From: Rhodobacteraceae bacterium Araon29
GTDB lineage: Bacteria; Pseudomonadota; Alphaproteobacteria; Rhodobacterales; Rhodobacteraceae
NCBI GenBank assembly: GCA_039640505.1
Contig: CP046865.1
Coordinates: 1,851,501 to 1,915,500, forward strand
Direction of reading: 5' to 3'
Length of the DNA stretch: 64,000 nt
In this document: positions 1 to 64,000 of the stretch, piece by piece
How the letters are laid out: each line of letters starts with the position of its first letter
How positions within the stretch are numbered: position 1 is the stretch's first letter
Translations under genes and position numbers: made by a program
Notes under the pieces: generated by a model
Told to the model about the DNA's origin: nothing
Seen by the model: only the letters and a program-made list of their open reading frames with translations
Database searches by the model: none

Positions 1-34
1 GAAGAATTGAAACGCAGTATAAGGATAAGGCACT

Positions 35-1249
35 ATGAGTAGGATAAAAGTCGATAATCCAGTCGTTGAACTTGACGGAGATGAAATGACCAGAATTATC
101 TGGGATTTTATCAAGAAAAAACTTATTTTGCCGTATCTTGATGTAGATTTACTGTATTATGATTTGGGCATAGAGGAACGTGATCGCACCAATGATCAAA
201 TCACGATTGATGCGGCTGAGAAAATAAAAGAAGTCGGCGTGGGTGTGAAGTGCGCAACAATTACGCCTGATGAAGCAAGGGTGGAAGAATTTGGCCTTAA
301 AAAAATGTGGCGTTCGCCAAATGGGACCATCCGTAATATTCTTGGCGGTGTTGTGTTTCGTCAGCCAATTATCTGTTCAAATGTTCCGCGCCTTGTACCC
401 GGTTGGACCCAACCGATTGTTATTGGTCGGCACGCCTTTGGAGATCAATATCGCGCCACCGATATGAAATTCCCTGGCCCGGGAACTCTGTCGATGAAGT
501 TTGTCGGTGAAGATGGTCAGGTGGTTGAGCATGAAGTGTTTCAGGCGCCATCATCAGGTGTTTTCATGTCAATGTACAATCTCGATAATTCGATCATTGA
601 TTTTGCCCGAGCTTCAATGAACTATGGTCTCAACCTTGGGTGGCCAGTCTACCTATCGACCAAAAACACAATTATGAAACAATATGATGGGCGCTTTATG
701 GAGCTTTTCCAAAAGGTCTATGAAGAAGAGTTTGAAGATAAGTTTAAAGCCAAAGGTATTCAGTACGAGCATCGCTTGATCGATGACATGGTTGCTTGTG
801 CGATGAAGTGGAATGGTGGCTTTGTTTGGGCTTGTAAAAATTATGATGGTGATGTGCAGTCGGATACGGTTGCCCAAGGTTTTGGCTCTTTAGGGCTGAT
901 GACATCCCAGCTTATGACGCCGGATGGGAAGATAGTAGAAGCAGAGGCTGCCCACGGAACAGTAACGCGCCACTATCGCCAGCACCAAAAAGGTGAGGCC
1001 ACCTCTACCAACTCCATTGCCTCTATCTTTGCTTGGACCGGTGGATTAAAGCACCGTGCAAAGCTTGATGAAAATGCACCGCTTTTGAAATTTGCAGCCA
1101 CCTTAGAAGAGGTGATCGTCAAAACTGTGGAAAGCGGTGATATGACCAAAGATCTCGCTCTTTTGGTAGGGCCTGACCAGAAATGGTTGAGCACCATAGG
1201 TTTTCTTGAAAAAGTTGATGAAAATCTGAACGCCGCATTGGGGGGCTAA
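35..1249 (+). CDS. icd: NADP-dependent isocitrate dehydrogenase
   Basis: Oxidatively decarboxylates isocitrate to 2-oxoglutarate with reduction of NADP in the cytoplasmic TCA cycle. The 404-residue length and the eukaryotic-like dimeric type fit Rhodobacteraceae enzymes. The substrate loop SPNGTIRN lies at residues 94-101 and the coenzyme motif [10 protein letters not shown] begins at about residue 307. The ATG start is preceded by an AAGGATAAGG purine stretch. Only 34 nt of upstream sequence is in the window, so the promoter is not visible. It stands alone, converging on the glutamine amidotransferase gene downstream. Confidence 0.97.
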
Positions 1250-1259
1250 ATTAAAAGTA

Positions 1260-1291
1260 ATTTAGCGCGGATATTTCAATTCGCGCTAAAT
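1260..1291. terminator. Inverted repeat between icd and the convergent gene, probable terminator
   Basis: A perfect 10-bp stem (1260-1269 with 1282-1291, core TTTAGCGCG) encloses a 12-nt loop between two converging genes and overlaps the stop codon of the minus-strand gene. The T-run is weak on both strands (better on the minus strand, TACTTTTAATTT), so termination is inferred mainly from position. Confidence 0.5.
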
Positions 1292-2047
1292 AAGCTTCTG
1301 AATAAATACATCTTTTTGGTCAAAAGTGCAAAAAGAATTACTTTCCATTTTTGTCCATCCATTGTGATTTTCATCAAATGGTTCCGAAACAATCGCCCAA
1401 CTATCTTTTCGCTTATATCTGCGGTAATATATTGATGGCGCCCAACGGTCAGATGCATACCGCACAGCATATAGCTTTTTGCCATCTGAAAAGGTAATAG
1501 ATAGGCGAAGATGCGGCGTGATAGGCGAGAGCTGTTCAAAAAGTTTAACCGTTTTGGCAATGGCCTCTCTGGGATTATTGTCCAGCCCCTGCCCCAAAGC
1601 GTTTAGAAAAAAGGCCTCGCTATCGGTTGCGCCTTTGCGGTGTTTATAAAGAGCATCCGGAATCAACATATCTGCCTTTTTTCGCACCTGTTCAAACCCA
1701 CCGATTAGTCCATTGTGCATAAAGCTCCAGTTATCTACCACAAAGGGATGACAATTATTTCGACTAATTGCGGTTCCTGTGGACGCACGGACATGAGCAA
1801 GAAAGAGATGAGATTGAACTTGATTTGCAAAAGATCTGAGGTTCACATCTGACCAGGCTGGATGCGCGTCTTTATAAAGTCCCGGTTCGGCCCGTTTGCC
1901 GTACCAAGCAATGCCGAAACCATCACCGTTTAAGCTTGCCTTACCTTCATCAGCCGCCCTACTTTGCTCAATTAAAGAATGTTCTGGAGCGCTTAGGATG
2001 TCCGACAAATAGATTGGGGCGCCGATATAACCTGCCCAGCGACACAT
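1286..2047 (-). CDS. Class II glutamine amidotransferase domain protein
   Basis: 253 residues beginning MCRWAGYIG, so Cys2 becomes the N-terminal nucleophile after Met removal, as in Ntn-type class II glutamine amidotransferases (YafJ/EgtC-like group). Further family hallmarks are NGDGFGIAWY (about residues 41-50), the AHVRAST segment and the HNGLIGGF loop. The protein should release ammonia from glutamine or a gamma-glutamyl amide, but no synthetase domain is attached and the acceptor is unknown. It follows the small gene at 2048 with no gap, implying co-transcription. EgtC itself is unlikely because no ergothioneine genes are adjacent. Confidence 0.85.
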   Translation of the reverse strand: MCRWAGYIGAPIYLSDILSAPEHSLIEQSRAADEGKASLNGDGFGIAWYGKRAEPGLYKDAHPAWSDVNLRSFANQVQSHLFLAHVRASTGTAISRNNCHPFVVDNWSFMHNGLIGGFEQVRKKADMLIPDALYKHRKGATDSEAFFLNALGQGLDNNPREAIAKTVKLFEQLSPITPHLRLSITFSDGKKLYAVRYASDRWAPSIYYRRYKRKDSWAIVSEPFDENHNGWTKMESNSFCTFDQKDVFIQKLI

Positions 2048-2254
2048 TTACTGACCTCGGTTGTGGGTTTTGTTAAAAAGATCGGCGATGATTGAACTTG
2101 CAGTTTTTTCAAAAAATGCGGGAATAATGGCATGAATTAGCGCTGCAAAAGCGGCGAGAAACAGAAGACTTGAAAATCTCAAAGCAAATCGTGCGTGTTC
2201 AAAATATGTTTCGTCGACGCTCTGCGGGTGATTGATAAACAGTTTTTTGTACAT
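2048..2254 (-). CDS. Small membrane protein (DUF6356-like)
   Basis: A 68-residue protein with a charged N-terminus containing H-P-Q-S-V-D-E-T-Y-F-E-H and one hydrophobic helix at about residues 28-48 (FSSLLFLAAFAALIHAIIPAF). The pattern resembles the DUF6356 family, whose members are small single-span proteins of unknown role. An AGGAGATAAAA ribosome-binding site sits directly before the ATG. Its stop abuts the amidotransferase start, so the two probably form an operon. It is transcribed divergently from the Lrp-type regulator, making it a candidate regulatory target. Confidence 0.75.
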   Translation of the reverse strand: MYKKLFINHPQSVDETYFEHARFALRFSSLLFLAAFAALIHAIIPAFFEKTASSIIADLFNKTHNRGQ

Positions 2255-2274
2255 TTTTATCTCCTTTTACCTTC

Positions 2275-2347
2275 GGGAATTATAAAAATATATCTTGTAA
2301 AATAATTCCCAAATATCGCATATTAGCAATATTTTATGGGAATATAT
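2275..2347. promoter_or_regulatory. Inverted GGGAATTAT repeats in the divergent region before the Lrp-type gene
   Basis: GGGAATTAT at 2275-2283 and its exact inverse ATAATTCCC at 2302-2310 are followed by a third related element, GGGAATATATCC, at 2338-2349. The spacer is almost pure A/T. Lrp/AsnC regulators typically bind several AT-rich imperfect palindromes on one DNA face and repress themselves, so these are plausible operators for the adjacent regulator and the divergent two-gene unit. Binding is inferred. Confidence 0.45.
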
Positions 2348-2367
2348 CCTAAAAAAGAGGTCATGAA

Positions 2368-2832
2368 GTGGAAATAGATACATTTGACAGAAGGATTCTG
2401 CAGCATATTCAAAAAGACTGCAGTATGTCGATTGAAAGCCTTGGCGAGCAGGTTGGACTGTCTAGAAACGCCGTGTGGCGCCGTATCAGGGCGCTAGAAG
2501 AACATGGTTTCATCAAAAACAGAGTGGCTATTATAGACCCACAAAAACTTGGGCTTGATTTGCTAGTTTTTGTGCAGATTAGAACCAGCCAGCATGATGC
2601 GGAGTGGCGGAAACGACTAGCACAAACAGCACAAGCCTTACCTCAGATACAATCTGTTCACCGTATGACTGGAGATCTTGACTATCTCATCATGGCCCGA
2701 GTGGCCAATATGGCTGAATATGACCAACTGTATCAGCGTTTAACAGAAAATGTGCAAATGACTGACGTATCCGCAAGCTTTGTAATGGAGAGCCTAAAGG
2801 AAACAACGGAAATTCCGGTCTCTTTGCTCTAG
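2368..2832 (+). CDS. Lrp/AsnC-family transcriptional regulator
   Basis: 154 residues with an N-terminal winged helix-turn-helix (about residues 4-60; SIESLGEQVGLSRNAVWRRI is the recognition region) and a C-terminal AsnC ligand-sensing domain (about 65-145, including TGDLDYLIMARV). The start is GTG at 2368 behind an AAAAAAGAGG ribosome-binding site; an ATG at 2363 is out of frame and stops at once. Such proteins form octamers or discs and respond to amino acids. The effector cannot be told from sequence. AT-rich inverted repeats upstream suggest autoregulation. Confidence 0.92.
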   Translation: MEIDTFDRRILQHIQKDCSMSIESLGEQVGLSRNAVWRRIRALEEHGFIKNRVAIIDPQKLGLDLLVFVQIRTSQHDAEWRKRLAQTAQALPQIQSVHRMTGDLDYLIMARVANMAEYDQLYQRLTENVQMTDVSASFVMESLKETTEIPVSLL

Positions 2833-2835
2833 AGC

Positions 2836-2863
2836 AAAAAAATGGGGGGCATAAGCCCCCTTT
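2836..2863. terminator. Bidirectional Rho-independent terminator between lrp-type gene and nrdJ
   Basis: GGGGGC (2845-2850), loop ATAA, GCCCCC (2855-2860). On the minus strand it is followed by CATTTTTTT, a strong terminator for nrdJ; on the plus strand only TTT follows. Confidence 0.75.
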
Positions 2864-2973
2864 GAAAGTCTCGCCGTTCAAGCTCATCATTATACCGCTC
2901 AATTTATGTTTATGCCTGCGGCCTGAACGTCGTCAGGGGTGAGCGCACCCTCCCCGTGTCTCGGTATTTTCCT

Positions 2974-5900
2974 TTAACTACATCCTGAGGTCGACCCGCA
3001 GGTGTTGCATTTCATACAAGTGCCATTGCGAACCAATGTGTAATTTCCACAATCGCCACATGGATCGCCTTCATACCCTTGCATCTTTGCTTTGGTACGG
3101 GCGTCCAATGCAGTTGCAGTTGCAGTCGCTATTGCCGCCGTCTCAGCTGATTGTTGCGGCAGATCCGCAACAACTGCTGCTGTTTCGGACATTGCTAAAT
3201 TTCCGCTTGTTTGACCGCCTTGAAGAACCACTAATTCACGCGGCAGACGTTTTCTGAGGTATCCAGAAGAGCTAATTTGTTTAAGTACTTCCAAAGACTT
3301 AGAGGCATTGTCTTCACTAAGCTCTTTAACATTTCTGATGCCTTCATCTTGTCCGCGACCTAAATCATCAAACGTAGCACCCTCTGGCTTTACATGGGCC
3401 AAATCGGTCCTATCAAGATAGCTCACTGCTAATTCGCGAAAAATATAGTCAAGAATTGACGTTGCATTTTTAATGCTATCGTTGCCCTGAACCATGCCGG
3501 CGGGTTCAAATTTGGTAAAGGTAAATGCATCTACAAATTCTTCTAGAGGCACGCCGTATTGCAGGCCAACTGAGACTGCGATGGCAAAATTGTTCATCAT
3601 AGCGCGGAAACCTGCACCCTCTTTATGCATATCGATGAAAATTTCACCGAGCGAACCATCTGAATATTCACCTGTGCGTAGATAAACCTTGTGACCGCCC
3701 ACAATTGCCTTTTGCGTATAGCCTTTGCGGCGCTCTGGCATCTTTTCTCGATGAGATTTCACGATTTCTTTGACAATAACTTTCTCAACGATCTTTTCAG
3801 CTAGAACAGCGGCCTTTTCCTGCGCGCTGCCACTTTCAAGAATTTCAGCAGCCTCGTCGTCATCCTCAACCAATGCAGCCGCCAGTGGCTGTGACAATTT
3901 AGAGCCGTCTCTATAAAGCGCATTGGCTTTTACACCGAGAGACCAGCTGAGTTCGTATGCCTTTTGGCAATCTTCGATCGTTGCATCGTTTGGCATATTG
4001 ATGGTCTTGGAAATGGCGCCTGAGATGAAAGACTGGGCGGCGGCCATCATATATATATGGCTATTAACGCTCAGATAACGCTTGCCCTTTTTGCCGCAGG
4101 GGTTGGCACAATCAAAGATATGATAGTGTTCTACGCTCAGATGTGGCGCCCCCTCTAGGGTCATGGTTCCACAAACATGATCGTTCGCAAGGTTGATATC
4201 TTTTTTGCTAAATCCGAGATGGCGCAAAAGATCAAAGCTTGGGTCGTTTAGTTTTTCCTCTGGAATACCAAGAACGCCAGTGCAGAATTCTGCGCCAAGG
4301 GTCCATTGATTGAACACAAATCTAATATCAAAGGCTGATTCTAGGGCGGCTTCAATCTTTTCAATTTCAGCAGGCCCAAAACCATGCCCAATAAGACTGG
4401 TGTGATTAATACCTGGGGCATTTCCAATCGATCCATGGCCCACTGCATAAGAGATGATTTCTTCAATGTGAGCGCTTCCATAGCCAAGTTTTTCCAAGGC
4501 CGCAGGCACTGAGCGATTGATTATTTTAAAGTAGCCTCCTCCAGCAAGCTTTTTGAACTTTACCAGTGCAAAATCTGGCTCAATTCCGGTGGTGTCACAG
4601 TCCATGACCAACCCAATAGTCCCAGTGGGTGCAATGACAGAGGTCTGAGCATTCCGAAACCCATGCTTTTCCCCTTCCGCAAGTGCGTTATTCCAACTGG
4701 ATTGCGCAAGCATTATCAAATCTTGATCAGGACAGTTTTCACAATCGAGTGGAACTGGCTTGATGGCCAAGTCTTCATAGCCCGTGGATTTTCCAAAAGC
4801 TGCATTTCGATGGTTACGAATAACGCGTAACATATGGTCAGCGTTGTTGTCATACTTCGGAAAAGGTCCTAACTCACGCGCCATTTCAGCACTTGTTGCA
4901 TAGGACACTCCGGTCATTATGGCTGATAAAGCTCCACAAAGGGCGCGGCCTTCATCGCTATCGTAGCCAAAGCCCATGTTCATCAGCAATCCGCCGATAT
5001 TAGCATAGCCGAGACCTAAAGTTCTAAAATCATAAGAGCGCTGTGCAATTTCTTTGGATGGAAACTGCGCCATAAGAACCGAGACTTCTAAGGTTATGGT
5101 CCAAAGCCTTGTGGCGTGAATGTAGTCGTCTGCTTGGAACTTGCCATCTTTCAAAAAGCTTAGCAAATTCATCGAAGCCAAATTACAAGCGGTATCATCG
5201 AGGAACATATATTCAGAGCACGGGTTTGAGCCTCTGATCTCGCCATCCTCTGGACAGGTATGCCATGCGTTGACCGTATCATGATACTGAATACCTGGAT
5301 CGGCACAGGCCCAGGCGGCATGTCCTACGTCTTCCCAGAGCTTTCTGGCTTTTATGGTCTTTGCGACAGAGCCGTCTGTCCGTCTAATCAGTTCCCAATC
5401 TTCGTCTGCTTTAACGGCTTTTAAAAACGCATCTGTGACGCGTATTGAGTTGTTAGAATTCTGTCCAGATACGGAAGCATAGGCTTCGCTATCCCAGTCA
5501 GTATCATATGTAGGGAATTCAATGCTATCATACCCTTGCTTTGCGTAGTCCAATACTCGTTTTACATAAGTTTCTGGTATTGCGACCTTTTTTGCGCCTC
5601 TTATGGCTGCTTTCAAAGACGGGTTTTTGCTTGGATTTACGGAATCTTCGCTGCTTCCATCCCAGGCGCGAATGGCGGCAAAAATCTCGTTGAGTTTTTC
5701 TTCATGCATTTTGCTGCCCGCAACGATGCTGGCAACCTTTTGCTCTTCTTTAACCTTCCAGTTGATAAAGCTTTCGATATCTGGGTGGTCTGCATCGCAG
5801 ATGACCATTTTGGCGGCGCGTCTTGTCGTTCCACCGGATTTAATGGCGCCCGCAGCTCGGTCGCCAATTTTCAAAAATCCCATCAGACCAGATGATTTGC

Positions 5901-6624
5901 CACCACCTGATAGTGGCTCGCCGTCTCCACGAAGTGAGCTAAAGTTAGTACCTGTCCCGGATCCGTACTTAAAGAGCCGTGCTTCGCGCACCCAAAGATC
6001 CATAATACCGCCCTCGTTGACGAGATCATCGGTTACAGATTGGATAAAGCAGGCATGAGGTTGTGGGTGTTCATATGCAGATTTTGACTTCACCAGCTTT
6101 CTAGATTTAAAATCTACATAGTGATGTCCCTGACTAGGGCCATCAATGCCATAAGCCCAGTGGAGCCCGGTGTTAAACCACTGTGGGCTATTTGGTGCAG
6201 CTCTTTGGGTCGCTAGCATATACCGCATTTCGTCATAATAGGCTTGCGCATCTTCGGCGGTGCTAAAGTAACCACCTTTCCAACCCCAATAGGCCCAAGC
6301 GCCAGCCAAGCGGTCAAAAACCTGCTTTGCAGAAGTTTCGCCAGTTATGGCTGTTTCGTCAGACGACGCTTGTGAGCGCCACAAGAATTCTGGGACATTC
6401 TTTTCTTTAATCTTTTTAAGGCTTTCGGGTACTCCGGCTTTGCGAAAGTATTTTTGGGCGATTACGTCGCTCGCCACTTGAGACCAAGACGATGGAACTT
6501 CCACGTCGGAAAGATGAAAAACCACTGTCCCATCTGGATTTCTTATTTCAGAGGAGGTTTTTATAAAATTAATGTCGGAATAGGCATCCTGCCCGGCTTT
6601 CGTGAATTTTCTTTCAATTTTCAT
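2974..6624 (-). CDS. nrdJ: Vitamin B12-dependent (class II) ribonucleoside-diphosphate reductase
   Basis: A 1216-residue adenosylcobalamin-dependent ribonucleotide reductase, supplying dNTPs without oxygen or a separate radical subunit. Recognisable parts are the N-terminal TGLHWAYGI region, the [16 protein letters not shown] segment, the [20 protein letters not shown] substrate-site block, the APTGTIG loop and a cysteine-rich C-terminal tail with repeated CxxC motifs ([18 protein letters not shown]) that re-reduces the active site. Length is normal for the alphaproteobacterial long NrdJ. The ATG has an AAGGCAAAAAG ribosome-binding site. No cobalamin riboswitch is visible upstream; a NrdR-box-like sequence is. 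Confidence 0.97.
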
Positions 6625-7324
6625 CTTTTTGCCTTGTTTGTTATTCTTTTTGTATCGTTCGGCTTTATGCCTGCTAATCTTTTAGTGCCCACCCATCGCT
6701 TAATTCATAAAGCGAAAGTATGATCTTCTTCCAACCCTGCCTTGCGGGAAAGGGATATACTATATGTTGTGGTGTCAGAGACAGCCTGTACAATCTGACG
6801 TAGGAGCACCAAGATGGTCAACGCATTTTTTTAATAAATTTTAAAAATTTTCACTTGACCTCTGCATAGATATGTAAATCCCGAAATTAGGGTTTATTTT
6901 GGCGCTTTCTTACAAAAATATGCCAATGCATTCTTGTTCATAAAAACGTCATATTATGCGATGGTTTACGCGAATTTTTTGACCCATAAAGTGAAACATA
7001 AAACGTTCATTGGTTTAAAGTATGAATTCTAAATAGCCGACCTGATAAAAAAATGATTCTGGGAATGTAGTTATAAATACCACAACAAATAGTATGCTCT
7101 TGTGGGCAACTATCTATACCTAGCGGTTTGAGGGCGTATCCCGAAGGATAGAATCGGATTAAATGGTTTGATGCAAAAGTAGCATATCCTAAAATCAGCA
7201 AATTATTTGCAGGGTTTAATAATCCATAAAGACATAACTTTATTCATAAACCAAGATTGCTGGGATGGTGCCACAGTGCCCTTGATCAATATTTTTTTAA
7301 AGTCAGGAAAACTCTATGAGTTTT
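6625..7324. other. 700-nt non-coding stretch between nrdJ and tRNA-Pro
   Basis: No convincing gene is seen. It holds the nrdJ upstream region, including a candidate NrdR box (6760-6769), a GTCAGA/TCTGAC inverted repeat at 6774-6799, and a second inverted copy of the NrdR-like block at 7079-7095. The rest is AT-rich with no recognisable RNA or coding signal. Confidence 0.6.
6757..6773 (-). promoter_or_regulatory. Candidate NrdR box upstream of nrdJ
   Basis: Read on the minus strand, CAACATATAG (6769 down to 6760) matches the NrdR core CwAyATATwG at all ten positions, with partial matches in the flanks. NrdR represses ribonucleotide reductase genes when ATP/dATP signals are sufficient. It lies 136 bp before the nrdJ start. 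The usual second box about three helical turns away is not found, which lowers confidence. Confidence 0.5.
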
Positions 7325-7401
7325 TGGTCGGGACGGCAAGATTCGAACTTGCGACCTACGGTACCCAAAACCGTCGCGCTACCAGGCTGCGCTACGCCCC
7401 G
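7325..7401 (-). tRNA. tRNA-Pro (anticodon TGG)
   Basis: A 77-nt cloverleaf on the minus strand. The acceptor stem CGGGGCG pairs with CGTCCCG (one G-U), discriminator A, and CCA is encoded. The anticodon stem ACGGT/ACCGT encloses loop TTTGGGT, giving anticodon TGG (proline CCN codons). The T-arm GTTCGAATC is standard. Confidence 0.97.
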
Positions 7402-7471
7402 AACAAGCGGCTGTCTAACCAATTGCAATGGGATTGAAAAGAGCAAACAGCACAGTTTAGGCAGAAAATAA

Positions 7472-7981
7472 TCACTCTGTTTCAGTACAATTCAAAATTC
7501 GCTCTTTGGATATGGTTAAGTTGTGTGCAAAAGATCCAATAGAGATACCTAGTTTTTCTGAAATTCCCCCATTAATTTCCACAACATATTGAATGTCTGA
7601 ACCTCCGTGAATAATCGTATGGTCAAGGGGCTTGGCGTTTGAATGTATGTGATCGACACGGCCTTCTGTGCTCAAAAAAATCATATCCAAGGGAATTTTA
7701 GTATTTTTCATCCAAAATGACACAGACTTTGGTTCTGGATACACAAATAACATTCCTTTATCGTTTGGTATATGGTCTGTGTGCATAAGGCCTTGGGCTC
7801 TGGTATTCGGAGTGTCGGCAATCCAGACAGCGAAACAAGCACGCCCCCAAGTTCCCCTAAATTCTAATAATTCAAACCTCAAACTCTGTGATGCTTGCAA
7901 ATTGCACCCTAGAAAGATTGAAAAACCGACAAAAACAAAAATAAAGGTAGCTTTTGCTATATGGCACTGTCCCAAGAGCAT
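7472..7981 (-). CDS. DUF192 family secreted protein
   Basis: 169 residues; after an N-terminal hydrophobic export segment (about 11-24) the mature part is a DUF192 domain, recognisable from RAQGLMHTDHIPNDKGMLFV, FWMKNTKIPLDMIFL and the closing VVEINGG motif. The family is widespread, small and functionally uncharacterised, generally exported. The hydrophobic segment ends FLGC, a poor lipobox, so lipidation is doubtful. The ATG lies 25 nt inside the end of the cold-shock gene, indicating translational coupling. Confidence 0.85.
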   Translation of the reverse strand: MLLGQCHIAKATFIFVFVGFSIFLGCNLQASQSLRFELLEFRGTWGRACFAVWIADTPNTRAQGLMHTDHIPNDKGMLFVYPEPKSVSFWMKNTKIPLDMIFLSTEGRVDHIHSNAKPLDHTIIHGGSDIQYVVEINGGISEKLGISIGSFAHNLTISKERILNCTETE

Positions 7982-8481
7982 AATTCTGCCGCCATTTTCC
8001 CACGTCGACCATCAATTACCCGCAAAGCAACGGCTTCCCCTGCTTGAAGGTCTGTCAGGCCCGAGCGCCTTAAAATTTCTATGTGGATAAACACATCAGT
8101 ATCTTTGCCATATATATTAACAAAACCAAAACCTTTTGCCGAGTCAAACCATTTAACGCGCGCCGGTTCTAAAGGAAGTGTTTGGATATAGCTCAACTCT
8201 AGGTTTTCAAGATCCTTTAACTCCGGTCTTGGCAAAGAGCTTGGATCAATTGACAAGATTTCAGCGACCTGCAAACCTCGTGAGGTTTTTTGCGCTTTAA
8301 AGTCGATAAAGGACCCCTCAGCAATCGAATTGCGTCCAAACTTTTGCAAAACGTTTGCGTGCAACAGGATATCTTCGTTTGAAGTCTCATCCACCACAAA
8401 CCCAAACCCTTTTAAGGGATTATACCACTTTAAATATCCTGCCAATGGAAGTTGCTCTAAGTCTTGATCCACGTAAGTCAC
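7957..8481 (-). CDS. Protein with two cold-shock domains
   Basis: 174 residues carrying two tandem cold-shock domains, about residues 14-78 and 106-170, joined by a short acidic linker. Each has an RNP1-like KGFGFV (24-29 and 116-121) and an RNP2-like segment (DILLHA at 37-42, DVFIHI at 129-134), so both should bind single-stranded RNA or DNA. Double-CSD proteins of this size are common in Rhodobacteraceae and are thought to act as RNA chaperones in cold or stationary phase. The next gene overlaps its end by 25 nt. Confidence 0.93.
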   Translation of the reverse strand: MTYVDQDLEQLPLAGYLKWYNPLKGFGFVVDETSNEDILLHANVLQKFGRNSIAEGSFIDFKAQKTSRGLQVAEILSIDPSSLPRPELKDLENLELSYIQTLPLEPARVKWFDSAKGFGFVNIYGKDTDVFIHIEILRRSGLTDLQAGEAVALRVIDGRRGKMAAELCSWDSAI

Positions 8482-8594
8482 CGCATAGCATACCCTTTAG
8501 GATCGCAATTATAGCCTTAAGTATGTAAATAGTAAAACCATAAATGAGGTAAATGAAACATTTTTGTGAAAGGCCTTAGAAATTTAATTGATAT

Positions 8595-9200
8595 TCAAGG
8601 CGCTAAGCGCTGCACATGCCAGGGTGCCGATACAGCTTTACGCCGCCATTGAAACCTGTCGTGAAGCCTAAATGCGCCATCAGACCAAAATTCAATTTCG
8701 AGCGGCAAAATCCTAAAACCACCCCAATGGGGTGGACGTTTCGGGTTTATACCTTTTTGCGCAGTTTGCCTTGCAACTTCCTTCATTAGTTGTTGCCGCG
8801 ATTCGAGCGGTGAAGACTGAGGTGACGCCCATGCACCAATTCTGCTTTGGAGCGATCGAGAGGTGAAGTAATTATCAGCAATGGTCCCGTTTTCTTTTTC
8901 TATCAGTCCACGGACCCTTATTTGCCGTCTCAAAGACTTCCAATGAAGCACAAATGCGACTTTGCCTGTAGTGTTAATTTCTTGACCTTTTTGGCTATTA
9001 TAATTGGTGTAAAAAACAAAAGCATTTGCCTCGATGTCCTTTAAAAGTACCATGCGAGCGTTTGGCAGCCCCTCGCTGTCCACTGTCGCAAGCGCAATTG
9101 CGTTGTGATCATTGATTTCTGACTTTTCCGCTTCTTGCAGCCAACTGCTAGCGATCTGAAATGGATCATCTCCAGAAAAAATACCTGTTCGCTCTTCCAT
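8595..9200 (-). CDS. pdxH: Pyridoxamine 5'-phosphate oxidase
   Basis: An FMN-dependent oxidase of 201 residues that forms pyridoxal 5'-phosphate, the last step of B6 synthesis and salvage. Recognisable are [10 protein letters not shown] and [10 protein letters not shown] (FMN binding), [11 protein letters not shown], the [12 protein letters not shown] segment and the [10 protein letters not shown] ... HVQRLAP C-terminal signature that closes the PLP site. Length is normal. It is divergent from fabI with a 101-bp intergenic region before the preferred fabI start. Confidence 0.96.
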
Positions 9201-9301
9201 TATAACACCTTAAAATTATCCGATATGATTGTAGCTAGACTTGATGTGGAAGCTTCAATCGCCTACACGGTTCTCTAATTATAATGGTTGGAGATTACCA
9301 C

Positions 9302-10123
9302 ATGTCAAATAATCTTATGGCTGGCAAACGCGGTCTGATTATGGGTCTTGCTAACGATAAATCAATTGCTTGGGGGATTGCAAAATGTTGCGCCGAAGCG
9401 GGGGCTGAACTGTGTTTTTCTTTTCAAGGCGAAGCCTTAAAAAAACGGGTAAAGCCCTTGGCTGAAAAAGCCAACAGTAATTACATTGTAGAATGCGATG
9501 TTTCCGATGCCCAAAGTCTTGATGCACTATTTGATAATATTGAAAAAACTTGGGGAAAATTAGATTTTGTGGTTCATGCGATAGGATTTTCCGACAAGAG
9601 CGAGTTGCGCGGCAGGTATGTAGATACTAGCAGGGATAACTTTGCTATGACCATGGATATTTCGGTTTATTCTTTTACCGCTGTGGTGCAGCGCGCCGAA
9701 AAAATAATGAACCCGGGCGGGTCTATTCTTACCCTTACCTATTACGGCGCAGAGCAGGTCATGCCGCATTATAATGTCATGGGTGTCGCAAAGGCCGCCT
9801 TGGAAGCCTCTGTTATGTATTTGGCCGAAGATCTTGGCAAAGATGATATTCGCGTCAATGCTATTTCAGCAGGGCCAATTAAAACGCTTGCAGCCTCTGG
9901 AATTGGTGATTTTAGGTATATTTTGAAATGGAATGAACTTAATTCGCCTTTGCGTCGGAACGTCAACATCGATGATGTTGGAAAATCGGCTCTTTATCTT
10001 TTGTCGGATTTAGGATCAGGTGTCACCGGCGAAGTTTTGCATGTAGATGCCGGCTATCATGTGGTTGGAATGAAAGCTGTAGATGCCCCAGACATAGATG
10101 TGGTGACCGGCCGAAAAGATTAA
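9302..10123 (+). CDS. fabI: Enoyl-[acyl-carrier-protein] reductase (NADH)
   Basis: Catalyses the final reduction of each fatty-acid elongation cycle. From the preferred ATG at 9302 it is 273 residues; TGGAG at 9289-9293 gives 8-nt spacing, whereas the in-frame ATG at 9284 would place that site inside the gene. The Rossmann start GLANDKSIAWGIAK and the FabI-type catalytic pair Tyr157-x6-Lys164 (YNVMGVAK) are present, as is SAGPIKTLAASGI. It belongs to the divergent SDR family and is cytoplasmic. Confidence 0.96.
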   Translation: MSNNLMAGKRGLIMGLANDKSIAWGIAKCCAEAGAELCFSFQGEALKKRVKPLAEKANSNYIVECDVSDAQSLDALFDNIEKTWGKLDFVVHAIGFSDKSELRGRYVDTSRDNFAMTMDISVYSFTAVVQRAEKIMNPGGSILTLTYYGAEQVMPHYNVMGVAKAALEASVMYLAEDLGKDDIRVNAISAGPIKTLAASGIGDFRYILKWNELNSPLRRNVNIDDVGKSALYLLSDLGSGVTGEVLHVDAGYHVVGMKAVDAPDIDVVTGRKD

Positions 10124-10242
10124 AAGTGCCCTGTGATGGCCCAGCACAGCTTGGCGATTTGGTAGAATGACAAATGTATTGTGGTTAGCGTATCCTATCT
10201 AATAATCGCGTTGGTCGCATCAATCTGAAAGGTAAAACAGCG

Positions 10243-10746
10243 ATGACTGATCGTCTTCCTCACGAAAAAGGTTTTCACGTAAGCTGGGATCAACTTCATC
10301 GTGATGCGCGGGCTCTGGCTTGGCGTTTGGATGGCCAAGGGCCGGTAGAAAGTGGATGGCGTGTGGTTGTCGCAATAACCCGAGGTGGTATGGCGCCGGC
10401 AATGATTGTCGCGCGTGAACTTGATATTCGAACAGTCGATACAATCAGTATTAAGTCCTATAATCATCAGTCTCAAACTGAACCGAAGGTTATAAAAGCA
10501 CCTGATATGGACCTTGTTGGTGATGGAACTGGCGTTTTGATCATTGACGATTTGGTTGATACCGGACGCACGTTAGAAGTCGTACGGAAATTGATGCCAA
10601 AGGCGCATGTTGCAACTGTATATGCCAAGCCTAAAGGTCGCGCACAGGTCAATACTTTTATAACTGAGGTCAGCCAAGATACTTGGATATTCTTTCCTTG
10701 GGACATGGCATTACAGTATGTAGAGCCATTTCGCGGAACGGACTAA
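10243..10746 (+). CDS. gpt: Xanthine (xanthine-guanine) phosphoribosyltransferase
   Basis: 167 residues; salvages xanthine and guanine to nucleotides using PRPP. The PRPP loop [13 protein letters not shown] is at about residues 98-110, preceded by [20 protein letters not shown], and the Gpt-type C-terminus ([14 protein letters not shown]) is present. The length fits the XGPRT type rather than Hpt. It ends 6 nt before the aminotransferase gene, so the two are probably co-transcribed. Confidence 0.93.
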
Positions 10747-10752
10747 TTCCGG

Positions 10753-11970
10753 ATGTCACCCCGAACAACATCTAGTTTAAACCCTTACTCTGGTCGCACA
10801 AAATTTACGGCTCCTGCGCCCATAAAAAAAGTAAATGATTGGTTGAATGGGATAAAATTTTCGACTGATTTCCCTTTGATTGATGTCTCGCAAGCCGCAC
10901 CCTCAGAGCCTCCTGCACTTTCTTTGCGCGAAGCTTTGGCAGAATATGTTTTGACCAACCCAAATGCGCATCTATACGGTCAAATACTGGGAACTGATGA
11001 ATTGCGCAGCGCTTTGGCCAAGCATTGGAGTAAAGCCTATTCATGTAGTGTTGCAGCCCAAAATATTGCCATCACATCTGGTTGCAACCAAGCTTTTTGT
11101 GCGGTCATATCTGCAATTGCCGAGCAAGGTGATGAAATAATATTGCCAGCACCTTGGTATTTTAATCATAAGATGTGGTTGGACATGAATGGTGTGGTCA
11201 CACGACCTTTAATGACCAAAGGCGATTTACTGCCTGATCCGCAAGAAGCCGCTGCTATGATAACGCGCAAAACCAAAGCAATTGTTCTAGTCACCCCTAA
11301 TAATCCGGCGGGAATAGAGTACCCTGATGCATTACTAAACGAGTTTTATGAACTCGCTAAAACAAGAAAAATAGCATTGATTCTAGATGAGACGTATAAA
11401 GATTTTAGAAATCAAATTGGCCCACCTCATTTTTTGCTTGCCGATCCGGATTGGCAAAAAACTCTTATACAGTTGTATTCTTTTTCAAAGTCTTATCGTT
11501 TGACAGGGCACCGAGTTGGAGCAGTGATTGGTGCAACAGAATTACTGGCCGAAGTAGAAAAATTTCTTGATTCTGTAACGATCTGTCCCTCACAGGTTGG
11601 TCAATATGCGGCTTTGTGGGGGTTGGATAATCTTTCAGAGTGGGTGTCCGAGCAGCGTCAGGTTTTGCTTGAGCGGCAAGCTTTCATCCGAAATTCTTTT
11701 GATCTTTTGTCTGACAATGGATGGAAACTCTTGGGTTGTGGGGCGTATTTTGCATACGTGCAACATCCTTTTGCGCTGCCATCCCTTGATATCGCTAAAA
11801 AACTCGTTGAACAGTCGGCAGTATTAGCTTTACCCGGAGAAATGTTTGCGCCTTCTGAAATGCAATCGTCAAAACAACATTTGCGTTTGGCTTTTGCGAA
11901 TGTAGATACGCAAAAACTAAAAATCTTACTGGAAAGATTAGAGAATTTTCGGTTCCAGCTTGCTCCTTAA
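10753..11970 (+). CDS. Pyridoxal phosphate-dependent aminotransferase (class I/II)
   Basis: 405 residues of fold-type I. The Schiff-base lysine is Lys246 in YSFSKSYRLTGHRVGA; other landmarks are LYGQILGTDELRSALA, the NNPAG motif (VTPNNPAGIEYP) and ILDETYKDF. It resembles the aspartate/aromatic aminotransferase group, but the amino-acid substrate cannot be set from sequence. It starts 6 nt after gpt and is followed by the ppiD-trpE unit. Confidence 0.88.
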   Translation: MSPRTTSSLNPYSGRTKFTAPAPIKKVNDWLNGIKFSTDFPLIDVSQAAPSEPPALSLREALAEYVLTNPNAHLYGQILGTDELRSALAKHWSKAYSCSVAAQNIAITSGCNQAFCAVISAIAEQGDEIILPAPWYFNHKMWLDMNGVVTRPLMTKGDLLPDPQEAAAMITRKTKAIVLVTPNNPAGIEYPDALLNEFYELAKTRKIALILDETYKDFRNQIGPPHFLLADPDWQKTLIQLYSFSKSYRLTGHRVGAVIGATELLAEVEKFLDSVTICPSQVGQYAALWGLDNLSEWVSEQRQVLLERQAFIRNSFDLLSDNGWKLLGCGAYFAYVQHPFALPSLDIAKKLVEQSAVLALPGEMFAPSEMQSSKQHLRLAFANVDTQKLKILLERLENFRFQLAP

Positions 11971-12023
11971 GCTCTGGACGCGTAGAGAGAGCATTAACAA
12001 AAAGTAAGCACCAAGAGGGCACT

Positions 12024-13871
12024 ATGGCGTCGCGCACACAATCGCTGTCGAAAATATTCGTTTGGATTTTGCTGGGACTACTCATTGTAGGTTTGGCTGG
12101 CTTTGGCGCCACAAACCTAGGCGGTACTATCCGCAGTATCGGACAAGTCGGATCACGTGATATCCCTGTCGATGAATACGCACGGGCGCTGCAAAGTGAC
12201 ATTCGGGCAACGGCAAGTCAATTCGGGCAGCAACTGACATTCCAGCAAGCTGAGCTTTTCGGAATACCGCAACAGACATTGAGCCGAATTCTAAGTGAGA
12301 AAGCTTTAGATCAGGAAGCAGATAACATAGGTCTTTCGGTGGGCGATGCAGCTGTGCGCGACCGTCTTATGAATGTTCGTGGATTTCAAGGGATTGATGG
12401 AAAGTTTGATCGCGATACTTATGCTTACGCACTGAGCAATGCAGGTTTAAGCGAAACGGTATTTGAGAACCAACTACGCGATGAAACAACGCGTACTCTT
12501 TTACAAGCTGCTGTTGTGTCTGGAAATACCATGTCGTCGACATACACAGATCAATTGGTTTCCTATCTACTTGAAAAGCGTAGCGGGCTTTTAATACAGC
12601 TTACAGAAAATGATTTGTCAGCGCCGCTTACCGCAGCAACACTGGATCAACTTCAAACATTTTATAATGAAAATATAGATCAATTTTCGCTTCCTGAAAG
12701 CAAGTTGATTACGTTTGTTTCCTTGACACCGAAAATGGTAATGGATCAGGTTGGCGTTGATGACAGCGCGCTTCAGTCTTTATATCAAAAAAATCTGGCC
12801 AAATATTTCACTCCAGAACAGCGATCTGTAGAGCGTTTGGTGTTTTTAAATGAGGCCGAAGCAAAATCGAGTAGCGAGCAGATTATATCAGGAGCCATTT
12901 CTTTCGAAGAACTGGTCACCAACCGGGGCCTAAACCTTGCTGATATTGGTTTGGGTGACGTGACCCTAGAAGATCTTGGCGCCTCAGGAGATTTAGTGTT
13001 TGGCGCGACTGTTGGAGATGTTGTTGGTCCATTTGAAACTTCTTTAGGACCTGCTTTGTTTCGCATCACCGGAAAAACTGAAGAGGAAACTACAAGTTTT
13101 GAAGACGTGCGGGATGACTTATTTGACGAGCTCGCCCTAAATAAAGCGGGCCGTCTTATCGAGGCACAAGCCAGCGACATAGATGATCTATTAGCCGCCG
13201 GCGCCACGCTTGAAGAGGTTGTAGAAGACAGCGATGCGGAATTGGGGAACATTCGGTTCTATTCAGGAGTTAATTCCGGAATAGCGACCTATGCAGAGTT
13301 TAAGCAAGCTGCGCGAGAATTGGGTGAAAGTGATTTTCCAAGTGTTATTCAGCTATCTGATGGGGGTATTGTTGCGCTGCGATTAGAAGAAGTGTTGCCG
13401 GCAAGCCCTGAGCCTTTTGAGGATGTGCAGGCATCCGTCGAGCAAGCCTGGAGAAACAATGCACTGATGCAAGCACTTCGTGCAGAAGCGAAAGAAAAAC
13501 TTGCAAATATTAATGCAAATAATTCTTTGGCAAACCTCGATTTAGGTCACCAAACCTTTGAAAATCTCACTAGGGATCAGTCAATAGACGGTGCGCCCTC
13601 TGCGATTTTGGCTCAGGCCTTTGATTTAGAGCTCAAAGATGCAAGCGCAGTTGATGGTGATATGTCTGTCTATCTTGTTCAAGTTCTTGATCTTCAAGAG
13701 GCTGATTTGACAACTGAGCAAGCGGTGAATTTAAATACTCAAATCACATCACAATTGAGGTCAAGTTTGTCACAAGACTTAATCGAGTCTTACCTTACTG
13801 GAATACAAGAACGCGCTGAAATTACGTTGAATCAACAGGCCATCAGCGCGGTCCATGCCAACTTTCAATAA
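12024..13871 (+). CDS. PpiD-like periplasmic peptidyl-prolyl isomerase / foldase
   Basis: 615 residues: a short cytoplasmic start, one transmembrane anchor (about residues 13-31, IFVWILLGLLIVGLAGFGA), a SurA-N-like chaperone domain (about 40-220) and a degraded parvulin-like region (about 230-370) before a long helical tail. This architecture matches PpiD, which helps outer-membrane and periplasmic proteins leave the Sec translocon. The parvulin part lacks an obvious intact signature, so chaperone activity is likelier than isomerase activity. It ends 8 nt before trpE, a pairing typical of Rhodobacteraceae. Confidence 0.88.
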   Translation: MASRTQSLSKIFVWILLGLLIVGLAGFGATNLGGTIRSIGQVGSRDIPVDEYARALQSDIRATASQFGQQLTFQQAELFGIPQQTLSRILSEKALDQEADNIGLSVGDAAVRDRLMNVRGFQGIDGKFDRDTYAYALSNAGLSETVFENQLRDETTRTLLQAAVVSGNTMSSTYTDQLVSYLLEKRSGLLIQLTENDLSAPLTAATLDQLQTFYNENIDQFSLPESKLITFVSLTPKMVMDQVGVDDSALQSLYQKNLAKYFTPEQRSVERLVFLNEAEAKSSSEQIISGAISFEELVTNRGLNLADIGLGDVTLEDLGASGDLVFGATVGDVVGPFETSLGPALFRITGKTEEETTSFEDVRDDLFDELALNKAGRLIEAQASDIDDLLAAGATLEEVVEDSDAELGNIRFYSGVNSGIATYAEFKQAARELGESDFPSVIQLSDGGIVALRLEEVLPASPEPFEDVQASVEQAWRNNALMQALRAEAKEKLANINANNSLANLDLGHQTFENLTRDQSIDGAPSAILAQAFDLELKDASAVDGDMSVYLVQVLDLQEADLTTEQAVNLNTQITSQLRSSLSQDLIESYLTGIQERAEITLNQQAISAVHANFQ

Positions 13872-13879
13872 GGAAAAGC

Positions 13880-15394
13880 ATGCCTATCGTTCCTGAGTTT
13901 GATGATTTTACTGCGCGCTATAATGCTGGGAAAAATCAAGTTATTTATACGCGCTTGGCTGCCGACCTTGATACGCCTGTATCTTTAATGATGAAGCTGA
14001 CCGGGACCCAAAAAGACTCTTTTGTTCTTGAGTCGGTCACCGGTGGTGAGGTTCGTGGCAGATATTCCATTGTCGGTATGAAGCCTGACCTAATTTGGAA
14101 GTGTGAAGGCGATAAGAGTTATTTAAATCGTGATGCGCGGTTCGATCAGGATGGTTATGTTTTACAATCAAAACCGCCACTAACTGCGCTTCGAGATTTG
14201 CTCAGCGAAAGCCATATCGATTTACCAGATGATCTACCGCAGTCTTCGGCTGGTCTTTTTGGATACCTTGGTTATGACATGATACGTCTTGTTGAGTACT
14301 TGCCAAATATCAATCCAGATCCAATCGGGTTGCCGGATTCAGTCTTTCTTAGACCGACGGTCATTGCCGTACTTGATGGAGTTAAAGGTGAAGTGATTTT
14401 GGTGGCGCCAGTTTGGCACAGCTCTTCTGTTTCGCCAAAAGCTGCCTATGCGCAAGCGGCCGAACGCATTATGGATGCGGTTCGCGATCTCGAACGGCCA
14501 GTTCCAGATCCGCGCCGATTGGGCGCGCCTGATGAGGCGGCCTCATTAACATCAAATTTTTCTAAACAGGACTATATAGAAGCGGTACAAAAAGCTAAAA
14601 GCTACATAAAAGCTGGTGATATTTTTCAGGTTGTTCCAGCGCAACGATGGACTCAAGATTTCACCCTGCCCCCATTTTCTCTTTATCGTTCGCTTAGACA
14701 AACCAACCCGTCCCCGTTTATGTTTTATTTTAATTTTGGGGATTTTCAGGTGATTGGAGCGAGTCCCGAAATTCTTGTAAGAGTGTTTGGTAATCAGGTT
14801 ACAATTCGCCCAATTGCAGGCACAAGGCCCCGCGGTTCTACGCCAGAAGAAGACAATCAAAATGAACGTGATCTTTTGGCCGATAAAAAAGAGCTAGCCG
14901 AACATTTGATGCTATTAGATTTGGGTCGGAATGACGTGGGACGGGTTGCAAAAGTTGGAACAGTGCGCCCAACAGAAGAGTTTATAATCGAGCGTTACAG
15001 CCATGTTATGCATATCGTTTCAAATGTTGTTGGTGAATTACATGATGACCAAGATGCATTGTCGGCCTTTTTCGCCGGAATGCCTGCTGGTACAGTTTCT
15101 GGAGCACCAAAAGTGCGTGCAATGGAAATAATCGACGAGCTTGAACCGGAAAAACGCGGTATTTACGGTGGCGGCGTTGGTTATTTTAGCGCAGGCGGCG
15201 ACATGGATATGTGTATCGCCCTTCGGACGGCAATTCTATGCGAGCAGAAACTATATATTCAGGCTGGCGGCGGTGTGGTTTACGATAGTGATCCTGAAGC
15301 CGAATATATGGAAACAGTGCACAAATCGAATGCAATAAAGCGTGCTGCTGCAAATGCGGGTATGTTCGCCGAAAAACCTGGTGGAAATTCGTAA
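13880..15394 (+). CDS. trpE: Anthranilate synthase component I
   Basis: 504 residues; converts chorismate plus ammonia to anthranilate with TrpG. The N-terminal tryptophan-feedback motif is visible as VLESVTGGEVRGRYSIVG, and the chorismate-binding domain has IGASPEILVRV, RPIAGTRPRG, LMLLDLGRNDVGRV and FAGMPAGTVSGAPKVRAMEII. Its translation is closely linked to ppiD. The partner trpG lies 2.2 kb further on, separated by an opposite-strand gene, so trpE and trpGDC form two transcription units. Confidence 0.97.
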   Translation: MPIVPEFDDFTARYNAGKNQVIYTRLAADLDTPVSLMMKLTGTQKDSFVLESVTGGEVRGRYSIVGMKPDLIWKCEGDKSYLNRDARFDQDGYVLQSKPPLTALRDLLSESHIDLPDDLPQSSAGLFGYLGYDMIRLVEYLPNINPDPIGLPDSVFLRPTVIAVLDGVKGEVILVAPVWHSSSVSPKAAYAQAAERIMDAVRDLERPVPDPRRLGAPDEAASLTSNFSKQDYIEAVQKAKSYIKAGDIFQVVPAQRWTQDFTLPPFSLYRSLRQTNPSPFMFYFNFGDFQVIGASPEILVRVFGNQVTIRPIAGTRPRGSTPEEDNQNERDLLADKKELAEHLMLLDLGRNDVGRVAKVGTVRPTEEFIIERYSHVMHIVSNVVGELHDDQDALSAFFAGMPAGTVSGAPKVRAMEIIDELEPEKRGIYGGGVGYFSAGGDMDMCIALRTAILCEQKLYIQAGGGVVYDSDPEAEYMETVHKSNAIKRAAANAGMFAEKPGGNS

Positions 15395-15396
15395 TT

Positions 15397-17508
15397 TTAA
15401 TTTTCAAGCGTTAAAGCCTGTGACAATGGGGTCATGGTCACGGTTTGTGAACGGCTTTGCATGCTCCACAAAAGAAGGGCTCCAAGGGTTTCAGGGCTTA
15501 GGCTAGCCGTTATTACAATCGCGCTGTTTTCGCCCTTCTGGCTTGCTCTAAATGCCGCACCATCTAGAAATCGCCGTATTGTCCGAGAACCACCCTTTAG
15601 CTTATCAAAATCTCGGTAAATTGTACCAACTGGTACACCGAGCTTTTTTGCCTCTCGAACGATCGTGTTTAGGCCTTTGTCGTAAACTAATAGCCCATGC
15701 CCGGTTTGTTGAAGAATTTTGGCTGTTTGCGCGCTTGTTGTGCGGGTTTTCTGCAAAATTCCAGGCGAACCCTCGATGATTGCAACAGCTTTGTTTAGTC
15801 GTTCGATTCCCGTCGTTAAGATTTGATTAATTTCTTCGGCCGAAATAGCATTTGGGTAATCGAATATCGCTGCGACTTCAAACCCATTTGACCTGTAGAA
15901 GTTCATAAGTTTGTCGCCTTCAAAACTGCTGATAGGAACTGCCAAACTAATCGGAAAAGGAACTTCTTTCAGAGCCTGAATATCAATTTGGTTTTTACCA
16001 TCAACAACAAGAACAATCGCAAGCACTGGCTTGTCTTCTGTTGGCACCTTTGACATTGCATAAACAGCTATTGGCCGGGTCTCCTCCGAGCCTGATGTTA
16101 TCGTAGAAAAACTTGGCTGTTCTAAATTTGAAACGGGTACAGAAGGGCTAGGCTCTAACGTAAAACTTTGAGGTTCTTGTAAAGTTTCAGTGGCAGAAAG
16201 TGGTTGCGAAGGAACTAAAGTAACTGCAACTCCTAAGGTGTTAATTGTTGGAGTTTGAGCATTATCTAGGCGGTTCTCTGTTTTCTTACTGGCGATAGAA
16301 ACGTTATTGTCTAAGGGAGTTTTAATATTGCTTTGAGCCTTGCCAAAACCAGTTGTAGTAATATCCTTTTCAAGTTTGCTCGGCTCAATATCTGTGTTTT
16401 GAACTTCTGGGCCATAATCCAATGGTTGAGGATCATTTGGCACAAATGAATTTGGCGCCTGGTTTTGCAATGCAGGAGAAATCATTGCCTTATCAATATT
16501 GGTGTATGACAAAGACCCTTCTGAAGATCTGCTGGAGATAAGTTCAGATTGTTGCATCTTGGGACCCAAAGTGTCTTGAGTTTGCGTTTGAACTATATTT
16601 GGAAGCTTTGGGGATATAGGAAGGGTTGGGTTTGCAAATCCAGTGTGTTGGTCGGCGCTTTTTAAGTTGCTAAAGTCTATCGTTTTTATCTCATCACGGT
16701 TCGCTTCAGAAACTATATTGCGCGCTACGGTTTGAGGCAGCGTACTAGAACCAGTAGTGTTTATCATCACTGAAAAATCTGTATCTGGCAGTTGTGGGCT
16801 TACTTGAACATCCAATTCAGTGAACTGTGATGCCTCGGTGGTTTGGTCTTTTGGAAGATCAATAAGAGTATTTTCTTCGCCCAATTTGGCAGGGCTTTCG
16901 TCTATGCTGCTTAGGTTTGCAGCTGTAAGGTTTGGCCCCTTTGGATCAATGGAAACTTTTAAGTCTGGGGTCGGTAGTTTTGTTTGAACTTTTTGCTGTA
17001 GGATTATTTCTTGTTTTGGAAGTGGTTTAGGCGTCTCAGAATTAATTGAAACCGTGCTTTCAGCGCGTGGCGCCAAAGGTCTCTGCAGGCTGCGCAATGC
17101 AAAGGCTGGCTTTTCGCCCAGTGACAAAGACCTTTGAACGGATATTTCTGAGCCGATTGATGAAGTGCTTGAAAGGCTTGAAAGAGTATTTGACTCTGCG
17201 GTCGGGGCCTTAACTGATGATCCAATTGCTTTATCAATACCCGAGCCGAGATTTGGTTCTAAAAGTTCTGATTTGAAAACTTGTGCCCTATTGGCTGTCG
17301 AGATTTTTGTGGGGCTTTTCGCCGCCTTATCGTCTCGGGAATGATTGAATTCTGATCCTGCTGGAACTTCGAGAGTTATGGCCTCGGGTGACTCTTCAGG
17401 TTTTAGACTTTGGTAGGCGACAAAACAAAAAAGGCATAAAACGGCTGCCAATAGTCCCCATAGTAATCCACCTGTAAATCCGCGTCCCACACCATACCCT
17501 TTTTTCAA
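15397..17508 (-). CDS. Divergent polysaccharide deacetylase family protein with long linker
   Basis: 703 residues. A transmembrane anchor (about 14-31) is followed by some 430 residues of Ser/Thr/Pro/Gln-rich low-complexity sequence, then a C-terminal divergent polysaccharide deacetylase (NodB-like) domain from about residue 485, starting VLAIVLVVDGK and including SLAVPISSF, VGTIYRDFDK and ITASLSPET. The metal-binding motifs of active deacetylases are not evident in this divergent family, so enzymatic activity is uncertain; a periplasmic role is likely. It converges on trpE with only 2 nt between the stop codons. Confidence 0.82.
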   Translation of the reverse strand: MKKGYGVGRGFTGGLLWGLLAAVLCLFCFVAYQSLKPEESPEAITLEVPAGSEFNHSRDDKAAKSPTKISTANRAQVFKSELLEPNLGSGIDKAIGSSVKAPTAESNTLSSLSSTSSIGSEISVQRSLSLGEKPAFALRSLQRPLAPRAESTVSINSETPKPLPKQEIILQQKVQTKLPTPDLKVSIDPKGPNLTAANLSSIDESPAKLGEENTLIDLPKDQTTEASQFTELDVQVSPQLPDTDFSVMINTTGSSTLPQTVARNIVSEANRDEIKTIDFSNLKSADQHTGFANPTLPISPKLPNIVQTQTQDTLGPKMQQSELISSRSSEGSLSYTNIDKAMISPALQNQAPNSFVPNDPQPLDYGPEVQNTDIEPSKLEKDITTTGFGKAQSNIKTPLDNNVSIASKKTENRLDNAQTPTINTLGVAVTLVPSQPLSATETLQEPQSFTLEPSPSVPVSNLEQPSFSTITSGSEETRPIAVYAMSKVPTEDKPVLAIVLVVDGKNQIDIQALKEVPFPISLAVPISSFEGDKLMNFYRSNGFEVAAIFDYPNAISAEEINQILTTGIERLNKAVAIIEGSPGILQKTRTTSAQTAKILQQTGHGLLVYDKGLNTIVREAKKLGVPVGTIYRDFDKLKGGSRTIRRFLDGAAFRASQKGENSAIVITASLSPETLGALLLWSMQSRSQTVTMTPLSQALTLEN

Positions 17509-17642
17509 TAGTGCGCTCTTTTATTTTTGTTTTAGGCGTCTAATGCCCAGCCACCTCTTGACGCTAGCGGCGAAGCCTGAACATGTATTACGCGACCAAA
17601 GAGCTTGGGGCTAGCCCTGAATGAAACTAAAACGAAAGAAAG

Positions 17643-18227
17643 ATGATGCTGCTGCTTATCGATAACTATGACAGCTTTACCTATAATTTGGTTCATTATT
17701 TGGGCGAAATCGGTCAAGAGGTCACGGTTCGACGCAATGATGCCATAGATGTTCATAAGGCATTAGAGTTAAAGCCTAAGGGTATTATTCTATCTCCCGG
17801 TCCATGCGATCCGGATCAAGCTGGCATTTGCCTCTCTTTAACCTCTGCTGCCGCTGAAAATAAAATCCCTCTGTTTGGTGTTTGTCTAGGGCACCAAACA
17901 ATTGGTCAGGCTTTTGGGGGTGACATCATAAGATGCCATGAGATTGTCCACGGTAAACTGGGAACGATTCATCACAACAACATAGGTGTTTTCGAAAACC
18001 TTCCCTCTCCTTTTAAAGCAACACGGTATCATTCACTCGTTGTTAATCGCACGACACTGCCAGATTGCCTTGAAATATCAGCTGAGTTAGAAGACGGTAC
18101 AATAATGGGACTTAAGCATAAAAACCTACCCATTGAGGGCGTCCAATTCCACCCTGAATCGATTGCGGCGGAACATGGTCATGCATTACTAAGGAATTTT
18201 ACAAATTTACTTAAGGTGACGGCATGA
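17643..18227 (+). CDS. trpG: Anthranilate synthase component II (glutamine amidotransferase)
   Basis: 194 residues; class I glutamine amidotransferase supplying ammonia to TrpE. It has [19 protein letters not shown], the nucleophile loop [15 protein letters not shown] and the His/Glu motif [12 protein letters not shown]. The start is the first of two consecutive ATGs behind GAAAGAAAG. It overlaps trpD by 4 nt, beginning a chain of coupled genes. A TTGACG element at 17558-17563 may be part of its promoter, but no good -10 is seen. Confidence 0.96.
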
Positions 18228-19246
18228 GTGACCAACTTAAACCTCTTATTTCCGCGGCCGCCGATCAACCGCTGAGTTTATCGCAAGCGCAAACTGCCTT
18301 TGGTATTCTATTTGAGGGCGCTGCAACCCCAGCCCAAATTGGCGGATTTTTAATGGCGCTTCGCACCCGCGGGGAAACCGTGGATGAATTTGCTGCGGCC
18401 GCCTCTGTTATGCGTGAAAAATGTAAAAAGGTTGTCGCCCCAGATGGCGCAATGGATATTGTTGGCACAGGTGGGGATGGCAAAGGAACGCTGAATATTT
18501 CCACCGCCACCGCTTTCGTCGTAGCAGGCGCTGGCGTGATTGTTGCAAAACACGGAAATCGAAACTTATCTTCCAAATCGGGCGCGGCAGATGCCCTTGG
18601 CGCTATGGGCGTAAACGTGATGATCCAAGCGCCAAAGGTCGAAGAAGCGCTTAGAAATGTTGGCATATGTTTTATGATGGCCCCGATGCATCACCCAGCA
18701 ATGGCTCATGTCGGTCCGGTTCGGGCCGAGCTTGGTGCGCGCACTATCTTTAATATTTTAGGGCCTCTTACCAATCCCGCCGGGGTGAAATTTCAACTCA
18801 CTGGCGCCTATTCTCGCGATTTAATTCGACCAATGGCCCTTACGCTAGGACAATTGGGTTCAAAAAAAGCTTGGTTGGTGCATGGCAGTGACGGCACTGA
18901 CGAGCTGGCGATTTCAGGGATCAGCTGGGTGTCACAACTTAACGAAAATGGAACAGTTGACGACTTTGAGACCCACCCAGAAGAATTTGGGCTTCCAGAG
19001 CATGACTTTGAGGACATTCTTGGGGGCAGCCCTGCGGAAAATGCAAAGGCGTTTAAAGCACTACTTGACGGCGAAATTTCCGCGTATCGAGATGCCGTTT
19101 TGCTCAACTCTGCAGCAGCTTTGCTAGTTGCGGGCATTACCACAGACAAGAAGCAAGCCGTAGAGCTGGCGCGCGAAAGTATCGATAGCAAAGCGGCGAA
19201 GCGAAAAATAGAAATGCTTGCGCGTTTGACTTCGGAGGCACAATGA
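18224..19246 (+). CDS. trpD: Anthranilate phosphoribosyltransferase
   Basis: 340 residues; transfers phosphoribose from PRPP to anthranilate, the second committed step of tryptophan synthesis. The PRPP-binding [18 protein letters not shown] and the [21 protein letters not shown] segment are diagnostic, with the anthranilate pocket at [16 protein letters not shown]. It overlaps trpG by 4 nt upstream and trpC by 4 nt downstream. Confidence 0.97.
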
Positions 19247-20052
19247 CCCAAACAGTTCTCGACCGTATCAAGGCCTATAAACTTGAAGAAGTAAAAGCGG
19301 ACAAGCAAGCCAAACCATTATCTCTAGTAGAAGATGAAGCCAAAGCCGCATCGCCGCCCAGAGGGTTTTATGCGAGCCTCAGGGCTGCCACGAAAACGGG
19401 ATACGGCCTGATTGCCGAGATCAAAAAAGCCTCGCCTTCAAAGGGCCTTATTCGCCATGATTTTGATCCGGCCACTTTGGCAAAAGCCTATCAGGCCGGA
19501 GGCGCAACATGTTTATCGGTCTTAACGGATACCCCCAGCTTCCAAGGTGCAAAAGAATTTCTACCTTTGGCGCGCAATGCAACATCCCTTCCAGCGCTTC
19601 GCAAAGACTTTATGTACGACACTTATCAAGTGGCCGAAGCAAGAGCTTTAGGGGCAGACTGTATTTTGATAATCATGGCGTCGGTTTCTGATAGTCAGGC
19701 TCTGGAACTGGAAAGCGCGGCAAATGCCTGGGGAATGGATGCCTTGATCGAAGTCCATGACAGGCAAGAATTAGACCGGGCGCTTGATTTGAAGTCTCCG
19801 ATGATAGGCATAAACAACCGTAATCTAAAAACTTTTGAAACATCTTTGGAGGTTACCCGTACACTTTCCCAGATCATTCCCAAAGATCGTTTATTGGTAT
19901 CTGAATCGGGGCTAAACACTTCCGATGACCTTGCAGATATGACATTCTTTGGTGCGCGTACGTTTTTAATCGGCGAAAGCCTTATGCGGCAAAAGGATGT
20001 GACTTTGGCAACGAAAAAGCTGCTATCCAACCCAGTGATGGAGAAAGCGTAA
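19243..20052 (+). CDS. trpC: Indole-3-glycerol phosphate synthase
   Basis: 269 residues, a single-function TIM-barrel enzyme (no TrpF domain). Characteristic segments are [16 protein letters not shown] (catalytic Lys), [36 protein letters not shown] and [11 protein letters not shown]. It sits in the coupled trpG-trpD-trpC chain; its TAATG stop/start overlap joins it to moaC. Confidence 0.97.
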
Positions 20053-20528
20053 TGTCCGGTTTGTCGCATTTTGACAAGGATGGAAACGCACATATGGTTG
20101 ATGTTTCGAAAAAGGACTATTCCGAACGTGTAGCGATTGCAGTTGGATGCATTAAGATGCAGCCACAAGCATATGAAATTATTTCTAAAGGGGGCGCGAA
20201 AAAAGGGGACGTTATAGGTGTTGCACGCTTGGCCGGGATCATGGGCGCAAAAAAAACGCCGGATTTAATTCCACTATGCCACCCACTGTTCTTGAGTAAA
20301 ATTTCTGTAGATTTATCCTTGGATCCCGATCTGCCCGGGGTTCAAATTCAAGCAAAAGTGAAGTCAAGTGGACAAACCGGCGTGGAAATGGAAGCTCTAA
20401 CAGCCGTAAGTATTGCAGGTTTAACGGTGTATGACATGATGAAAGCCGTGGATAAAACAATGGAAATTGGGGCTATTCGGCTCAAATTTAAAGATGGTGG
20501 CAAATCGGGTCGTTTTGAAGCGTCATGA
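20052..20528 (+). CDS. moaC: Cyclic pyranopterin monophosphate synthase
   Basis: 158 residues; second step of molybdenum cofactor synthesis, acting after MoaA. The family segments [50 protein letters not shown] and YDMMKAVDK are all present. It is translationally coupled to trpC (1-nt overlap) and to moeA (4-nt overlap), linking cofactor synthesis to the tryptophan operon, an order common in Rhodobacteraceae. Confidence 0.97.
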
Positions 20529-21697
20529 TTTCGGTTGAAGCAGCCCTTGAGCATCTTTTTGAACTGGTGGTGCCAACTGACATTGAAACTGTTCCCTTAG
20601 ATCGGGCCTGCGGTCGAGTATTGGCAAAATCTGTCGCTGCTCATCGCGATCAACCGCCCTTTTCGGCATCTGCTATGGATGGCTACGCTATTTCAGAACA
20701 AGTAATCTCCACTGGTTTGGAGTTTAAAATTATTGGAGAATCTGCTGCAGGACATAGATTTAATGGTTCTGTTCATGCCGGACAAGCTGTACGTATTTTT
20801 ACTGGGGCGCCGATTCCCAAAAATGCAAACCGTGTTATCATTCAAGAAAATGTAAAGCGTAGTGGCGATAAAATTATCATTCATAGCGCTGAAGATACGG
20901 CTGATCATATTCGCGTTTCTGGGGCTGACTTTATGTCAGAGGATAAGGTTCAACCGCCAAAGCTCTTAACCCCATCGGATATCGCTCTTTTGGCAGCTAT
21001 GAATGCGCCGCAGATATCCGTACACAAAAAACCTGTGATTGCTTTGATTTCAAATGGTGATGAACTGGTCATGCCGGGACAAAATCCGAGTGAGGATCAA
21101 ATAATTGCATCAAACACCTTTGGCCTAGCCGCTTTGCTTCGCGCACACGGGGCAGTGCCAAGGATATTGCCGATCGCAAAAGATAACATGCCGTCTCTGC
21201 AAACGGCTTTGCATCTTGCTGAAGGTGCTGACCTCATTGTGACAATAGGAGGTGCCTCGGTAGGTGATCATGATCTGGTTGCAAAAGCAGCGACTGAGAT
21301 AGGGTTTGAGCAAAATTTCTATAAAGTTGCCATGCGTCCAGGAAAACCGCTCATGGCGGGGCGTTTGGGCAACGTTGCAATGATTGGTTTGCCGGGAAAC
21401 CCTGTATCAGCCATGGTATGCGGTCATATATTTTTGATCCCTATGGTGCAGTCCATGCTGGGTCTGGAACCTTTTCAAAGACAGAGATTTACAGCTAAAC
21501 TGGCCCATGATCTTGCTGCAAACGGCCCCAGAGAGCACTATATGCGCGCAAGTTTACGCTCTGATGGTTTGCACGTTGAAAAACGTCAGGACAGTGCTCT
21601 TTTAACTGTTTTGTCGCGGTCAAATGCTTTGGCAATTAGGCCACCATATGCGCTTTTTGCCGCCACTGGATCTATTATTGAATACATAGCTATTTGA
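20525..21697 (+). CDS. moeA: Molybdopterin molybdenumtransferase
   Basis: 390 residues; inserts molybdate into adenylated molybdopterin. It shows the MoeA pattern: [13 protein letters not shown] near residue 46, [46 protein letters not shown] (MoCF-biosynthesis domain) and [12 protein letters not shown]. Last gene of the coupled trpG-trpD-trpC-moaC-moeA chain; lexA follows after 78 nt with its own promoter. Confidence 0.96.
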
Positions 21698-21715
21698 TAG
21701 AATTCAGCCCAAGGG

Positions 21716-21744
21716 TTGACACAAACCAAGAACACTTATAGAAC
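21716..21744 (+). promoter_or_regulatory. lexA promoter with alphaproteobacterial SOS box
   Basis: TTGACA (21716-21721) is a perfect -35, and TATAGA at 21737-21742 is the likely -10 (15-nt spacer, slightly short). Overlapping the -10 is GAAC-ACTTATA-GAAC at 21730-21744, which is the GTTC-N7-GTTC LexA operator of alphaproteobacteria read on the other strand. LexA should therefore repress its own gene. Confidence 0.85.
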
Positions 21745-21775
21745 AAAGGAAAAATATCTAGGCAGGAGGCACCCT

Positions 21776-22471
21776 ATGCTGACCCGAAAACAACTGGATT
21801 TATTGAGCTTTATCAATACAAGACTGCAAAAAGACGGTGTACCACCCTCTTTTGACGAAATGAAGGAAGCCTTGGATTTGCGTTCAAAATCCGGCATCCA
21901 CCGTTTGATTACTGCATTGGAAGAACGCGGCTTTATAAGGCGGCTCGCCCATCGAGCCCGCGCGATAGAGGTTGTTAAGCTACCAGAAACACTCGGAGGC
22001 GAGGCTACAGGCTTCCAGCCTCAAGTGATATCAGGCGGCAAACCCGATGAACGGCCCACCAAGGCCACACCAGTAGAGGCAATTCATGCTTTAGAATTGC
22101 CTGTTATGGGCCGCATAGCCGCGGGCGTTCCGATTGAAGCAATTTCCCAAGTATCCCACAATGTTGCCGTTCCCGGGCAAATGCTCCGAGGTGGGGGCGA
22201 TCATTATGCTTTAGAAGTTAAAGGCGACTCGATGATTGATGCCGGGATAAACGATGGCGATGTGGTTGTTATTCGCGAAACTAAGACTGCAATTAATGGC
22301 GATATCGTGGTGGCGCTTGTAGAAGACCAAGAAGCAACCCTAAAGCGGTTTTTCCACCGCGGTGAAGCCATCGCGCTTGAGGCGGCTAACCCTGCGTATG
22401 AAACGCGAATTCTGCCACAGGAAAAGGTCAAGGTCCAAGGACGACTTGTTGGATTAATCCGCACTTATTGA
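21776..22471 (+). CDS. lexA: SOS repressor LexA
   Basis: 231 residues from ATG 21776, chosen because AGGAGG (21765-21770) lies 5 nt upstream; an upstream in-frame TTG coincides with the -35 box and is rejected. The N-terminal winged helix (about 1-70) has [18 protein letters not shown]. The self-cleavage site is the Ala-Gly in GRIAAGVP; the serine is in GDSMIDAGI and the lysine follows in the [13 protein letters not shown] region. RecA filaments trigger cleavage after DNA damage. It converges on comEC with a 9-nt gap. Confidence 0.97.
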
Positions 22472-22480
22472 TTAAAGGCC

Positions 22481-24517
22481 CTAGCGATTAAATCGTCTCC
22501 ACCTCGGTGGAGACCATACACGTGTTTTACGTTTATCCAGTGTCACGTTTATTTTTTCAATCTTTCCGCTTGCGTCGCGCCAGATCGCTAAGGATCCGGT
22601 TTCTTCTAAGTCTTCCTGATTGTAAATTACGCAATTCCCTATGATATTTTGAGGGACAATTGAAATATGAATTTCGTTTGATTTGCAGTGAACTATTTTC
22701 GGCGCAAGTCGTTTCGACCAATGGTGGAAAATAAATGGTGGCCTTTGATTTTTCCAGCGAACATGCGCACCGCTTTGGTTTGTTTTTTCACCATCATTTT
22801 CAAGCCAAATTCGAGCAACAAAACCAGCGCCTTTGGGCTTGCTGATGGCCCTGCCCTCTGATGTCATTACACCCACTAATGCGCCTCTGTCGGCAATTAG
22901 AATATCTGGCCTTTGCGTTTGATACCAGGACATGCCTGCGGCAAAAATTCCGATAACTCCCAACATACGCAGACGGCTTTGCCAGAGCGAAAATTGTAAG
23001 ATGGCTACCATACCGAGTGCGAGTATCCACGTTTTAGGCATGACAATGCCTGATACCGCATTTTTTTGGTTGGCAAAAAACGTGGCGACTTTTAAAATCC
23101 ACGCCAAGCCAAAATCGACAATCCAAAGTCCAATTATTTCTGCACCAAAGGGCATTAATGAAACAGATAAAATTGCACCTGGTGCAACCAACGCCCCCAT
23201 AACTGGAACGCTTAGTATGTTTGCAATCAATCCATAATGAACAATTTGATTAAAATGAGCTGCTGCAATAGGGGCTGTGGCTAAACCTGCGATGAGTGAG
23301 GTTAAAATAACTGTTAGTATGGGGGAAAACCATTTTTTGGGATGCCCCTGCCGGCGATTGTTTATCCATCGAAAGCTAATAACCAACGCAAATGTGGCCG
23401 CGAAAGACATTTGAAAGCCTGCCGAAAGCAAAGACTCGGGGCGGTAGATTAAAATCAACCATGCAGCCAAAGCAACAGCGCGTAAACTTAAAGCGCGCCG
23501 ATCAAATAATATCGCGCAAAGCATGAGTGAAACCATGAGAAATGCGCGCTGAGTAGCAATATTGAAGCCCGACAAACCTAAGTAAATAAAAGCAAATATT
23601 AATGCCCCGAGTGCGGCAATTTTTTTTGCTTTTGAGCGTAGAATAAAAATGGGTAACGATATTAAAACCCAACGCAAAGCCGCAAATATAACGCCGACCA
23701 ATAATCCCATGTGCAAGCCGGAAATTGCCAATAGATGAGCCAAGTTTGATCTACGAAGGGCAATAACATGCTCTTGTTTGATACCTGATCTGTCACCGGT
23801 CATAATTGCCGCTGCAAATCCTGAAGTCCTTTCTGGTAAATTCTTTTGTAATCTTTTGGAAAATTTCATCCGGTATTTGAATAATGCTAAATCCATTGTT
23901 TTGCCTGCTGGCTGCAATAGAATAACGGGCTTGCGCGTATACCCAACTGCACCAAGTTTTAAAAACCAGGCATGCCGACGAAAATCAAAGCCGTCTGGCT
24001 CAACTGGGCTTTGCGGCGGCATCATGAAACCTGTCGCCTGAATGATCGATCCAGGATTAAAATTCTGGTTGGCTGATGTGGAAAGAAGCGAAAGGCGAAT
24101 ACGATGCGGCGTACGCCCAGAAGAAATTTTCCCCATCTTCACTTCATCAAGCGTTATTCGTAAAGCGTCAGAACTGGATTTATCAATGGCAATGATCCGA
24201 CCCTCAATCGGTCCGTAATAACGGTATTTCAAAACAGGGGCGGATACTTGGTTTGCACGAAAGGCTGCAGCAAAAAAACCGAGGCAAACAATCAAAATAG
24301 CGCCAAATACTACACGGAAAGCAATTGATGAAAAAATGAAAACTCCCATAACGCATAGAGCAAAGGTACTGATCCATATATATTGTGAAAAATTTGGCTC
24401 ATTAGGCAGTTCAAAGTACGCGCCTACACCGAAAGCTAAAAAGACCGGGCTCCAGTTAAACCAATGTGCACGTTGGTTAAGAATTTCATGTTCTAACGCA
24501 GAGTTAATTCTGCCCAT
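22481..24517 (-). CDS. ComEC/Rec2 family competence protein
   Basis: 678 residues, a polytopic inner-membrane protein. An N-terminal DUF4131-like region (about 40-190) is followed by the Competence domain, whose core LLAISGLHMGLLVGVIFAAL is clear, and by a series of membrane helices. ComEC forms the channel for transforming single-stranded DNA. The C-terminal metallo-beta-lactamase-like part is absent or very reduced, which is usual in Rhodobacteraceae. It is convergent with lexA and divergent from gltX. Confidence 0.93.
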   Translation of the reverse strand: MGRINSALEHEILNQRAHWFNWSPVFLAFGVGAYFELPNEPNFSQYIWISTFALCVMGVFIFSSIAFRVVFGAILIVCLGFFAAAFRANQVSAPVLKYRYYGPIEGRIIAIDKSSSDALRITLDEVKMGKISSGRTPHRIRLSLLSTSANQNFNPGSIIQATGFMMPPQSPVEPDGFDFRRHAWFLKLGAVGYTRKPVILLQPAGKTMDLALFKYRMKFSKRLQKNLPERTSGFAAAIMTGDRSGIKQEHVIALRRSNLAHLLAISGLHMGLLVGVIFAALRWVLISLPIFILRSKAKKIAALGALIFAFIYLGLSGFNIATQRAFLMVSLMLCAILFDRRALSLRAVALAAWLILIYRPESLLSAGFQMSFAATFALVISFRWINNRRQGHPKKWFSPILTVILTSLIAGLATAPIAAAHFNQIVHYGLIANILSVPVMGALVAPGAILSVSLMPFGAEIIGLWIVDFGLAWILKVATFFANQKNAVSGIVMPKTWILALGMVAILQFSLWQSRLRMLGVIGIFAAGMSWYQTQRPDILIADRGALVGVMTSEGRAISKPKGAGFVARIWLENDGEKTNQSGAHVRWKNQRPPFIFHHWSKRLAPKIVHCKSNEIHISIVPQNIIGNCVIYNQEDLEETGSLAIWRDASGKIEKINVTLDKRKTRVWSPPRWRRFNR

Positions 24518-24593
24518 GCTTGTTCTTACCTGATGGTGTCGTTAGATAGGGCCAACATTAACTTTGCCTCCTTTCTGAAAGGTTAATTTAACC

Positions 24594-26006
24594 ATGGCCC
24601 AAGTCGTTACCCGGATCGCTCCTTCGCCCACGGGGTACATGCATATTGGAACTGCTAGAACCGCCCTGTTCAACTGGCTTTATGCCCGGGGACGTGGTGG
24701 TAAATTTCTGCTGAGAATAGAAGATACCGATCGCACGCGGTCAACGCCTGAGGCAACCGAAGCGATTTTAGGAGGGCTAAAGTGGCTTGGGCTTGATTAT
24801 GATGGTTCAGCGGTTAGTCAATTTGAACGTGCGCCGCGCCACATTGAAGTAGCCCAGCACTTGCTTGCATCTGGCAAGGCTTATAAGTGTTTTGCCACAC
24901 AAGAAGAAATCGCCAAATTTCGCGAGCAGGCAAAAGCTGAAGGCCGCTCCACTTTATATCAAAGCCCTTGGCGCAATGTCACCGACCCGGCACAGCACCC
25001 AGATGCTGCATATGTCCTTCGTATCAAGTCACCCGAAAGCGGAAACACGGTTATTCAGGACCAAGTTCAAGGCGATGTAAGCATCAAGAACGATCAACTT
25101 GATGATATGATCCTGTTACGTTCTGACGGCACCCCGGTTTATATGTTGTCAGTTGTTGTTGATGATTATGATATGGGAGTGACCCATGTTATCCGCGGCG
25201 ATGATCATCTCAATAATGCTGCACGGCAAATGATGATTTATGAGGCAATGGACTGGCCTCTTCCGATTTATGCCCACATACCGCTGATTTTTGGCGAAGA
25301 TGGAAAGAAGCTGTCCAAACGTCACGGAGCAACCTCGGTGCTAGACTATGCTTTTATGGGCTATCCTGCTGCTGCCATGCGGAACTATCTTGCACGTCTG
25401 GGTTGGAGCCATGGCAATGACGAGTATTTTACAGACCAAGACGCTCAAAATTGGTTCGATTTGCCGGGGATCGGTAAGTCACCAGCGAGGTTTGATCACA
25501 AAAAACTACAAAATTTATCCGGTCAGCATATTGCTGCCTCTGATGATGCCGCGTTGCTGCAAGAAGTGCTCAACTTCCTTACTCTAACCGATGATGTCGG
25601 TCTACAACAGATAGTGGAAAGCCGCCTTTGTACTGCGTTATATTGTCTCAAAGAGCGTGCTAAGACATTCCCTGAACTTATTGAAAAAGCTGCTTTTATC
25701 TTGCGTAATCGCCCAATTAAACTAGATAGAAATATGGAAAAGAATACAACTAATGCGTCTCAAGACATGTTGATAACATTGACGCCGCAGTTGCAAAATG
25801 TTAGCTGGTCGCGAACTGCGTTGGAAGCTTTGACCAGTCAGGTCGCAGAAGCGCATGGCGTCAATTTTGGAAAGTTGGCGGGCCCATTACGGGCTGCTTT
25901 GGCGGGGCAAGCAGTAACGCCAAGCGTGTTTGATATGATGTTGATTTTGGGACGCGATGAAACAATAGCGCGTCTAAGTGACATGCAAAAGCGTGGAGCA
26001 TCTTGA
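24594..26006 (+). CDS. gltX: Glutamate--tRNA ligase
   Basis: 470 residues, class I aminoacyl-tRNA synthetase. The HIGH-type motif appears as [17 protein letters not shown] near the N-terminus and the KMSKS-type motif as [11 protein letters not shown]. It charges tRNA-Glu (possibly also tRNA-Gln if no GlnRS exists). The 13-nt palindrome GGTTAATTTAACC abuts its ATG. Gene order comEC-gltX-gltA is conserved in the family. Confidence 0.96.
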
Positions 26007-26013
26007 GGTGGCC

Positions 26014-26085
26014 ATGTTGTTTAAAGATGAAAGCGGTCTTGGGCGAGGATGGAATGAATATCTCGCTATAGCTGAGCGCAAGTAA
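26014..26085 (+). CDS. Possible 23-residue peptide between gltX and gltA
   Basis: An ATG-started frame encoding [23 protein letters not shown], 7 nt after the gltX stop, with TGAGGTGG ending 3-4 nt before the ATG as a plausible ribosome-binding site. No family is recognised. It is too short to be certain; it could be a translated peptide, a gene remnant or chance. Confidence 0.3.
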
Positions 26086-26102
26086 AGAAGAAGGGGACGA
26101 CT

Positions 26103-27398
26103 ATGGATAACGAAAGCAGAACGGCAACGCTAACAGTGAATGGGCAAGAACATGAATTGCCCATGTATTCCCCGTCGGCGGGACCTGATGTAATCGATAT
26201 TCGCAAGCTTTATGCTCAAACTGGTCTTTTCACTTATGACCCAGGGTTTACTTCAACAGCAAGCTGCGACAGTACAATCACCTATATTGATGGCACCAAA
26301 GGCGAGTTGCTGCATCGGGGTTATCCTATCGACCAACTAGCGGCAAAGTCGCATTTTTTAGAAGTTTGCTTTCTTCTACTTTATGGTGATCTGCCTTCGC
26401 CCACTGAACTGGAAGATTTTGAAAGCCGCGTAACCAATCATACAATGATACATGAGCAAATGATGTATTTGTTCCGGGGCTTTCGCCGCGATGCGCATCC
26501 CATGGCTATTATGAACGGCGTTGTCGGCGCTATGTCCGCGTTTTATCATGACAGCACTGACGTATCTGATGCATGGCAACGCGAGGTTGCCTCAATCCGG
26601 ATGATTGCAAAAATGCCTACGATTGCTGCAATGGCTTACAAGTATACCATTGGGCAGCCATTTATTTATCCAAGAAATGACATCGACTATGCGTCTAATT
26701 TTCTACGTATGTGTTTTGCTGTACCGGCCGAGGATTATGAAGTTAATCCTATCCTGAGCAGAGCGATGGATCGAATTTTCACATTGCATGCTGACCATGA
26801 ACAAAATGCCTCGACCTCAACAGTGCGGCTTGCGTCCAGTTCGGGTGCAAATCCATTTGCTTGTATAGCTGCTGGTATAGCCTGCTTGTGGGGACCATCG
26901 CATGGGGGCGCAAATCAAGCCTGTCTTGAAATGCTCAAAGAAATTGGTTCTGTAGACAGAATTCCAGAGTATATTGAAAAGGCAAAGGATAAAGATGATC
27001 CTTTCCGGCTTATGGGGTTTGGCCACCGTGTTTACAAAAACACTGACCCACGGGCAACAGTTTTAAAACAATCTGCAGACGAAGTTTTAGAATTATTAGG
27101 CGTCGAGAACAATCCTCTTTTGCAGGTTGCGAAGGAACTGGAAAAAGTGGCTCTGAATGATGCATATTTCATCGAAAAGAAGTTGTTTCCGAATGTAGAT
27201 TTCTATTCAGGTATCATTCTTGAAGCTATGGGTTTCCCCACTTCCATGTTCACACCGATTTTTGCAGTCAGCCGGACCGTTGGATGGATTTCCCAATGGA
27301 AAGAAATGATTGCAGATCCGCAAATGAAAATCGGTCGTCCGCGGCAGCTTTATTTGGGCGCAACCCAAAGAGACTATGTGGATATTGAAAAACGATAA
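26103..27398 (+). CDS. gltA: Citrate synthase (type II)
   Basis: 431 residues; condenses acetyl-CoA with oxaloacetate. The catalytic landmarks are [15 protein letters not shown] (His), [30 protein letters not shown] (His/Arg) and [12 protein letters not shown] (Asp). Length and N-terminal domain fit the hexameric NADH-regulated Gram-negative type. AGAAGGGGAC precedes the ATG. A very strong hairpin terminator follows. Confidence 0.97.
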
Positions 27399-27415
27399 AA
27401 TATCTTTTTAAAATT

Positions 27416-27452
27416 AAAAATGGCGCAAACACATAGTTTTGCGCCATTTTTT
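27416..27452. terminator. Strong bidirectional terminator after gltA
   Basis: A perfect 14-bp stem, left arm 27416-27429 (AAAAATGGCGCAAA) and right arm 27438-27451, with an 8-nt loop and T-runs on both strands. It lies between the convergent gltA and enoyl-CoA hydratase genes. Confidence 0.93.
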
Positions 27453-27480
27453 ATTCGATGATAATGTTTGAAAACCTCAG

Positions 27481-28257
27481 TTACCGACCTTCAAATTTGG
27501 CCTCTCGCTTTTCTGTAAAGGCCAGCACACCTTCTTTGAAGTCCCGGCTTTGACCGCACATATTCTGTAGCTTTGCTTCAAGAGCCAACTGCTCATCTAA
27601 GTTATTTTCCGTTGATGCACGCAGCGCTTGCTTCAAATGGCCATAGGCAAATGTGGGTCCTGATGCTAGATGAGCGGCTCGCGCCATCCAGTGAGCGTCA
27701 AATGCGTCATCCTCAACCACCTCCCAGATCAGACCCCATTTTTCTGCCTGTTCGGCTGTGATTTTTTCGGCGAAGAGTGCAGCGCCCATTGCCTTTGCCA
27801 TTCCCATGGCCCGAGGCATGATATAGGTTCCACCCGCGTCTGGGATTAGTCCTATTCTCGTGAAAGCTTGCATTAAATACGAAGACTTCGACGCGATGAC
27901 GACATCTGCTGCCAAAGCAAGGTTTGCCCCTGCCCCCGCTGCCGCACCGTTTAGCGCTGTTATGGTGGGTACGGGGCAATCTGTTATCGCCCGCAACATC
28001 GGTTCGTACTCATCCCGCAAGGTACGCTCCATATCCACCTGAGCTGCATTCGAGCGGTCGCCCAGATCTTGACCAGAACAAAAAGCCCGACCTGTTCCAG
28101 TGAGCACGACAACACGAACTTGTGACGCAATCCGTGTAACTGCATCGGCGATCTCTGCGCGCATTTGAGTGTTCAAAGCATTCATAACATCCGGCCGATT
28201 AAGTCGGATGCAGCCGATATTATCTTTCAAATCTACTATTAGAGTTTGGTATTCCAT
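27481..28257 (-). CDS. Enoyl-CoA hydratase/isomerase family protein (PaaG-like)
   Basis: 258 residues of the crotonase fold. The oxyanion-hole segments GRAFCSGQDLGDR and ALNGAAAGAGANLALAADVV are present; Asp in IGLIPDAGGTYIMPRA replaces the first catalytic Glu position of true hydratases, as in PaaG-type isomerases. It may act in phenylacetyl-CoA or fatty-acid degradation. The ATG at 28257 has AGAAGG 6 nt upstream and is preferred to TTG 28263. No paa genes are adjacent, so substrate is open. Confidence 0.88.
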   Translation of the reverse strand: MEYQTLIVDLKDNIGCIRLNRPDVMNALNTQMRAEIADAVTRIASQVRVVVLTGTGRAFCSGQDLGDRSNAAQVDMERTLRDEYEPMLRAITDCPVPTITALNGAAAGAGANLALAADVVIASKSSYLMQAFTRIGLIPDAGGTYIMPRAMGMAKAMGAALFAEKITAEQAEKWGLIWEVVEDDAFDAHWMARAAHLASGPTFAYGHLKQALRASTENNLDEQLALEAKLQNMCGQSRDFKEGVLAFTEKREAKFEGR

Positions 28258-28349
28258 TATCAACCTTCTCTATTTATTTCTCGTCATGATTTATTTAACT
28301 GCCAAAATAAAACAATATCCTAATGGCAAAAAACAACTAAAACCTCACG

Positions 28350-28811
28350 TCAACGTCTTAAAATCTGATCCAATTTATCCTTTTCTTCATTGCTTAGGGG
28401 CGTGGAAACTACACTCTTTACGTTGCGGTTTCTAGTGATGATATAGGCTCCGCTGAAAATTAAGGAAAGCAGCAAAGCGATTGGAGTTAAGGCCCATAAG
28501 ATAAGGTTAACACCATTTGCTTGAGGGCGCAGCAAAACGAATTCACCATAACGATCCACTATGAAAACAAGAACCTCTTGGTCAGTTTCACCTTTCATCA
28601 GCCGTTCACGCACCAAAAGACGTAGATCTCGCGCAAGAGACGCGTTGCTTTCGTCAATGCTTTCGTTTTGGCACACCAAGCATCGCAAATTTTGGGATAA
28701 ATCTCGCGCCCGGTTTTCAAGCATTGCATCAGATAGAATTTCATCTGGCTCTACTGCCCACCCCGGGATGGCAATCGCCAACATTAAAACAAAAAAAACC
28801 GGCTTGATCAT
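28350..28811 (-). CDS. ccmH: Cytochrome c-type biogenesis protein CcmH
   Basis: 153 residues with a cleavable signal sequence (about 1-18), the redox motif RCLVCQN (CxxC, about residue 38), and a C-terminal membrane anchor (about 102-125, LILWALTPIALLLSLIFSGAYI). CcmH reduces apocytochrome cysteines and works with CcmF during haem attachment in the periplasm. Its start overlaps the ccmF stop by 4 nt. Confidence 0.95.
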   Translation of the reverse strand: MIKPVFFVLMLAIAIPGWAVEPDEILSDAMLENRARDLSQNLRCLVCQNESIDESNASLARDLRLLVRERLMKGETDQEVLVFIVDRYGEFVLLRPQANGVNLILWALTPIALLLSLIFSGAYIITRNRNVKSVVSTPLSNEEKDKLDQILRR

Positions 28812-30778
28812 AGTGTGCGGCTTTCTCGAGTGGGCGCGCGTTCGCGTCTTTGGCCAGCGGCCACCCGAAAACGCCGGTCAAACAAGCTAAATAATGCACC
28901 TAACGCCATCAAAACAGCACCGCCCCAAATCCAATTTGAAAGCGGTTTTATATATGAGCGCACGACCCAAGTTTGATCCTCTTGTTGATCCCCTAAAGCA
29001 ATATAAATATCGCTGAAGAGCCTATAATGGATAGCAGCTTCGGTTGTTGGCATTTGCGCCACGGGATAAAAACGCTTTTCGGGATACAATAATGCAACAA
29101 ACCGTTCGTTCTTGCGGATAACAACAGACCCTACCGTTGTGTGATAATTGGGACCAGAGCGGCGTTCAACATTTTTCAATGTTAATTCATAAGCACCAAA
29201 GGACCAGCTATCGCCAACGCCAACGGCACGGATATCTTCTTTTTGCCAAGCTGATAGTCCTGCAACCGCAAAAACCATTATACCAAAGCCACTGTGTGCA
29301 AAAAACTTTCCCCAGTCTGCTTTTGGTCGCCGTAAAATACGTGATAGGTTTATCCGCCGTCCAGAATGTCCAGCCAACTCTACAAGTGCACCTGAAATAA
29401 CCCAAAACCCCAAAAAAAGTCCTATTGGAGCCTGTAAACTTTTATCTGTTTGCCAAGACCAAACAACAGCTGCCAGCAGTAAAGATACAGTTAAAACATA
29501 GCGCAATTTTTTAAATGGTCGTTTGAATTCTGCACGCTTCCACGCAAGCATTGCACCAATTGGCAGGATGAGAGCCAAAGCCATCATCAAAGGGGTGAAA
29601 ACCAGATTAAAATACGGCGCGCCCACAGTAAGCTTTCTATCAAACAGCAGCTCTGCAATCAGCGGCCAAATTGTTCCAACAAAGATGACAAAAGCAGATA
29701 CCGCTAATAAAATATTATTGGCAATCAGTGCGGTCTCACGACTAACCACCGCAAACACCCCTTGCGCTTCCATAACCGCCGCGCGCAAAGCAAATAGAAC
29801 AAGAGCGCCGCCGATGAAAACGATTAAAATCAATAATATATAAAGGCCCCGCTCTGGATCATTGGCGAAGGCGTGAACCGAGGTCAAAATCCCTGAGCGC
29901 ACAATAAATGTACCAACTAATGCGAAACCGAAAGCCAAAATAGCCAATAGTATTGTCCAGCTTTTTAGGCTCTCGCGTTTTTCGACCACAATCGATGAAT
30001 GCAGTAAGGCCGCGGCTAAAAGCCAAGGCATGAAAGACGCATTTTCCACCGGATCCCAAAACCAAAAACCGCCCCAACCCAGCTCATAATAGGCCCACCA
30101 ACTGCCAAGGGCGATGCCTAAGGTTAAAAACATCCAAGCGGCCAAAGTCCACGGCCTTACCCAGCGTGCCCAAGCGGCATCAACGCGGCCCTCAAGCAGT
30201 GCCGCAATAGCAAAAGAAAAGGAAACGCTCAATCCAACATAGCCAAGGTATAAAATTGGGGGATGAAAGGCCAAACCCGGGTCTTGAAGCAAGGGGTTTA
30301 AATCCTGTCCATCAAAAGGTGGAATAGGCATTCTTAAAAACGGGTTAGAGGTGAAAACCAAAAAACTAATAAAGGCAACCCCGATAGTGCCTTGGACTGC
30401 GATCACCCGCGCAAGCAGCGAAGGCGTAAGATTTTGACCAAACCAGCCGATACAGGCGCCGTAAAAAGCTAAAATAGCGACCCAAAGCAGCATGGAACCT
30501 TCATGATTGCCCCAAACCCCACTTATTTTATACAGCATTGGCTTTAGAGAATGTGAGTTGGAAACAACAATCTGAAGTGTGAAGTCTGATGTGATAAACG
30601 CATAAGTTAAGGCCGCAAAAGACCCGCTCAGTAGGAAAAATTGTGCAGTGGCGGCTGGCGAAGCGACAGCAATGAGTTCTGGGCGCCGCAGATGTAAACC
30701 AACCAAAGGCACAATGGCCTGAATGCAGGCCACAATCAGAGCAGTTATCAACGCAAAATGTCCAACTTCGGTCACCAT
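28808..30778 (-). CDS. ccmF: Cytochrome c haem lyase subunit CcmF
   Basis: A 656-residue multi-span membrane protein joining haem to apocytochrome c. The haem-handling WWD domain is visible in SWWAYYELGWGGFWFWDPVENASFMPWL, with LQDPGLAFHPPILYLGYVG and GSMLLWV further N-terminal (only short parts quoted here). The start at ATG 30778 (MVTEVGHFAL) matches the family N-terminus; an in-frame GTG at 30814 would add 12 residues but has no clear ribosome-binding site. It follows ccmE and overlaps ccmH. Confidence 0.95.
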   Translation of the reverse strand: MVTEVGHFALITALIVACIQAIVPLVGLHLRRPELIAVASPAATAQFFLLSGSFAALTYAFITSDFTLQIVVSNSHSLKPMLYKISGVWGNHEGSMLLWVAILAFYGACIGWFGQNLTPSLLARVIAVQGTIGVAFISFLVFTSNPFLRMPIPPFDGQDLNPLLQDPGLAFHPPILYLGYVGLSVSFSFAIAALLEGRVDAAWARWVRPWTLAAWMFLTLGIALGSWWAYYELGWGGFWFWDPVENASFMPWLLAAALLHSSIVVEKRESLKSWTILLAILAFGFALVGTFIVRSGILTSVHAFANDPERGLYILLILIVFIGGALVLFALRAAVMEAQGVFAVVSRETALIANNILLAVSAFVIFVGTIWPLIAELLFDRKLTVGAPYFNLVFTPLMMALALILPIGAMLAWKRAEFKRPFKKLRYVLTVSLLLAAVVWSWQTDKSLQAPIGLFLGFWVISGALVELAGHSGRRINLSRILRRPKADWGKFFAHSGFGIMVFAVAGLSAWQKEDIRAVGVGDSWSFGAYELTLKNVERRSGPNYHTTVGSVVIRKNERFVALLYPEKRFYPVAQMPTTEAAIHYRLFSDIYIALGDQQEDQTWVVRSYIKPLSNWIWGGAVLMALGALFSLFDRRFRVAAGQRRERAPTRESRTL

Positions 30779-30860
30779 GGTGGGAATATAATCTCCATTC
30801 ATATCAGTGACCACATCAAAACAAAGGCCGATTGTCGCGGTGACGTTCTTAAAGTCTCAC

Positions 30861-31304
30861 CTAATCAGTGGCTGGTTGAAACACGCCTTGTTCTTTTAAC
30901 ATATCTACAACCTCTTTTGGCATATATTTTTCATCATGTTTTGCTAGTATTTCATAGGCTTGAAAAGTATTGTTAATGTAATTTCCGGTTCCTATCATGC
31001 CTTGATTTTCGGCAAATAAATCCGGCAGAATACCATTAAATTCCACCTGAACCCGTGCATTTGTATCTGTTACAATAAATTTAATAACTTGGCCGCTACC
31101 CCGCACAATCGAGCCTGTTTCAACCAAACCACCTATTCTAAAGATTTCTGAGGGGTCTGGTGGGTCTTGCAAAACCTGACTTGGTGATCTGAAATAGTTT
31201 ATACCATCGCGCAGTCCGTACCCGATGAGGGCAACGGATAATCCAAGCGCAATAAACATTAGAATTATAACTTGAATTCTGCGTTGCTTTTTAAGGTTCT
31301 TCAC
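30861..31304 (-). CDS. ccmE: Cytochrome c maturation haem chaperone CcmE
   Basis: 147 residues: N-terminal anchor (about 11-28, VIILMFIALGLSVALIGYGL) and an OB-fold periplasmic domain. The haem-binding segment appears as ILAKHDEKYMPKEV with the conserved His followed by the Tyr. CcmE carries haem from CcmC to CcmF. The gene lies 15 nt after argC in the same direction. Confidence 0.95.
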   Translation of the reverse strand: MKNLKKQRRIQVIILMFIALGLSVALIGYGLRDGINYFRSPSQVLQDPPDPSEIFRIGGLVETGSIVRGSGQVIKFIVTDTNARVQVEFNGILPDLFAENQGMIGTGNYINNTFQAYEILAKHDEKYMPKEVVDMLKEQGVFQPATD

Positions 31305-31319
31305 TCAGATCTCCACATG

Positions 31320-32348
31320 TTAAGGGAATAACGGAGCCATGGTCAAACCTGTGGTTTCTGGCAAACCAAGCATCAGATTAGCATTTTGAAGGGCTTGACC
31401 ACTGCTGCCCTTGGTCAGGTTATCAAGCGCCCCGATCACAATTGTGCGTCCGGGTATTCTATCTCCTGCGATCCCTATATGACAAAGGTTGGATCCTCGC
31501 ACATGGTGTGTGCTGGGCGTTTGCCCAAAAGGCAGTACGTGAATAAACGGTTCTTGCGCATAGGCATCGGCAAGAGTTTTATAAACTACGTCGGGCTCGC
31601 CCATAACATAGCCAGTTGCCAAAACACCCCGATTGACCGGAATTAAATGCGGCGTAAATTGGATTTTAACCGACCGTCCTGCAATCGCACTAAACTCTTG
31701 ATCAAATTCGCCCAAGTGCCGATGGGTTCCGCCAACCGCATAAGCGTTATAGCCTTCTGATAGCTCAGCATGCAGTAAATTCTCTTTTAAAGCACGCCCT
31801 GCACCTGAAACGGCACATTTCAAGTCTAATATAATCTGGTCCAAATCAATCACGCCTGCCGCAATGAGCGGCCGCAGGATATATTGTCCAGTGGCGGCAT
31901 TACATCCAGTCCCAGCAACCAGCCGTCCAACACGAATATCCTCGCGGTAAAATTCAGTTAGGCCATAGACTGCCTCAGCTTGCTCACGCGGTGCACTATG
32001 TGGATTGCCATACCATTTTTCATAGTCGTTTACGTCCCTCAGACGGAAATCTGCGCTTAAATCAACTATTTTTAGACTTTTAGGGAGTACAGATATAACT
32101 TCCTGAGAGGTTTTGTGGGGTAAAGCGCAAAAAGCCAAATCCACAGAGGAAAAGTCAACCTCTGGGACAGTGACCAAATCGGGCAATTCAAGATGTCTTA
32201 AATGTGGAAAAACCTGCTCAATTGATTGCCCTGCCTTGCTATTGGCAATCAAGTGCTTGATCGTCATTGAGGGGTGTTCCGCAACGAGCCGTATCAACTC
32301 AGCGCCTGTGTAGCCAGAGGCACCAATTATTGCGATCTGATAGGTCAT
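31320..32348 (-). CDS. argC: N-acetyl-gamma-glutamyl-phosphate reductase
   Basis: 342 residues; third step of arginine synthesis, NADPH-dependent. The Rossmann start [17 protein letters not shown] and the active-site Cys in [18 protein letters not shown] are clear, with [17 protein letters not shown] near the C-terminal dimer domain. It sits between murI and ccmE in a leftward run of genes with short gaps. Confidence 0.96.
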
Positions 32349-32381
32349 TTCATTTCCTGATTTTTTGTTTCTTGGCGGAAT

Positions 32382-33194
32382 TTACACGGTATCAAAGGCG
32401 ATTTTTCGTCGCAAAAACTTAGTAGCTTGAACGGAAACTTGATCTGCATCGCCTGTGGTTATGAACTTTGACACTTGTCCGCTTCCCTTCATATTCGGAT
32501 GGCGGTCAAGATAATCAGCTAGGCTTTCAGCCACAAGGCTTGCTTGCGAAAAAACTTTAACACGTGGGCCAAGGGCATCCTGAAATATATCCTGCATGAG
32601 CGGATAATGTGTACAGCCCAAGATAGCAGCCTGTGGTTTTGGCATTTTTCGCAAAAGGGCCGACACATGGCTGCGGACAAGTGCCTCAGCTAGAATGTAA
32701 TCCCCCTCTTCAATGGCATCCACAACGCCTCCGCACGATTGCGCTTCGACATCAACGCCGATTGCCCGAAACGCCAATTCCCTTTGAAATGCGCGGCTTG
32801 AAACTGTGGCAGGTGTTGCAAACAGAGCCACATTTTTGACTGCGACCTCTCTGGGCGGAGAGTTATCACCCCATTGCCGTTCGGTTAGGGCTTCAATAAG
32901 AGGTACAAAAACGCCAAGAACACGTTTGTCTGATGGTATCCAGTTTTCTTGCATTCGCCGAAGGGCAGCTGCAGACGCGGTATTGCACGCAAGGATCACT
33001 AGATCACATCCGTCTTGCCACAAACGCTCTACGGCATTTTGCGTCAATTGATAAACGTCATCCGCATCGCGAACACCATAAGGCGCATGCGCGTTATCAC
33101 CCATATAAGCCAGAGGTAAATCAGGCATTCTATGCTGAACCGCATCCAACACCGTTAAGCCGCCTAGTCCTGAATCAAATATGCCAACAGCCAT
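32382..33194 (-). CDS. murI: Glutamate racemase
   Basis: 270 residues; produces D-glutamate for peptidoglycan. The two catalytic cysteines are in [13 protein letters not shown] and [12 protein letters not shown], and the N-terminus [15 protein letters not shown] is typical. It lies 3 nt after the acyltransferase gene, so they are probably co-transcribed. Confidence 0.96.
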
Positions 33195-33197
33195 GCT

Positions 33198-34151
33198 TTA
33201 GGCCCTTCTTTTGACTTTGTGATCATTTTCAAATTCAAAGCCATATTCAAACGTTTCAAGAGGAGTTGGCGACAACTCATAGGTTTTTCTTCGCAAGAAA
33301 TCCATCATTGATTTAGCATCATTACTATTATGTGTGATCTCTTCGCGTGAAATCGGGTCACCAATTGAAACACGTACGGGTGATCCAACCCGGCTGCGAA
33401 ATTCATTAATTAATAAACCCATGCGCAATGTATTGTGAAGATGACTCGCAATTTGAAACATCCGGCTTGTATGTCCATCAAAAAAAATCGGCACAACCTG
33501 AGCAGGTGATTTGGCGATCATGCGGGCTGTAAAAGATCGCCAGCTTGGGTCCATTGGCCGTGAAAATGGGTTCAAACCTGTGGAAACAGTGCCGCCCGGA
33601 AAAATTCCGATGGCGCCATCATTGGCAAGATAATCTAAAGCGTATTTTCGCGTGGCTAGGTTTAGCTTTACGGCGTCTTTGGTTTCATCAAATGAAATGG
33701 GTAAAACGATCCGGCTTAATTCGTCTGCCTTATTAAAAACTTGATTTGCTAGAATTCGAAAATCCCCGCGAACCAGAGACAAGATATGTCCCATCATTAA
33801 TCCATCAAGAATTCCATATGGATGATTGGCAACCAGAATAAGTGGGCCGTTTCTTGGAATACTATCGAGGGACCCGTTGATGATGTCCAAAGACAATCCA
33901 TAACGTTGAACCATTACATTCCAAAAACTCTGACCTTGAGCTATGTCTTTCTCATATCCCCTGGCGCGCCGCATGAGTTTGACGCGGCCCGTCGCATTTT
34001 CCATAAGCTTTATCAAAGCGCGTCCACCCCGCGTTTGTGCAGAGGAGGCATAACTGATTTCGCGCGCGATTTGGCGTTCCTGCATCATCCCTTCGGCCTT
34101 AATTTTTTTTGCGGGTGTTACGGTATTTTTCAACGCAGTGCCAGCGAACAT
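33198..34151 (-). CDS. Lysophospholipid acyltransferase family protein
   Basis: 317 residues of the PlsC-like acyltransferase family. The catalytic block is NHPYGILDG (a variant of NHxxxxD), followed by the GIFPGGTVSTG phosphate-binding motif and an SPAQVVPIFFDG strand. It may acylate lysophospholipids or lyso-ornithine lipids; substrate is unknown. The start at 34151 has TAGGT upstream; an internal ATG-ATG 21 codons later is possible. It begins 5 nt after the oxidoreductase gene. Confidence 0.83.
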   Translation of the reverse strand: MFAGTALKNTVTPAKKIKAEGMMQERQIAREISYASSAQTRGGRALIKLMENATGRVKLMRRARGYEKDIAQGQSFWNVMVQRYGLSLDIINGSLDSIPRNGPLILVANHPYGILDGLMMGHILSLVRGDFRILANQVFNKADELSRIVLPISFDETKDAVKLNLATRKYALDYLANDGAIGIFPGGTVSTGLNPFSRPMDPSWRSFTARMIAKSPAQVVPIFFDGHTSRMFQIASHLHNTLRMGLLINEFRSRVGSPVRVSIGDPISREEITHNSNDAKSMMDFLRRKTYELSPTPLETFEYGFEFENDHKVKRRA

Positions 34152-34156
34152 TTTAC

Positions 34157-37100
34157 CTATTCGGCCGCTTGAGTTAAACCTAAAGTGGTTTCGTCAATTG
34201 AGGCTAAAAGAGATTTTCGTTTCGCGGATGCTTTTTTGTAATTTTCCAATTTTACCGGACCAAAGCCCTTGATTGATAGCGGAAGCATTGCCAATTCAAT
34301 AATAGCGGGTTTTGTCACAGCAGTGTAACGCGTTAGGATACGCTTTAAGTCTTGCTCATACTGGCGAATTAAGCCGCGCTCGATCTTTCTTTCTTCTGAA
34401 TACCCGAAAATATCAAAGGGTGTTCCCCGCAATAGTTTCATTGAGGCCAGAATTTTAAAGCCTCGCAACATTCCGGGGCCAAATTTACGTTTTTGTGGGC
34501 GTCCGTCAGGCCCTGTCTTTGAAAGCAGTGGTGGGGCCAAATGAAAGTATATTTTTTTGACAGTTTCAAACTGATTTTTCACCTGCGCAGAGGTCATTTT
34601 ATGCAGTCTCGCCACCTCATATTCATCTTTGTAGGCAAGCAATTTGTGATAGCCCAATGCTACTGCTTCTTTTAGCTCAGAGTCCTCAATTTTACTGAGC
34701 ATTTTGATATATCTTCTCGCCAACCGTTTACTTTGATACTGACGCAGATGGTCTGCTCGAAACTTTATCTTTTCTTCTAAACTCTTTGGTAAATTGATCA
34801 CTTTTGGTTGGATAATTTCTTCTGCCTGTTCGGGATAAAGCGCGATCCATCTGCCAATTTCAAATGCTCTTTTGTTGGTCTCAACAGCTGCACCGTTTAA
34901 GGTGATGGCTTGTGTAATGGCGGCATGTGTGATCGGCAACAATCCACGTTGCCAGGTTGCGCCGAAAAGGATCATATTTGAAAAAACTGAATCTCCCAAC
35001 AACTCTCTGGCCAAAGCAGATGAGTCAATCATCAAAAGATCATCACGAAGCCGCGCCTCTAGCGCCAGTGTTAGCTGATCATGCGGTATTTTAAACTCAG
35101 CGTTCCGTGTAAAGTCACCTGTAACAATTTCTTGACAGTTTACCACTGCGCCGGTGCGCCCCTGCGCCGTCAAGCCAACAGTTTTCGAGCCTGCCGTGAC
35201 GACCAAATCACCGCCGATCAAGGCATCACATTCACCCAATGCAACACGAATAGCGCTAATAGAACCGGGATGCTCGGCCAAGCGGCAGTGGATGTGGACT
35301 GCCCCACCCTTTTGCGCCAAGCCAGCCATTTCCATCATGCCTGCCCCCTTACCATCTAGATGGGCAGCTTGTGCCAGAATAGCACCAATAGTGACCACAC
35401 CAGTGCCTCCAACACCTGTGATCACCACATTATGCGTTCCATCGATGGGCGCAATGGTGGGTACAGGCATATCCGGTAAGGAAATTGATTTTGCTTTTCG
35501 TTTTTTTGGCTGCGCGCCCTCAAGAGAAACAAAAGACGGGCAAAACCCGTTTACACAGCTAAAATCTTTATTACAGGCGGATTGATCAATTGCGCGCTTG
35601 CGGCCGAGTTCTGTTTCAACCGGAGAAATGGCAACGCAGTTTGATTGAATACCGCAATCGCCGCAACCTTCACAGATGTCTGTATTTATAAAAATGCGTT
35701 GATCAGGATCAGGGAACTCATTTTTTTTCCGCCGGCGACGCTTTTCAGCAGCGCAGGTCTGAACATATACAATCGCGGAAACGCCCATCACTTTCGAAAG
35801 CCTTTTCTGAACGTCAAGCATTTCTGCGCGTTCATGCCGAGAAATCGTTTTTGGAAAAGCGTTGAAGTCTAAATCTTCTTTTTCATCATAAACAAGGGCG
35901 ATTTCACTCACGCCCATTGCCATGAGTTCACGAGCTATTCTTGGCGCGCTCAAGCCCCCATCATTGCCCTGACCGCCGGTCATGGCCACAGCATCATTAA
36001 ACAGGATTTTATAGGTAATATTCGTATTGGCAGCGAGGGCTGCGCGGATCGCTTGAATGCCAGAGTGATTGTAAGTTCCGTCTCCTAAGTTCTGAAAAAC
36101 ATGGTTCCGTGTGGAAAAGGGCGCCTCACCGATCCAGTTTGCGCCTTCTCCGCCCATCTGGGTAAAGCCAAGCGTTTCACGTTCCATCCATTGCGCCATA
36201 AAATGGCACCCAATCCCAGCATAGGCACGAGACCCTTCAGGGACTTTTGTAGAGCTGTTATGCGGGCACCCTGCGCAGAAATATGGGAGGCGTGCTGCTA
36301 TATCAGAGGCGTTATCCGAGCGGCGAGCTTCAGACAATTGGGCCATCCCGCCGTCAACAAGAGTGCTATTACATCCTTCCTCAATTAATATTGAGCCTAA
36401 TTTTTCGGCAATCCAGATTGGATCGAGAGCACCCTCAATCGGAAACAGCTGTTCTCCTGACAGACCCTTTGCGCCGCCATAAACGCGCCGCCCTCTTAAA
36501 TCATCAAACAAAGCTTCCTTAATCTGAACTTCAATCAGTTTGCGCTTTTCCTCAACAACAACGATTAAGTCTAGCCCTTCTGCCCATTCTTGCATCGAAA
36601 GTTTATCCAGTGGCCAAGTTTGGGCTACTTTGTAGGTGGTTATGCCCAATCGTTCTGCTTCCGCATCGTCGACATTTAACAGTGACAGTGCATGCACCAA
36701 ATCAAGCCAGTTTTTGCCTGCCGCCACGAACCCTATTTTCGCACCAGCATGACCCTGAACTCGCTTATCAATTTTATTAGCTCGGGCAAAAGCTTCAGCG
36801 GCCTTCACCTTATACTGCAATAGCCGTTTTTCTTGCTCTGTCGGGGTGTCAACCAAACGGATGTTCAATCCACCCTCAGGCATTTGAACTTCGGGATATT
36901 TAAATACCTTCCGATGGGGATCGGCATCAACGACCGAGGTTACTTCAATCGTGTCCTTCATGGTTTTCAAACCAGCCCATAAGCCAGAAAACCTTGATAA
37001 CTCATAAGCATAGTGCCCATAGTCAAGAATTTCTTGAACCCCTGCTGGGCTCACAACTGGGATATGTGCGTCCACCATCGCCCAATCAGACTGGTGCAGC

Positions 37101-37564
37101 GTTGTGGAACTTTCCCCGGTGTGATCATCCCCCATCGCCATCACAACGCCGCCTTTTGCGCTGCTGCCGGCCATATTTGCATGACGCATCACGTCGCCGC
37201 TGCGATCTACCCCCGGGCCTTTTCCGTACCAAAGCCCAAAAACTCCATCAAAACGACCCTCTCCGCGGAGTTCGGCTTGCTGCGACCCCCAGATCGCGGT
37301 GGCAGCGAGGTCTTCATTCAATCCTTCTTGAAAATTGATGTCTGCGTTAGATAACACAGCATTTGCACGCTGCATTTGAAAGTCCACTGCCCCAAGCGGA
37401 GAGCCACGATAGCCTGTCACATAACCAGCTGTGTTCCATCCTGCTTTAAAATCGCGCGCTTTTTGTGCCAACATAAGCCGAACGAGGGCTTGGGTTCCGT
37501 TTAACAGGACAAACTGTTTCGATAGATCAAATTTATCTGCCAATGAGACGATTTGGATGCTCAC
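34157..37564 (-). CDS. Indolepyruvate:ferredoxin oxidoreductase, fused subunits
   Basis: 1135 residues from GTG 37564, chosen because TAGGAG lies 7 nt upstream. Fused architecture: N-terminal pyruvate-type domain, TPP-binding domain (NLGDGTYNHSGIQAIRAAL; DAVAMTGGQGNDGG), a ferredoxin-like cysteine region (CEGCGDCGIQSNC ... CVNGFCPSF) and a C-terminal gamma domain (ITGVGGTGVVTIGAILAQA). Such enzymes oxidatively decarboxylate aryl- or branched-chain 2-oxo acids with ferredoxin. The precise 2-oxo acid is not fixed by sequence. A LysR-type gene is divergent. Confidence 0.93.
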   Translation of the reverse strand: MSIQIVSLADKFDLSKQFVLLNGTQALVRLMLAQKARDFKAGWNTAGYVTGYRGSPLGAVDFQMQRANAVLSNADINFQEGLNEDLAATAIWGSQQAELRGEGRFDGVFGLWYGKGPGVDRSGDVMRHANMAGSSAKGGVVMAMGDDHTGESSTTLHQSDWAMVDAHIPVVSPAGVQEILDYGHYAYELSRFSGLWAGLKTMKDTIEVTSVVDADPHRKVFKYPEVQMPEGGLNIRLVDTPTEQEKRLLQYKVKAAEAFARANKIDKRVQGHAGAKIGFVAAGKNWLDLVHALSLLNVDDAEAERLGITTYKVAQTWPLDKLSMQEWAEGLDLIVVVEEKRKLIEVQIKEALFDDLRGRRVYGGAKGLSGEQLFPIEGALDPIWIAEKLGSILIEEGCNSTLVDGGMAQLSEARRSDNASDIAARLPYFCAGCPHNSSTKVPEGSRAYAGIGCHFMAQWMERETLGFTQMGGEGANWIGEAPFSTRNHVFQNLGDGTYNHSGIQAIRAALAANTNITYKILFNDAVAMTGGQGNDGGLSAPRIARELMAMGVSEIALVYDEKEDLDFNAFPKTISRHERAEMLDVQKRLSKVMGVSAIVYVQTCAAEKRRRRKKNEFPDPDQRIFINTDICEGCGDCGIQSNCVAISPVETELGRKRAIDQSACNKDFSCVNGFCPSFVSLEGAQPKKRKAKSISLPDMPVPTIAPIDGTHNVVITGVGGTGVVTIGAILAQAAHLDGKGAGMMEMAGLAQKGGAVHIHCRLAEHPGSISAIRVALGECDALIGGDLVVTAGSKTVGLTAQGRTGAVVNCQEIVTGDFTRNAEFKIPHDQLTLALEARLRDDLLMIDSSALARELLGDSVFSNMILFGATWQRGLLPITHAAITQAITLNGAAVETNKRAFEIGRWIALYPEQAEEIIQPKVINLPKSLEEKIKFRADHLRQYQSKRLARRYIKMLSKIEDSELKEAVALGYHKLLAYKDEYEVARLHKMTSAQVKNQFETVKKIYFHLAPPLLSKTGPDGRPQKRKFGPGMLRGFKILASMKLLRGTPFDIFGYSEERKIERGLIRQYEQDLKRILTRYTAVTKPAIIELAMLPLSIKGFGPVKLENYKKASAKRKSLLASIDETTLGLTQAAE

Positions 37565-37683
37565 AAATAAACTCCTACTACGTACACTTTTCTTGATAGT
37601 AAGAAGATAGGTCACAAAACCTGACATAGCTAGCTTTTTTTGATTTACGTCCTGTCATTTGGCATAACTTGTGACCAAGGAAA

Positions 37684-37713
37684 GAATCATGATTCACTTC
37701 AACCATAGGATTC
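37684..37713. promoter_or_regulatory. GAATCATGATTC palindrome and three GANTC sites before the LysR-type gene
   Basis: A perfect 12-nt palindrome at 37684-37695 contains GAATC and GATTC; a third GANTC (GATTC) is at 37709-37713, 7 nt before the ATG. GANTC is the CcrM methylation site in alphaproteobacteria and can recruit GcrA. Alternatively the palindrome is the LysR regulator's own site. Function is inferred. Confidence 0.4.
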
Positions 37714-37719
37714 AAATAT

Positions 37720-38628
37720 ATGGATTGGGATAAATTACGGATATTTCATGCCGTCGCTGACGCGGGCAGTTTAACACATGCAGGCGATACTTTGCGTTTG
37801 TCACAAAGTGCTGTTAGCCGCCAAGTTCGCGCCTTGGAGGAAAGTCTAAATACCACGCTTTTTCATCGTCATGCTCGTGGCCTTATTTTGACCGAACAGG
37901 GGGAATTACTGTTTGATGCCACGAGCGCTATGAATAAACGCTTGGATACTGCCGCTGCGCGTATTCGGGACAGCGAAGAAGAGGTATTTGGAGAGCTCAG
38001 GGTCACCACAACAACTGGATTTGGGTCGCTATGGCTGGCTCCAAGGTTGCCAAAACTCTATGAATCTTATCCAGATCTAAAAATCGATCTAATGTTGATG
38101 GAGCGGGTATTGGATTTGCCAATGCGTGAAGCTGACGTGGCCATCAGAATGAAAGAGCCCAGCCAAGCCGATCTAATCCGGAAACGTCTTATGAGCGTTC
38201 GAATGCGTTTATATGCATCTCCGAGTTATCTAGAGCGCCATGGTGAGCCCAAAACATTAGAGGATATGAGAGATCATCGGTTGATTTGTCAAAACACCCA
38301 TTCACCGCAGGTGGCAGCAGGGTTAAGCTTGGTCCAACGCTTGTTGACCTATGATATCCCAACGACCTTGACTGTGAATAACTACTTTGGCGTTCTACAA
38401 TCGGTGCTACATGATTTAGGCATAGGGGTATTGCCGGATTATATCACAGAGGAATTTGATACAGTAAAACGGGTTTTGCCCGATGTCGAAAGTGTCGAAG
38501 TTCCCGTTTATCTGGCTTATCCTGAAGAGCTTCGCCATTCAAAAAGGATCGAGGTCTTTCGCGATTTTGTTCAATCAGAAATTATTGAGCATAGAAAAAA
38601 GCTTCGCAATTTAGAAAGTGCACCATAA
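37720..38628 (+). CDS. LysR-family transcriptional regulator
   Basis: 302 residues: N-terminal winged helix (about 1-60; SLTHAGDTLRLSQSAVSRQVRALEE is the helix-turn-helix area) and a LysR substrate-binding domain (about 88-295). It is divergent from the fused 2-oxo acid oxidoreductase, the natural candidate target. The ATG has no strong ribosome-binding site (AACCATAGGATTC). Confidence 0.92.
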   Translation: MDWDKLRIFHAVADAGSLTHAGDTLRLSQSAVSRQVRALEESLNTTLFHRHARGLILTEQGELLFDATSAMNKRLDTAAARIRDSEEEVFGELRVTTTTGFGSLWLAPRLPKLYESYPDLKIDLMLMERVLDLPMREADVAIRMKEPSQADLIRKRLMSVRMRLYASPSYLERHGEPKTLEDMRDHRLICQNTHSPQVAAGLSLVQRLLTYDIPTTLTVNNYFGVLQSVLHDLGIGVLPDYITEEFDTVKRVLPDVESVEVPVYLAYPEELRHSKRIEVFRDFVQSEIIEHRKKLRNLESAP

Positions 38629-38637
38629 ATAGAATAA

Positions 38638-38658
38638 GCTATGCGCTCAGCGCATAGC
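38638..38658 (+). terminator. 9-bp hairpin just after the LysR-type gene
   Basis: GCTATGCGC (38638-38646), loop TCA, GCGCATAGC (38650-38658), 9 nt after the stop codon. No T-run follows, so it may block 3' exonucleases or assist termination rather than being a classical terminator. Confidence 0.4.
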
Positions 38659-38687
38659 GGATTTGCTTAGTGAAGGTTAATTTCCTC

Positions 38688-38716
38688 TTGAATGTGGGTT
38701 AAGCCAACCTTACATC
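38688..38716 (+). promoter_or_regulatory. Candidate promoter of the small RNA at 38722
   Basis: TTGAAT at 38688-38693, a 17-nt spacer, and TACATC at 38711-38716. Spacing is ideal, the -10 matches only half the consensus. It would start transcription at about 38722-38724, immediately before the first hairpin. Confidence 0.4.
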
Positions 38717-38721
38717 GTTGA

Positions 38722-38799
38722 ATATACAAGGACGCGAAGTTTTCCGTTCTTGTACCTCCCTGTTGGACTAAGGCCGAGCTTTGCTCGGCCCTTTTTTTC
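38722..38799 (+). ncRNA. Small-RNA candidate with CCTCCC motif and strong terminator
   Basis: A region of about 78 nt with no reading frame but dense structure. A 10-bp stem (38725-38734 with 38745-38754, one G-U, 10-nt loop) is followed by single-stranded CCTCCC (38755-38760), a short linker, and a perfect 8-bp GGCCGAGC/GCTCGGCC terminator (772-790 of the 38-kb block) with seven Ts. A CCTCC stretch is complementary to Shine-Dalgarno sequences, as in the CcsR-type small RNAs of Rhodobacter. The nearest genes are LysR (upstream) and a convergent racemase-like gene. No RNA family match was tested. Confidence 0.6.
38772..38798 (+). terminator. Rho-independent terminator
   Basis: GGCCGAGC (38772-38779), loop TTT, GCTCGGCC (38783-38790), then C and seven Ts (38792-38798). 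Among the strongest terminators in the window; it forms the 3' end of the small-RNA candidate. Confidence 0.92.
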
Positions 38800-38845
38800 T
38801 AAACTACTCTATAGAACGATGAAAAATACCTGCTCTATGAACCGG

Positions 38846-39592
38846 CTATTTCATAAGGCGCCCGACGCCCGTTAAGCTCGGTTGAAGACTGGACAAAGTT
38901 CTCATGTGCCACGCCAACACTTGGTTTGATGATAAAACTGGCACCCGGCATAATTCTTCAATTTCCTCAATTACATCAATTGTTTGCAGATTTGTACAAG
39001 ATAGAAATATTCCTTCTACGGGCCCTTGATTACATAATGTCCTGCAGGCATCGATGATCGACCCGCCTGAAATCCTTGCTACACGTGTTTCAACGGCTTC
39101 ATCGAACGAGCCAAATACCAAAGAGTTTACGCCATTCTTTTTAAGTGAATTGCGTAGTGTGAGCGATACCTCAGCAATATAGGGTGACAAAAACCCTAAC
39201 TGAGAAATTTTCAACTTTTTGCATGCCACGATTAAGGCTGTTAGTGGATCAGTGACCGCTAAGGTATTGCACCCAGACGAAATCAATTCGGTTACTTTTT
39301 CTGCTCCTATGACAGAAGTGCCAGATGTGCATCCGTACCCCACAACGCCAAAGTCCACAGGCGGCGGTAAAAGTCGGGCCGCTTTGGGCAGTTCGGCCTC
39401 CATCATGGCGAGTGTATCGGCGCTCACTTCAGGGGCGCTTGCAACCCGAGAAACGTAAAGAGCAACATCATTTTCCGGAAAATATCGCCGCATATCGCTT
39501 TCAATGGTTTCATCTGATTGCAGCGTTACAAGACCGATATTTGCACGGCTTCCAACAGGTTTATCCAAGCTGTATTTAAAAATATTTTGCAT
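38846..39592 (-). CDS. Aspartate/glutamate racemase superfamily protein (maleate isomerase-like)
   Basis: 248 residues with the two-cysteine arrangement of the Asp/Glu racemase, maleate isomerase and arylmalonate decarboxylase superfamily: GYGCTSGTSVIG at about residue 87 and FLSCTNLQTIDVIEE at about residue 200. EutA, encoded in ectoine-use operons, belongs to the same group. It follows the M24-family gene by 2 nt, so it is the third gene of an operon starting at 41762. Racemase, isomerase or decarboxylase activity on a small amino- or dicarboxylic acid is expected; the substrate is unknown. Confidence 0.82.
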   Translation of the reverse strand: MQNIFKYSLDKPVGSRANIGLVTLQSDETIESDMRRYFPENDVALYVSRVASAPEVSADTLAMMEAELPKAARLLPPPVDFGVVGYGCTSGTSVIGAEKVTELISSGCNTLAVTDPLTALIVACKKLKISQLGFLSPYIAEVSLTLRNSLKKNGVNSLVFGSFDEAVETRVARISGGSIIDACRTLCNQGPVEGIFLSCTNLQTIDVIEEIEELCRVPVLSSNQVLAWHMRTLSSLQPSLTGVGRLMK

Positions 39593-39594
39593 GG

Positions 39595-40743
39595 CTAAAT
39601 TTCCATAATGCTATCTGGGGCCTGCGGCGAAATTTGTTCAACACCAGCTTTGCGAATAACAAAGTTATCTTCATGCACAAGCATACCGCCATTTGGGATA
39701 GCGACAGAGGGTTCTAAAGTTATGACCATTCCCTCTTTTAACACCGTGTGGTCATTGGGGATAAATGATGGCCATTCCGTAAGCTGCATACCCAAACCAT
39801 GTCCTAAACGGCCAACGTCACCTCCGCCTTTTCCACCCGTCAAGACATTGTCCATCGCAAGAAAAACATCTGCAGCAGTATTGCCCACCTTTGCAGCTAT
39901 TTTACCGGCTTCAGTTGCTTCAATGAGACGGGTGTATCCTACCGATATCCGACTATCTGGTTTGCCGATGGAAAAGTTTCGATCAAAGTCGCAAAAATAG
40001 CCATCAGACATTAACCCCGTATCTAGCATTAAAATATCCCCCTCGCATAAAGGGTGATCATTTGCAGGCGAAATTACGTCACTATAGCCAAGAGGTCCGG
40101 CTCCTCCAGCCAAATACGGAACCCAGTCGGCGCCTTCTTCCAAACATAATTTTTGAAACCCGCGAAACACAGATTCTAAAGACGCGCCTTGGCTTGCCAC
40201 TTCTGAAACACGTGAAAACGCCGCGTTAGCAATATCACAAGCACGGGAGATTTTCAAAATTTCAGCTTCTGATTTAATCAACCTGAGCTTTCGGATAATG
40301 CCAGCGTCGCCAGCAAAAACAAAGTTTGGCAGTCGCTTTTTTAGATGCCCAAAATCTTGCAAAGGCATACGAAGATGACTTTCGTGACCAGAGGGAATCC
40401 CAAGTTTTGCAGATTTGGGTAAAACCTCTGACAGTGTTTCCGCTAGCAAACTTATGCCATCATCAATAGGATTAGGTGCTGTCCACGTGCGAATATCTCT
40501 GACCCAAGTTTTGGCCATTAAATCGGCGCCAATAGAGGGAATAACCGCAATAGGGTCACCAGATTGCGGCAGTATCAAAAACCATGGCCGCGTGGGGCTT
40601 TCCCAAAAACGGGTTAAAAAGCCAGTGAAGTAGCGGACCTCGGGTTCGGTGGTTAACAGCAGGGCGTCAATGCCTTCATACACCATTTCAATCTGTGCAT
40701 TTTGCGCTCTAGTTTTGAATTCAGCAGGGTGAAATCCACGCAT
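39595..40743 (-). CDS. M24-family (Xaa-Pro peptidase-like) hydrolase
   Basis: 382 residues: an N-terminal creatinase-like domain (about 1-145) and a C-terminal pita-bread catalytic domain. The metal ligands of M24 enzymes are visible in order: Asp in MLDTGLM, Asp in FCDFDRNF, His in GHGLGMQL, Glu in TLEPSVA and Glu in VHEDNFVI. It could be a Xaa-Pro dipeptidase or an amide hydrolase such as creatinase or ectoine hydrolase. Its start overlaps the stop of the ammonia-lyase-like gene (TAATG), indicating a coupled operon. Confidence 0.85.
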   Translation of the reverse strand: MRGFHPAEFKTRAQNAQIEMVYEGIDALLLTTEPEVRYFTGFLTRFWESPTRPWFLILPQSGDPIAVIPSIGADLMAKTWVRDIRTWTAPNPIDDGISLLAETLSEVLPKSAKLGIPSGHESHLRMPLQDFGHLKKRLPNFVFAGDAGIIRKLRLIKSEAEILKISRACDIANAAFSRVSEVASQGASLESVFRGFQKLCLEEGADWVPYLAGGAGPLGYSDVISPANDHPLCEGDILMLDTGLMSDGYFCDFDRNFSIGKPDSRISVGYTRLIEATEAGKIAAKVGNTAADVFLAMDNVLTGGKGGGDVGRLGHGLGMQLTEWPSFIPNDHTVLKEGMVITLEPSVAIPNGGMLVHEDNFVIRKAGVEQISPQAPDSIMEI

Positions 40744-41762
40744 TATGAATCGCTTTCCTCACTTACAATACACAGCACTCGTGAATTTTGATTGATCTCG
40801 GGAAAACCATTTAAGAGCGCTACCAATCCTGCGCCTCCAGAGGGTGTTGTCTCTAGTCCTTTAATTGACAAAAGTGGCATCGCTTCTTCGGCAGCTTGAT
40901 CAGAAATCAAGGCGAACATATCGGCATCTCGGGCGAGGCCTTTCAAAGCAATTAAAGAGGGCTCTTTACAGTCCAAGCGCCCCATATTTGAAACAGGTCC
41001 CGGTGTGTTTATGGCTTTACCGGCAAGAATACTTTGGAAGATTGCTGGTGCGATTTCTGGTTCGACAACTATAATTTCCGGTTCATTGCCCCAAGCATGG
41101 CGGAAATATGCCGCTGCCGCAGCAGCAAGCCCTCCTACCCCGGCTTGCAAAAATATATGAGTCGGAGTGTGCGGTACTTGCGCCACAGCTTCGGCTGCCA
41201 TGACCAAATAGCCTTCCATCAAACGGTGTGGTATATCTAGATAGCCATCCCAAGAACTATCAGACAGCAATATCCAACCTTGTTCTGACGCTGCCTTTTG
41301 CGCCGCCTCCATGCTGGCCTCGTAATTGTCCCCTGCGCGCACCACCTCGGCTTTATGGGCGCGAAGCTTTTTGGCAAAACTTTCGGGAACCGTGTTAGAC
41401 AAGTAGATCACCGCTTTGGCACCAAACACTTGCGCACCTGCGGCAACGGATAATCCATGATTGCCGGCACTGGCAGTTACATAGGTCACATTAGACACAT
41501 CAGCATTCTGAGCTGCATGCGCAATAACATAGGCCGCACCCAAAGCCTTAAAGCTGCCCAACCCCATGCGCGTGCGCTCGTCTTTGACAAAAACGTGTCC
41601 CGCACTGCCGAACCCTTCGAGACAGTGTAGTGGTGTAGTGCCGGCGTCAGGGCACCGCGTAAGTAGATTACGCGGTTCAGACACGTTTACACTGGGGAAT
41701 GGGACGTCGGTTAACCCTTTGGGTTCGTCGGACAAATGTCTGGAATGTTTGTGTATTTTCAT
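40743..41762 (-). CDS. Diaminopropionate ammonia-lyase-like PLP enzyme
   Basis: 339 residues, fold-type II PLP enzyme. The Schiff-base lysine is in GLGSFKALGAAYVIA; ASAGNHGLSVAAGAQ binds substrate, and THIFLQAGVGGLAAA is the phosphate loop region. These match diaminopropionate ammonia-lyase (YgeX) better than threonine dehydratase. ATG 41762 is preferred (AGAGGG just upstream); a GTG at 41831 lacks a ribosome-binding site. First gene of a three-gene operon; divergent from purL. Substrate should be a 2,3-diamino or beta-substituted amino acid. Confidence 0.82.
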   Translation of the reverse strand: MKIHKHSRHLSDEPKGLTDVPFPSVNVSEPRNLLTRCPDAGTTPLHCLEGFGSAGHVFVKDERTRMGLGSFKALGAAYVIAHAAQNADVSNVTYVTASAGNHGLSVAAGAQVFGAKAVIYLSNTVPESFAKKLRAHKAEVVRAGDNYEASMEAAQKAASEQGWILLSDSSWDGYLDIPHRLMEGYLVMAAEAVAQVPHTPTHIFLQAGVGGLAAAAAAYFRHAWGNEPEIIVVEPEIAPAIFQSILAGKAINTPGPVSNMGRLDCKEPSLIALKGLARDADMFALISDQAAEEAMPLLSIKGLETTPSGGAGLVALLNGFPEINQNSRVLCIVSEESDS

Positions 41763-41963
41763 GGGCCCTCTAGATTTCGCTTTCTCAAGTGGTGACAGAG
41801 AAACGTCTAATTGCAAGCTTATTGACGACACTTTAGGTTCAATTGCTCCGTTTACGGAAGCTTTAGCAATAAATATTTTCTTCTGAAATTTCCCATTAGC
41901 GCAACTTGCTCTTGTCCAGCCCTTGGCTTAAGACAGCCGCAAATAGATGCTAGGGGCTTGAGC

Positions 41964-44123
41964 ATGACCGAACCAGAGATTTCAGAAGACTTGATTGCGG
42001 CACATGGGCTTAAACCTGATGAATACGCAAAAATTCTAGAAATCATTGGACGGACACCAACCTTCACCGAGCTCGGTATTTTTTCGGCAATGTGGAATGA
42101 GCATTGTTCCTACAAATCTTCTAAAAAATGGCTTCGAACTTTACCCACTAGCGGGCCACAAGTGATTTGTGGACCAGGTGAAAATGCAGGCGTGGTTGAT
42201 ATTGGTGATGGGCAAGCTGTGGTCTTTAAAATGGAAAGCCACAATCATCCTTCATATATCGAACCCTATCAGGGCGCTGCCACAGGGGTTGGCGGCATCT
42301 TGCGCGATGTGTTCACCATGGGAGCGCGCCCAATAGCTGCGATGAACTCATTAAGCTTTGGCGCCCCAGATCATCCAAAAACCAAACAATTGGTGCATGG
42401 GGTGGTTGAAGGCGTGGGTGGTTATGGAAATTGCTTTGGCGTGCCAACTGTTGGTGGTGAGGTTAGATTTGATCCCGCCTATAATGGCAATTGTCTGGTC
42501 AACGCCTTTGCCGCTGGCCTCGCAGATGCGGATAGGATTTTTTATTCGGCGGCTTCCGGGGTTGGAATGCCGGTGGTTTACTTGGGCGCCAAAACTGGAC
42601 GAGACGGCGTTGGCGGTGCAACCATGGCGTCGGCTGAATTTGATGATAGTATCGAAGAAAAGAGACCAACTGTGCAAGTTGGTGATCCATTTACTGAAAA
42701 ACGGCTTATGGAAGCCTGTCTTGAGTTGATGCAAACCGGCGCAGTGATTTCAATACAAGATATGGGCGCAGCGGGTCTAACCTGCTCTGCCGTAGAAATG
42801 GGCGACAAAGGTAATCTTGGCATTCACCTTGATCTGGAAAAAGTTCCTGTTCGCGAACCCAATATGACAGCTTATGAAATGATGCTTTCTGAGTCGCAGG
42901 AACGCATGCTCATGGTTCTAAGCCCAGATAAAGAAACCGAGGCAAGGCGCGTTTTTGAAAAGTGGGATTTGGATTTTGCAATCGTTGGAAAAACTATCGC
43001 AGAAGATCGCTTTCTAATTTATCTTGATGGAGCTTTAAAGGCCGACCTTCCGCTAAAAGCTTTATCCGGCAATGCCCCTGAATATGATCGTGAGTGGCAA
43101 GAGCCATTGCCTGCACCCCCATTACAAGGGCTCCCGGATATTGACCCTATAGAGGGTTTAAAGGCGCTTTTGGCTGACCCGAATTATGCGAGTAAGAAAT
43201 GGGTTTATGAACAATATGACAGCCAAGTCATGGCAGATACGATAAATTGCCCTGGATATGGCGCTGGCATCGTTCGGGTGCATGGTACAAAAAAATCATT
43301 GGCGTTCACCAGTGATGTAACACCGCGTTACGTGCAGGCAAATCCCTATGAGGGCGGCAAACAGGCGGTTGCAGAGGCCTATAGAAATCTAAGCGCGGTT
43401 GGTGCAACTCCGCTTGCGAGTACGGACAACTTAAATTTCGGAAATCCCGAAAAGCCGGAAATAATGGGCCAATTTGTAACCGCGCTAAAAGGTATTGGAG
43501 AGGCGGTTTCGGCTTTGGATATGCCGATCGTTTCTGGAAATGTCAGCCTTTACAATGAAACAGATGGTGCCGCGATCCTACCAACGCCAACTATAGGGGC
43601 CGTCGGACTTATCGCAGAAAACGACGAGCCTATTATTGGCAAAGCCCGTGAAGGTCATGTTTTACTTCTTTTGGGGGAAAGTGACGGGCATTTGGGGCAA
43701 TCTGCTTTATTGCATTCCGCCTGCGGGCGCACCGATGGTGATGCGCCTTTAGTGGATTTAGAAGCTGAAAAGAAAAATGGTGAGTTTATCCGGTCAAACC
43801 GGGCGCTTATTGAGGCGTGCACTGATATATCTGACGGTGGACTAGCACTTGCTGCTTTTGAAATGGCTGCCGCTGCTGACGTTGGGGTTAAGTTGGATAC
43901 TTCCGATATCGCAGCATTATTTGGCGAAGACCAAGCACGATATCTGGTGGTTTGCGATTTTGATCAAGCCGAAGCGCTTATGAGTGCGGCGAGCGAAGCG
44001 CAAGTCACTTTACAGTTTGTTGGTAAATTTGGGGGCAGCGCCATTAAATTTGGGACGCTCTCGTCAGAGCTTGCCGAGCTTTGCGGCATTTACCGAAATG
44101 CCTTTGCTGAGCAATTTTCTTGA
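41964..44123 (+). CDS. purL: Phosphoribosylformylglycinamidine synthase, small PurL
   Basis: 719 residues, the subunit that works with PurS and PurQ in purine synthesis. [25 protein letters not shown]-type ATP/FGAR segments are present in part as MESHNHPS and GAATGVGG, with [12 protein letters not shown] near the N-terminus and GNVSLYNET in the second half. The ATG at 41964 is chosen (AGGGGC 7 nt upstream) over an in-frame TTG two codons earlier. bolA and grxD follow in the same direction. Confidence 0.97.
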
Positions 44124-44145
44124 TTTTAAATGATAGAGCATTGGT

Positions 44146-44174
44146 TTGAAACCCCTCTTGCGGTAGCGTACATA
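44146..44174 (+). promoter_or_regulatory. Candidate sigma-70 promoter of bolA
   Basis: TTGAAA (44146-44151), 17-nt spacer, TACATA (44169-44174), 40 nt before the bolA ATG. It matches consensus in spacing and in most positions. Confidence 0.6.
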
Positions 44175-44214
44175 CCGACCTACATCTAGATTGAGTGACA
44201 CAAGGAAGATTACC

Positions 44215-44454
44215 ATGGCAATACAAGCTCAAGAGATCGAAGAGTTGATCCGGGCAGAATTTCCTAAGGCTCAAGTAACCATCACCGATTTGGCTGGTGA
44301 CGGCAATCATTATGCTGCTGAAGTCATAGATGAAAGTTTTCGTGGAAAAAACCGTGTCCAGCAACAAAGAGCCGTTTATGCTGCCCTTAAAGGAAAAATG
44401 GATGGTGCAAACGGCGAGCTTCATGCTTTAGCGCTGACCACAAAAGTGCCGTAG
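44215..44454 (+). CDS. BolA-family protein
   Basis: 79 residues from ATG 44215, which has AAGGAAG upstream; the in-frame TTG at 44191 is less likely. The class II KH-like fold is recognisable from EFPKAQVTITDLAGDGNHYAAEVID and the C-terminal HALALTTKVP, where His is a conserved Fe-S cluster ligand. BolA proteins pair with monothiol glutaredoxins, and grxD is the next gene, so iron-sulfur or iron-sensing work is likely. Confidence 0.93.
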   Translation: MAIQAQEIEELIRAEFPKAQVTITDLAGDGNHYAAEVIDESFRGKNRVQQQRAVYAALKGKMDGANGELHALALTTKVP

Positions 44455-44514
44455 CAATAAAAATCGCAGAAATATCAGCCGTAAACTGAGCGCTGCTCAG
44501 AAAGGAGTTTGAAA

Positions 44515-44877
44515 ATGAACAACGCGAAAGAGAAAATTGGCGAAGCAATTAAAGAAAATGATGTGGTGCTTTTCATGAAAGGCACAAAGGAAATGCCGCA
44601 ATGCGGATTTTCCAGCCGGGTTGCAGGTGTTTTAAATTATATGGGCATAGACTATAAAGATATTAATGTTCTAGCCGATGACGAAATCCGGCAGGGCATT
44701 AAAGACTTTTCAGATTGGCCAACGATCCCTCAACTCTATGTTAAAGGCGAATTTGTAGGTGGCTGTGATATTATCACCGAAATGGCGCTATCAGCGGAAT
44801 TAGACACTCTTTTTGACGAAAATGCTGTGTCCTATGACAAAGATGCTGCAAACAAAATTCGTGAAGCCAACGGTTAA
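44515..44877 (+). CDS. grxD: Monothiol glutaredoxin (Grx4/GrxD type)
   Basis: 120 residues from ATG 44515, with AGGAG at 44503-44507. The monothiol site CGFS is in MPQCGFSSRV and the glutathione-binding WPTIPQLYVKGEFVGGCDI is intact. These proteins bind a 2Fe-2S cluster with glutathione and exchange it with BolA partners; the gene sits 60 nt after bolA. Confidence 0.96.
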   Translation: MNNAKEKIGEAIKENDVVLFMKGTKEMPQCGFSSRVAGVLNYMGIDYKDINVLADDEIRQGIKDFSDWPTIPQLYVKGEFVGGCDIITEMALSAELDTLFDENAVSYDKDAANKIREANG

Positions 44878-44910
44878 ACTAGATTGAAAACTGGTTTGTT
44901 TTGCCCGGTG

Positions 44911-45294
44911 TTATTTATCCAGCTGATCTGCGATAGCTTCAGCCCGGGCAGCCAATTCCGCTAATCCTTCGGAAATTTCAACTGGAACAGTTGGCACTTC
45001 CACACGCACAGGTTCCGGTGGTGGTACATTACGTATTTTTGACAGTTCCGAATTGAGTTCTTGCAGAGTTTTTTCAGCAGCATTTAACTTATCTTCCAAG
45101 GCCGCAGTTTTATCGGCCAACATCAGACCGGACATCAACAGCATACGTTCCTCGGGAACCCGTCCGATTTGCCCAATTAGTTGAGTCGCTTCTTGATCAA
45201 GCATTTTAGCGGCAGACAACAAATATGGTTCCTCACCGACTTGGCAAGAGACTTTAAAAACACGCCCGCCGATTTCAATATCAACCTCTGGCAT
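44911..45294 (-). CDS. zapA: Cell division protein ZapA
   Basis: 127 residues: a ZapA globular head (about 1-75: PEVDIEIGGRVFKVSCQVGEE, YLLSAAKMLDQEATQLIGQIG) and a coiled-coil (about 75-100), then an acidic Pro-rich tail. ZapA bundles FtsZ at mid-cell. Its ATG overlaps the stop of the preceding coiled-coil gene by one nucleotide, suggesting the two products work together. Confidence 0.92.
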   Translation of the reverse strand: MPEVDIEIGGRVFKVSCQVGEEPYLLSAAKMLDQEATQLIGQIGRVPEERMLLMSGLMLADKTAALEDKLNAAEKTLQELNSELSKIRNVPPPEPVRVEVPTVPVEISEGLAELAARAEAIADQLDK

Positions 45295-45632
45295 TATGCA
45301 TCCTCCCCAACTGTGGCGTCGCCGTTATTCAAGGCAAGCGCTAATTGATCATAGAGACGCTGCATTTCCTTTGTTTCTTCCTGGCGATCGCGTTCTAGCT
45401 GATCCAGCTGTGCGCGTAACTCTAAAATCTCGTATGCTTCTTGGCTATCCTTAGCCTTCTGTAACTGATCTTCCAATTGTTTATTGGCTGCGATCAATTC
45501 AGAAATTGTGTTGCGTGCGTCATGATCTATACCAGTTGAATCTTCTCGGACGTTTTCGGATTTTTCTATGCTGACAGAAATTCTATCCAAAGCATCCTTT
45601 ATACGACCTTCAAATTCCGAAAATTGCTCCAT
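45294..45632 (-). CDS. Small coiled-coil protein upstream of zapA
   Basis: 112 residues, almost entirely charged helix with heptads (NTISELIAANKQLEDQLQKA and the segment following). It resembles the small DUF4164-type or ZapB-like helical proteins found before zapA in Rhodobacteraceae. Coupled to zapA by a TAATG overlap, so a role in division or Z-ring scaffolding is plausible; no direct evidence. Confidence 0.75.
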   Translation of the reverse strand: MEQFSEFEGRIKDALDRISVSIEKSENVREDSTGIDHDARNTISELIAANKQLEDQLQKAKDSQEAYEILELRAQLDQLERDRQEETKEMQRLYDQLALALNNGDATVGEDA

Positions 45633-45709
45633 TTTAAACCTCTGCTACTGCATCCATTACCGTTGGTTTTTGCCTGACGTAATTATGCGAAAACTTTACG
45701 AATCGCATT

Positions 45710-45728
45710 TCAACGCTGTTAGTGTTGA
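45710..45728. promoter_or_regulatory. Imperfect palindrome between zapA-partner and tkt
   Basis: TCAAC (45710-45714) and GTTGA (45724-45728) are inverted across 9 nt, within the divergent region that must hold the tkt promoter. It could be an operator. It does not match the LacI-type palindromes before the gap genes. Confidence 0.25.
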
Positions 45729-45852
45729 GTTTAAACCAGCCAATTGAAAAATGCGCCCCCTTTGAGAGCGTTTAAGCAGGCATGCGCTTGAACTTCGCTA
45801 CGAGCCTGTTATGCAGCGCAGTAATAAGGGTAGAACAAAGGACATCTGGCCA

Positions 45853-47871
45853 ATGGACATTAAAGCGACACAAAAAGAGCATTCAGAGCACTGGGCAAAA
45901 GCTTCGGCAATTCGCACCTTAACACTTGACGCCATTGCTGCCGCTAATTCTGGACATTCCGGTATGCCAATGGGTATGGCCGATGTCGCGACGGTTTTAT
46001 TTGAAAAACATCTAAAATTTGATGCAGCCGCACCGTCTTGGCCAGACAGGGATCGCTTCATTTTATCGGCAGGTCATGGCTCAATGTTGATCTATAGTCT
46101 GCTGCATCTGTGCGGCTATAAAGATTTCCCCATTGATGAAATTAAAAACTTTCGCCAGCTGGGGGCAAAGACAGCCGGACACCCGGAAAACTTTCTGTCC
46201 GAGGCAATCGAAACAACGACTGGTCCATTAGGACAAGGCGTTACAAATGCCGTTGGCTTTGCCATAGCTGAAGAAATTTTACGGGCTCGTTTTGGCAAAA
46301 AGTTGGTCAATCATCATACCTATGTGATCGTTGGGGACGGCTGCCTTATGGAAGGGGTCAGTCAGGAGGCCATAGGTTTGGCTGGCCGCCAAGAGCTGTC
46401 TAAACTCATCGTGCTGTGGGATGATAATAATATTACCATCGACGGAACTGTTGATCTGGCCGATAGAACGGACCAGATACAAAGGTTCAAGGCCTCTGGC
46501 TGGCATGTGCAGAAAATTGATGGTCATGATCCAGAGGCCATTGATACTGCGCTTATGGCCGCCAAAAAAGCCAATAAGCCATCCATGATTGCCTGCAAAA
46601 CTCATATCGCATTGGGATCAAGTGCTCAGGACACTTCGAAGGGGCATGGCGCGTTGACTGATCCGCAGCTGATTGCAGATACCAAAAAAGTCTACGGTTG
46701 GAGTGCAGATGAATTTGAAATCCCAGCTTCGATAAAATCTGCCTGGGAAGGTATTGGTCAGCGCGGCGCCACCGATCGCCAGGAATGGGAAGAGCGTTTA
46801 TCTTCTGTCTCCAGCAATAAACAAAATGAATTTCATCGCGTTTTTGCCGGCGAAATTCCCAAAAAGCTGACATCGGTCATTCGGACCTTCAAAAAACAAA
46901 TGTCAGAAAACCCGCAGAAGGTTGCCACGCGTAAATCAAGCGAGATGGTCTTGAATGCAATCAACCCAATTATGCCTGAAACGGTTGGCGGATCCGCAGA
47001 TTTATCTGGTTCAAACAATACGAGATCCAAAGACATGGATGTATTTGACACGGTTACAAGACATGGGCGTTACATTCACTGGGGTGTTCGTGAACATGGC
47101 ATGGCCGCAGCAATGAACGGAATGGCTTTGCATGGCGGCATTCGCCCTTACGGCGGAACATTCATGTGTTTTACAGATTATGCTCGACCTGCGATGCGTT
47201 TGGCGGCGCTGATGAAAGTGCCAACAGTTTTTGTAATGACGCATGACAGCATTGGATTGGGTGAAGATGGGCCCACGCACCAGCCTGTTGAGCATCTGGC
47301 TATCAGTCGTTCGACCCCAAATACACATGTTTTCCGACCTGCTGATACAATTGAAACGGCAGAAGCGTGGGAAATTGCTCTTAGTTCGAACCACACCCCA
47401 TCTGTTTTGGCGCTGTCACGGCAAGGTTTGCCAGCAGTAAGAACCATACATAAATCCGCCAATCTATCTGAAAGAGGCGCTTATGTACTTGCCGATAGTG
47501 AAGACAAACGTCAGGTCATTTTAATTGCAACCGGCTCAGAAGTTTCGCTTGCTTTAGAGGCCAGAACTGCGCTGCAAGCCGAAGGAATTGGAACCCGCGT
47601 CGTATCCATGCCCTGCATGGAACTCTTTGCAGAGCAAGATCCGTCCTATCGTAAACGTGTTCTTCCTGGGGGAGCGTCTGTTCGTATTGGTATCGAAGCC
47701 GGAGTTCGGCAGGGATGGGATCGTTGGCTTTTGGGTGAACGTGGCCGTGAAGCCAAGTCTGATTTTATCGGTATGTCCGGATTTGGGGCCTCTGCCCCGG
47801 CCAATACACTTTTTGAACATTTTGGCATCACCACGCAGGCAATAATTGAAAGAGTGAAAGCACTACTCTGA
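45853..47871 (+). CDS. tkt: Transketolase
   Basis: 672 residues from ATG 45853 (AAAGGA 10 nt upstream); an upstream ATG at 45811 adds 14 atypical residues. The thiamine diphosphate motif is [18 protein letters not shown] ... DDNNITIDG, and the His-rich N-terminus ([13 protein letters not shown]) and [16 protein letters not shown] are typical. It transfers two-carbon units in the pentose phosphate pathway. Two gap genes follow. Confidence 0.96.
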
Positions 47872-47879
47872 ACGCGAAT

Positions 47880-47909
47880 GGCCTTTGGCAGTGAGTCGCT
47901 GCCAAGGCC
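47880..47909 (+). terminator. Hairpin after tkt
   Basis: GGCCTTTGGCAG pairs with CTGCCAAGGCC across a 7-nt loop with one bulged T, starting 9 nt after the stop codon. Only GTTT follows, so it is a moderate terminator. Confidence 0.6.
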
Positions 47910-47952
47910 GTTTGGGCTCAAATAAAACGCGAACCCAGTTAAAACATTTAAA

Positions 47953-47996
47953 TGTTAGCGCAAGCAACTAAGTTTGCTTATAGTTTAACGCTAACA
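47953..47996. promoter_or_regulatory. Two LacI-type operators upstream of gap1
   Basis: TGTTAGCGCAAGCA (47953-47966) and GTTTAACGCTAACA (47983-47996) match the palindrome TGTTAGCGCTAACA at 12 and 11 of 14 positions. Their centres are 30 bp apart, about three helical turns. LacI-family sites have this even palindrome with central CG. A CceR-like regulator of central carbon metabolism is a reasonable candidate. Confidence 0.6.
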
Positions 47997-48080
47997 TACT
48001 GGTAAATATATTGAATTTTCATTTCTATTGACCTGTCCCTTAGCTATAAGCAGTTCAAGACTGCGTATAGGGGAAAACAA

Positions 48081-49085
48081 ATGACGGTGACTTTGGGCAT
48101 AAATGGTTTTGGCCGTATTGGCCGGTCGACATTAGCGCATATCGCTGAAAGTGCGCGTAACGATGTGCAAGTTGTAAAGATTAATGCCACTGGCCCAATA
48201 GAAACAAATGCACATCTTTTACGCTATGACAGTGTGCACGGCCGGTTTTCTGGACAAGTGACCGTTAAAGGTAACACCCTCGACCTTGGCCGAGGAGCCA
48301 TGCAGGTTATGTCAAGCTATAAGCCAGAAGAGCTTGACTGGAACGGGTGTGATGTTGTGCTCGAATGTACTGGCAAATTCAATGATGGTAAAAAGTCTGC
48401 TATCCATATGCAGCGGGGTGCAAAATCCGTCTTGATTTCAGCGCCGGCGAAAAATGTCGATAAAACGATTGTATATGGCGTCAACCATCGGGAATTGATG
48501 GCAAATCATAGGATAATTTCAAACGGCTCTTGTACAACCAATTGCCTTGCGCCCCTTGCAAAGGTTCTGCATGAAGCGATAGGCATTGAACGCGGCATTA
48601 TGACGACAATCCATTCATACACCGGGGATCAACCCGCATTAGATCGCCGGCACAATGACCTATATCGCGCACGCGCAGCGGCTATGGCAATTATTCCCAC
48701 GTCGACCGGCGCGGCCAAAGCATTGGGTGAGGTTCTGCCGGATTTAAACGGAAAACTGGACGGTACAGCCATGCGGGTCCCTACCCCCAATGTATCCGCA
48801 GTAGATCTAACTTTTGAAGCAAGCAAAACTGTCACCAAAGAAGACGTAAATGCCGCCGTAAAAGAGGCGGCAGCAGGTCACATGGGGCATGTCTTGGCCT
48901 ATGACCCAGAGCCAAAGGTATCAGTAGATTTCAATCACACAACTCATTCATCGATTTTTGCCCCAGAGCAAACCAAAGTTATTGATGGTCGAATGGTGCG
49001 TGTTTTGGCTTGGTATGACAATGAGTGGGCTTTCTCGTGCCGAATGGCGGATGTTGCGGCAACGATGGGGCGGCTTTTGCATTAA
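48081..49085 (+). CDS. Glyceraldehyde-3-phosphate dehydrogenase, first copy
   Basis: 334 residues; the active-site motif SCTTNC is intact (in SNGSCTTNCLAPLAK). Two positions that decide cofactor differ from the NAD type: the Asp after the second strand is Ala (KINATGP), and the usual Leu-Pro pair is Arg-Arg (ALDRRHNDL). Ala at the first position also occurs in the NADP-preferring GapB enzymes, so this copy may be gluconeogenic and NADP-linked. It is followed by a small ORF and then gap2. Confidence 0.93.
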   Translation: MTVTLGINGFGRIGRSTLAHIAESARNDVQVVKINATGPIETNAHLLRYDSVHGRFSGQVTVKGNTLDLGRGAMQVMSSYKPEELDWNGCDVVLECTGKFNDGKKSAIHMQRGAKSVLISAPAKNVDKTIVYGVNHRELMANHRIISNGSCTTNCLAPLAKVLHEAIGIERGIMTTIHSYTGDQPALDRRHNDLYRARAAAMAIIPTSTGAAKALGEVLPDLNGKLDGTAMRVPTPNVSAVDLTFEASKTVTKEDVNAAVKEAAAGHMGHVLAYDPEPKVSVDFNHTTHSSIFAPEQTKVIDGRMVRVLAWYDNEWAFSCRMADVAATMGRLLH

Positions 49086-49172
49086 GGACTTGCCTTGATC
49101 GCTCAATCGACTTAGGCTCTCCACGATTTATTTACACTGTTGCTTTATTTTTTAATTTTGGAACTTTTAATC

Positions 49173-49316
49173 TTGTCAAATCGCTCCTGGCTTATCTTAT
49201 TTTTAGGAATTGTTGCCCTTTTCACGGGTGATATATTTATCTCCGATGGTGAGACTTTATTATTTCTTGGACGACGAATACTCGTGTTGATCGAGTGGAT
49301 CGCCTTTTGGAGATAA
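49173..49316 (+). CDS. 47-residue membrane protein between the two gap genes
   Basis: A TTG-started frame of 48 codons (49173-49316), GGAA 9 nt upstream. The sequence begins MSNRSWLILFLGIVAL, with a hydrophobic helix (about 6-18), and ends FLGRRILVLIEWIAFWR. I recall similar small proteins with a FLxRxxxxLIEWxAFWR tail beside gap genes in Roseobacter genomes, though this was not checked. Function unknown; a single-span inner-membrane peptide is likely. Confidence 0.65.
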   Translation: MSNRSWLILFLGIVALFTGDIFISDGETLLFLGRRILVLIEWIAFWR

Positions 49317-49345
49317 TCTAACTCTAATTTCAGGCTGTTTTATGG

Positions 49346-49383
49346 TTGACAATTGCTCTGAAATATCAATGTTAGCGCTAACT
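49346..49383 (+). promoter_or_regulatory. Promoter and near-perfect LacI-type operator before gap2
   Basis: TTGACA (49346-49351) is a perfect -35. A 17-nt spacer puts the -10 at about 49369-49374, overlapped by TGTTAGCGCTAACT (49370-49383), 13 of 14 matches to TGTTAGCGCTAACA with a perfect 12-nt palindrome at 49371-49382. A LacI-type protein bound here would compete with RNA polymerase. Confidence 0.7.
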
Positions 49384-49411
49384 AATGGGCAGTGTTAAAG
49401 AAAGAAAAGTT

Positions 49412-50413
49412 ATGGCGTTAAAAGTTGCAATAAATGGCTTTGGTAGGATCGGACGCAATATTCTGCGTTCAATCGTTGAAAATCAGAGAACTGACATTGA
49501 AGTTGTTGCCATCAATGACCTAGGACCGGTTAAAACCAATGCGCATCTTTTTAAATATGACAGCGTTCATGGGAAATTTTCTAAAGACGTCAAAACCACG
49601 GACACTTCAATTGATGTTGGCTTGGGTCCGATTGCAGTAACGGCACTGCGCAACCCTGCAGAATTGCCATGGGCTGATGTAGATGTTGTGATGGAATGCA
49701 CTGGTATTTTTACCGATCGTGAAAAGGCTGAGATCCATCTTCAAAACGGTGCTAAGCGGGTTTTGGTATCTGCGCCCTCAATTGGATCCGACAAAACAAT
49801 CGCGTATGGCGTGAACCATGAGACTTTGAGTGCCAGTGATGTGATTGTTTCCAATGCCTCTTGTACGACAAATTGCTTATCGCCTGTTGCCAAAGTTTTG
49901 AATGACGCGATCGGTATAAAACGTGGGTTTATGACGACGATCCATAGTTATACTGGCGACCAACCTACATTGGATACAATGCACAAAGATCTTTATCGGG
50001 CACGCGGCGCAGCACTTAACATGATCCCAACAACCACCGGCGCCGCCCGCGCAGTGGGGTTGGTATTGCCGGAACTGGATGGGAAACTGGATGGCGTCGC
50101 TATTCGCGTTCCAACACCGAATGTATCATGTGTGGATTTGACATTTGAAGCCGCACGCGGCACGACAATTGAAGAAATCAATGCCGCCATTCATGCTGCT
50201 GCCGCTGGACCAATGAAGGGTGTTTTGGGCGTAACGGATGAACAGCTTGTCTCTATGGATTTCAATCATGACAGCCATTCTAGCATCTTTGCAACGGATC
50301 AAACAAAGGTAATGGACGGCACGCTGTGCAGGATCCTTACATGGTATGACAATGAGTGGGGATTTTCCACACGGATGGCCGATACAGCTACCGAGATGGG
50401 CAAATATCTGTAA
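49412..50413 (+). CDS. gap: Glyceraldehyde-3-phosphate dehydrogenase, second copy (NAD type)
   Basis: 333 residues from ATG 49412 (MALKVAINGFGRIG); an upstream ATG at 49385 overlaps the operator region and is rejected. It retains the NAD-type Asp (VAINDLGP) and the ASCTTNC active-site motif, but has Thr-Met (TLDTMHKDL) at the Leu-Pro pair. It is expected to be the main glycolytic or Calvin-type enzyme. It converges on coaD. Confidence 0.95.
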   Translation: MALKVAINGFGRIGRNILRSIVENQRTDIEVVAINDLGPVKTNAHLFKYDSVHGKFSKDVKTTDTSIDVGLGPIAVTALRNPAELPWADVDVVMECTGIFTDREKAEIHLQNGAKRVLVSAPSIGSDKTIAYGVNHETLSASDVIVSNASCTTNCLSPVAKVLNDAIGIKRGFMTTIHSYTGDQPTLDTMHKDLYRARGAALNMIPTTTGAARAVGLVLPELDGKLDGVAIRVPTPNVSCVDLTFEAARGTTIEEINAAIHAAAAGPMKGVLGVTDEQLVSMDFNHDSHSSIFATDQTKVMDGTLCRILTWYDNEWGFSTRMADTATEMGKYL

Positions 50414-50441
50414 TTTAAGTGTCTGCTAAAGCTCAGGAACC

Positions 50442-50936
50442 CTATTTTCCGAGCTTAGCGAGCAAGCGTTCATGCACTTCATGTGTGACAAACTTGGACA
50501 CATCGCCATCTAAACGGGCTATTTCTTTGACAAGTTTTGACGCGATTGCTTGATGTCTTGCTTCCGCCATTAAAAACACCGTTTCAATTGTTGAATCAAG
50601 CACTCTGTTCATGCCAACCATTTGAAACTCATATTCAAAATCGGCAACCGCACGCAGTCCTCGTACGATGACACTTGCACCCACGTCATGTGCGCAGTCA
50701 ATCAATAAATTTTCAAACGGATGCGCAACAATTTCAGTACCAATTTCAGCGGACAAACCAGAGCATTGTGTTTCAATCATTGATACGCGTTCTTCCAGTG
50801 AGAATAGCGGTCCCTTGTCACGATTGATGGCGACACCAATAACCAACCGATCAACAAGCATAGCCGCACGGCGAATGATGTCGATATGTCCCAGTGTTAT
50901 CGGGTCAAAAGTTCCAGGATATAGCCCAATACGCAT
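50442..50936 (-). CDS. coaD: Pantetheine-phosphate adenylyltransferase
   Basis: 164 residues; fourth step of coenzyme A synthesis. The nucleotidylyltransferase motif GTFDPITLGHIDII (T/HxGH type) and the VRGLRAVADFEYEFQM segment are diagnostic. Convergent with gap2. Confidence 0.97.
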   Translation of the reverse strand: MRIGLYPGTFDPITLGHIDIIRRAAMLVDRLVIGVAINRDKGPLFSLEERVSMIETQCSGLSAEIGTEIVAHPFENLLIDCAHDVGASVIVRGLRAVADFEYEFQMVGMNRVLDSTIETVFLMAEARHQAIASKLVKEIARLDGDVSKFVTHEVHERLLAKLGK

Positions 50937-51003
50937 TTGAAAGTCCTATGCCGATAAATAATTCTTTCAGCAAGCAACAATATTGCTGGCAAAATTGCAA
51001 GGG

Positions 51004-51438
51004 TCAGTACCCCATTATCATACCTTCCAGAGCGTCTTTTTCCATTGCCAATTCAGAAAGTTTGGCTTTGACCACGTCGCCTTGGGTGATAAGACCGATC
51101 ATTTTGCCATTATCAACCACAGGTATGTGTCTGAACCTCTTATTTGTCATAATAGTCAAGACTTGATCTGCGGTTGCCTCGCGTCGGCAAGTGACAAGTT
51201 TTCGCGTCATAAAATCGCTTACAGGCGCGCCCAAAGCTGTTGCGCCACGATGCGATATCGCGCGTACAATATCTCGCTCTGATAAAATTCCGCTGGCTTC
51301 TTTACCGTTTTCAGAAATGACAACTGTGCCAATTTTATGCTGGGTTAACACTGCCGCCGCCTCTACCAATGTAGTCCCCGGCGTCACGGTAATAACATCA
51401 TCGTTCGTTTTAGAATTCAAAATTTGCTGCACCAGCAT
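51004..51438 (-). CDS. Protein with a CBS-domain pair
   Basis: 144 residues made of two CBS motifs (about 8-65 and 75-135), visible as GTVVISENGKEASGILSERDIVRA and RFRHIPVVDNGKMIGLITQGDVV. Such stand-alone pairs bind adenine nucleotides and regulate other proteins. No partner domain is present, so its target is unknown. Confidence 0.9.
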   Translation of the reverse strand: MLVQQILNSKTNDDVITVTPGTTLVEAAAVLTQHKIGTVVISENGKEASGILSERDIVRAISHRGATALGAPVSDFMTRKLVTCRREATADQVLTIMTNKRFRHIPVVDNGKMIGLITQGDVVKAKLSELAMEKDALEGMIMGY

Positions 51439-51494
51439 TCATTTTTCCAAAATAATATTACAATAAAGCAATCATATTTGTAATTATATTTTTG

Positions 51495-52391
51495 TCAAGA
51501 TGATCTCTCTAAGTGATCAAGCTCTAAGCGGATTTCTTTAGCCAGGGCCTCTACAAACTTGTTCATTCTATCCATACGGCGATCTTCATAATGGCGAATA
51601 AGGTAAAAACTGCGCGTTAATGAAAACTCATCAGTAAGAACGCGTTTCAATACCGGAGCAAAAGGTAAAGCAAAATCATGAACCACACCAAGCCCTGCCC
51701 CTGCTCGCAGCCAGTTGAACTGGACTGCGACGGAATTTGATGCCAGAGGCAGGCGCTGAACACCAAGATCAGTCAAATAATCAAGTTCTTTGTCAAATAT
51801 CATATCAGCAATATATCCAATGAACCTATGGCCCTTTACATCGGATAATTCGATAAGCGGTGGTTTATCCCTTAGGTACTCTTCCGAGGCCGCCAAATGC
51901 AATTTGTAGTCTGTTAACTTTTGCGCTGTCAGCCTACCAGTTTCGGGCGGGCTGACGGCGATAGCAATATCGGCCTCACGTTTGGTTAAATTAATCACGC
52001 GCGGCAAGGCAACAATTTGAATGTCTAAATTGGGGTTTTGGTCTAAAATTCTGGCGCACACTTGTGGTAACAGAAAGTTAGCACAGCCATCAGGGGCTCC
52101 AATTCGAATTTGCCCACTTAAAGAATTAGTTTGGCCAGAAATTTCTTCTGTTAAACCAAGCATTGCTTGCTCGACCCTCGCAGCATGGTCAAGCATTCGA
52201 TTACCTGCGTCGGTTAAAGCATAACCAAAAGTTGAGCGCACAAATAAAGAAAGACCTAGTAGGTCTTCAATACGGGAAATCCGTCGCCCAACAGTTGCCG
52301 GGTCAAGCTTTATATGTCGCCCAGCCGCCGACAAGGTTTCATACCGAGCGACAGCTAGAAATATTCTCAAATCATCCCAATTTTCTGTCAT
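51495..52391 (-). CDS. LysR-family regulator divergent from valine-degradation genes
   Basis: 298 residues from ATG 52391 (AAAGGTGCGAG upstream); the TTG at 52406 lies inside the ribosome-binding region. N-terminal winged helix (TLSAAGRHIKLDPATVGRRISRIEDLL) and LysR ligand-binding domain (about 90-290). Divergent position and the shared 101-nt control region make the mms operon its likely target. The ligand could be valine-derived but this is inference. Confidence 0.9.
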   Translation of the reverse strand: MTENWDDLRIFLAVARYETLSAAGRHIKLDPATVGRRISRIEDLLGLSLFVRSTFGYALTDAGNRMLDHAARVEQAMLGLTEEISGQTNSLSGQIRIGAPDGCANFLLPQVCARILDQNPNLDIQIVALPRVINLTKREADIAIAVSPPETGRLTAQKLTDYKLHLAASEEYLRDKPPLIELSDVKGHRFIGYIADMIFDKELDYLTDLGVQRLPLASNSVAVQFNWLRAGAGLGVVHDFALPFAPVLKRVLTDEFSLTRSFYLIRHYEDRRMDRMNKFVEALAKEIRLELDHLERSS

Positions 52392-52399
52392 CTCGCACC

Positions 52400-52455
52400 T
52401 TTGCAATTTTGCAGCACTATTTTGTGAATTTTCCTCTTTTCACCACATTTTTGCA
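52400..52455. promoter_or_regulatory. Repeats in the LysR-mmsA control region
   Basis: Three copies of TTTGCA (52400-52405, 52408-52413, 52450-52455) and a GTGAA-N10-TTCAC inverted repeat (52424-52443) lie in the space between the divergent genes. LysR regulators bind T-N11-A dyads of this sort. Which element the LysR protein uses is not determined. Confidence 0.4.
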
Positions 52456-52492
52456 AGGCTAACCTCATAATCAAATAAATAGGAGAGCTCTC

Positions 52493-53992
52493 ATGCAAGA
52501 ATTAACCCATTATGTTGGTGGTGCGAATATCAAAGGAACATCGGGGCGCTTTGCCGATGTCTTCAATCCCGCCACCGGTGAAGTTCAGGCCCAAGTGCCT
52601 CTGGCTTCGGAAAGTGAAATGGCGCACGCAGTAGAGGTGGCGGCAAAAGCCCAGTTAAGCTGGGGTCAGGTTAATCCTCAGCGCCGTGCACGCGTAATGA
52701 TGAAGTTTGTTGACCTGCTTAATCGTGACATGGACCGTCTGGCAGAAGCGCTAAGCCGCGAGCATGGTAAGACCTTTCCAGATGCCAAAGGCGATGTTCA
52801 GCGCGGGCTTGAGGTTGTTGAATACTGCATCGGTGCGCCCCAATTGCTCAAGGGTGAGTTCACAGACAGTGCCGGTCCGGGAATTGACATGTATTCAATG
52901 CGGCAGCCTTTGGGGGTCTGTGCCGGTATTACGCCGTTTAATTTCCCCGCCATGATCCCAATGTGGATGTTTGCGCCGGCGATTGCCTGCGGCAATGCCT
53001 TTATCCTTAAACCGTCTGAGCGTGATCCCTCCGTTCCACTGATGCTTGCGGAACTCATGGAAGAAGCTGGATTACCCAAAGGCATTTTACAGGTTGTTAA
53101 TGGCGATAAGGTGGCTGTAGACGCAATTCTTGATCATCCCCTGATCCAGTCGATTGGTTTTGTCGGCTCTACCCCGATCGCTGAGTATATCTATGGTCGA
53201 GGATGCAGCAATGGGAAGCGCGTACAGTGCTTTGGCGGGGCTAAAAACCATATGATCATTATGCCCGATGCGGATCTGGATCAGGCAGCAGACGCTTTGG
53301 TGGGCGCTGGATATGGCGCAGCTGGCGAACGGTGTATGGCGATTTCGGTTGCTGTGCCGGTGGGTGATGAAACGGCCGACCGTTTGATTGAAAAATTAGT
53401 GCCGCGAATTGAAAAACTGAAAGTAGGTCCCTACACTGCCGGTGACGATGTTGATTATGGCCCTGTGGTTACCGCCGCAGCCAAACAAAACATCCTAGGC
53501 CTGGTGCAAAGCGGCGTGGATCAGGGCGCAGAGCTTGTAATTGATGGGCGCGATTTTAATCTTCAGGGCTATGAAGATGGATTTTTTGTTGGGCCACATT
53601 TGTTCGACCGCGTCACGCCAGACATGGATATCTACAAAAAGGAAATATTCGGACCGGTTCTAAGCACCGTTCGTGCAGGCAGTTATGAAGAGGCGATAGG
53701 TCTGGCGATTGATCATGAGTATGGCAACGGCACTGCAATTTTTACCCGTGACGGAGATGCCGCACGCGATTTTGCTAACCGGATCAATATTGGAATGGTG
53801 GGGATCAATGTTCCTATTCCCGTGCCCCTTGCCTATCACACATTCGGCGGTTGGAAAAAGTCTGCCTTTGGGGATTTGAACCAACACGGCCCGGATGCTT
53901 TCCGGTTTTATACTCGGACAAAAACAGTGACGTCACGCTGGCCCTCTGGCATAAAAGACGGCGGCGAGTTTAACTTTAAAGCCATGGACTAA
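52493..53992 (+). CDS. mmsA: CoA-acylating methylmalonate-semialdehyde dehydrogenase
   Basis: 499 residues of the aldehyde dehydrogenase fold; converts methylmalonate semialdehyde with CoA and NAD to propionyl-CoA and CO2. Motifs: GVCAGITPFNFPAMIPMW, FVGSTPIAEYIY, QCFGGAKNHMIIMPD and the active-site Cys in GAAGERCMAISVAVP. AGGAGA is 6 nt before the ATG. First gene of the valine operon. Confidence 0.96.
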   Translation: MQELTHYVGGANIKGTSGRFADVFNPATGEVQAQVPLASESEMAHAVEVAAKAQLSWGQVNPQRRARVMMKFVDLLNRDMDRLAEALSREHGKTFPDAKGDVQRGLEVVEYCIGAPQLLKGEFTDSAGPGIDMYSMRQPLGVCAGITPFNFPAMIPMWMFAPAIACGNAFILKPSERDPSVPLMLAELMEEAGLPKGILQVVNGDKVAVDAILDHPLIQSIGFVGSTPIAEYIYGRGCSNGKRVQCFGGAKNHMIIMPDADLDQAADALVGAGYGAAGERCMAISVAVPVGDETADRLIEKLVPRIEKLKVGPYTAGDDVDYGPVVTAAAKQNILGLVQSGVDQGAELVIDGRDFNLQGYEDGFFVGPHLFDRVTPDMDIYKKEIFGPVLSTVRAGSYEEAIGLAIDHEYGNGTAIFTRDGDAARDFANRINIGMVGINVPIPVPLAYHTFGGWKKSAFGDLNQHGPDAFRFYTRTKTVTSRWPSGIKDGGEFNFKAMD

Positions 53993-54007
53993 AACACCAG
54001 TTCGAGA

Positions 54008-54040
54008 TCATCTATAGCCGTTGTTTACGGCTATAGATGA
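54008..54040 (+). repeat. Perfect 14-bp hairpin between mmsA and the acyl-CoA dehydrogenase gene
   Basis: TCATCTATAGCCGT (54008-54021), loop TGTTT, ACGGCTATAGATGA (54027-54040). No T-run follows, so it probably sets mRNA stability or partial termination between mmsA and the rest of the operon. Confidence 0.7.
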
Positions 54041-54066
54041 GCGGACTAGGATAAAGGAGCCTTGGG

Positions 54067-55209
54067 ATGGATTTTGCTTTAACCGAAGAACAAAATGCTG
54101 TGTTTGATATGGCCTATGCTTTTGGCCAAGAGCAGATCGCCCAAGAGGCACGCGCTTGGGAAACACAGGGCACTATTCCCAAAGACCTTTGGCCAAAGGT
54201 GGCTGATCTTGGGCTTGGGGGAATTTATGTCAGCGAAGATCAAGGCGGATCAGGTCTCGGCCGTCTTGATGCAACACTTATCTTCGAAGCTCTGGCCATG
54301 GCCTGCCCTTCTGTTAGTGCCTTTTTATCTATTCACAATATGTGTGGAGGCATGATCGACAAGTATGGCAGTGAAGAAACCCGTACGCGGTGGCTTCCAG
54401 ATCTATGCTCCATGCGCAAAGTTTATAGCTATTGCCTTACCGAACCGGGATCAGGATCAGATGCGGCAGCTCTTAGCACCAGGGCTGAACGAACCAATGA
54501 AAACTATGTAATGAACGGCACGAAGGCGTTTATTTCCGGTGGGTCCTATTCTGATGCCTATATCGTTATGTGCCGAACGGGCGACCAAAGCCCCAAAGGA
54601 ATATCTGCGTTGGTAGTTGAAGCCGGAAGCCAGGGCCTGAGCTATGGCGCGCTAGAAGAAAAAATGGGGTGGCGATCACAGCCCACGGCGCAGGTCCAGT
54701 TTGATGATTGCACCGTTTCTATCGACAACCTTTTAGGAGATGAAGGTCAGGGCTTCAGCTACGCGATGGCTGGTTTGGATGGCGGACGGTTGAACATTGC
54801 CGCCAGCGCGCTTGGCGGTGCACAAGCCGCGTTGTCTGCCACCCTAGAGTACATGGGCCAGCGAAAAGCCTTTGGTAAATCCATTGATCAGTTTCAAGCT
54901 CTGCAATTCAAGCTTGCCGAGATGGAAGTGAAACTACAGTCCTCGAGAACATTTTTGCGTCAAGCGGCTTGGAAGCTAGACAATGGCACGTCAGACGCTG
55001 GTAAGTTCTGTGCGATGGCCAAGCTGTATGTGACCGATTGTGCGTTTGAAGTGGCCAATAACTGTCTGCAACTTCATGGCGGTTATGGCTATTTATCTGA
55101 CTACGGTATCGAAAAAATTGTGCGAGATTTGCGGGTACATCAAATTCTAGAAGGCACGAATGAGATTATGAGAATGATTATTTCAAGACATATGCTCGCA
55201 GCCCGATGA
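54067..55209 (+). CDS. Acyl-CoA dehydrogenase, likely isobutyryl-CoA dehydrogenase
   Basis: 380 residues, FAD-dependent. TEPGSGSDAAALSTRAE, GTKAFISGGSYSDAYIVM, the YMGQRKAFGKSIDQFQALQFKL segment and the catalytic-base region QILEGTNEIMRMIISR are typical. In this context it should oxidise isobutyryl-CoA to methacrylyl-CoA. It is coupled to the next gene by a 4-nt overlap; AAAGGAGC precedes the ATG. Confidence 0.92.
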   Translation: MDFALTEEQNAVFDMAYAFGQEQIAQEARAWETQGTIPKDLWPKVADLGLGGIYVSEDQGGSGLGRLDATLIFEALAMACPSVSAFLSIHNMCGGMIDKYGSEETRTRWLPDLCSMRKVYSYCLTEPGSGSDAAALSTRAERTNENYVMNGTKAFISGGSYSDAYIVMCRTGDQSPKGISALVVEAGSQGLSYGALEEKMGWRSQPTAQVQFDDCTVSIDNLLGDEGQGFSYAMAGLDGGRLNIAASALGGAQAALSATLEYMGQRKAFGKSIDQFQALQFKLAEMEVKLQSSRTFLRQAAWKLDNGTSDAGKFCAMAKLYVTDCAFEVANNCLQLHGGYGYLSDYGIEKIVRDLRVHQILEGTNEIMRMIISRHMLAAR

Positions 55210-56237
55210 AAGATATCAATATTCGCATTTCTGGCCGGGCTGGCCGCATCACCTTGCAGCGCCCCGATGCTTTAAATGCCATGACCTATGAGATGTGCAC
55301 CGCAATTGAGGCGGCACTTATGGACTGGCAAACCAATGATACCGTTGATCTGGTAATTATCGATGCGCTTGGAACCCGCGCCTTTTGCGCCGGAGGTGAT
55401 ATTGCGGATCTATACCAATCTGGACTGGATAAAGATTATGCTTTTGGGCAAAAATTCTGGGCAGATGAATATAGACTAAATGCGCTCATCGCCCGATATC
55501 CCAAGCCTTACATTGCTCTTATGCAAGGTTTTACCATGGGTGGCGGCGTGGGCATTTCATGTCACGGAAGCCATCGAATTGTTGGTGAAACCAGCCAGAT
55601 AGCGATGCCCGAATGTGGAATTGGTTTGGTTCCCGATGTGGGTGGTTCCTATATCCTGTCGCGTGCGCAAGGTTTCTTAGGAGAATATCTTGGTCTAACA
55701 GCGGATCGTATGGGGCCAAAAGATGCAATCGAGGTTGGCTTTGCAGATTATTTTATTCCGCAGGATCGTTGGGCGGCAATGACAAAGGAGCTGGAAAAGA
55801 CCGGCGACCCAGAGGCCGTCAAAACCTATATCGCTGACGCGCCTGCTGGAAAATTTGCAGATGCTTTACCAATGATCAACACCGCATTCCAATCAGGAGA
55901 TCTTTCCACAATCGTTAGAGAATTATCAAATCAAGATAGTTCTTTTGCAGAAAAAACATTGAAAGCCATGGGCCGCAACTCACCTTTATCCATGGCCTGC
56001 GCACTTAAAATAATTGAACATCTGAGGGATAGATCAGGCGATCTTGAAATGGCGCTGCGCTGTGAATATCGCTTTACCGCACGCGCAATGGAGTTTGGGG
56101 ACTTCCTCGAAGGTATTCGGGCCGCTATAATTGACAAAGACCGCACGCCAAACTGGCAACACAATATGAGCAGCGTTCCCACCGCAGATATCGAACATAT
56201 GCTTTCCCCCCTTGGGGCAATGGAATTGCGTTTATAG
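55206..56237 (+). CDS. 3-hydroxyisobutyryl-CoA hydrolase (crotonase family)
   Basis: 343 residues. AFCAGGDIADLYQSG and ALMQGFTMGGGVGISCHG form the oxyanion hole; MPECGIGLVPDVGGSYILSRA carries the acidic catalytic residues, and the C-terminal extension (about 240-343) is that of hydrolases rather than hydratases. It hydrolyses 3-hydroxyisobutyryl-CoA in valine degradation. Overlaps the previous gene by 4 nt and is 10 nt from mmsB. Confidence 0.92.
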   Translation: MKDINIRISGRAGRITLQRPDALNAMTYEMCTAIEAALMDWQTNDTVDLVIIDALGTRAFCAGGDIADLYQSGLDKDYAFGQKFWADEYRLNALIARYPKPYIALMQGFTMGGGVGISCHGSHRIVGETSQIAMPECGIGLVPDVGGSYILSRAQGFLGEYLGLTADRMGPKDAIEVGFADYFIPQDRWAAMTKELEKTGDPEAVKTYIADAPAGKFADALPMINTAFQSGDLSTIVRELSNQDSSFAEKTLKAMGRNSPLSMACALKIIEHLRDRSGDLEMALRCEYRFTARAMEFGDFLEGIRAAIIDKDRTPNWQHNMSSVPTADIEHMLSPLGAMELRL

Positions 56238-56247
56238 GAGAGATGAA

Positions 56248-57123
56248 ATGAACATTGGATTTATTGGCTTGGGCAATATGGGCGCCCCAATGGCAGAAAA
56301 CCTGACTGCTGCAGGTCTAAATGTCACCGGCTATGATCCCGTTGGGGTCACTGCCAAAGATGTTGCGATTGTAGGCTCGGCAGCAGAGGCCGCCGCAAAT
56401 GCTGATATTGTCATCACAATGCTTCCCAATGGGGATATCCTGCGCGCAGTTGCGGATGAAATTATTCCCACTATGGCTGCTGGCGCTGCCTTTTTAGATT
56501 GCTCAACGGTTGATGTTGAAAGCGCGCGCCATGTGGCCCAAAGGGCGGCCAAGGCTGGCGTTTTACCGCTAGACGCCCCGGTCTCTGGCGGTGTTGGCGG
56601 CGCAACCGCTGGCACTTTAACCTTTATGGTTGGCGGCCCAGAGGTAGGATTTGCCAAGGCCAAACCAGTATTCGACATTATGGGTCAAAAGGCTGTCCAC
56701 TGCGGAGATTCAGGAAATGGTCAAGCGGCCAAAATATGTAATAATATGATTTTGGGGGCCACAATGATTGCCACCTGTGAAGCTTTTGCGCTTGCCGATA
56801 AACTTGGTCTAGAAAGGCAAGCTATGTTTGATGTAGCCAGCACCTCTTCAGGCTATAGTTGGTCGCTTAACGTCTATTGTCCTGCTCCGGGCGTTGGACC
56901 ACAAGCCCCATCAGACAATGATTACAAACCGGGTTTCTCTGCTGATCTGATGCTAAAAGATCTACGCTTAAGTCAACAAGCGGCCACGGCGGTGGATGCA
57001 GATACTCCGATGGGGGCTGCAGCAACGAAGCTTTATGGTGATTTTGTAGAGCAGGAAAACGGAAGTGGCCAAGATTTTTCTGCAATGTTGCCGCGCTTTT
57101 CTGGGCGAAATCGGTCACAATAA
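56248..57123 (+). CDS. mmsB: 3-hydroxyisobutyrate dehydrogenase
   Basis: 291 residues from ATG 56248 (TAGGAG, 7-nt spacing); an earlier in-frame start overlaps the upstream gene. NAD-binding IGFIGLGNMGAPMAENL, substrate-binding DAPVSGGVGGATAGTLTFMVGG and catalytic Lys in GNGQAAKICNNMILG are intact. It yields methylmalonate semialdehyde, the substrate of MmsA. Last gene of the four-gene valine unit. Confidence 0.96.
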   Translation: MNIGFIGLGNMGAPMAENLTAAGLNVTGYDPVGVTAKDVAIVGSAAEAAANADIVITMLPNGDILRAVADEIIPTMAAGAAFLDCSTVDVESARHVAQRAAKAGVLPLDAPVSGGVGGATAGTLTFMVGGPEVGFAKAKPVFDIMGQKAVHCGDSGNGQAAKICNNMILGATMIATCEAFALADKLGLERQAMFDVASTSSGYSWSLNVYCPAPGVGPQAPSDNDYKPGFSADLMLKDLRLSQQAATAVDADTPMGAAATKLYGDFVEQENGSGQDFSAMLPRFSGRNRSQ

Positions 57124-57298
57124 AATACTTTTATTCTCAATACCTTTTGTAATGGCACTAGAAAACCGAAATACTATTGCGAGTAACTATGGTTTCTACC
57201 CAATGGTAAAAAAACTAAAGTTTGCTTCTGATATCCAAAAATTGAAATTTATGAGTTTAAAAAAATATTCAAAATGCAAAAAATTATGCATTTTATTG

Positions 57299-57327
57299 TT
57301 GACCGATTCGAATTGTTTTCGTAGCGT
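57299..57327 (+). promoter_or_regulatory. Possible promoter of the small RNA at 57334
   Basis: TTGACC (57299-57304), 17-nt spacer, TAGCGT (57322-57327). The -35 is good, the -10 weak. Start would be near 57334. Confidence 0.35.
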
Positions 57328-57333
57328 AACGTC

Positions 57334-57403
57334 ATAAGTCGGCCAGTCCGACGGGGAGAGAAATTTATAAGTGAAAAAGAGCCTTTAATCAGGCTCTTTT
57401 TTA
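57334..57403 (+). ncRNA. Second small-RNA candidate ending in a terminator
   Basis: About 70 nt with no reading frame: a short hairpin GTCGG/CCGAC (57338-57352, 5-nt loop), an unpaired purine stretch GGGGAGAGAAA, and a terminator AGAGCCT-TTAATC-AGGCTCT (57378-57397) with T-run. It could also be only the tail of a longer mmsB transcript, because the terminator would serve either. Confidence 0.4.
57378..57402 (+). terminator. Rho-independent terminator before the IalB-family gene
   Basis: A 7-bp stem AGAGCCT/AGGCTCT, extended by flanking A-T pairs (A-run to T-run), with a 6-nt loop, followed by TTTTT. Confidence 0.85.
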
Positions 57404-57514
57404 TTGGCCGCTGTCCTGTAACTTAGTGTCTTTTTTCATTCACATTGATTTCATGCTCATGACATCGGATAAATTGCATGATATCACGCGTTCATAAGCA
57501 GCAGAGGTAAATTA

Positions 57515-58099
57515 ATGTTAAATCGCTTTGTCACAATATCTTTCTTTTTTGTGCTTTCATTTTTCTCATCCGCACAGCTTTTGTGGGCACAAAATGTTGA
57601 GGCAGGTGAAGGCTTATCCTTAGGGTTAGCTGTCCCGACACCTGAAATTGGGCAACCTTATATTGCAGAGCGGGTCGGCGACTGGAATATTCGCTGTGTG
57701 CGGACTCAAGATGGCAATGATCCATGTGAATTAGCCCAAATTATAATCAACGAGAGAAACGAACCTGTGGCTGAGATTGCATTATTTAAATTGCCATCTG
57801 GTCAACCCGCCGTTGCAGCGGCGAATATTGTTGTGCCACTTGAAACGTTGCTCAATATTCCTCTCACTATTTCCTTTGGGCCTAATAGCATAAAAAAGTA
57901 CCCCTATTCATTTTGTTCCTCTGTCGGCTGTATAGCCCGTATTGGCTTGACCGAAGACGATATCGCACTGATGAAAAAAGGGTTAGTTGCCAATCTCATC
58001 ATTGCACATCTGTCTCTTCCCAATGAAAATGTTATTTTTGAACTGTCTTTAAAGGGCTTTACGGCCGCCTATAAGAAAGCAACGATTATTCAAAACTAG
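57515..58099 (+). CDS. Invasion-associated locus B (IalB) family protein
   Basis: 194 residues; signal peptide (about 1-25, ending LLWAQ), then an IalB-like domain: VGDWNIRCVRTQDGNDPCELAQ, PLETLLNIPLTISF and SFCSSVGCIARIGLTEDDI with paired cysteines. It is a periplasmic protein of a family common in alphaproteobacteria; 'invasion' is a historical name and no such role is implied. AGAGG precedes the ATG. Convergent with lpxB, overlapping its 3' end by 4 nt. Confidence 0.88.
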   Translation: MLNRFVTISFFFVLSFFSSAQLLWAQNVEAGEGLSLGLAVPTPEIGQPYIAERVGDWNIRCVRTQDGNDPCELAQIIINERNEPVAEIALFKLPSGQPAVAAANIVVPLETLLNIPLTISFGPNSIKKYPYSFCSSVGCIARIGLTEDDIALMKKGLVANLIIAHLSLPNENVIFELSLKGFTAAYKKATIIQN

Positions 58100-59259
58100 C
58101 GGTTTTTAAGGAAATCCAAAACTGACTTCGCCGCGCAACTCCCGGGCGTCAAAAAGGGTGCTTTCAAGCGATCTACTGTGCTTTGCATAGATTGAAATTG
58201 GGCAGTGGGATTCTTTAAAACATCACAAATTGCAGATGCAATCGCATCTGGTTGGCAGGCTTCGCCGATATACTCGGGAACCGTGCGCGTGTCGGAAACC
58301 AAATTGACAAGATTAACGCTATCCACCTGCAGCATGCGCCCAATAATCTGACGAGATATCCAGTTCATATCATAGGCTACAACCATTGGCGTTTGATTGA
58401 TTGCCAGTTCCAATGAGACTGTACCAGATGCAGCCAATGCGACATCCGCCGCTTTAAAGGACGCTCTTTTAAATTTGCCTGCTTGATCCAAGCTAAATTC
58501 ACGTGGATCCAGAACAATAGGCTTATGCGTCCATTGGCGAACCTCGCTCTGCACCAATTCAGCCACTGATGGGGCAGCAGGAAGTACAATATTCATGTCA
58601 GGATAACTGTCTTTCACCTTTGCCAAACTGTTTTGGAAAATCGGGGTTAAACGTTTGATTTCCGAGCGTCTTGAGCCCGGCAAACACACTAAAATAGGCC
58701 CTGAGTTTAGCCCAAAATGCGATTTAAACTCAGACACTTCCTGTGGCGTGGCGATGCGGTCTTGAACCACAGGGTGCCCGACAAAATCACAGCTCATTCC
58801 TGCGTCCTGCATAAGTGGCGGCTCATACGGAAAAAGGGCAAGAACATGGTCGATGTATTTTGCAATCTTGCGCGCGCGTCCGGGCCGCCAAGCCCATACG
58901 GTCGGCGCTACATAATGAGCCGTTGGGATATCATATGTCTGCTTGACCAAATCGGCTACTCGAAATGAAAATTCTGGAAGATCAATTGTGATTAACACAT
59001 CAGGCTTTTCATCCAAAACTGCTGAGGCCGTTTGGCGTATCCGCTTTTTCAGATGACGATACTGGCTTAGGATCTCGGAAATTCCCATCAAAGAAATTTC
59101 TTCCATCGGGAAAAGGCTCTTTAGCCCTATTTCTTCCATCAACGCACCACCAACGCCGATAAATTCGAGTTTATGGGAAATGTGTTGTTCAAACCCCTTC
59201 ATCATCGCAGCGCCAAGTTTATCCCCTGAGGCCTCTCCTGCAATGATGAATATTTTCAT
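58096..59259 (-). CDS. lpxB: Lipid-A-disaccharide synthase
   Basis: 387 residues; joins UDP-diacylglucosamine and lipid X in lipid A synthesis. AGEASGDKLGAAMMKGFE and PTVWAWRPGRARKI are characteristic, with CLPGSRRSEIKRL and VAYDMNW downstream. Inner-membrane-associated glycosyltransferase of family GT19. Overlaps lpxI by 4 nt. Confidence 0.96.
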   Translation of the reverse strand: MKIFIIAGEASGDKLGAAMMKGFEQHISHKLEFIGVGGALMEEIGLKSLFPMEEISLMGISEILSQYRHLKKRIRQTASAVLDEKPDVLITIDLPEFSFRVADLVKQTYDIPTAHYVAPTVWAWRPGRARKIAKYIDHVLALFPYEPPLMQDAGMSCDFVGHPVVQDRIATPQEVSEFKSHFGLNSGPILVCLPGSRRSEIKRLTPIFQNSLAKVKDSYPDMNIVLPAAPSVAELVQSEVRQWTHKPIVLDPREFSLDQAGKFKRASFKAADVALAASGTVSLELAINQTPMVVAYDMNWISRQIIGRMLQVDSVNLVNLVSDTRTVPEYIGEACQPDAIASAICDVLKNPTAQFQSMQSTVDRLKAPFLTPGSCAAKSVLDFLKNR

Positions 59260-60068
59260 AACTCGGGGTCCTGCGCCAAAATAAAAATATCCAGTGACTG
59301 GGCCAAGGACAGCGTGGTGTCACGATCAAGAACCAGCACTTTATCTGGGGAAATTACGATGCCGGACAATCCAGCCTTTGCCGCTTGGCGTATGGTTTGC
59401 GGCCCTATGGTTGGGACATCAACCCGCATATCTTGATTTACTTTCGGTCGCTTGACCAACACCCCACCTTGAGAAGATCGCAAAGAGCTCGACGTGATGG
59501 CAACAAAATCCAACAGGGCTTCGGTGCCTTGTAAGGTCTCGATCCCAAGAACATGGCCCCCTTCCACAACCACGCCCTGACCAATATCAAGCGTACTCAT
59601 ATGGCGTAGAATTTGATCTGCATAAGCAACATCAGCCAATAGAGCATCCGGCAATGCGCCAACAGCTGCACCCGCAAGCAGGGTTAATTCTAAAGCGATG
59701 TCCTGCGGGGCGACAACATCAAAGCCCTGATCTTCAAAAAGTGTAATCACGTACCGAAGAACTGTATCGTCGCCCTTTTGCAAAACTTTTATAAAATCAG
59801 GCGCAATGTTATGCATGAAGGCATCGAACTTTGCGGGATCAAGTTGGGGCCGCGACATTGCACCGGCCATAACGATTTTTGAAATCTCATGATGCTTTAA
59901 CAGTTCAAATAGACTTTGCAATCTTTCAAACTGACAGACATGTAGGTTTTCTGATGCTAATTGGTGCGCCATGCCCTCAAATACGACACACAGCGCATCT
60001 GGGACAGCTTGATGCAGTTGCACTGGCAGACGACCATCCCCTGCAAGTATCGCAAGACCCGATGTCAT
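59256..60068 (-). CDS. lpxI: UDP-2,3-diacylglucosamine pyrophosphatase LpxI
   Basis: 270 residues; the LpxI-type enzyme that replaces LpxH in alphaproteobacteria. Segments: LAILAGDGRLPVQLHQA, IVMAGAMSRPQLDP, VVEGGHVLGIETLQGTEALL and MRVDVPTIGPQTI. Located between lpxA (1-nt gap) and lpxB (4-nt overlap), as in other Rhodobacteraceae. Confidence 0.95.
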   Translation of the reverse strand: MTSGLAILAGDGRLPVQLHQAVPDALCVVFEGMAHQLASENLHVCQFERLQSLFELLKHHEISKIVMAGAMSRPQLDPAKFDAFMHNIAPDFIKVLQKGDDTVLRYVITLFEDQGFDVVAPQDIALELTLLAGAAVGALPDALLADVAYADQILRHMSTLDIGQGVVVEGGHVLGIETLQGTEALLDFVAITSSSLRSSQGGVLVKRPKVNQDMRVDVPTIGPQTIRQAAKAGLSGIVISPDKVLVLDRDTTLSLAQSLDIFILAQDPEL

Positions 60069-60069
60069 A

Positions 60070-60861
60070 TCATTCGCCAGGTGTTAAAAAAGAGCGATCC
60101 GATACGCCGGTAACAAAATCAACGATTTGCTGAACATAGTCACTTTCGGTTTCCTCGCCCAATCGCTTGGCGCGCTCTTGAAAAGCGCCCTCGCCTTGGG
60201 CCAGCATCTGAAAAGCAGCCCGCAAAGCAGTGATATCCGCACGCGGAACTCCGCGCCGTTTAAGCCCAACTAGGTTTAAACCATGCAGTTCACCGCGCGG
60301 CGCCTGTACCAACCCGTGGGGAATGACATCATTGGTCACCATTGTCACCGCCCCGATGATGGCGCCCTGCCCGATGCGCACAAATTGATGAAGCCCCGAA
60401 AGACCGCCAACAATGACGTCATCCTCTAAAACACAATGGCCAGCAACCGCCGCATTATTGACCAAGATCACCCGGTTGTGGATCTTCACATCATGCGCCA
60501 CATGGCACCCGGCCATAAACAAGCCATCATCGCCAACCTGCGTTAGACCGCCGCCACCCGTTGTGCCGGTATTCATAGTAACATGCTCACGAATGCGGTT
60601 ACGGGCTCCGATGCTAAGGGAGGTCTTTTCACCTTTGAATTTTTTGTCTTGTGGAATTTCGCCCAAAACTGAAAATGGGAAAACAACAGTTTCTTCCCCG
60701 ATATCTGTTTTGCCGCTAACCACAACATGACTTTTCAAAGTTACTTTATCACCAAGCTTTACCTCTGGTCCAACATGGCAGAATGGTCCTATATCACACC
60801 CCACTCCTAGCTCGGCGCCCGGCTCTATAATCGCACTGGGATGGACAAAGGAATTGCTCAT
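60070..60861 (-). CDS. lpxA: UDP-N-acetylglucosamine acyltransferase
   Basis: 263 residues; first step of lipid A synthesis. A left-handed parallel beta-helix of hexapeptide repeats fills the first 190 residues (VHPSAIIEPGAELGVGCDIG onward), with the catalytic His in FMAGCHVAHDVKIHN, followed by a helical C-terminus. Coupled to fabZ and lpxI by 1-nt gaps. Confidence 0.96.
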   Translation of the reverse strand: MSNSFVHPSAIIEPGAELGVGCDIGPFCHVGPEVKLGDKVTLKSHVVVSGKTDIGEETVVFPFSVLGEIPQDKKFKGEKTSLSIGARNRIREHVTMNTGTTGGGGLTQVGDDGLFMAGCHVAHDVKIHNRVILVNNAAVAGHCVLEDDVIVGGLSGLHQFVRIGQGAIIGAVTMVTNDVIPHGLVQAPRGELHGLNLVGLKRRGVPRADITALRAAFQMLAQGEGAFQERAKRLGEETESDYVQQIVDFVTGVSDRSFLTPGE

Positions 60862-60862
60862 T

Positions 60863-61330
60863 CTACGCCTCCTGAGGCAAATCCATCATAGCAGTAAACT
60901 CGGCTTCTGCGGCCATTTCGCCCTCAACACTGGCGACACCGCCAAACTTCCAAACCTTTCCGCCCGGCTTACCGCGCAGAGTGGTCAGCTGCATTTCCAA
61001 AACATCCCCCGGAACAACTTTGCGGCGGAATTTACATTTATCAATGGCCATAAAATAAATCAGTAACTCTTTGTCAGCCAAATCTAACGCGGTTCCAACC
61101 ATAACCGCAGCAGTTTGCGCCATAGCCTCGATGATTGTCACGCCCGGCATAATCGGATTACCTGGAAAATGGCCCTGAAAATGCGGCTCGTTCATAGTCA
61201 CGTTTTTCAAGCCCTTGGCCGATTGTGTACCATTGATATCCACCACTTTATCGACCAGTAAAAAAGGATAGCGGTGGGGTAAAATTCGCTGGATGAGTTG
61301 TATATCTGCGCTCAGAGACTGGCTGCTCAT
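60863..61330 (-). CDS. fabZ: 3-hydroxyacyl-[acyl-carrier-protein] dehydratase FabZ
   Basis: 155 residues, hot-dog fold. The catalytic His is in [15 protein letters not shown] and the Glu in [12 protein letters not shown]; the [13 protein letters not shown] start is typical. It dehydrates 3-hydroxyacyl-ACP in fatty-acid and lipid A chain supply. First of the coupled lpx block; 211 nt upstream is free of genes. Confidence 0.97.
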
Positions 61331-61541
61331 TTGAAACCTTTATCTTACGTGTTGTAATGTCCTAACAATCTGAGCGGTTTGCAGCAAGGGGTGATCTGCA
61401 TTGGGCGCAAAACTGGAGAATGCTATCGCTTTATAATTGGCATCCTTCGTCTGCGAGACTAAGCCCACTCAACATGAAAGCTTGGCGATTAGGATGACCG
61501 TTAATTTATAGATGTGCCTGCCAACTCCTTCATAGGTAAAA

Positions 61542-62429
61542 CTATTTCAAGGAGCGGATGGAATAAAATCGTTCAACAGACATTTCAAACGTCTTTTCAA
61601 AGCAATGTTCCCAATCCTTTTTTCGACCAATGCATTTATAAAAGGAGAGTATAGAATCAGATCCACTACGGTCATATAAGAACTTTGCCGCAATGAAGCC
61701 TTTTGTATAATGTAGATTTTTATAAGTGCCGCGCATATCAAAACTTTCCATTTGAGAAAGTTCAAGCGAGCCCGGCGGAATGCTATCTCGCACCAACATA
61801 TCAATTAGATCCAATCGCGCTTCACCGAATCTGGAAATATGTTCAGATAGTTCGGCAGCACCTTCAAACATCCATGCAGGTCCAAGGACGTCAGTTGCGG
61901 ATTGGCCGGGGTTGCGCAACCCGCCTCCTGTTAATTCATTTTGAACAATGTGCATCATCTCATGAGTAATGTCAGGACAGAACTTCTTTTCGTCTCGTAT
62001 TCTATCAAGCCAAAATGCTTGATCCCCCACGCAAAAACGGATTGTTCCAGCGGTGACGAGCATACCACCTGCCTTCCCTCCTCCGCAAAATTCGTTTCTG
62101 ACGGATGTATTTGGAGAAACTGAAATCTGGCCCTTATAGTAATTTTGAAATATTTCATCCAAAACCACTATATCGCGAGCAATTAAGAACGGAATTCTTT
62201 CGGAACCTGTTCTATATTCTAAAAGGTCTGTTCTTTCTGCACATTGGTCTAATATATTTTTTGCTAATAGATCAGCGACAGGATCCAATTCAGCCTCTGA
62301 CACAATAGTAAAATGTTGTGTTTCGATTTCTATAATGTCACTTGCTAACACATGGCCGCTAAGCTTTAAAGTTATGAGAAAAGATAAACAAAAATGCCCT
62401 GAGACGCTAAATATTCGTGCTTTATACAA
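61542..62429 (-). CDS. Secreted putative zinc metallopeptidase (HExxH) of unknown family
   Basis: 295 residues: signal peptide (about 1-29, ending GHVLAS) and a domain with HEMMHIVQNE (His156, Glu157, His160) and, 29 residues after His160, AWMFEGAAELSE with Glu189, the spacing of gluzincin peptidases (peptidase MA or DUF1570-like). Four or more cysteines suggest disulfides. Function unknown. It is inserted between fabZ and skp, where Rhodobacteraceae normally have no gene, so it looks acquired or lineage-specific. The neighbours are 75 and 211 nt away, implying its own transcript. Confidence 0.75.
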   Translation of the reverse strand: MYKARIFSVSGHFCLSFLITLKLSGHVLASDIIEIETQHFTIVSEAELDPVADLLAKNILDQCAERTDLLEYRTGSERIPFLIARDIVVLDEIFQNYYKGQISVSPNTSVRNEFCGGGKAGGMLVTAGTIRFCVGDQAFWLDRIRDEKKFCPDITHEMMHIVQNELTGGGLRNPGQSATDVLGPAWMFEGAAELSEHISRFGEARLDLIDMLVRDSIPPGSLELSQMESFDMRGTYKNLHYTKGFIAAKFLYDRSGSDSILSFYKCIGRKKDWEHCFEKTFEMSVERFYSIRSLK

Positions 62430-62504
62430 ACTTGGCTTCCCTATTTGTGCAATTTACTATCGTCTAAATATCAATTGCTTTTACCTAAGTAATTGGCAAA
62501 AATT

Positions 62505-63062
62505 TTAATTTTCAGGTGTCGCTACACCGTCGCCTAACCTTTGATCAATCAAAGTAATCGCTGATTGCGTAATATCGGCTTGTGGAAAAACAATCATACG
62601 TTGATCGTCTTTTTGGATTAAAATCGATGCGCCACGTTCCTGCATCAATTGGGAAAATATAGGGCCTAATTGACGCAACAGATTTTCACGTGCAACCTGC
62701 AAATCTTGGGTCAGTTTATTTCTTCGTTCAGATTGCTCTAATCTGAGCTTGGTTGATTTGGTGTCAAAAGCTTCGGCCATTTCGCGAAACTCGTCTGGCG
62801 GTGTTTCAGCTCTTACATCTCGCAGCTGTTTTTCTTCAGCGATTAACTCACCTGCAATCCTGTTGAAATCATTGCCTAAAGCTCTTTCTGCTTCTCTAAA
62901 ATCTGCCTGCAAACGTTGACCATAGATGGTTTCCGTAAAGACGCGGTCGAGGTCCACCACCAAAACCTGAGTATTTGACGTAGATTGTGCAAAGGTTGGT
63001 GAAGCACAAAGGAAGCAGGCTACAGCAACCACAAAGATCTGCCGGACAATATGCCTAAGCAT
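62505..63062 (-). CDS. skp: Periplasmic chaperone Skp/OmpH
   Basis: 185 residues; signal peptide (about 1-26, ending PTFAQS), then VLVVDLDRVF and a long charged coiled-coil (about 65-135) characteristic of Skp, which holds unfolded outer-membrane proteins for BamA. It lies 2 nt after bamA in the same direction, so the two are co-transcribed. Confidence 0.93.
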   Translation of the reverse strand: MLRHIVRQIFVVAVACFLCASPTFAQSTSNTQVLVVDLDRVFTETIYGQRLQADFREAERALGNDFNRIAGELIAEEKQLRDVRAETPPDEFREMAEAFDTKSTKLRLEQSERRNKLTQDLQVARENLLRQLGPIFSQLMQERGASILIQKDDQRMIVFPQADITQSAITLIDQRLGDGVATPEN

Positions 63063-63064
63063 AT

Positions 63065-64000
63065 TTAAAATTGGGTTGAGAGCGTGAACTCAAAGTCTTG
63101 TTCTTTATCATACTGTTCTTTTTTAAGTGCTCGGGTGAAATTAAACCGAAGCGGCCCGATGGGTGTAGCCCATAAGATCGCAGCGCCCACAACTTGCCGC
63201 GTGCTACTATCTTTATACAACACATTTGGATCGCTGGTGGTAATTCCCCAAAGTGATCCGACATCATAAAAAACGCTTCCAGACAGTCCAAATTCTTCTG
63301 GGATGCCCAATGGAAAATCGGCTTCAAAACGGGCAACTGAAAATTGCTCACCGCCCAATGCATCATTTACGGAGTTTGCAACATATTCGCGCGGTCCTAT
63401 TCCGCCCGGCTCAAACCCCCGCATAATTTGACTTCCCATACTAAAGCGGTCGATCACGCGGCTTTGACCCTTGGAATAGTTTAAAATACCACCTTCAAGC
63501 GTTGCTCGTAGTGTGACCGCGTCTTTAAGCACCTTTGTTTGGCCAATTAGTTTTGCTTCAGTTTTGATGCTAGAAGTATTGCCTGAAATGCCAGAAAAAT
63601 CCTGATTTATCTGAAAAAGAATACCCGTGTCAGGATTGAACCCACTACGCCGTGTATCAAAGCGGTAGGTATACCCCAAACCGTTTGAAGTGACTGCTGG
63701 TAAATCTTCTTCAGCTGAAATCACATCCCCGAGAGTGTTTTCAGCGGTTATATCACTATTTTTGGAGAATAGGCGAAGGGCCAAGCGCCCATTTTCTCCC
63801 ATTGGAAAGCCTACTGTCGGTTCAAAGATCACAGACGTGGTGTCATAAAGAGAATTTTGCTGAGCGGTTTGCCGAAAAGCCGCATTGAGCGAAAACGATA
63901 AATCATTGTACAAAAACGATGGCTCGGTAAAGCGTAATGAATAAACTTGGTTGTCAGTGCCGCCCTTTAAAGCGAGGGAAAGAGATTGACCACGCCCAAG
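63065..64000 (-). CDS. bamA: Outer-membrane assembly factor BamA, C-terminal part (cut by window edge)
   Basis: 311 residues of open frame reach the window end without a start, so the gene continues beyond it. It is the C-terminal half of the 16-strand barrel: YRFDTRRSGFNPDTGILFQI, IMRGFEPGGIGPRE (the conserved RGF motif) and the final ...FTLSTQF with the C-terminal aromatic signature. BamA folds outer-membrane proteins. The N-terminal POTRA domains lie outside the window. Confidence 0.95.
   Translation of the reverse strand, partial: LGRGQSLSLALKGGTDNQVYSLRFTEPSFLYNDLSFSLNAAFRQTAQQNSLYDTTSVIFEPTVGFPMGENGRLALRLFSKNSDITAENTLGDVISAEEDLPAVTSNGLGYTYRFDTRRSGFNPDTGILFQINQDFSGISGNTSSIKTEAKLIGQTKVLKDAVTLRATLEGGILNYSKGQSRVIDRFSMGSQIMRGFEPGGIGPREYVANSVNDALGGEQFSVARFEADFPLGIPEEFGLSGSVFYDVGSLWGITTSDPNVLYKDSSTRQVVGAAILWATPIGPLRFNFTRALKKEQYDKEQDFEFTLSTQF

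Follow-up and report, generated by a model that had tools for sequence, protein, structure and literature searches.

A predicted SorY orthologue beside an LsrB/VtlR-type LysR gene in Rhodobacteraceae bacterium Araon29

The window analysed here is a stretch of 64,000 nucleotides from contig CP046865.1 of Rhodobacteraceae bacterium Araon29. Judged from its sequence and that of its relatives, it holds a real and conserved small RNA (sRNA) gene, ordinary in kind, whose position and surroundings are given in Table 1. The gene follows a LysR regulator gene on the same strand at a distance of 0.1 kb. The only solved structure matched by this regulator at E<1e-30 is 9HH1 (E=1e-73), that of A. tumefaciens LsrB (PMC11975290), and the protein is assigned by this match to the LsrB/VtlR type.

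Table 1. Features around the sRNA gene, in positions of the window.
Feature	Position	Strand	Basis
Indolepyruvate ferredoxin oxidoreductase (IOR), conserved outer neighbour	34157..37627	-	Found in 37/54 loci
LsrB/VtlR-type LysR regulator, 302 aa	37720..38628	+	Pfam HTH_1 and LysR_substrate; 9HH1 match
9-bp inverted repeat GCTATGCGCTCAGCGCATAGC, overlapping the box	38638..38658	.	Scanner: terminator-like, but without T-run
Upstream box ATGC-N7-GCATAGCGG-N2-TTGC, probable LysR operator	38641..38666	+	Motif count; constant -35 spacing
Conserved promoter CTTGAA (38687-38692), 16 nt, CTTACAT (38709-38715)	38687..38715	+	Alignment of relatives
SorY-type small RNA	38724..38798	+	Rfam SorY/SorX matches; fold z; orthologous loci in Rhodobacteraceae
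5' hairpin, 10 bp and 3 inner pairs	38725..38754	+	Fold; stem kept in 54/54 relatives; arm-swap covariation
Single-stranded core ACCTCCCTGTTGGACT, putative anti-Shine-Dalgarno seed	38754..38769	+	16/16 columns invariant, 54 loci
Intrinsic terminator, 8-bp stem, TTT loop, seven T	38772..38798	+	Near-invariant stem, 54 loci
EutA-like, PepQ-like and threonine-synthase-like genes between sRNA and purL	38846-41831	-	Threonine-synthase-like by eye
purL, conserved downstream neighbour	41958..44123	+	32/54 loci

The RNA would start at about 38722-38728 and end in the T-run at 38798. The arms of its 5' hairpin, TACAAGGACG (38725-38734) and CGTTCTTGTA (38745-38754), form nine Watson-Crick pairs and one G-U pair, and three further pairs past a bulge lengthen the hairpin in the computed fold. 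CCTCCC occupies 38755-38760. The terminator stem GGCCGAGC/TTT/GCTCGGCC (38772-38790), with eight perfect pairs of which seven are G-C, is followed by a C and by seven T at 38792-38798. An earlier note on this DNA had described a 10-bp hairpin, CCTCCC and a terminator of eight perfect pairs followed by seven Ts, all devoid of a reading frame; positions and pairing were borne out, and no convincing reading frame was found among the same-strand ORFs of at least 20 aa, the sole one starting at a TTG within the hairpin and extending beyond the terminator. The minimum free energy of 38724-38798 is -30.2 kcal/mol, compared with -15.98 +/- 2.66 for dinucleotide shuffles (z=-5.35), and 0/200 shuffles folded as well as this 75-nt piece.

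The conservation of the element was assessed on 54 distinct loci of relatives selected by containing CCTCCCTGTTGGACT; very few fetched loci were dropped by this filter or by the removal of duplicates. All 16 columns of the core are invariant, which is partly an effect of selection because the loci were chosen for CCTCCCTGTTGGACT. The terminator stem is near-invariant and includes one compensated pair. The sequence and length of the 5' hairpin vary freely, and the 5' stem was not recovered by RNAalifold on a MAFFT alignment of the loci because hairpin lengths differ. The stem was tested instead by folding each sequence and by swapping arms. At least eight pairs directly precede the core in all 54 loci, against 25.7 loci expected from shuffles. 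Own-arm pairing amounts to 7.54 of 9, compared with 6.55 +/- 0.08 when right arms (49 distinct) were exchanged among loci. The better pairing of own arms indicates that the 5' stem covaries. Stem covariation had been proposed as a check on the earlier reading, which a lack of conservation or compensation would have helped to refute; the relatives display both an invariant core and a covarying stem.

The spaced promoter-like pair noticed previously, TTGAAT (38688-38693) and TTACAT (38710-38715) separated by 16 nt, is present and its element and spacing recur in relatives; it was not listed by the consensus promoter scanner. Loci anchored on the -35 share CTTGA, 16 nt and a CCTAAAT-like element, the 16-nt spacing being only partly independent because anchoring favoured it. 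The alphaproteobacterial consensus is CTTGAC-N17-CTATAT for RpoD and CTTGAA-N16-CCTATAT for RpoH1 (PMC8844928). The promoter resembles both, so that its sequence does not tell the sigma factor. Farther upstream, the loci share the consensus box ATGC-N7-GCATAGCGG-N2-ATGC. Of the 54 loci, 37 carry the motif GCATN3KGN3T ahead of the -35, where shuffles give 0.3; in most loci it stands about 35-36 nt from the TTG of the -35, though hairpin length and the distance to the core vary. In the window, the motif copy GCATAGCGGATTT (GCAT-N3-GG-N3-T, 38652-38664) lies inside and just past the inverted repeat, which overlaps the conserved dyad of the box. The published LsrB/VtlR box is GCAT-N3-TG-N3-T (PMC8844928, PMC7486931), with TG where the window has GG; the GG variant dominates among the loci, while the exact published form was found in 3/54 and also in L088 and L092 of other families. 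The upstream box is a probable LysR operator.

At Rfam gathering scores, the whole window yielded a tRNA alone and no family call for the sRNA. The covariance search suggested in the earlier note, run with an E-value threshold, gave a match of the SorY model RF02651 to 38728-38798 (E=2.7e-9, 49.5 bits), below the curated gathering cut-off of 111. The SorX model RF02784 matched the sRNA at E=4.7e-8, under its cut-off, suhB RF00519 (MmgR / SisA-D, alpha-r8) matched it weakly (19.4 bits vs a cut-off of 41) and RF02345 (ar15 / AbcR) did not match the window at E<=10. At E<=0.001, SorY matches were found in 372 of 397 family genomes (94%), the matching genomes being nearly all from different genera. 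Only one of the 397, G051, exceeds the RF02651 cut-off (115 bits), which indicates that the threshold marks near-identity to the founding sequence. The window sRNA, at less than 111 bits, is not called a member of RF02651 as thresholded, and Rfam-based annotation would miss it because the cut-off excludes nearly every genus.

The gene order in G051 is IOR (-), LysR (+), SorY and purL (+), and its LysR is 76% identical to that of the window. This order recurs in the window, with three opposite-strand genes inserted between the sRNA and purL. LysR is upstream of the sRNA in 52/54 loci, one of the other two being at a contig end; purL is close downstream on the same strand in 32/54, within the short flanks, and IOR was seen in 37/54 despite flanks of 1.5 kb. 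The EutA-like gene occurs in just two of the 54 orthologous loci, the window included. From the gene order shared with G051 and the LysR linkage in relatives, the window sRNA is identified, on sequence grounds, as the orthologue of R. sphaeroides SorY, an RNA that reportedly confers singlet-oxygen resistance in that organism. Both share the locus (IOR / LysR / sRNA / purL), the invariant CCUCCCUGUUGGACU core, the 5' hairpin, the terminator and the promoter layout, and in both the ACCUCCCUGUUGGACU core sits between hairpin and terminator. They differ in that the window hairpin is shorter and of other sequence, its score is below the Rfam cut-off and its purL is 3 kb away, displaced by the three inserted genes. 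SorY is reported to be an Hfq-binding RNA under RpoHI/RpoHII control that represses a malate transporter (PMC8307010, PMC7866481). The earlier proposal of a trans-acting anti-Shine-Dalgarno sRNA is thereby well supported by conservation, by covariation and by the predicted orthology to this Hfq-binding RNA. The element follows LysR and ends in an intrinsic terminator, as would also be expected if it were merely the LysR terminator with a chance hairpin and no trans-acting RNA. This reading is very improbable given the unpaired 16-nt core invariant in 54 loci, the covarying second stem, the conserved promoter and box, and an orthologue that is a characterised sRNA.

Three further copies of the core are carried by the genome. 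In one (L041 1450-1500; G000:C1:3346815, - strand), CCTCCCTGTTGAACT and a terminator immediately follow the 3' end of a gene for an OmpR-type response regulator, and this copy is hence regarded as the SorX counterpart. The other two, L031 (G000:C1:1067853, +) and L033 (G000:C1:3147453, -), have the exact CCTCCCTGTTGGACT core with other terminators, and a shared ATCCAAAATCAAYATCTG stretch precedes both; L033 is near an agmatine-deiminase-like gene (assigned by eye). SorX and the window sRNA share the ACCUCCCUGUUGGAC core and the terminator type, but SorX lies in the 3' UTR of an OmpR-type gene, whereas the window sRNA has LysR upstream and the OmpR-linked copy is elsewhere in the genome. SorX derives from the ompR-1 3' UTR (PMC8625941). 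By analogy with this relative, and with a location 0.1 kb past LysR on the same strand, the window RNA could be mainly a processed 3' UTR of the LysR mRNA. Its promoter is conserved at a constant spacing to the upstream box, however, and SorY itself is directly transcribed without processing (PMC8307010); processing from LysR is accordingly an unlikely main origin. The earlier note had compared the RNA with the CcsR type. The four CcsR copies, CcsR1-4, arise by processing of the ccaF1 transcript (PMC8307010, PMC8625941), and share with the window sRNA their occurrence in Rhodobacteraceae and, by that note's statement, a CCUCC-type seed. The comparison proved wrong: tandem copies downstream of ccaF1 are not seen here, and copy number and neighbours exclude a CcsR-type identity for a single, LysR-linked gene with its own conserved promoter. 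The note had mentioned neither the adjacent LysR gene nor the conserved upstream box nor the SorY homology.

AbcR genes adjoin the LsrB/VtlR gene (PMC8844928), as the window sRNA adjoins a LysR of this type. In S. meliloti, abcR1 and abcR2 adjoin lsrB; LsrB activates abcR1 and RpoH1 drives abcR2 (PMC8844928). Since 9HH1 is LsrB and abcR genes lie beside lsrB, LysR orthologues outside the family were inspected. The sample comprised 40 LysR loci (two sets of 20), 45-54% identical and nearly all from different GTDB families. The CCTCCCTGT element and the following stem were found downstream of LysR in 14/20 loci of the first set and 14/20 of the second (28/40 overall), typically as CGTCTCCCAGACGTGAAGCCTCCCTGTTnnACT then a terminator; in L082, the exact CCTCCCTGT is a second, more distal copy, and degenerate forms occur in a few of the remaining loci (L091, L406, L408). 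The R1 covariance model, built from the 54 SorY loci, matches most of the first set exactly there (E 1e-5 to 1e-3). The LysR-linked RNAs of other families (L079-L098) score up to 44.1 vs the SorX cut-off of 46.6. Copies follow LysR in tandem in L083 (three) and L082 (two or more), which recalls the tandem abcR1/abcR2. A 24-nt motif scan of GTDB genomes returned at least 119 stretches; the named organisms among the listed matches are mostly Rhodospirillales-type (Azospirillum, Roseomonas, Reyranella, Magnetovibrio), and LysR lies within 600 nt upstream in at least 81 of the at least 119 listed, many of the others being near contig or locus ends. From the sampled and scanned loci, we conclude that the LysR/sRNA linkage runs across Alphaproteobacteria.

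The ar15/AbcR model, applied to 190 genomes of the class, gave three weak matches, all under the cut-off (E 0.002-0.01). L106, the strongest, corresponds to an MmgR gene and not to AbcR. This MmgR (alpha-r8) gene, at 1492-1565 (-), receives 24 bits from R1 and hints that sRNAs with CCUCCCU form a broader set. MmgR / SisA-D share with the window sRNA a CCUCCCU seed, then ACUU, and a terminator; in contrast, the MmgR gene in L106 is at another locus and the window score is below the suhB cut-off. The loci fetched included no Rhizobiaceae-like LsrB locus, the highest identity to 9HH1 being 54%. AbcR1/AbcR2 (alpha-r15, RF02345, Rhizobiales) and the window sRNA have in common an LsrB/VtlR-type LysR neighbour, an anti-Shine-Dalgarno seed and transporter receptors as actual or candidate targets; the GCAT-type box upstream is similar, with GG in place of TG in the window. 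AbcR has a looped and an unpaired seed whereas the window sRNA has one unpaired seed; its hairpin loop is without CUCCC and the two anti-Shine-Dalgarno motifs of AbcR are thus not found. It could be argued that the sRNA is real but that SorY-type and AbcR-type RNAs have no common origin and converged on CCUCCC and a terminator, the LysR linkage elsewhere belonging to a different RNA. Convergence would fit the shortness of the homologous stretch, the 24 bits that an MmgR gene at another place in a genome receives from R1, and the lack of an ar15 match to the window. This reading is nevertheless doubtful in view of the same position directly after an orthologous LysR in 28 of the 40 outside-family loci, the shared CCTCCCTGTTnnACT spacing to the terminator and the R1 matches there. 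We infer that, in Rhodobacteraceae, SorY corresponds to the LsrB-linked AbcR RNAs, both having likely descended from one RNA. Synteny of the abcR1 region throughout Alphaproteobacteria has been described (PMC8844928); a statement that SorY is part of this synteny was not found in the open-access literature searched, nor was a paper naming SorY and AbcR1 together.

The seed CUCCCUG is complementary to CAGGGAG. Of the 13 usable genes that start with CAGGGAG-N3-9-ATG in the window genome, Pfam identifies 10 as transport receptors (Bmp, OpuAC, SBP_bac_1/8/5, Peripla_BP_6, TctC, NMT1_3), against 2/21 for the control AAGGGAG (Fisher p=1e-4). The enrichment was not replicated in the SorY-bearing G051 (1/20 vs 4/26 exported), and over 1046 start regions whole-seed duplex energies were no better for the real seed than for flank-shuffled seeds. 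Genes with ACAGGGAG start sites, counted without matched control, are exported in 8/15 cases in three other relatives and in 0/7 in G051. The exact 10-nt complement CAACAGGGAG has five matches: the four sRNA genes themselves and one other. Transporter receptors are therefore a suggestive target class in the window genome only. These candidates fit the targets of SorY (malate transporter), AbcR and SorX, which represses potA (PMC9438474). As supposed in the earlier note, the sRNA may block the ribosome-binding sites of several genes.

The following model is proposed. An RNA of about 75 nt would be transcribed from its own promoter, carrying a protective hairpin at the 5' end, ACCUCCCUGUUGGACU as its exposed seed and a terminator with a U tail. 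Its CUCCCUG would pair with the Shine-Dalgarno of selected mRNAs, most likely those of ABC, TRAP and tripartite transporter receptors in the main, and the pairing would block translation and so lower the uptake of nutrients during oxidative and other stress. Transcription would probably be set by the adjacent LsrB/VtlR-type LysR at the ATGC-N7-GCATAGCGG box, and possibly be driven by RpoH sigma factors as well. To the whole of this explanation, namely a SorY orthologue with its own promoter, seed pairing on transporter-receptor mRNAs and LysR control, we assign a probability of about 0.8; within it, the SorY-like function in Araon29, the LysR control and the target class are predictions. The chances appear even for a broader proposal, in which SorY and the AbcR-like RNAs would be one ancient, vertically inherited module where a redox-responsive LsrB-type regulator drives a downstream anti-Shine-Dalgarno sRNA that throttles transporter receptors class-wide, and the LysR-linked Rhodospirillales-type members (CGTCTCCCAGACGTGAAGCCTCCCTGTT) would be an sRNA family unrecognised at Rfam cut-offs. 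No report of a SorY response to the neighbouring LysR in Rhodobacter was found in the open literature searched; if there is one module, SorY should respond to this regulator. Overall, the data suggest a single module behind two systems that have been studied apart, SorY in photo-oxidative stress and AbcR/LsrB in rhizobia and related bacteria; the locus is of interest for this likely union with the LsrB-AbcR module and for the predicted control of SorY by LysR.
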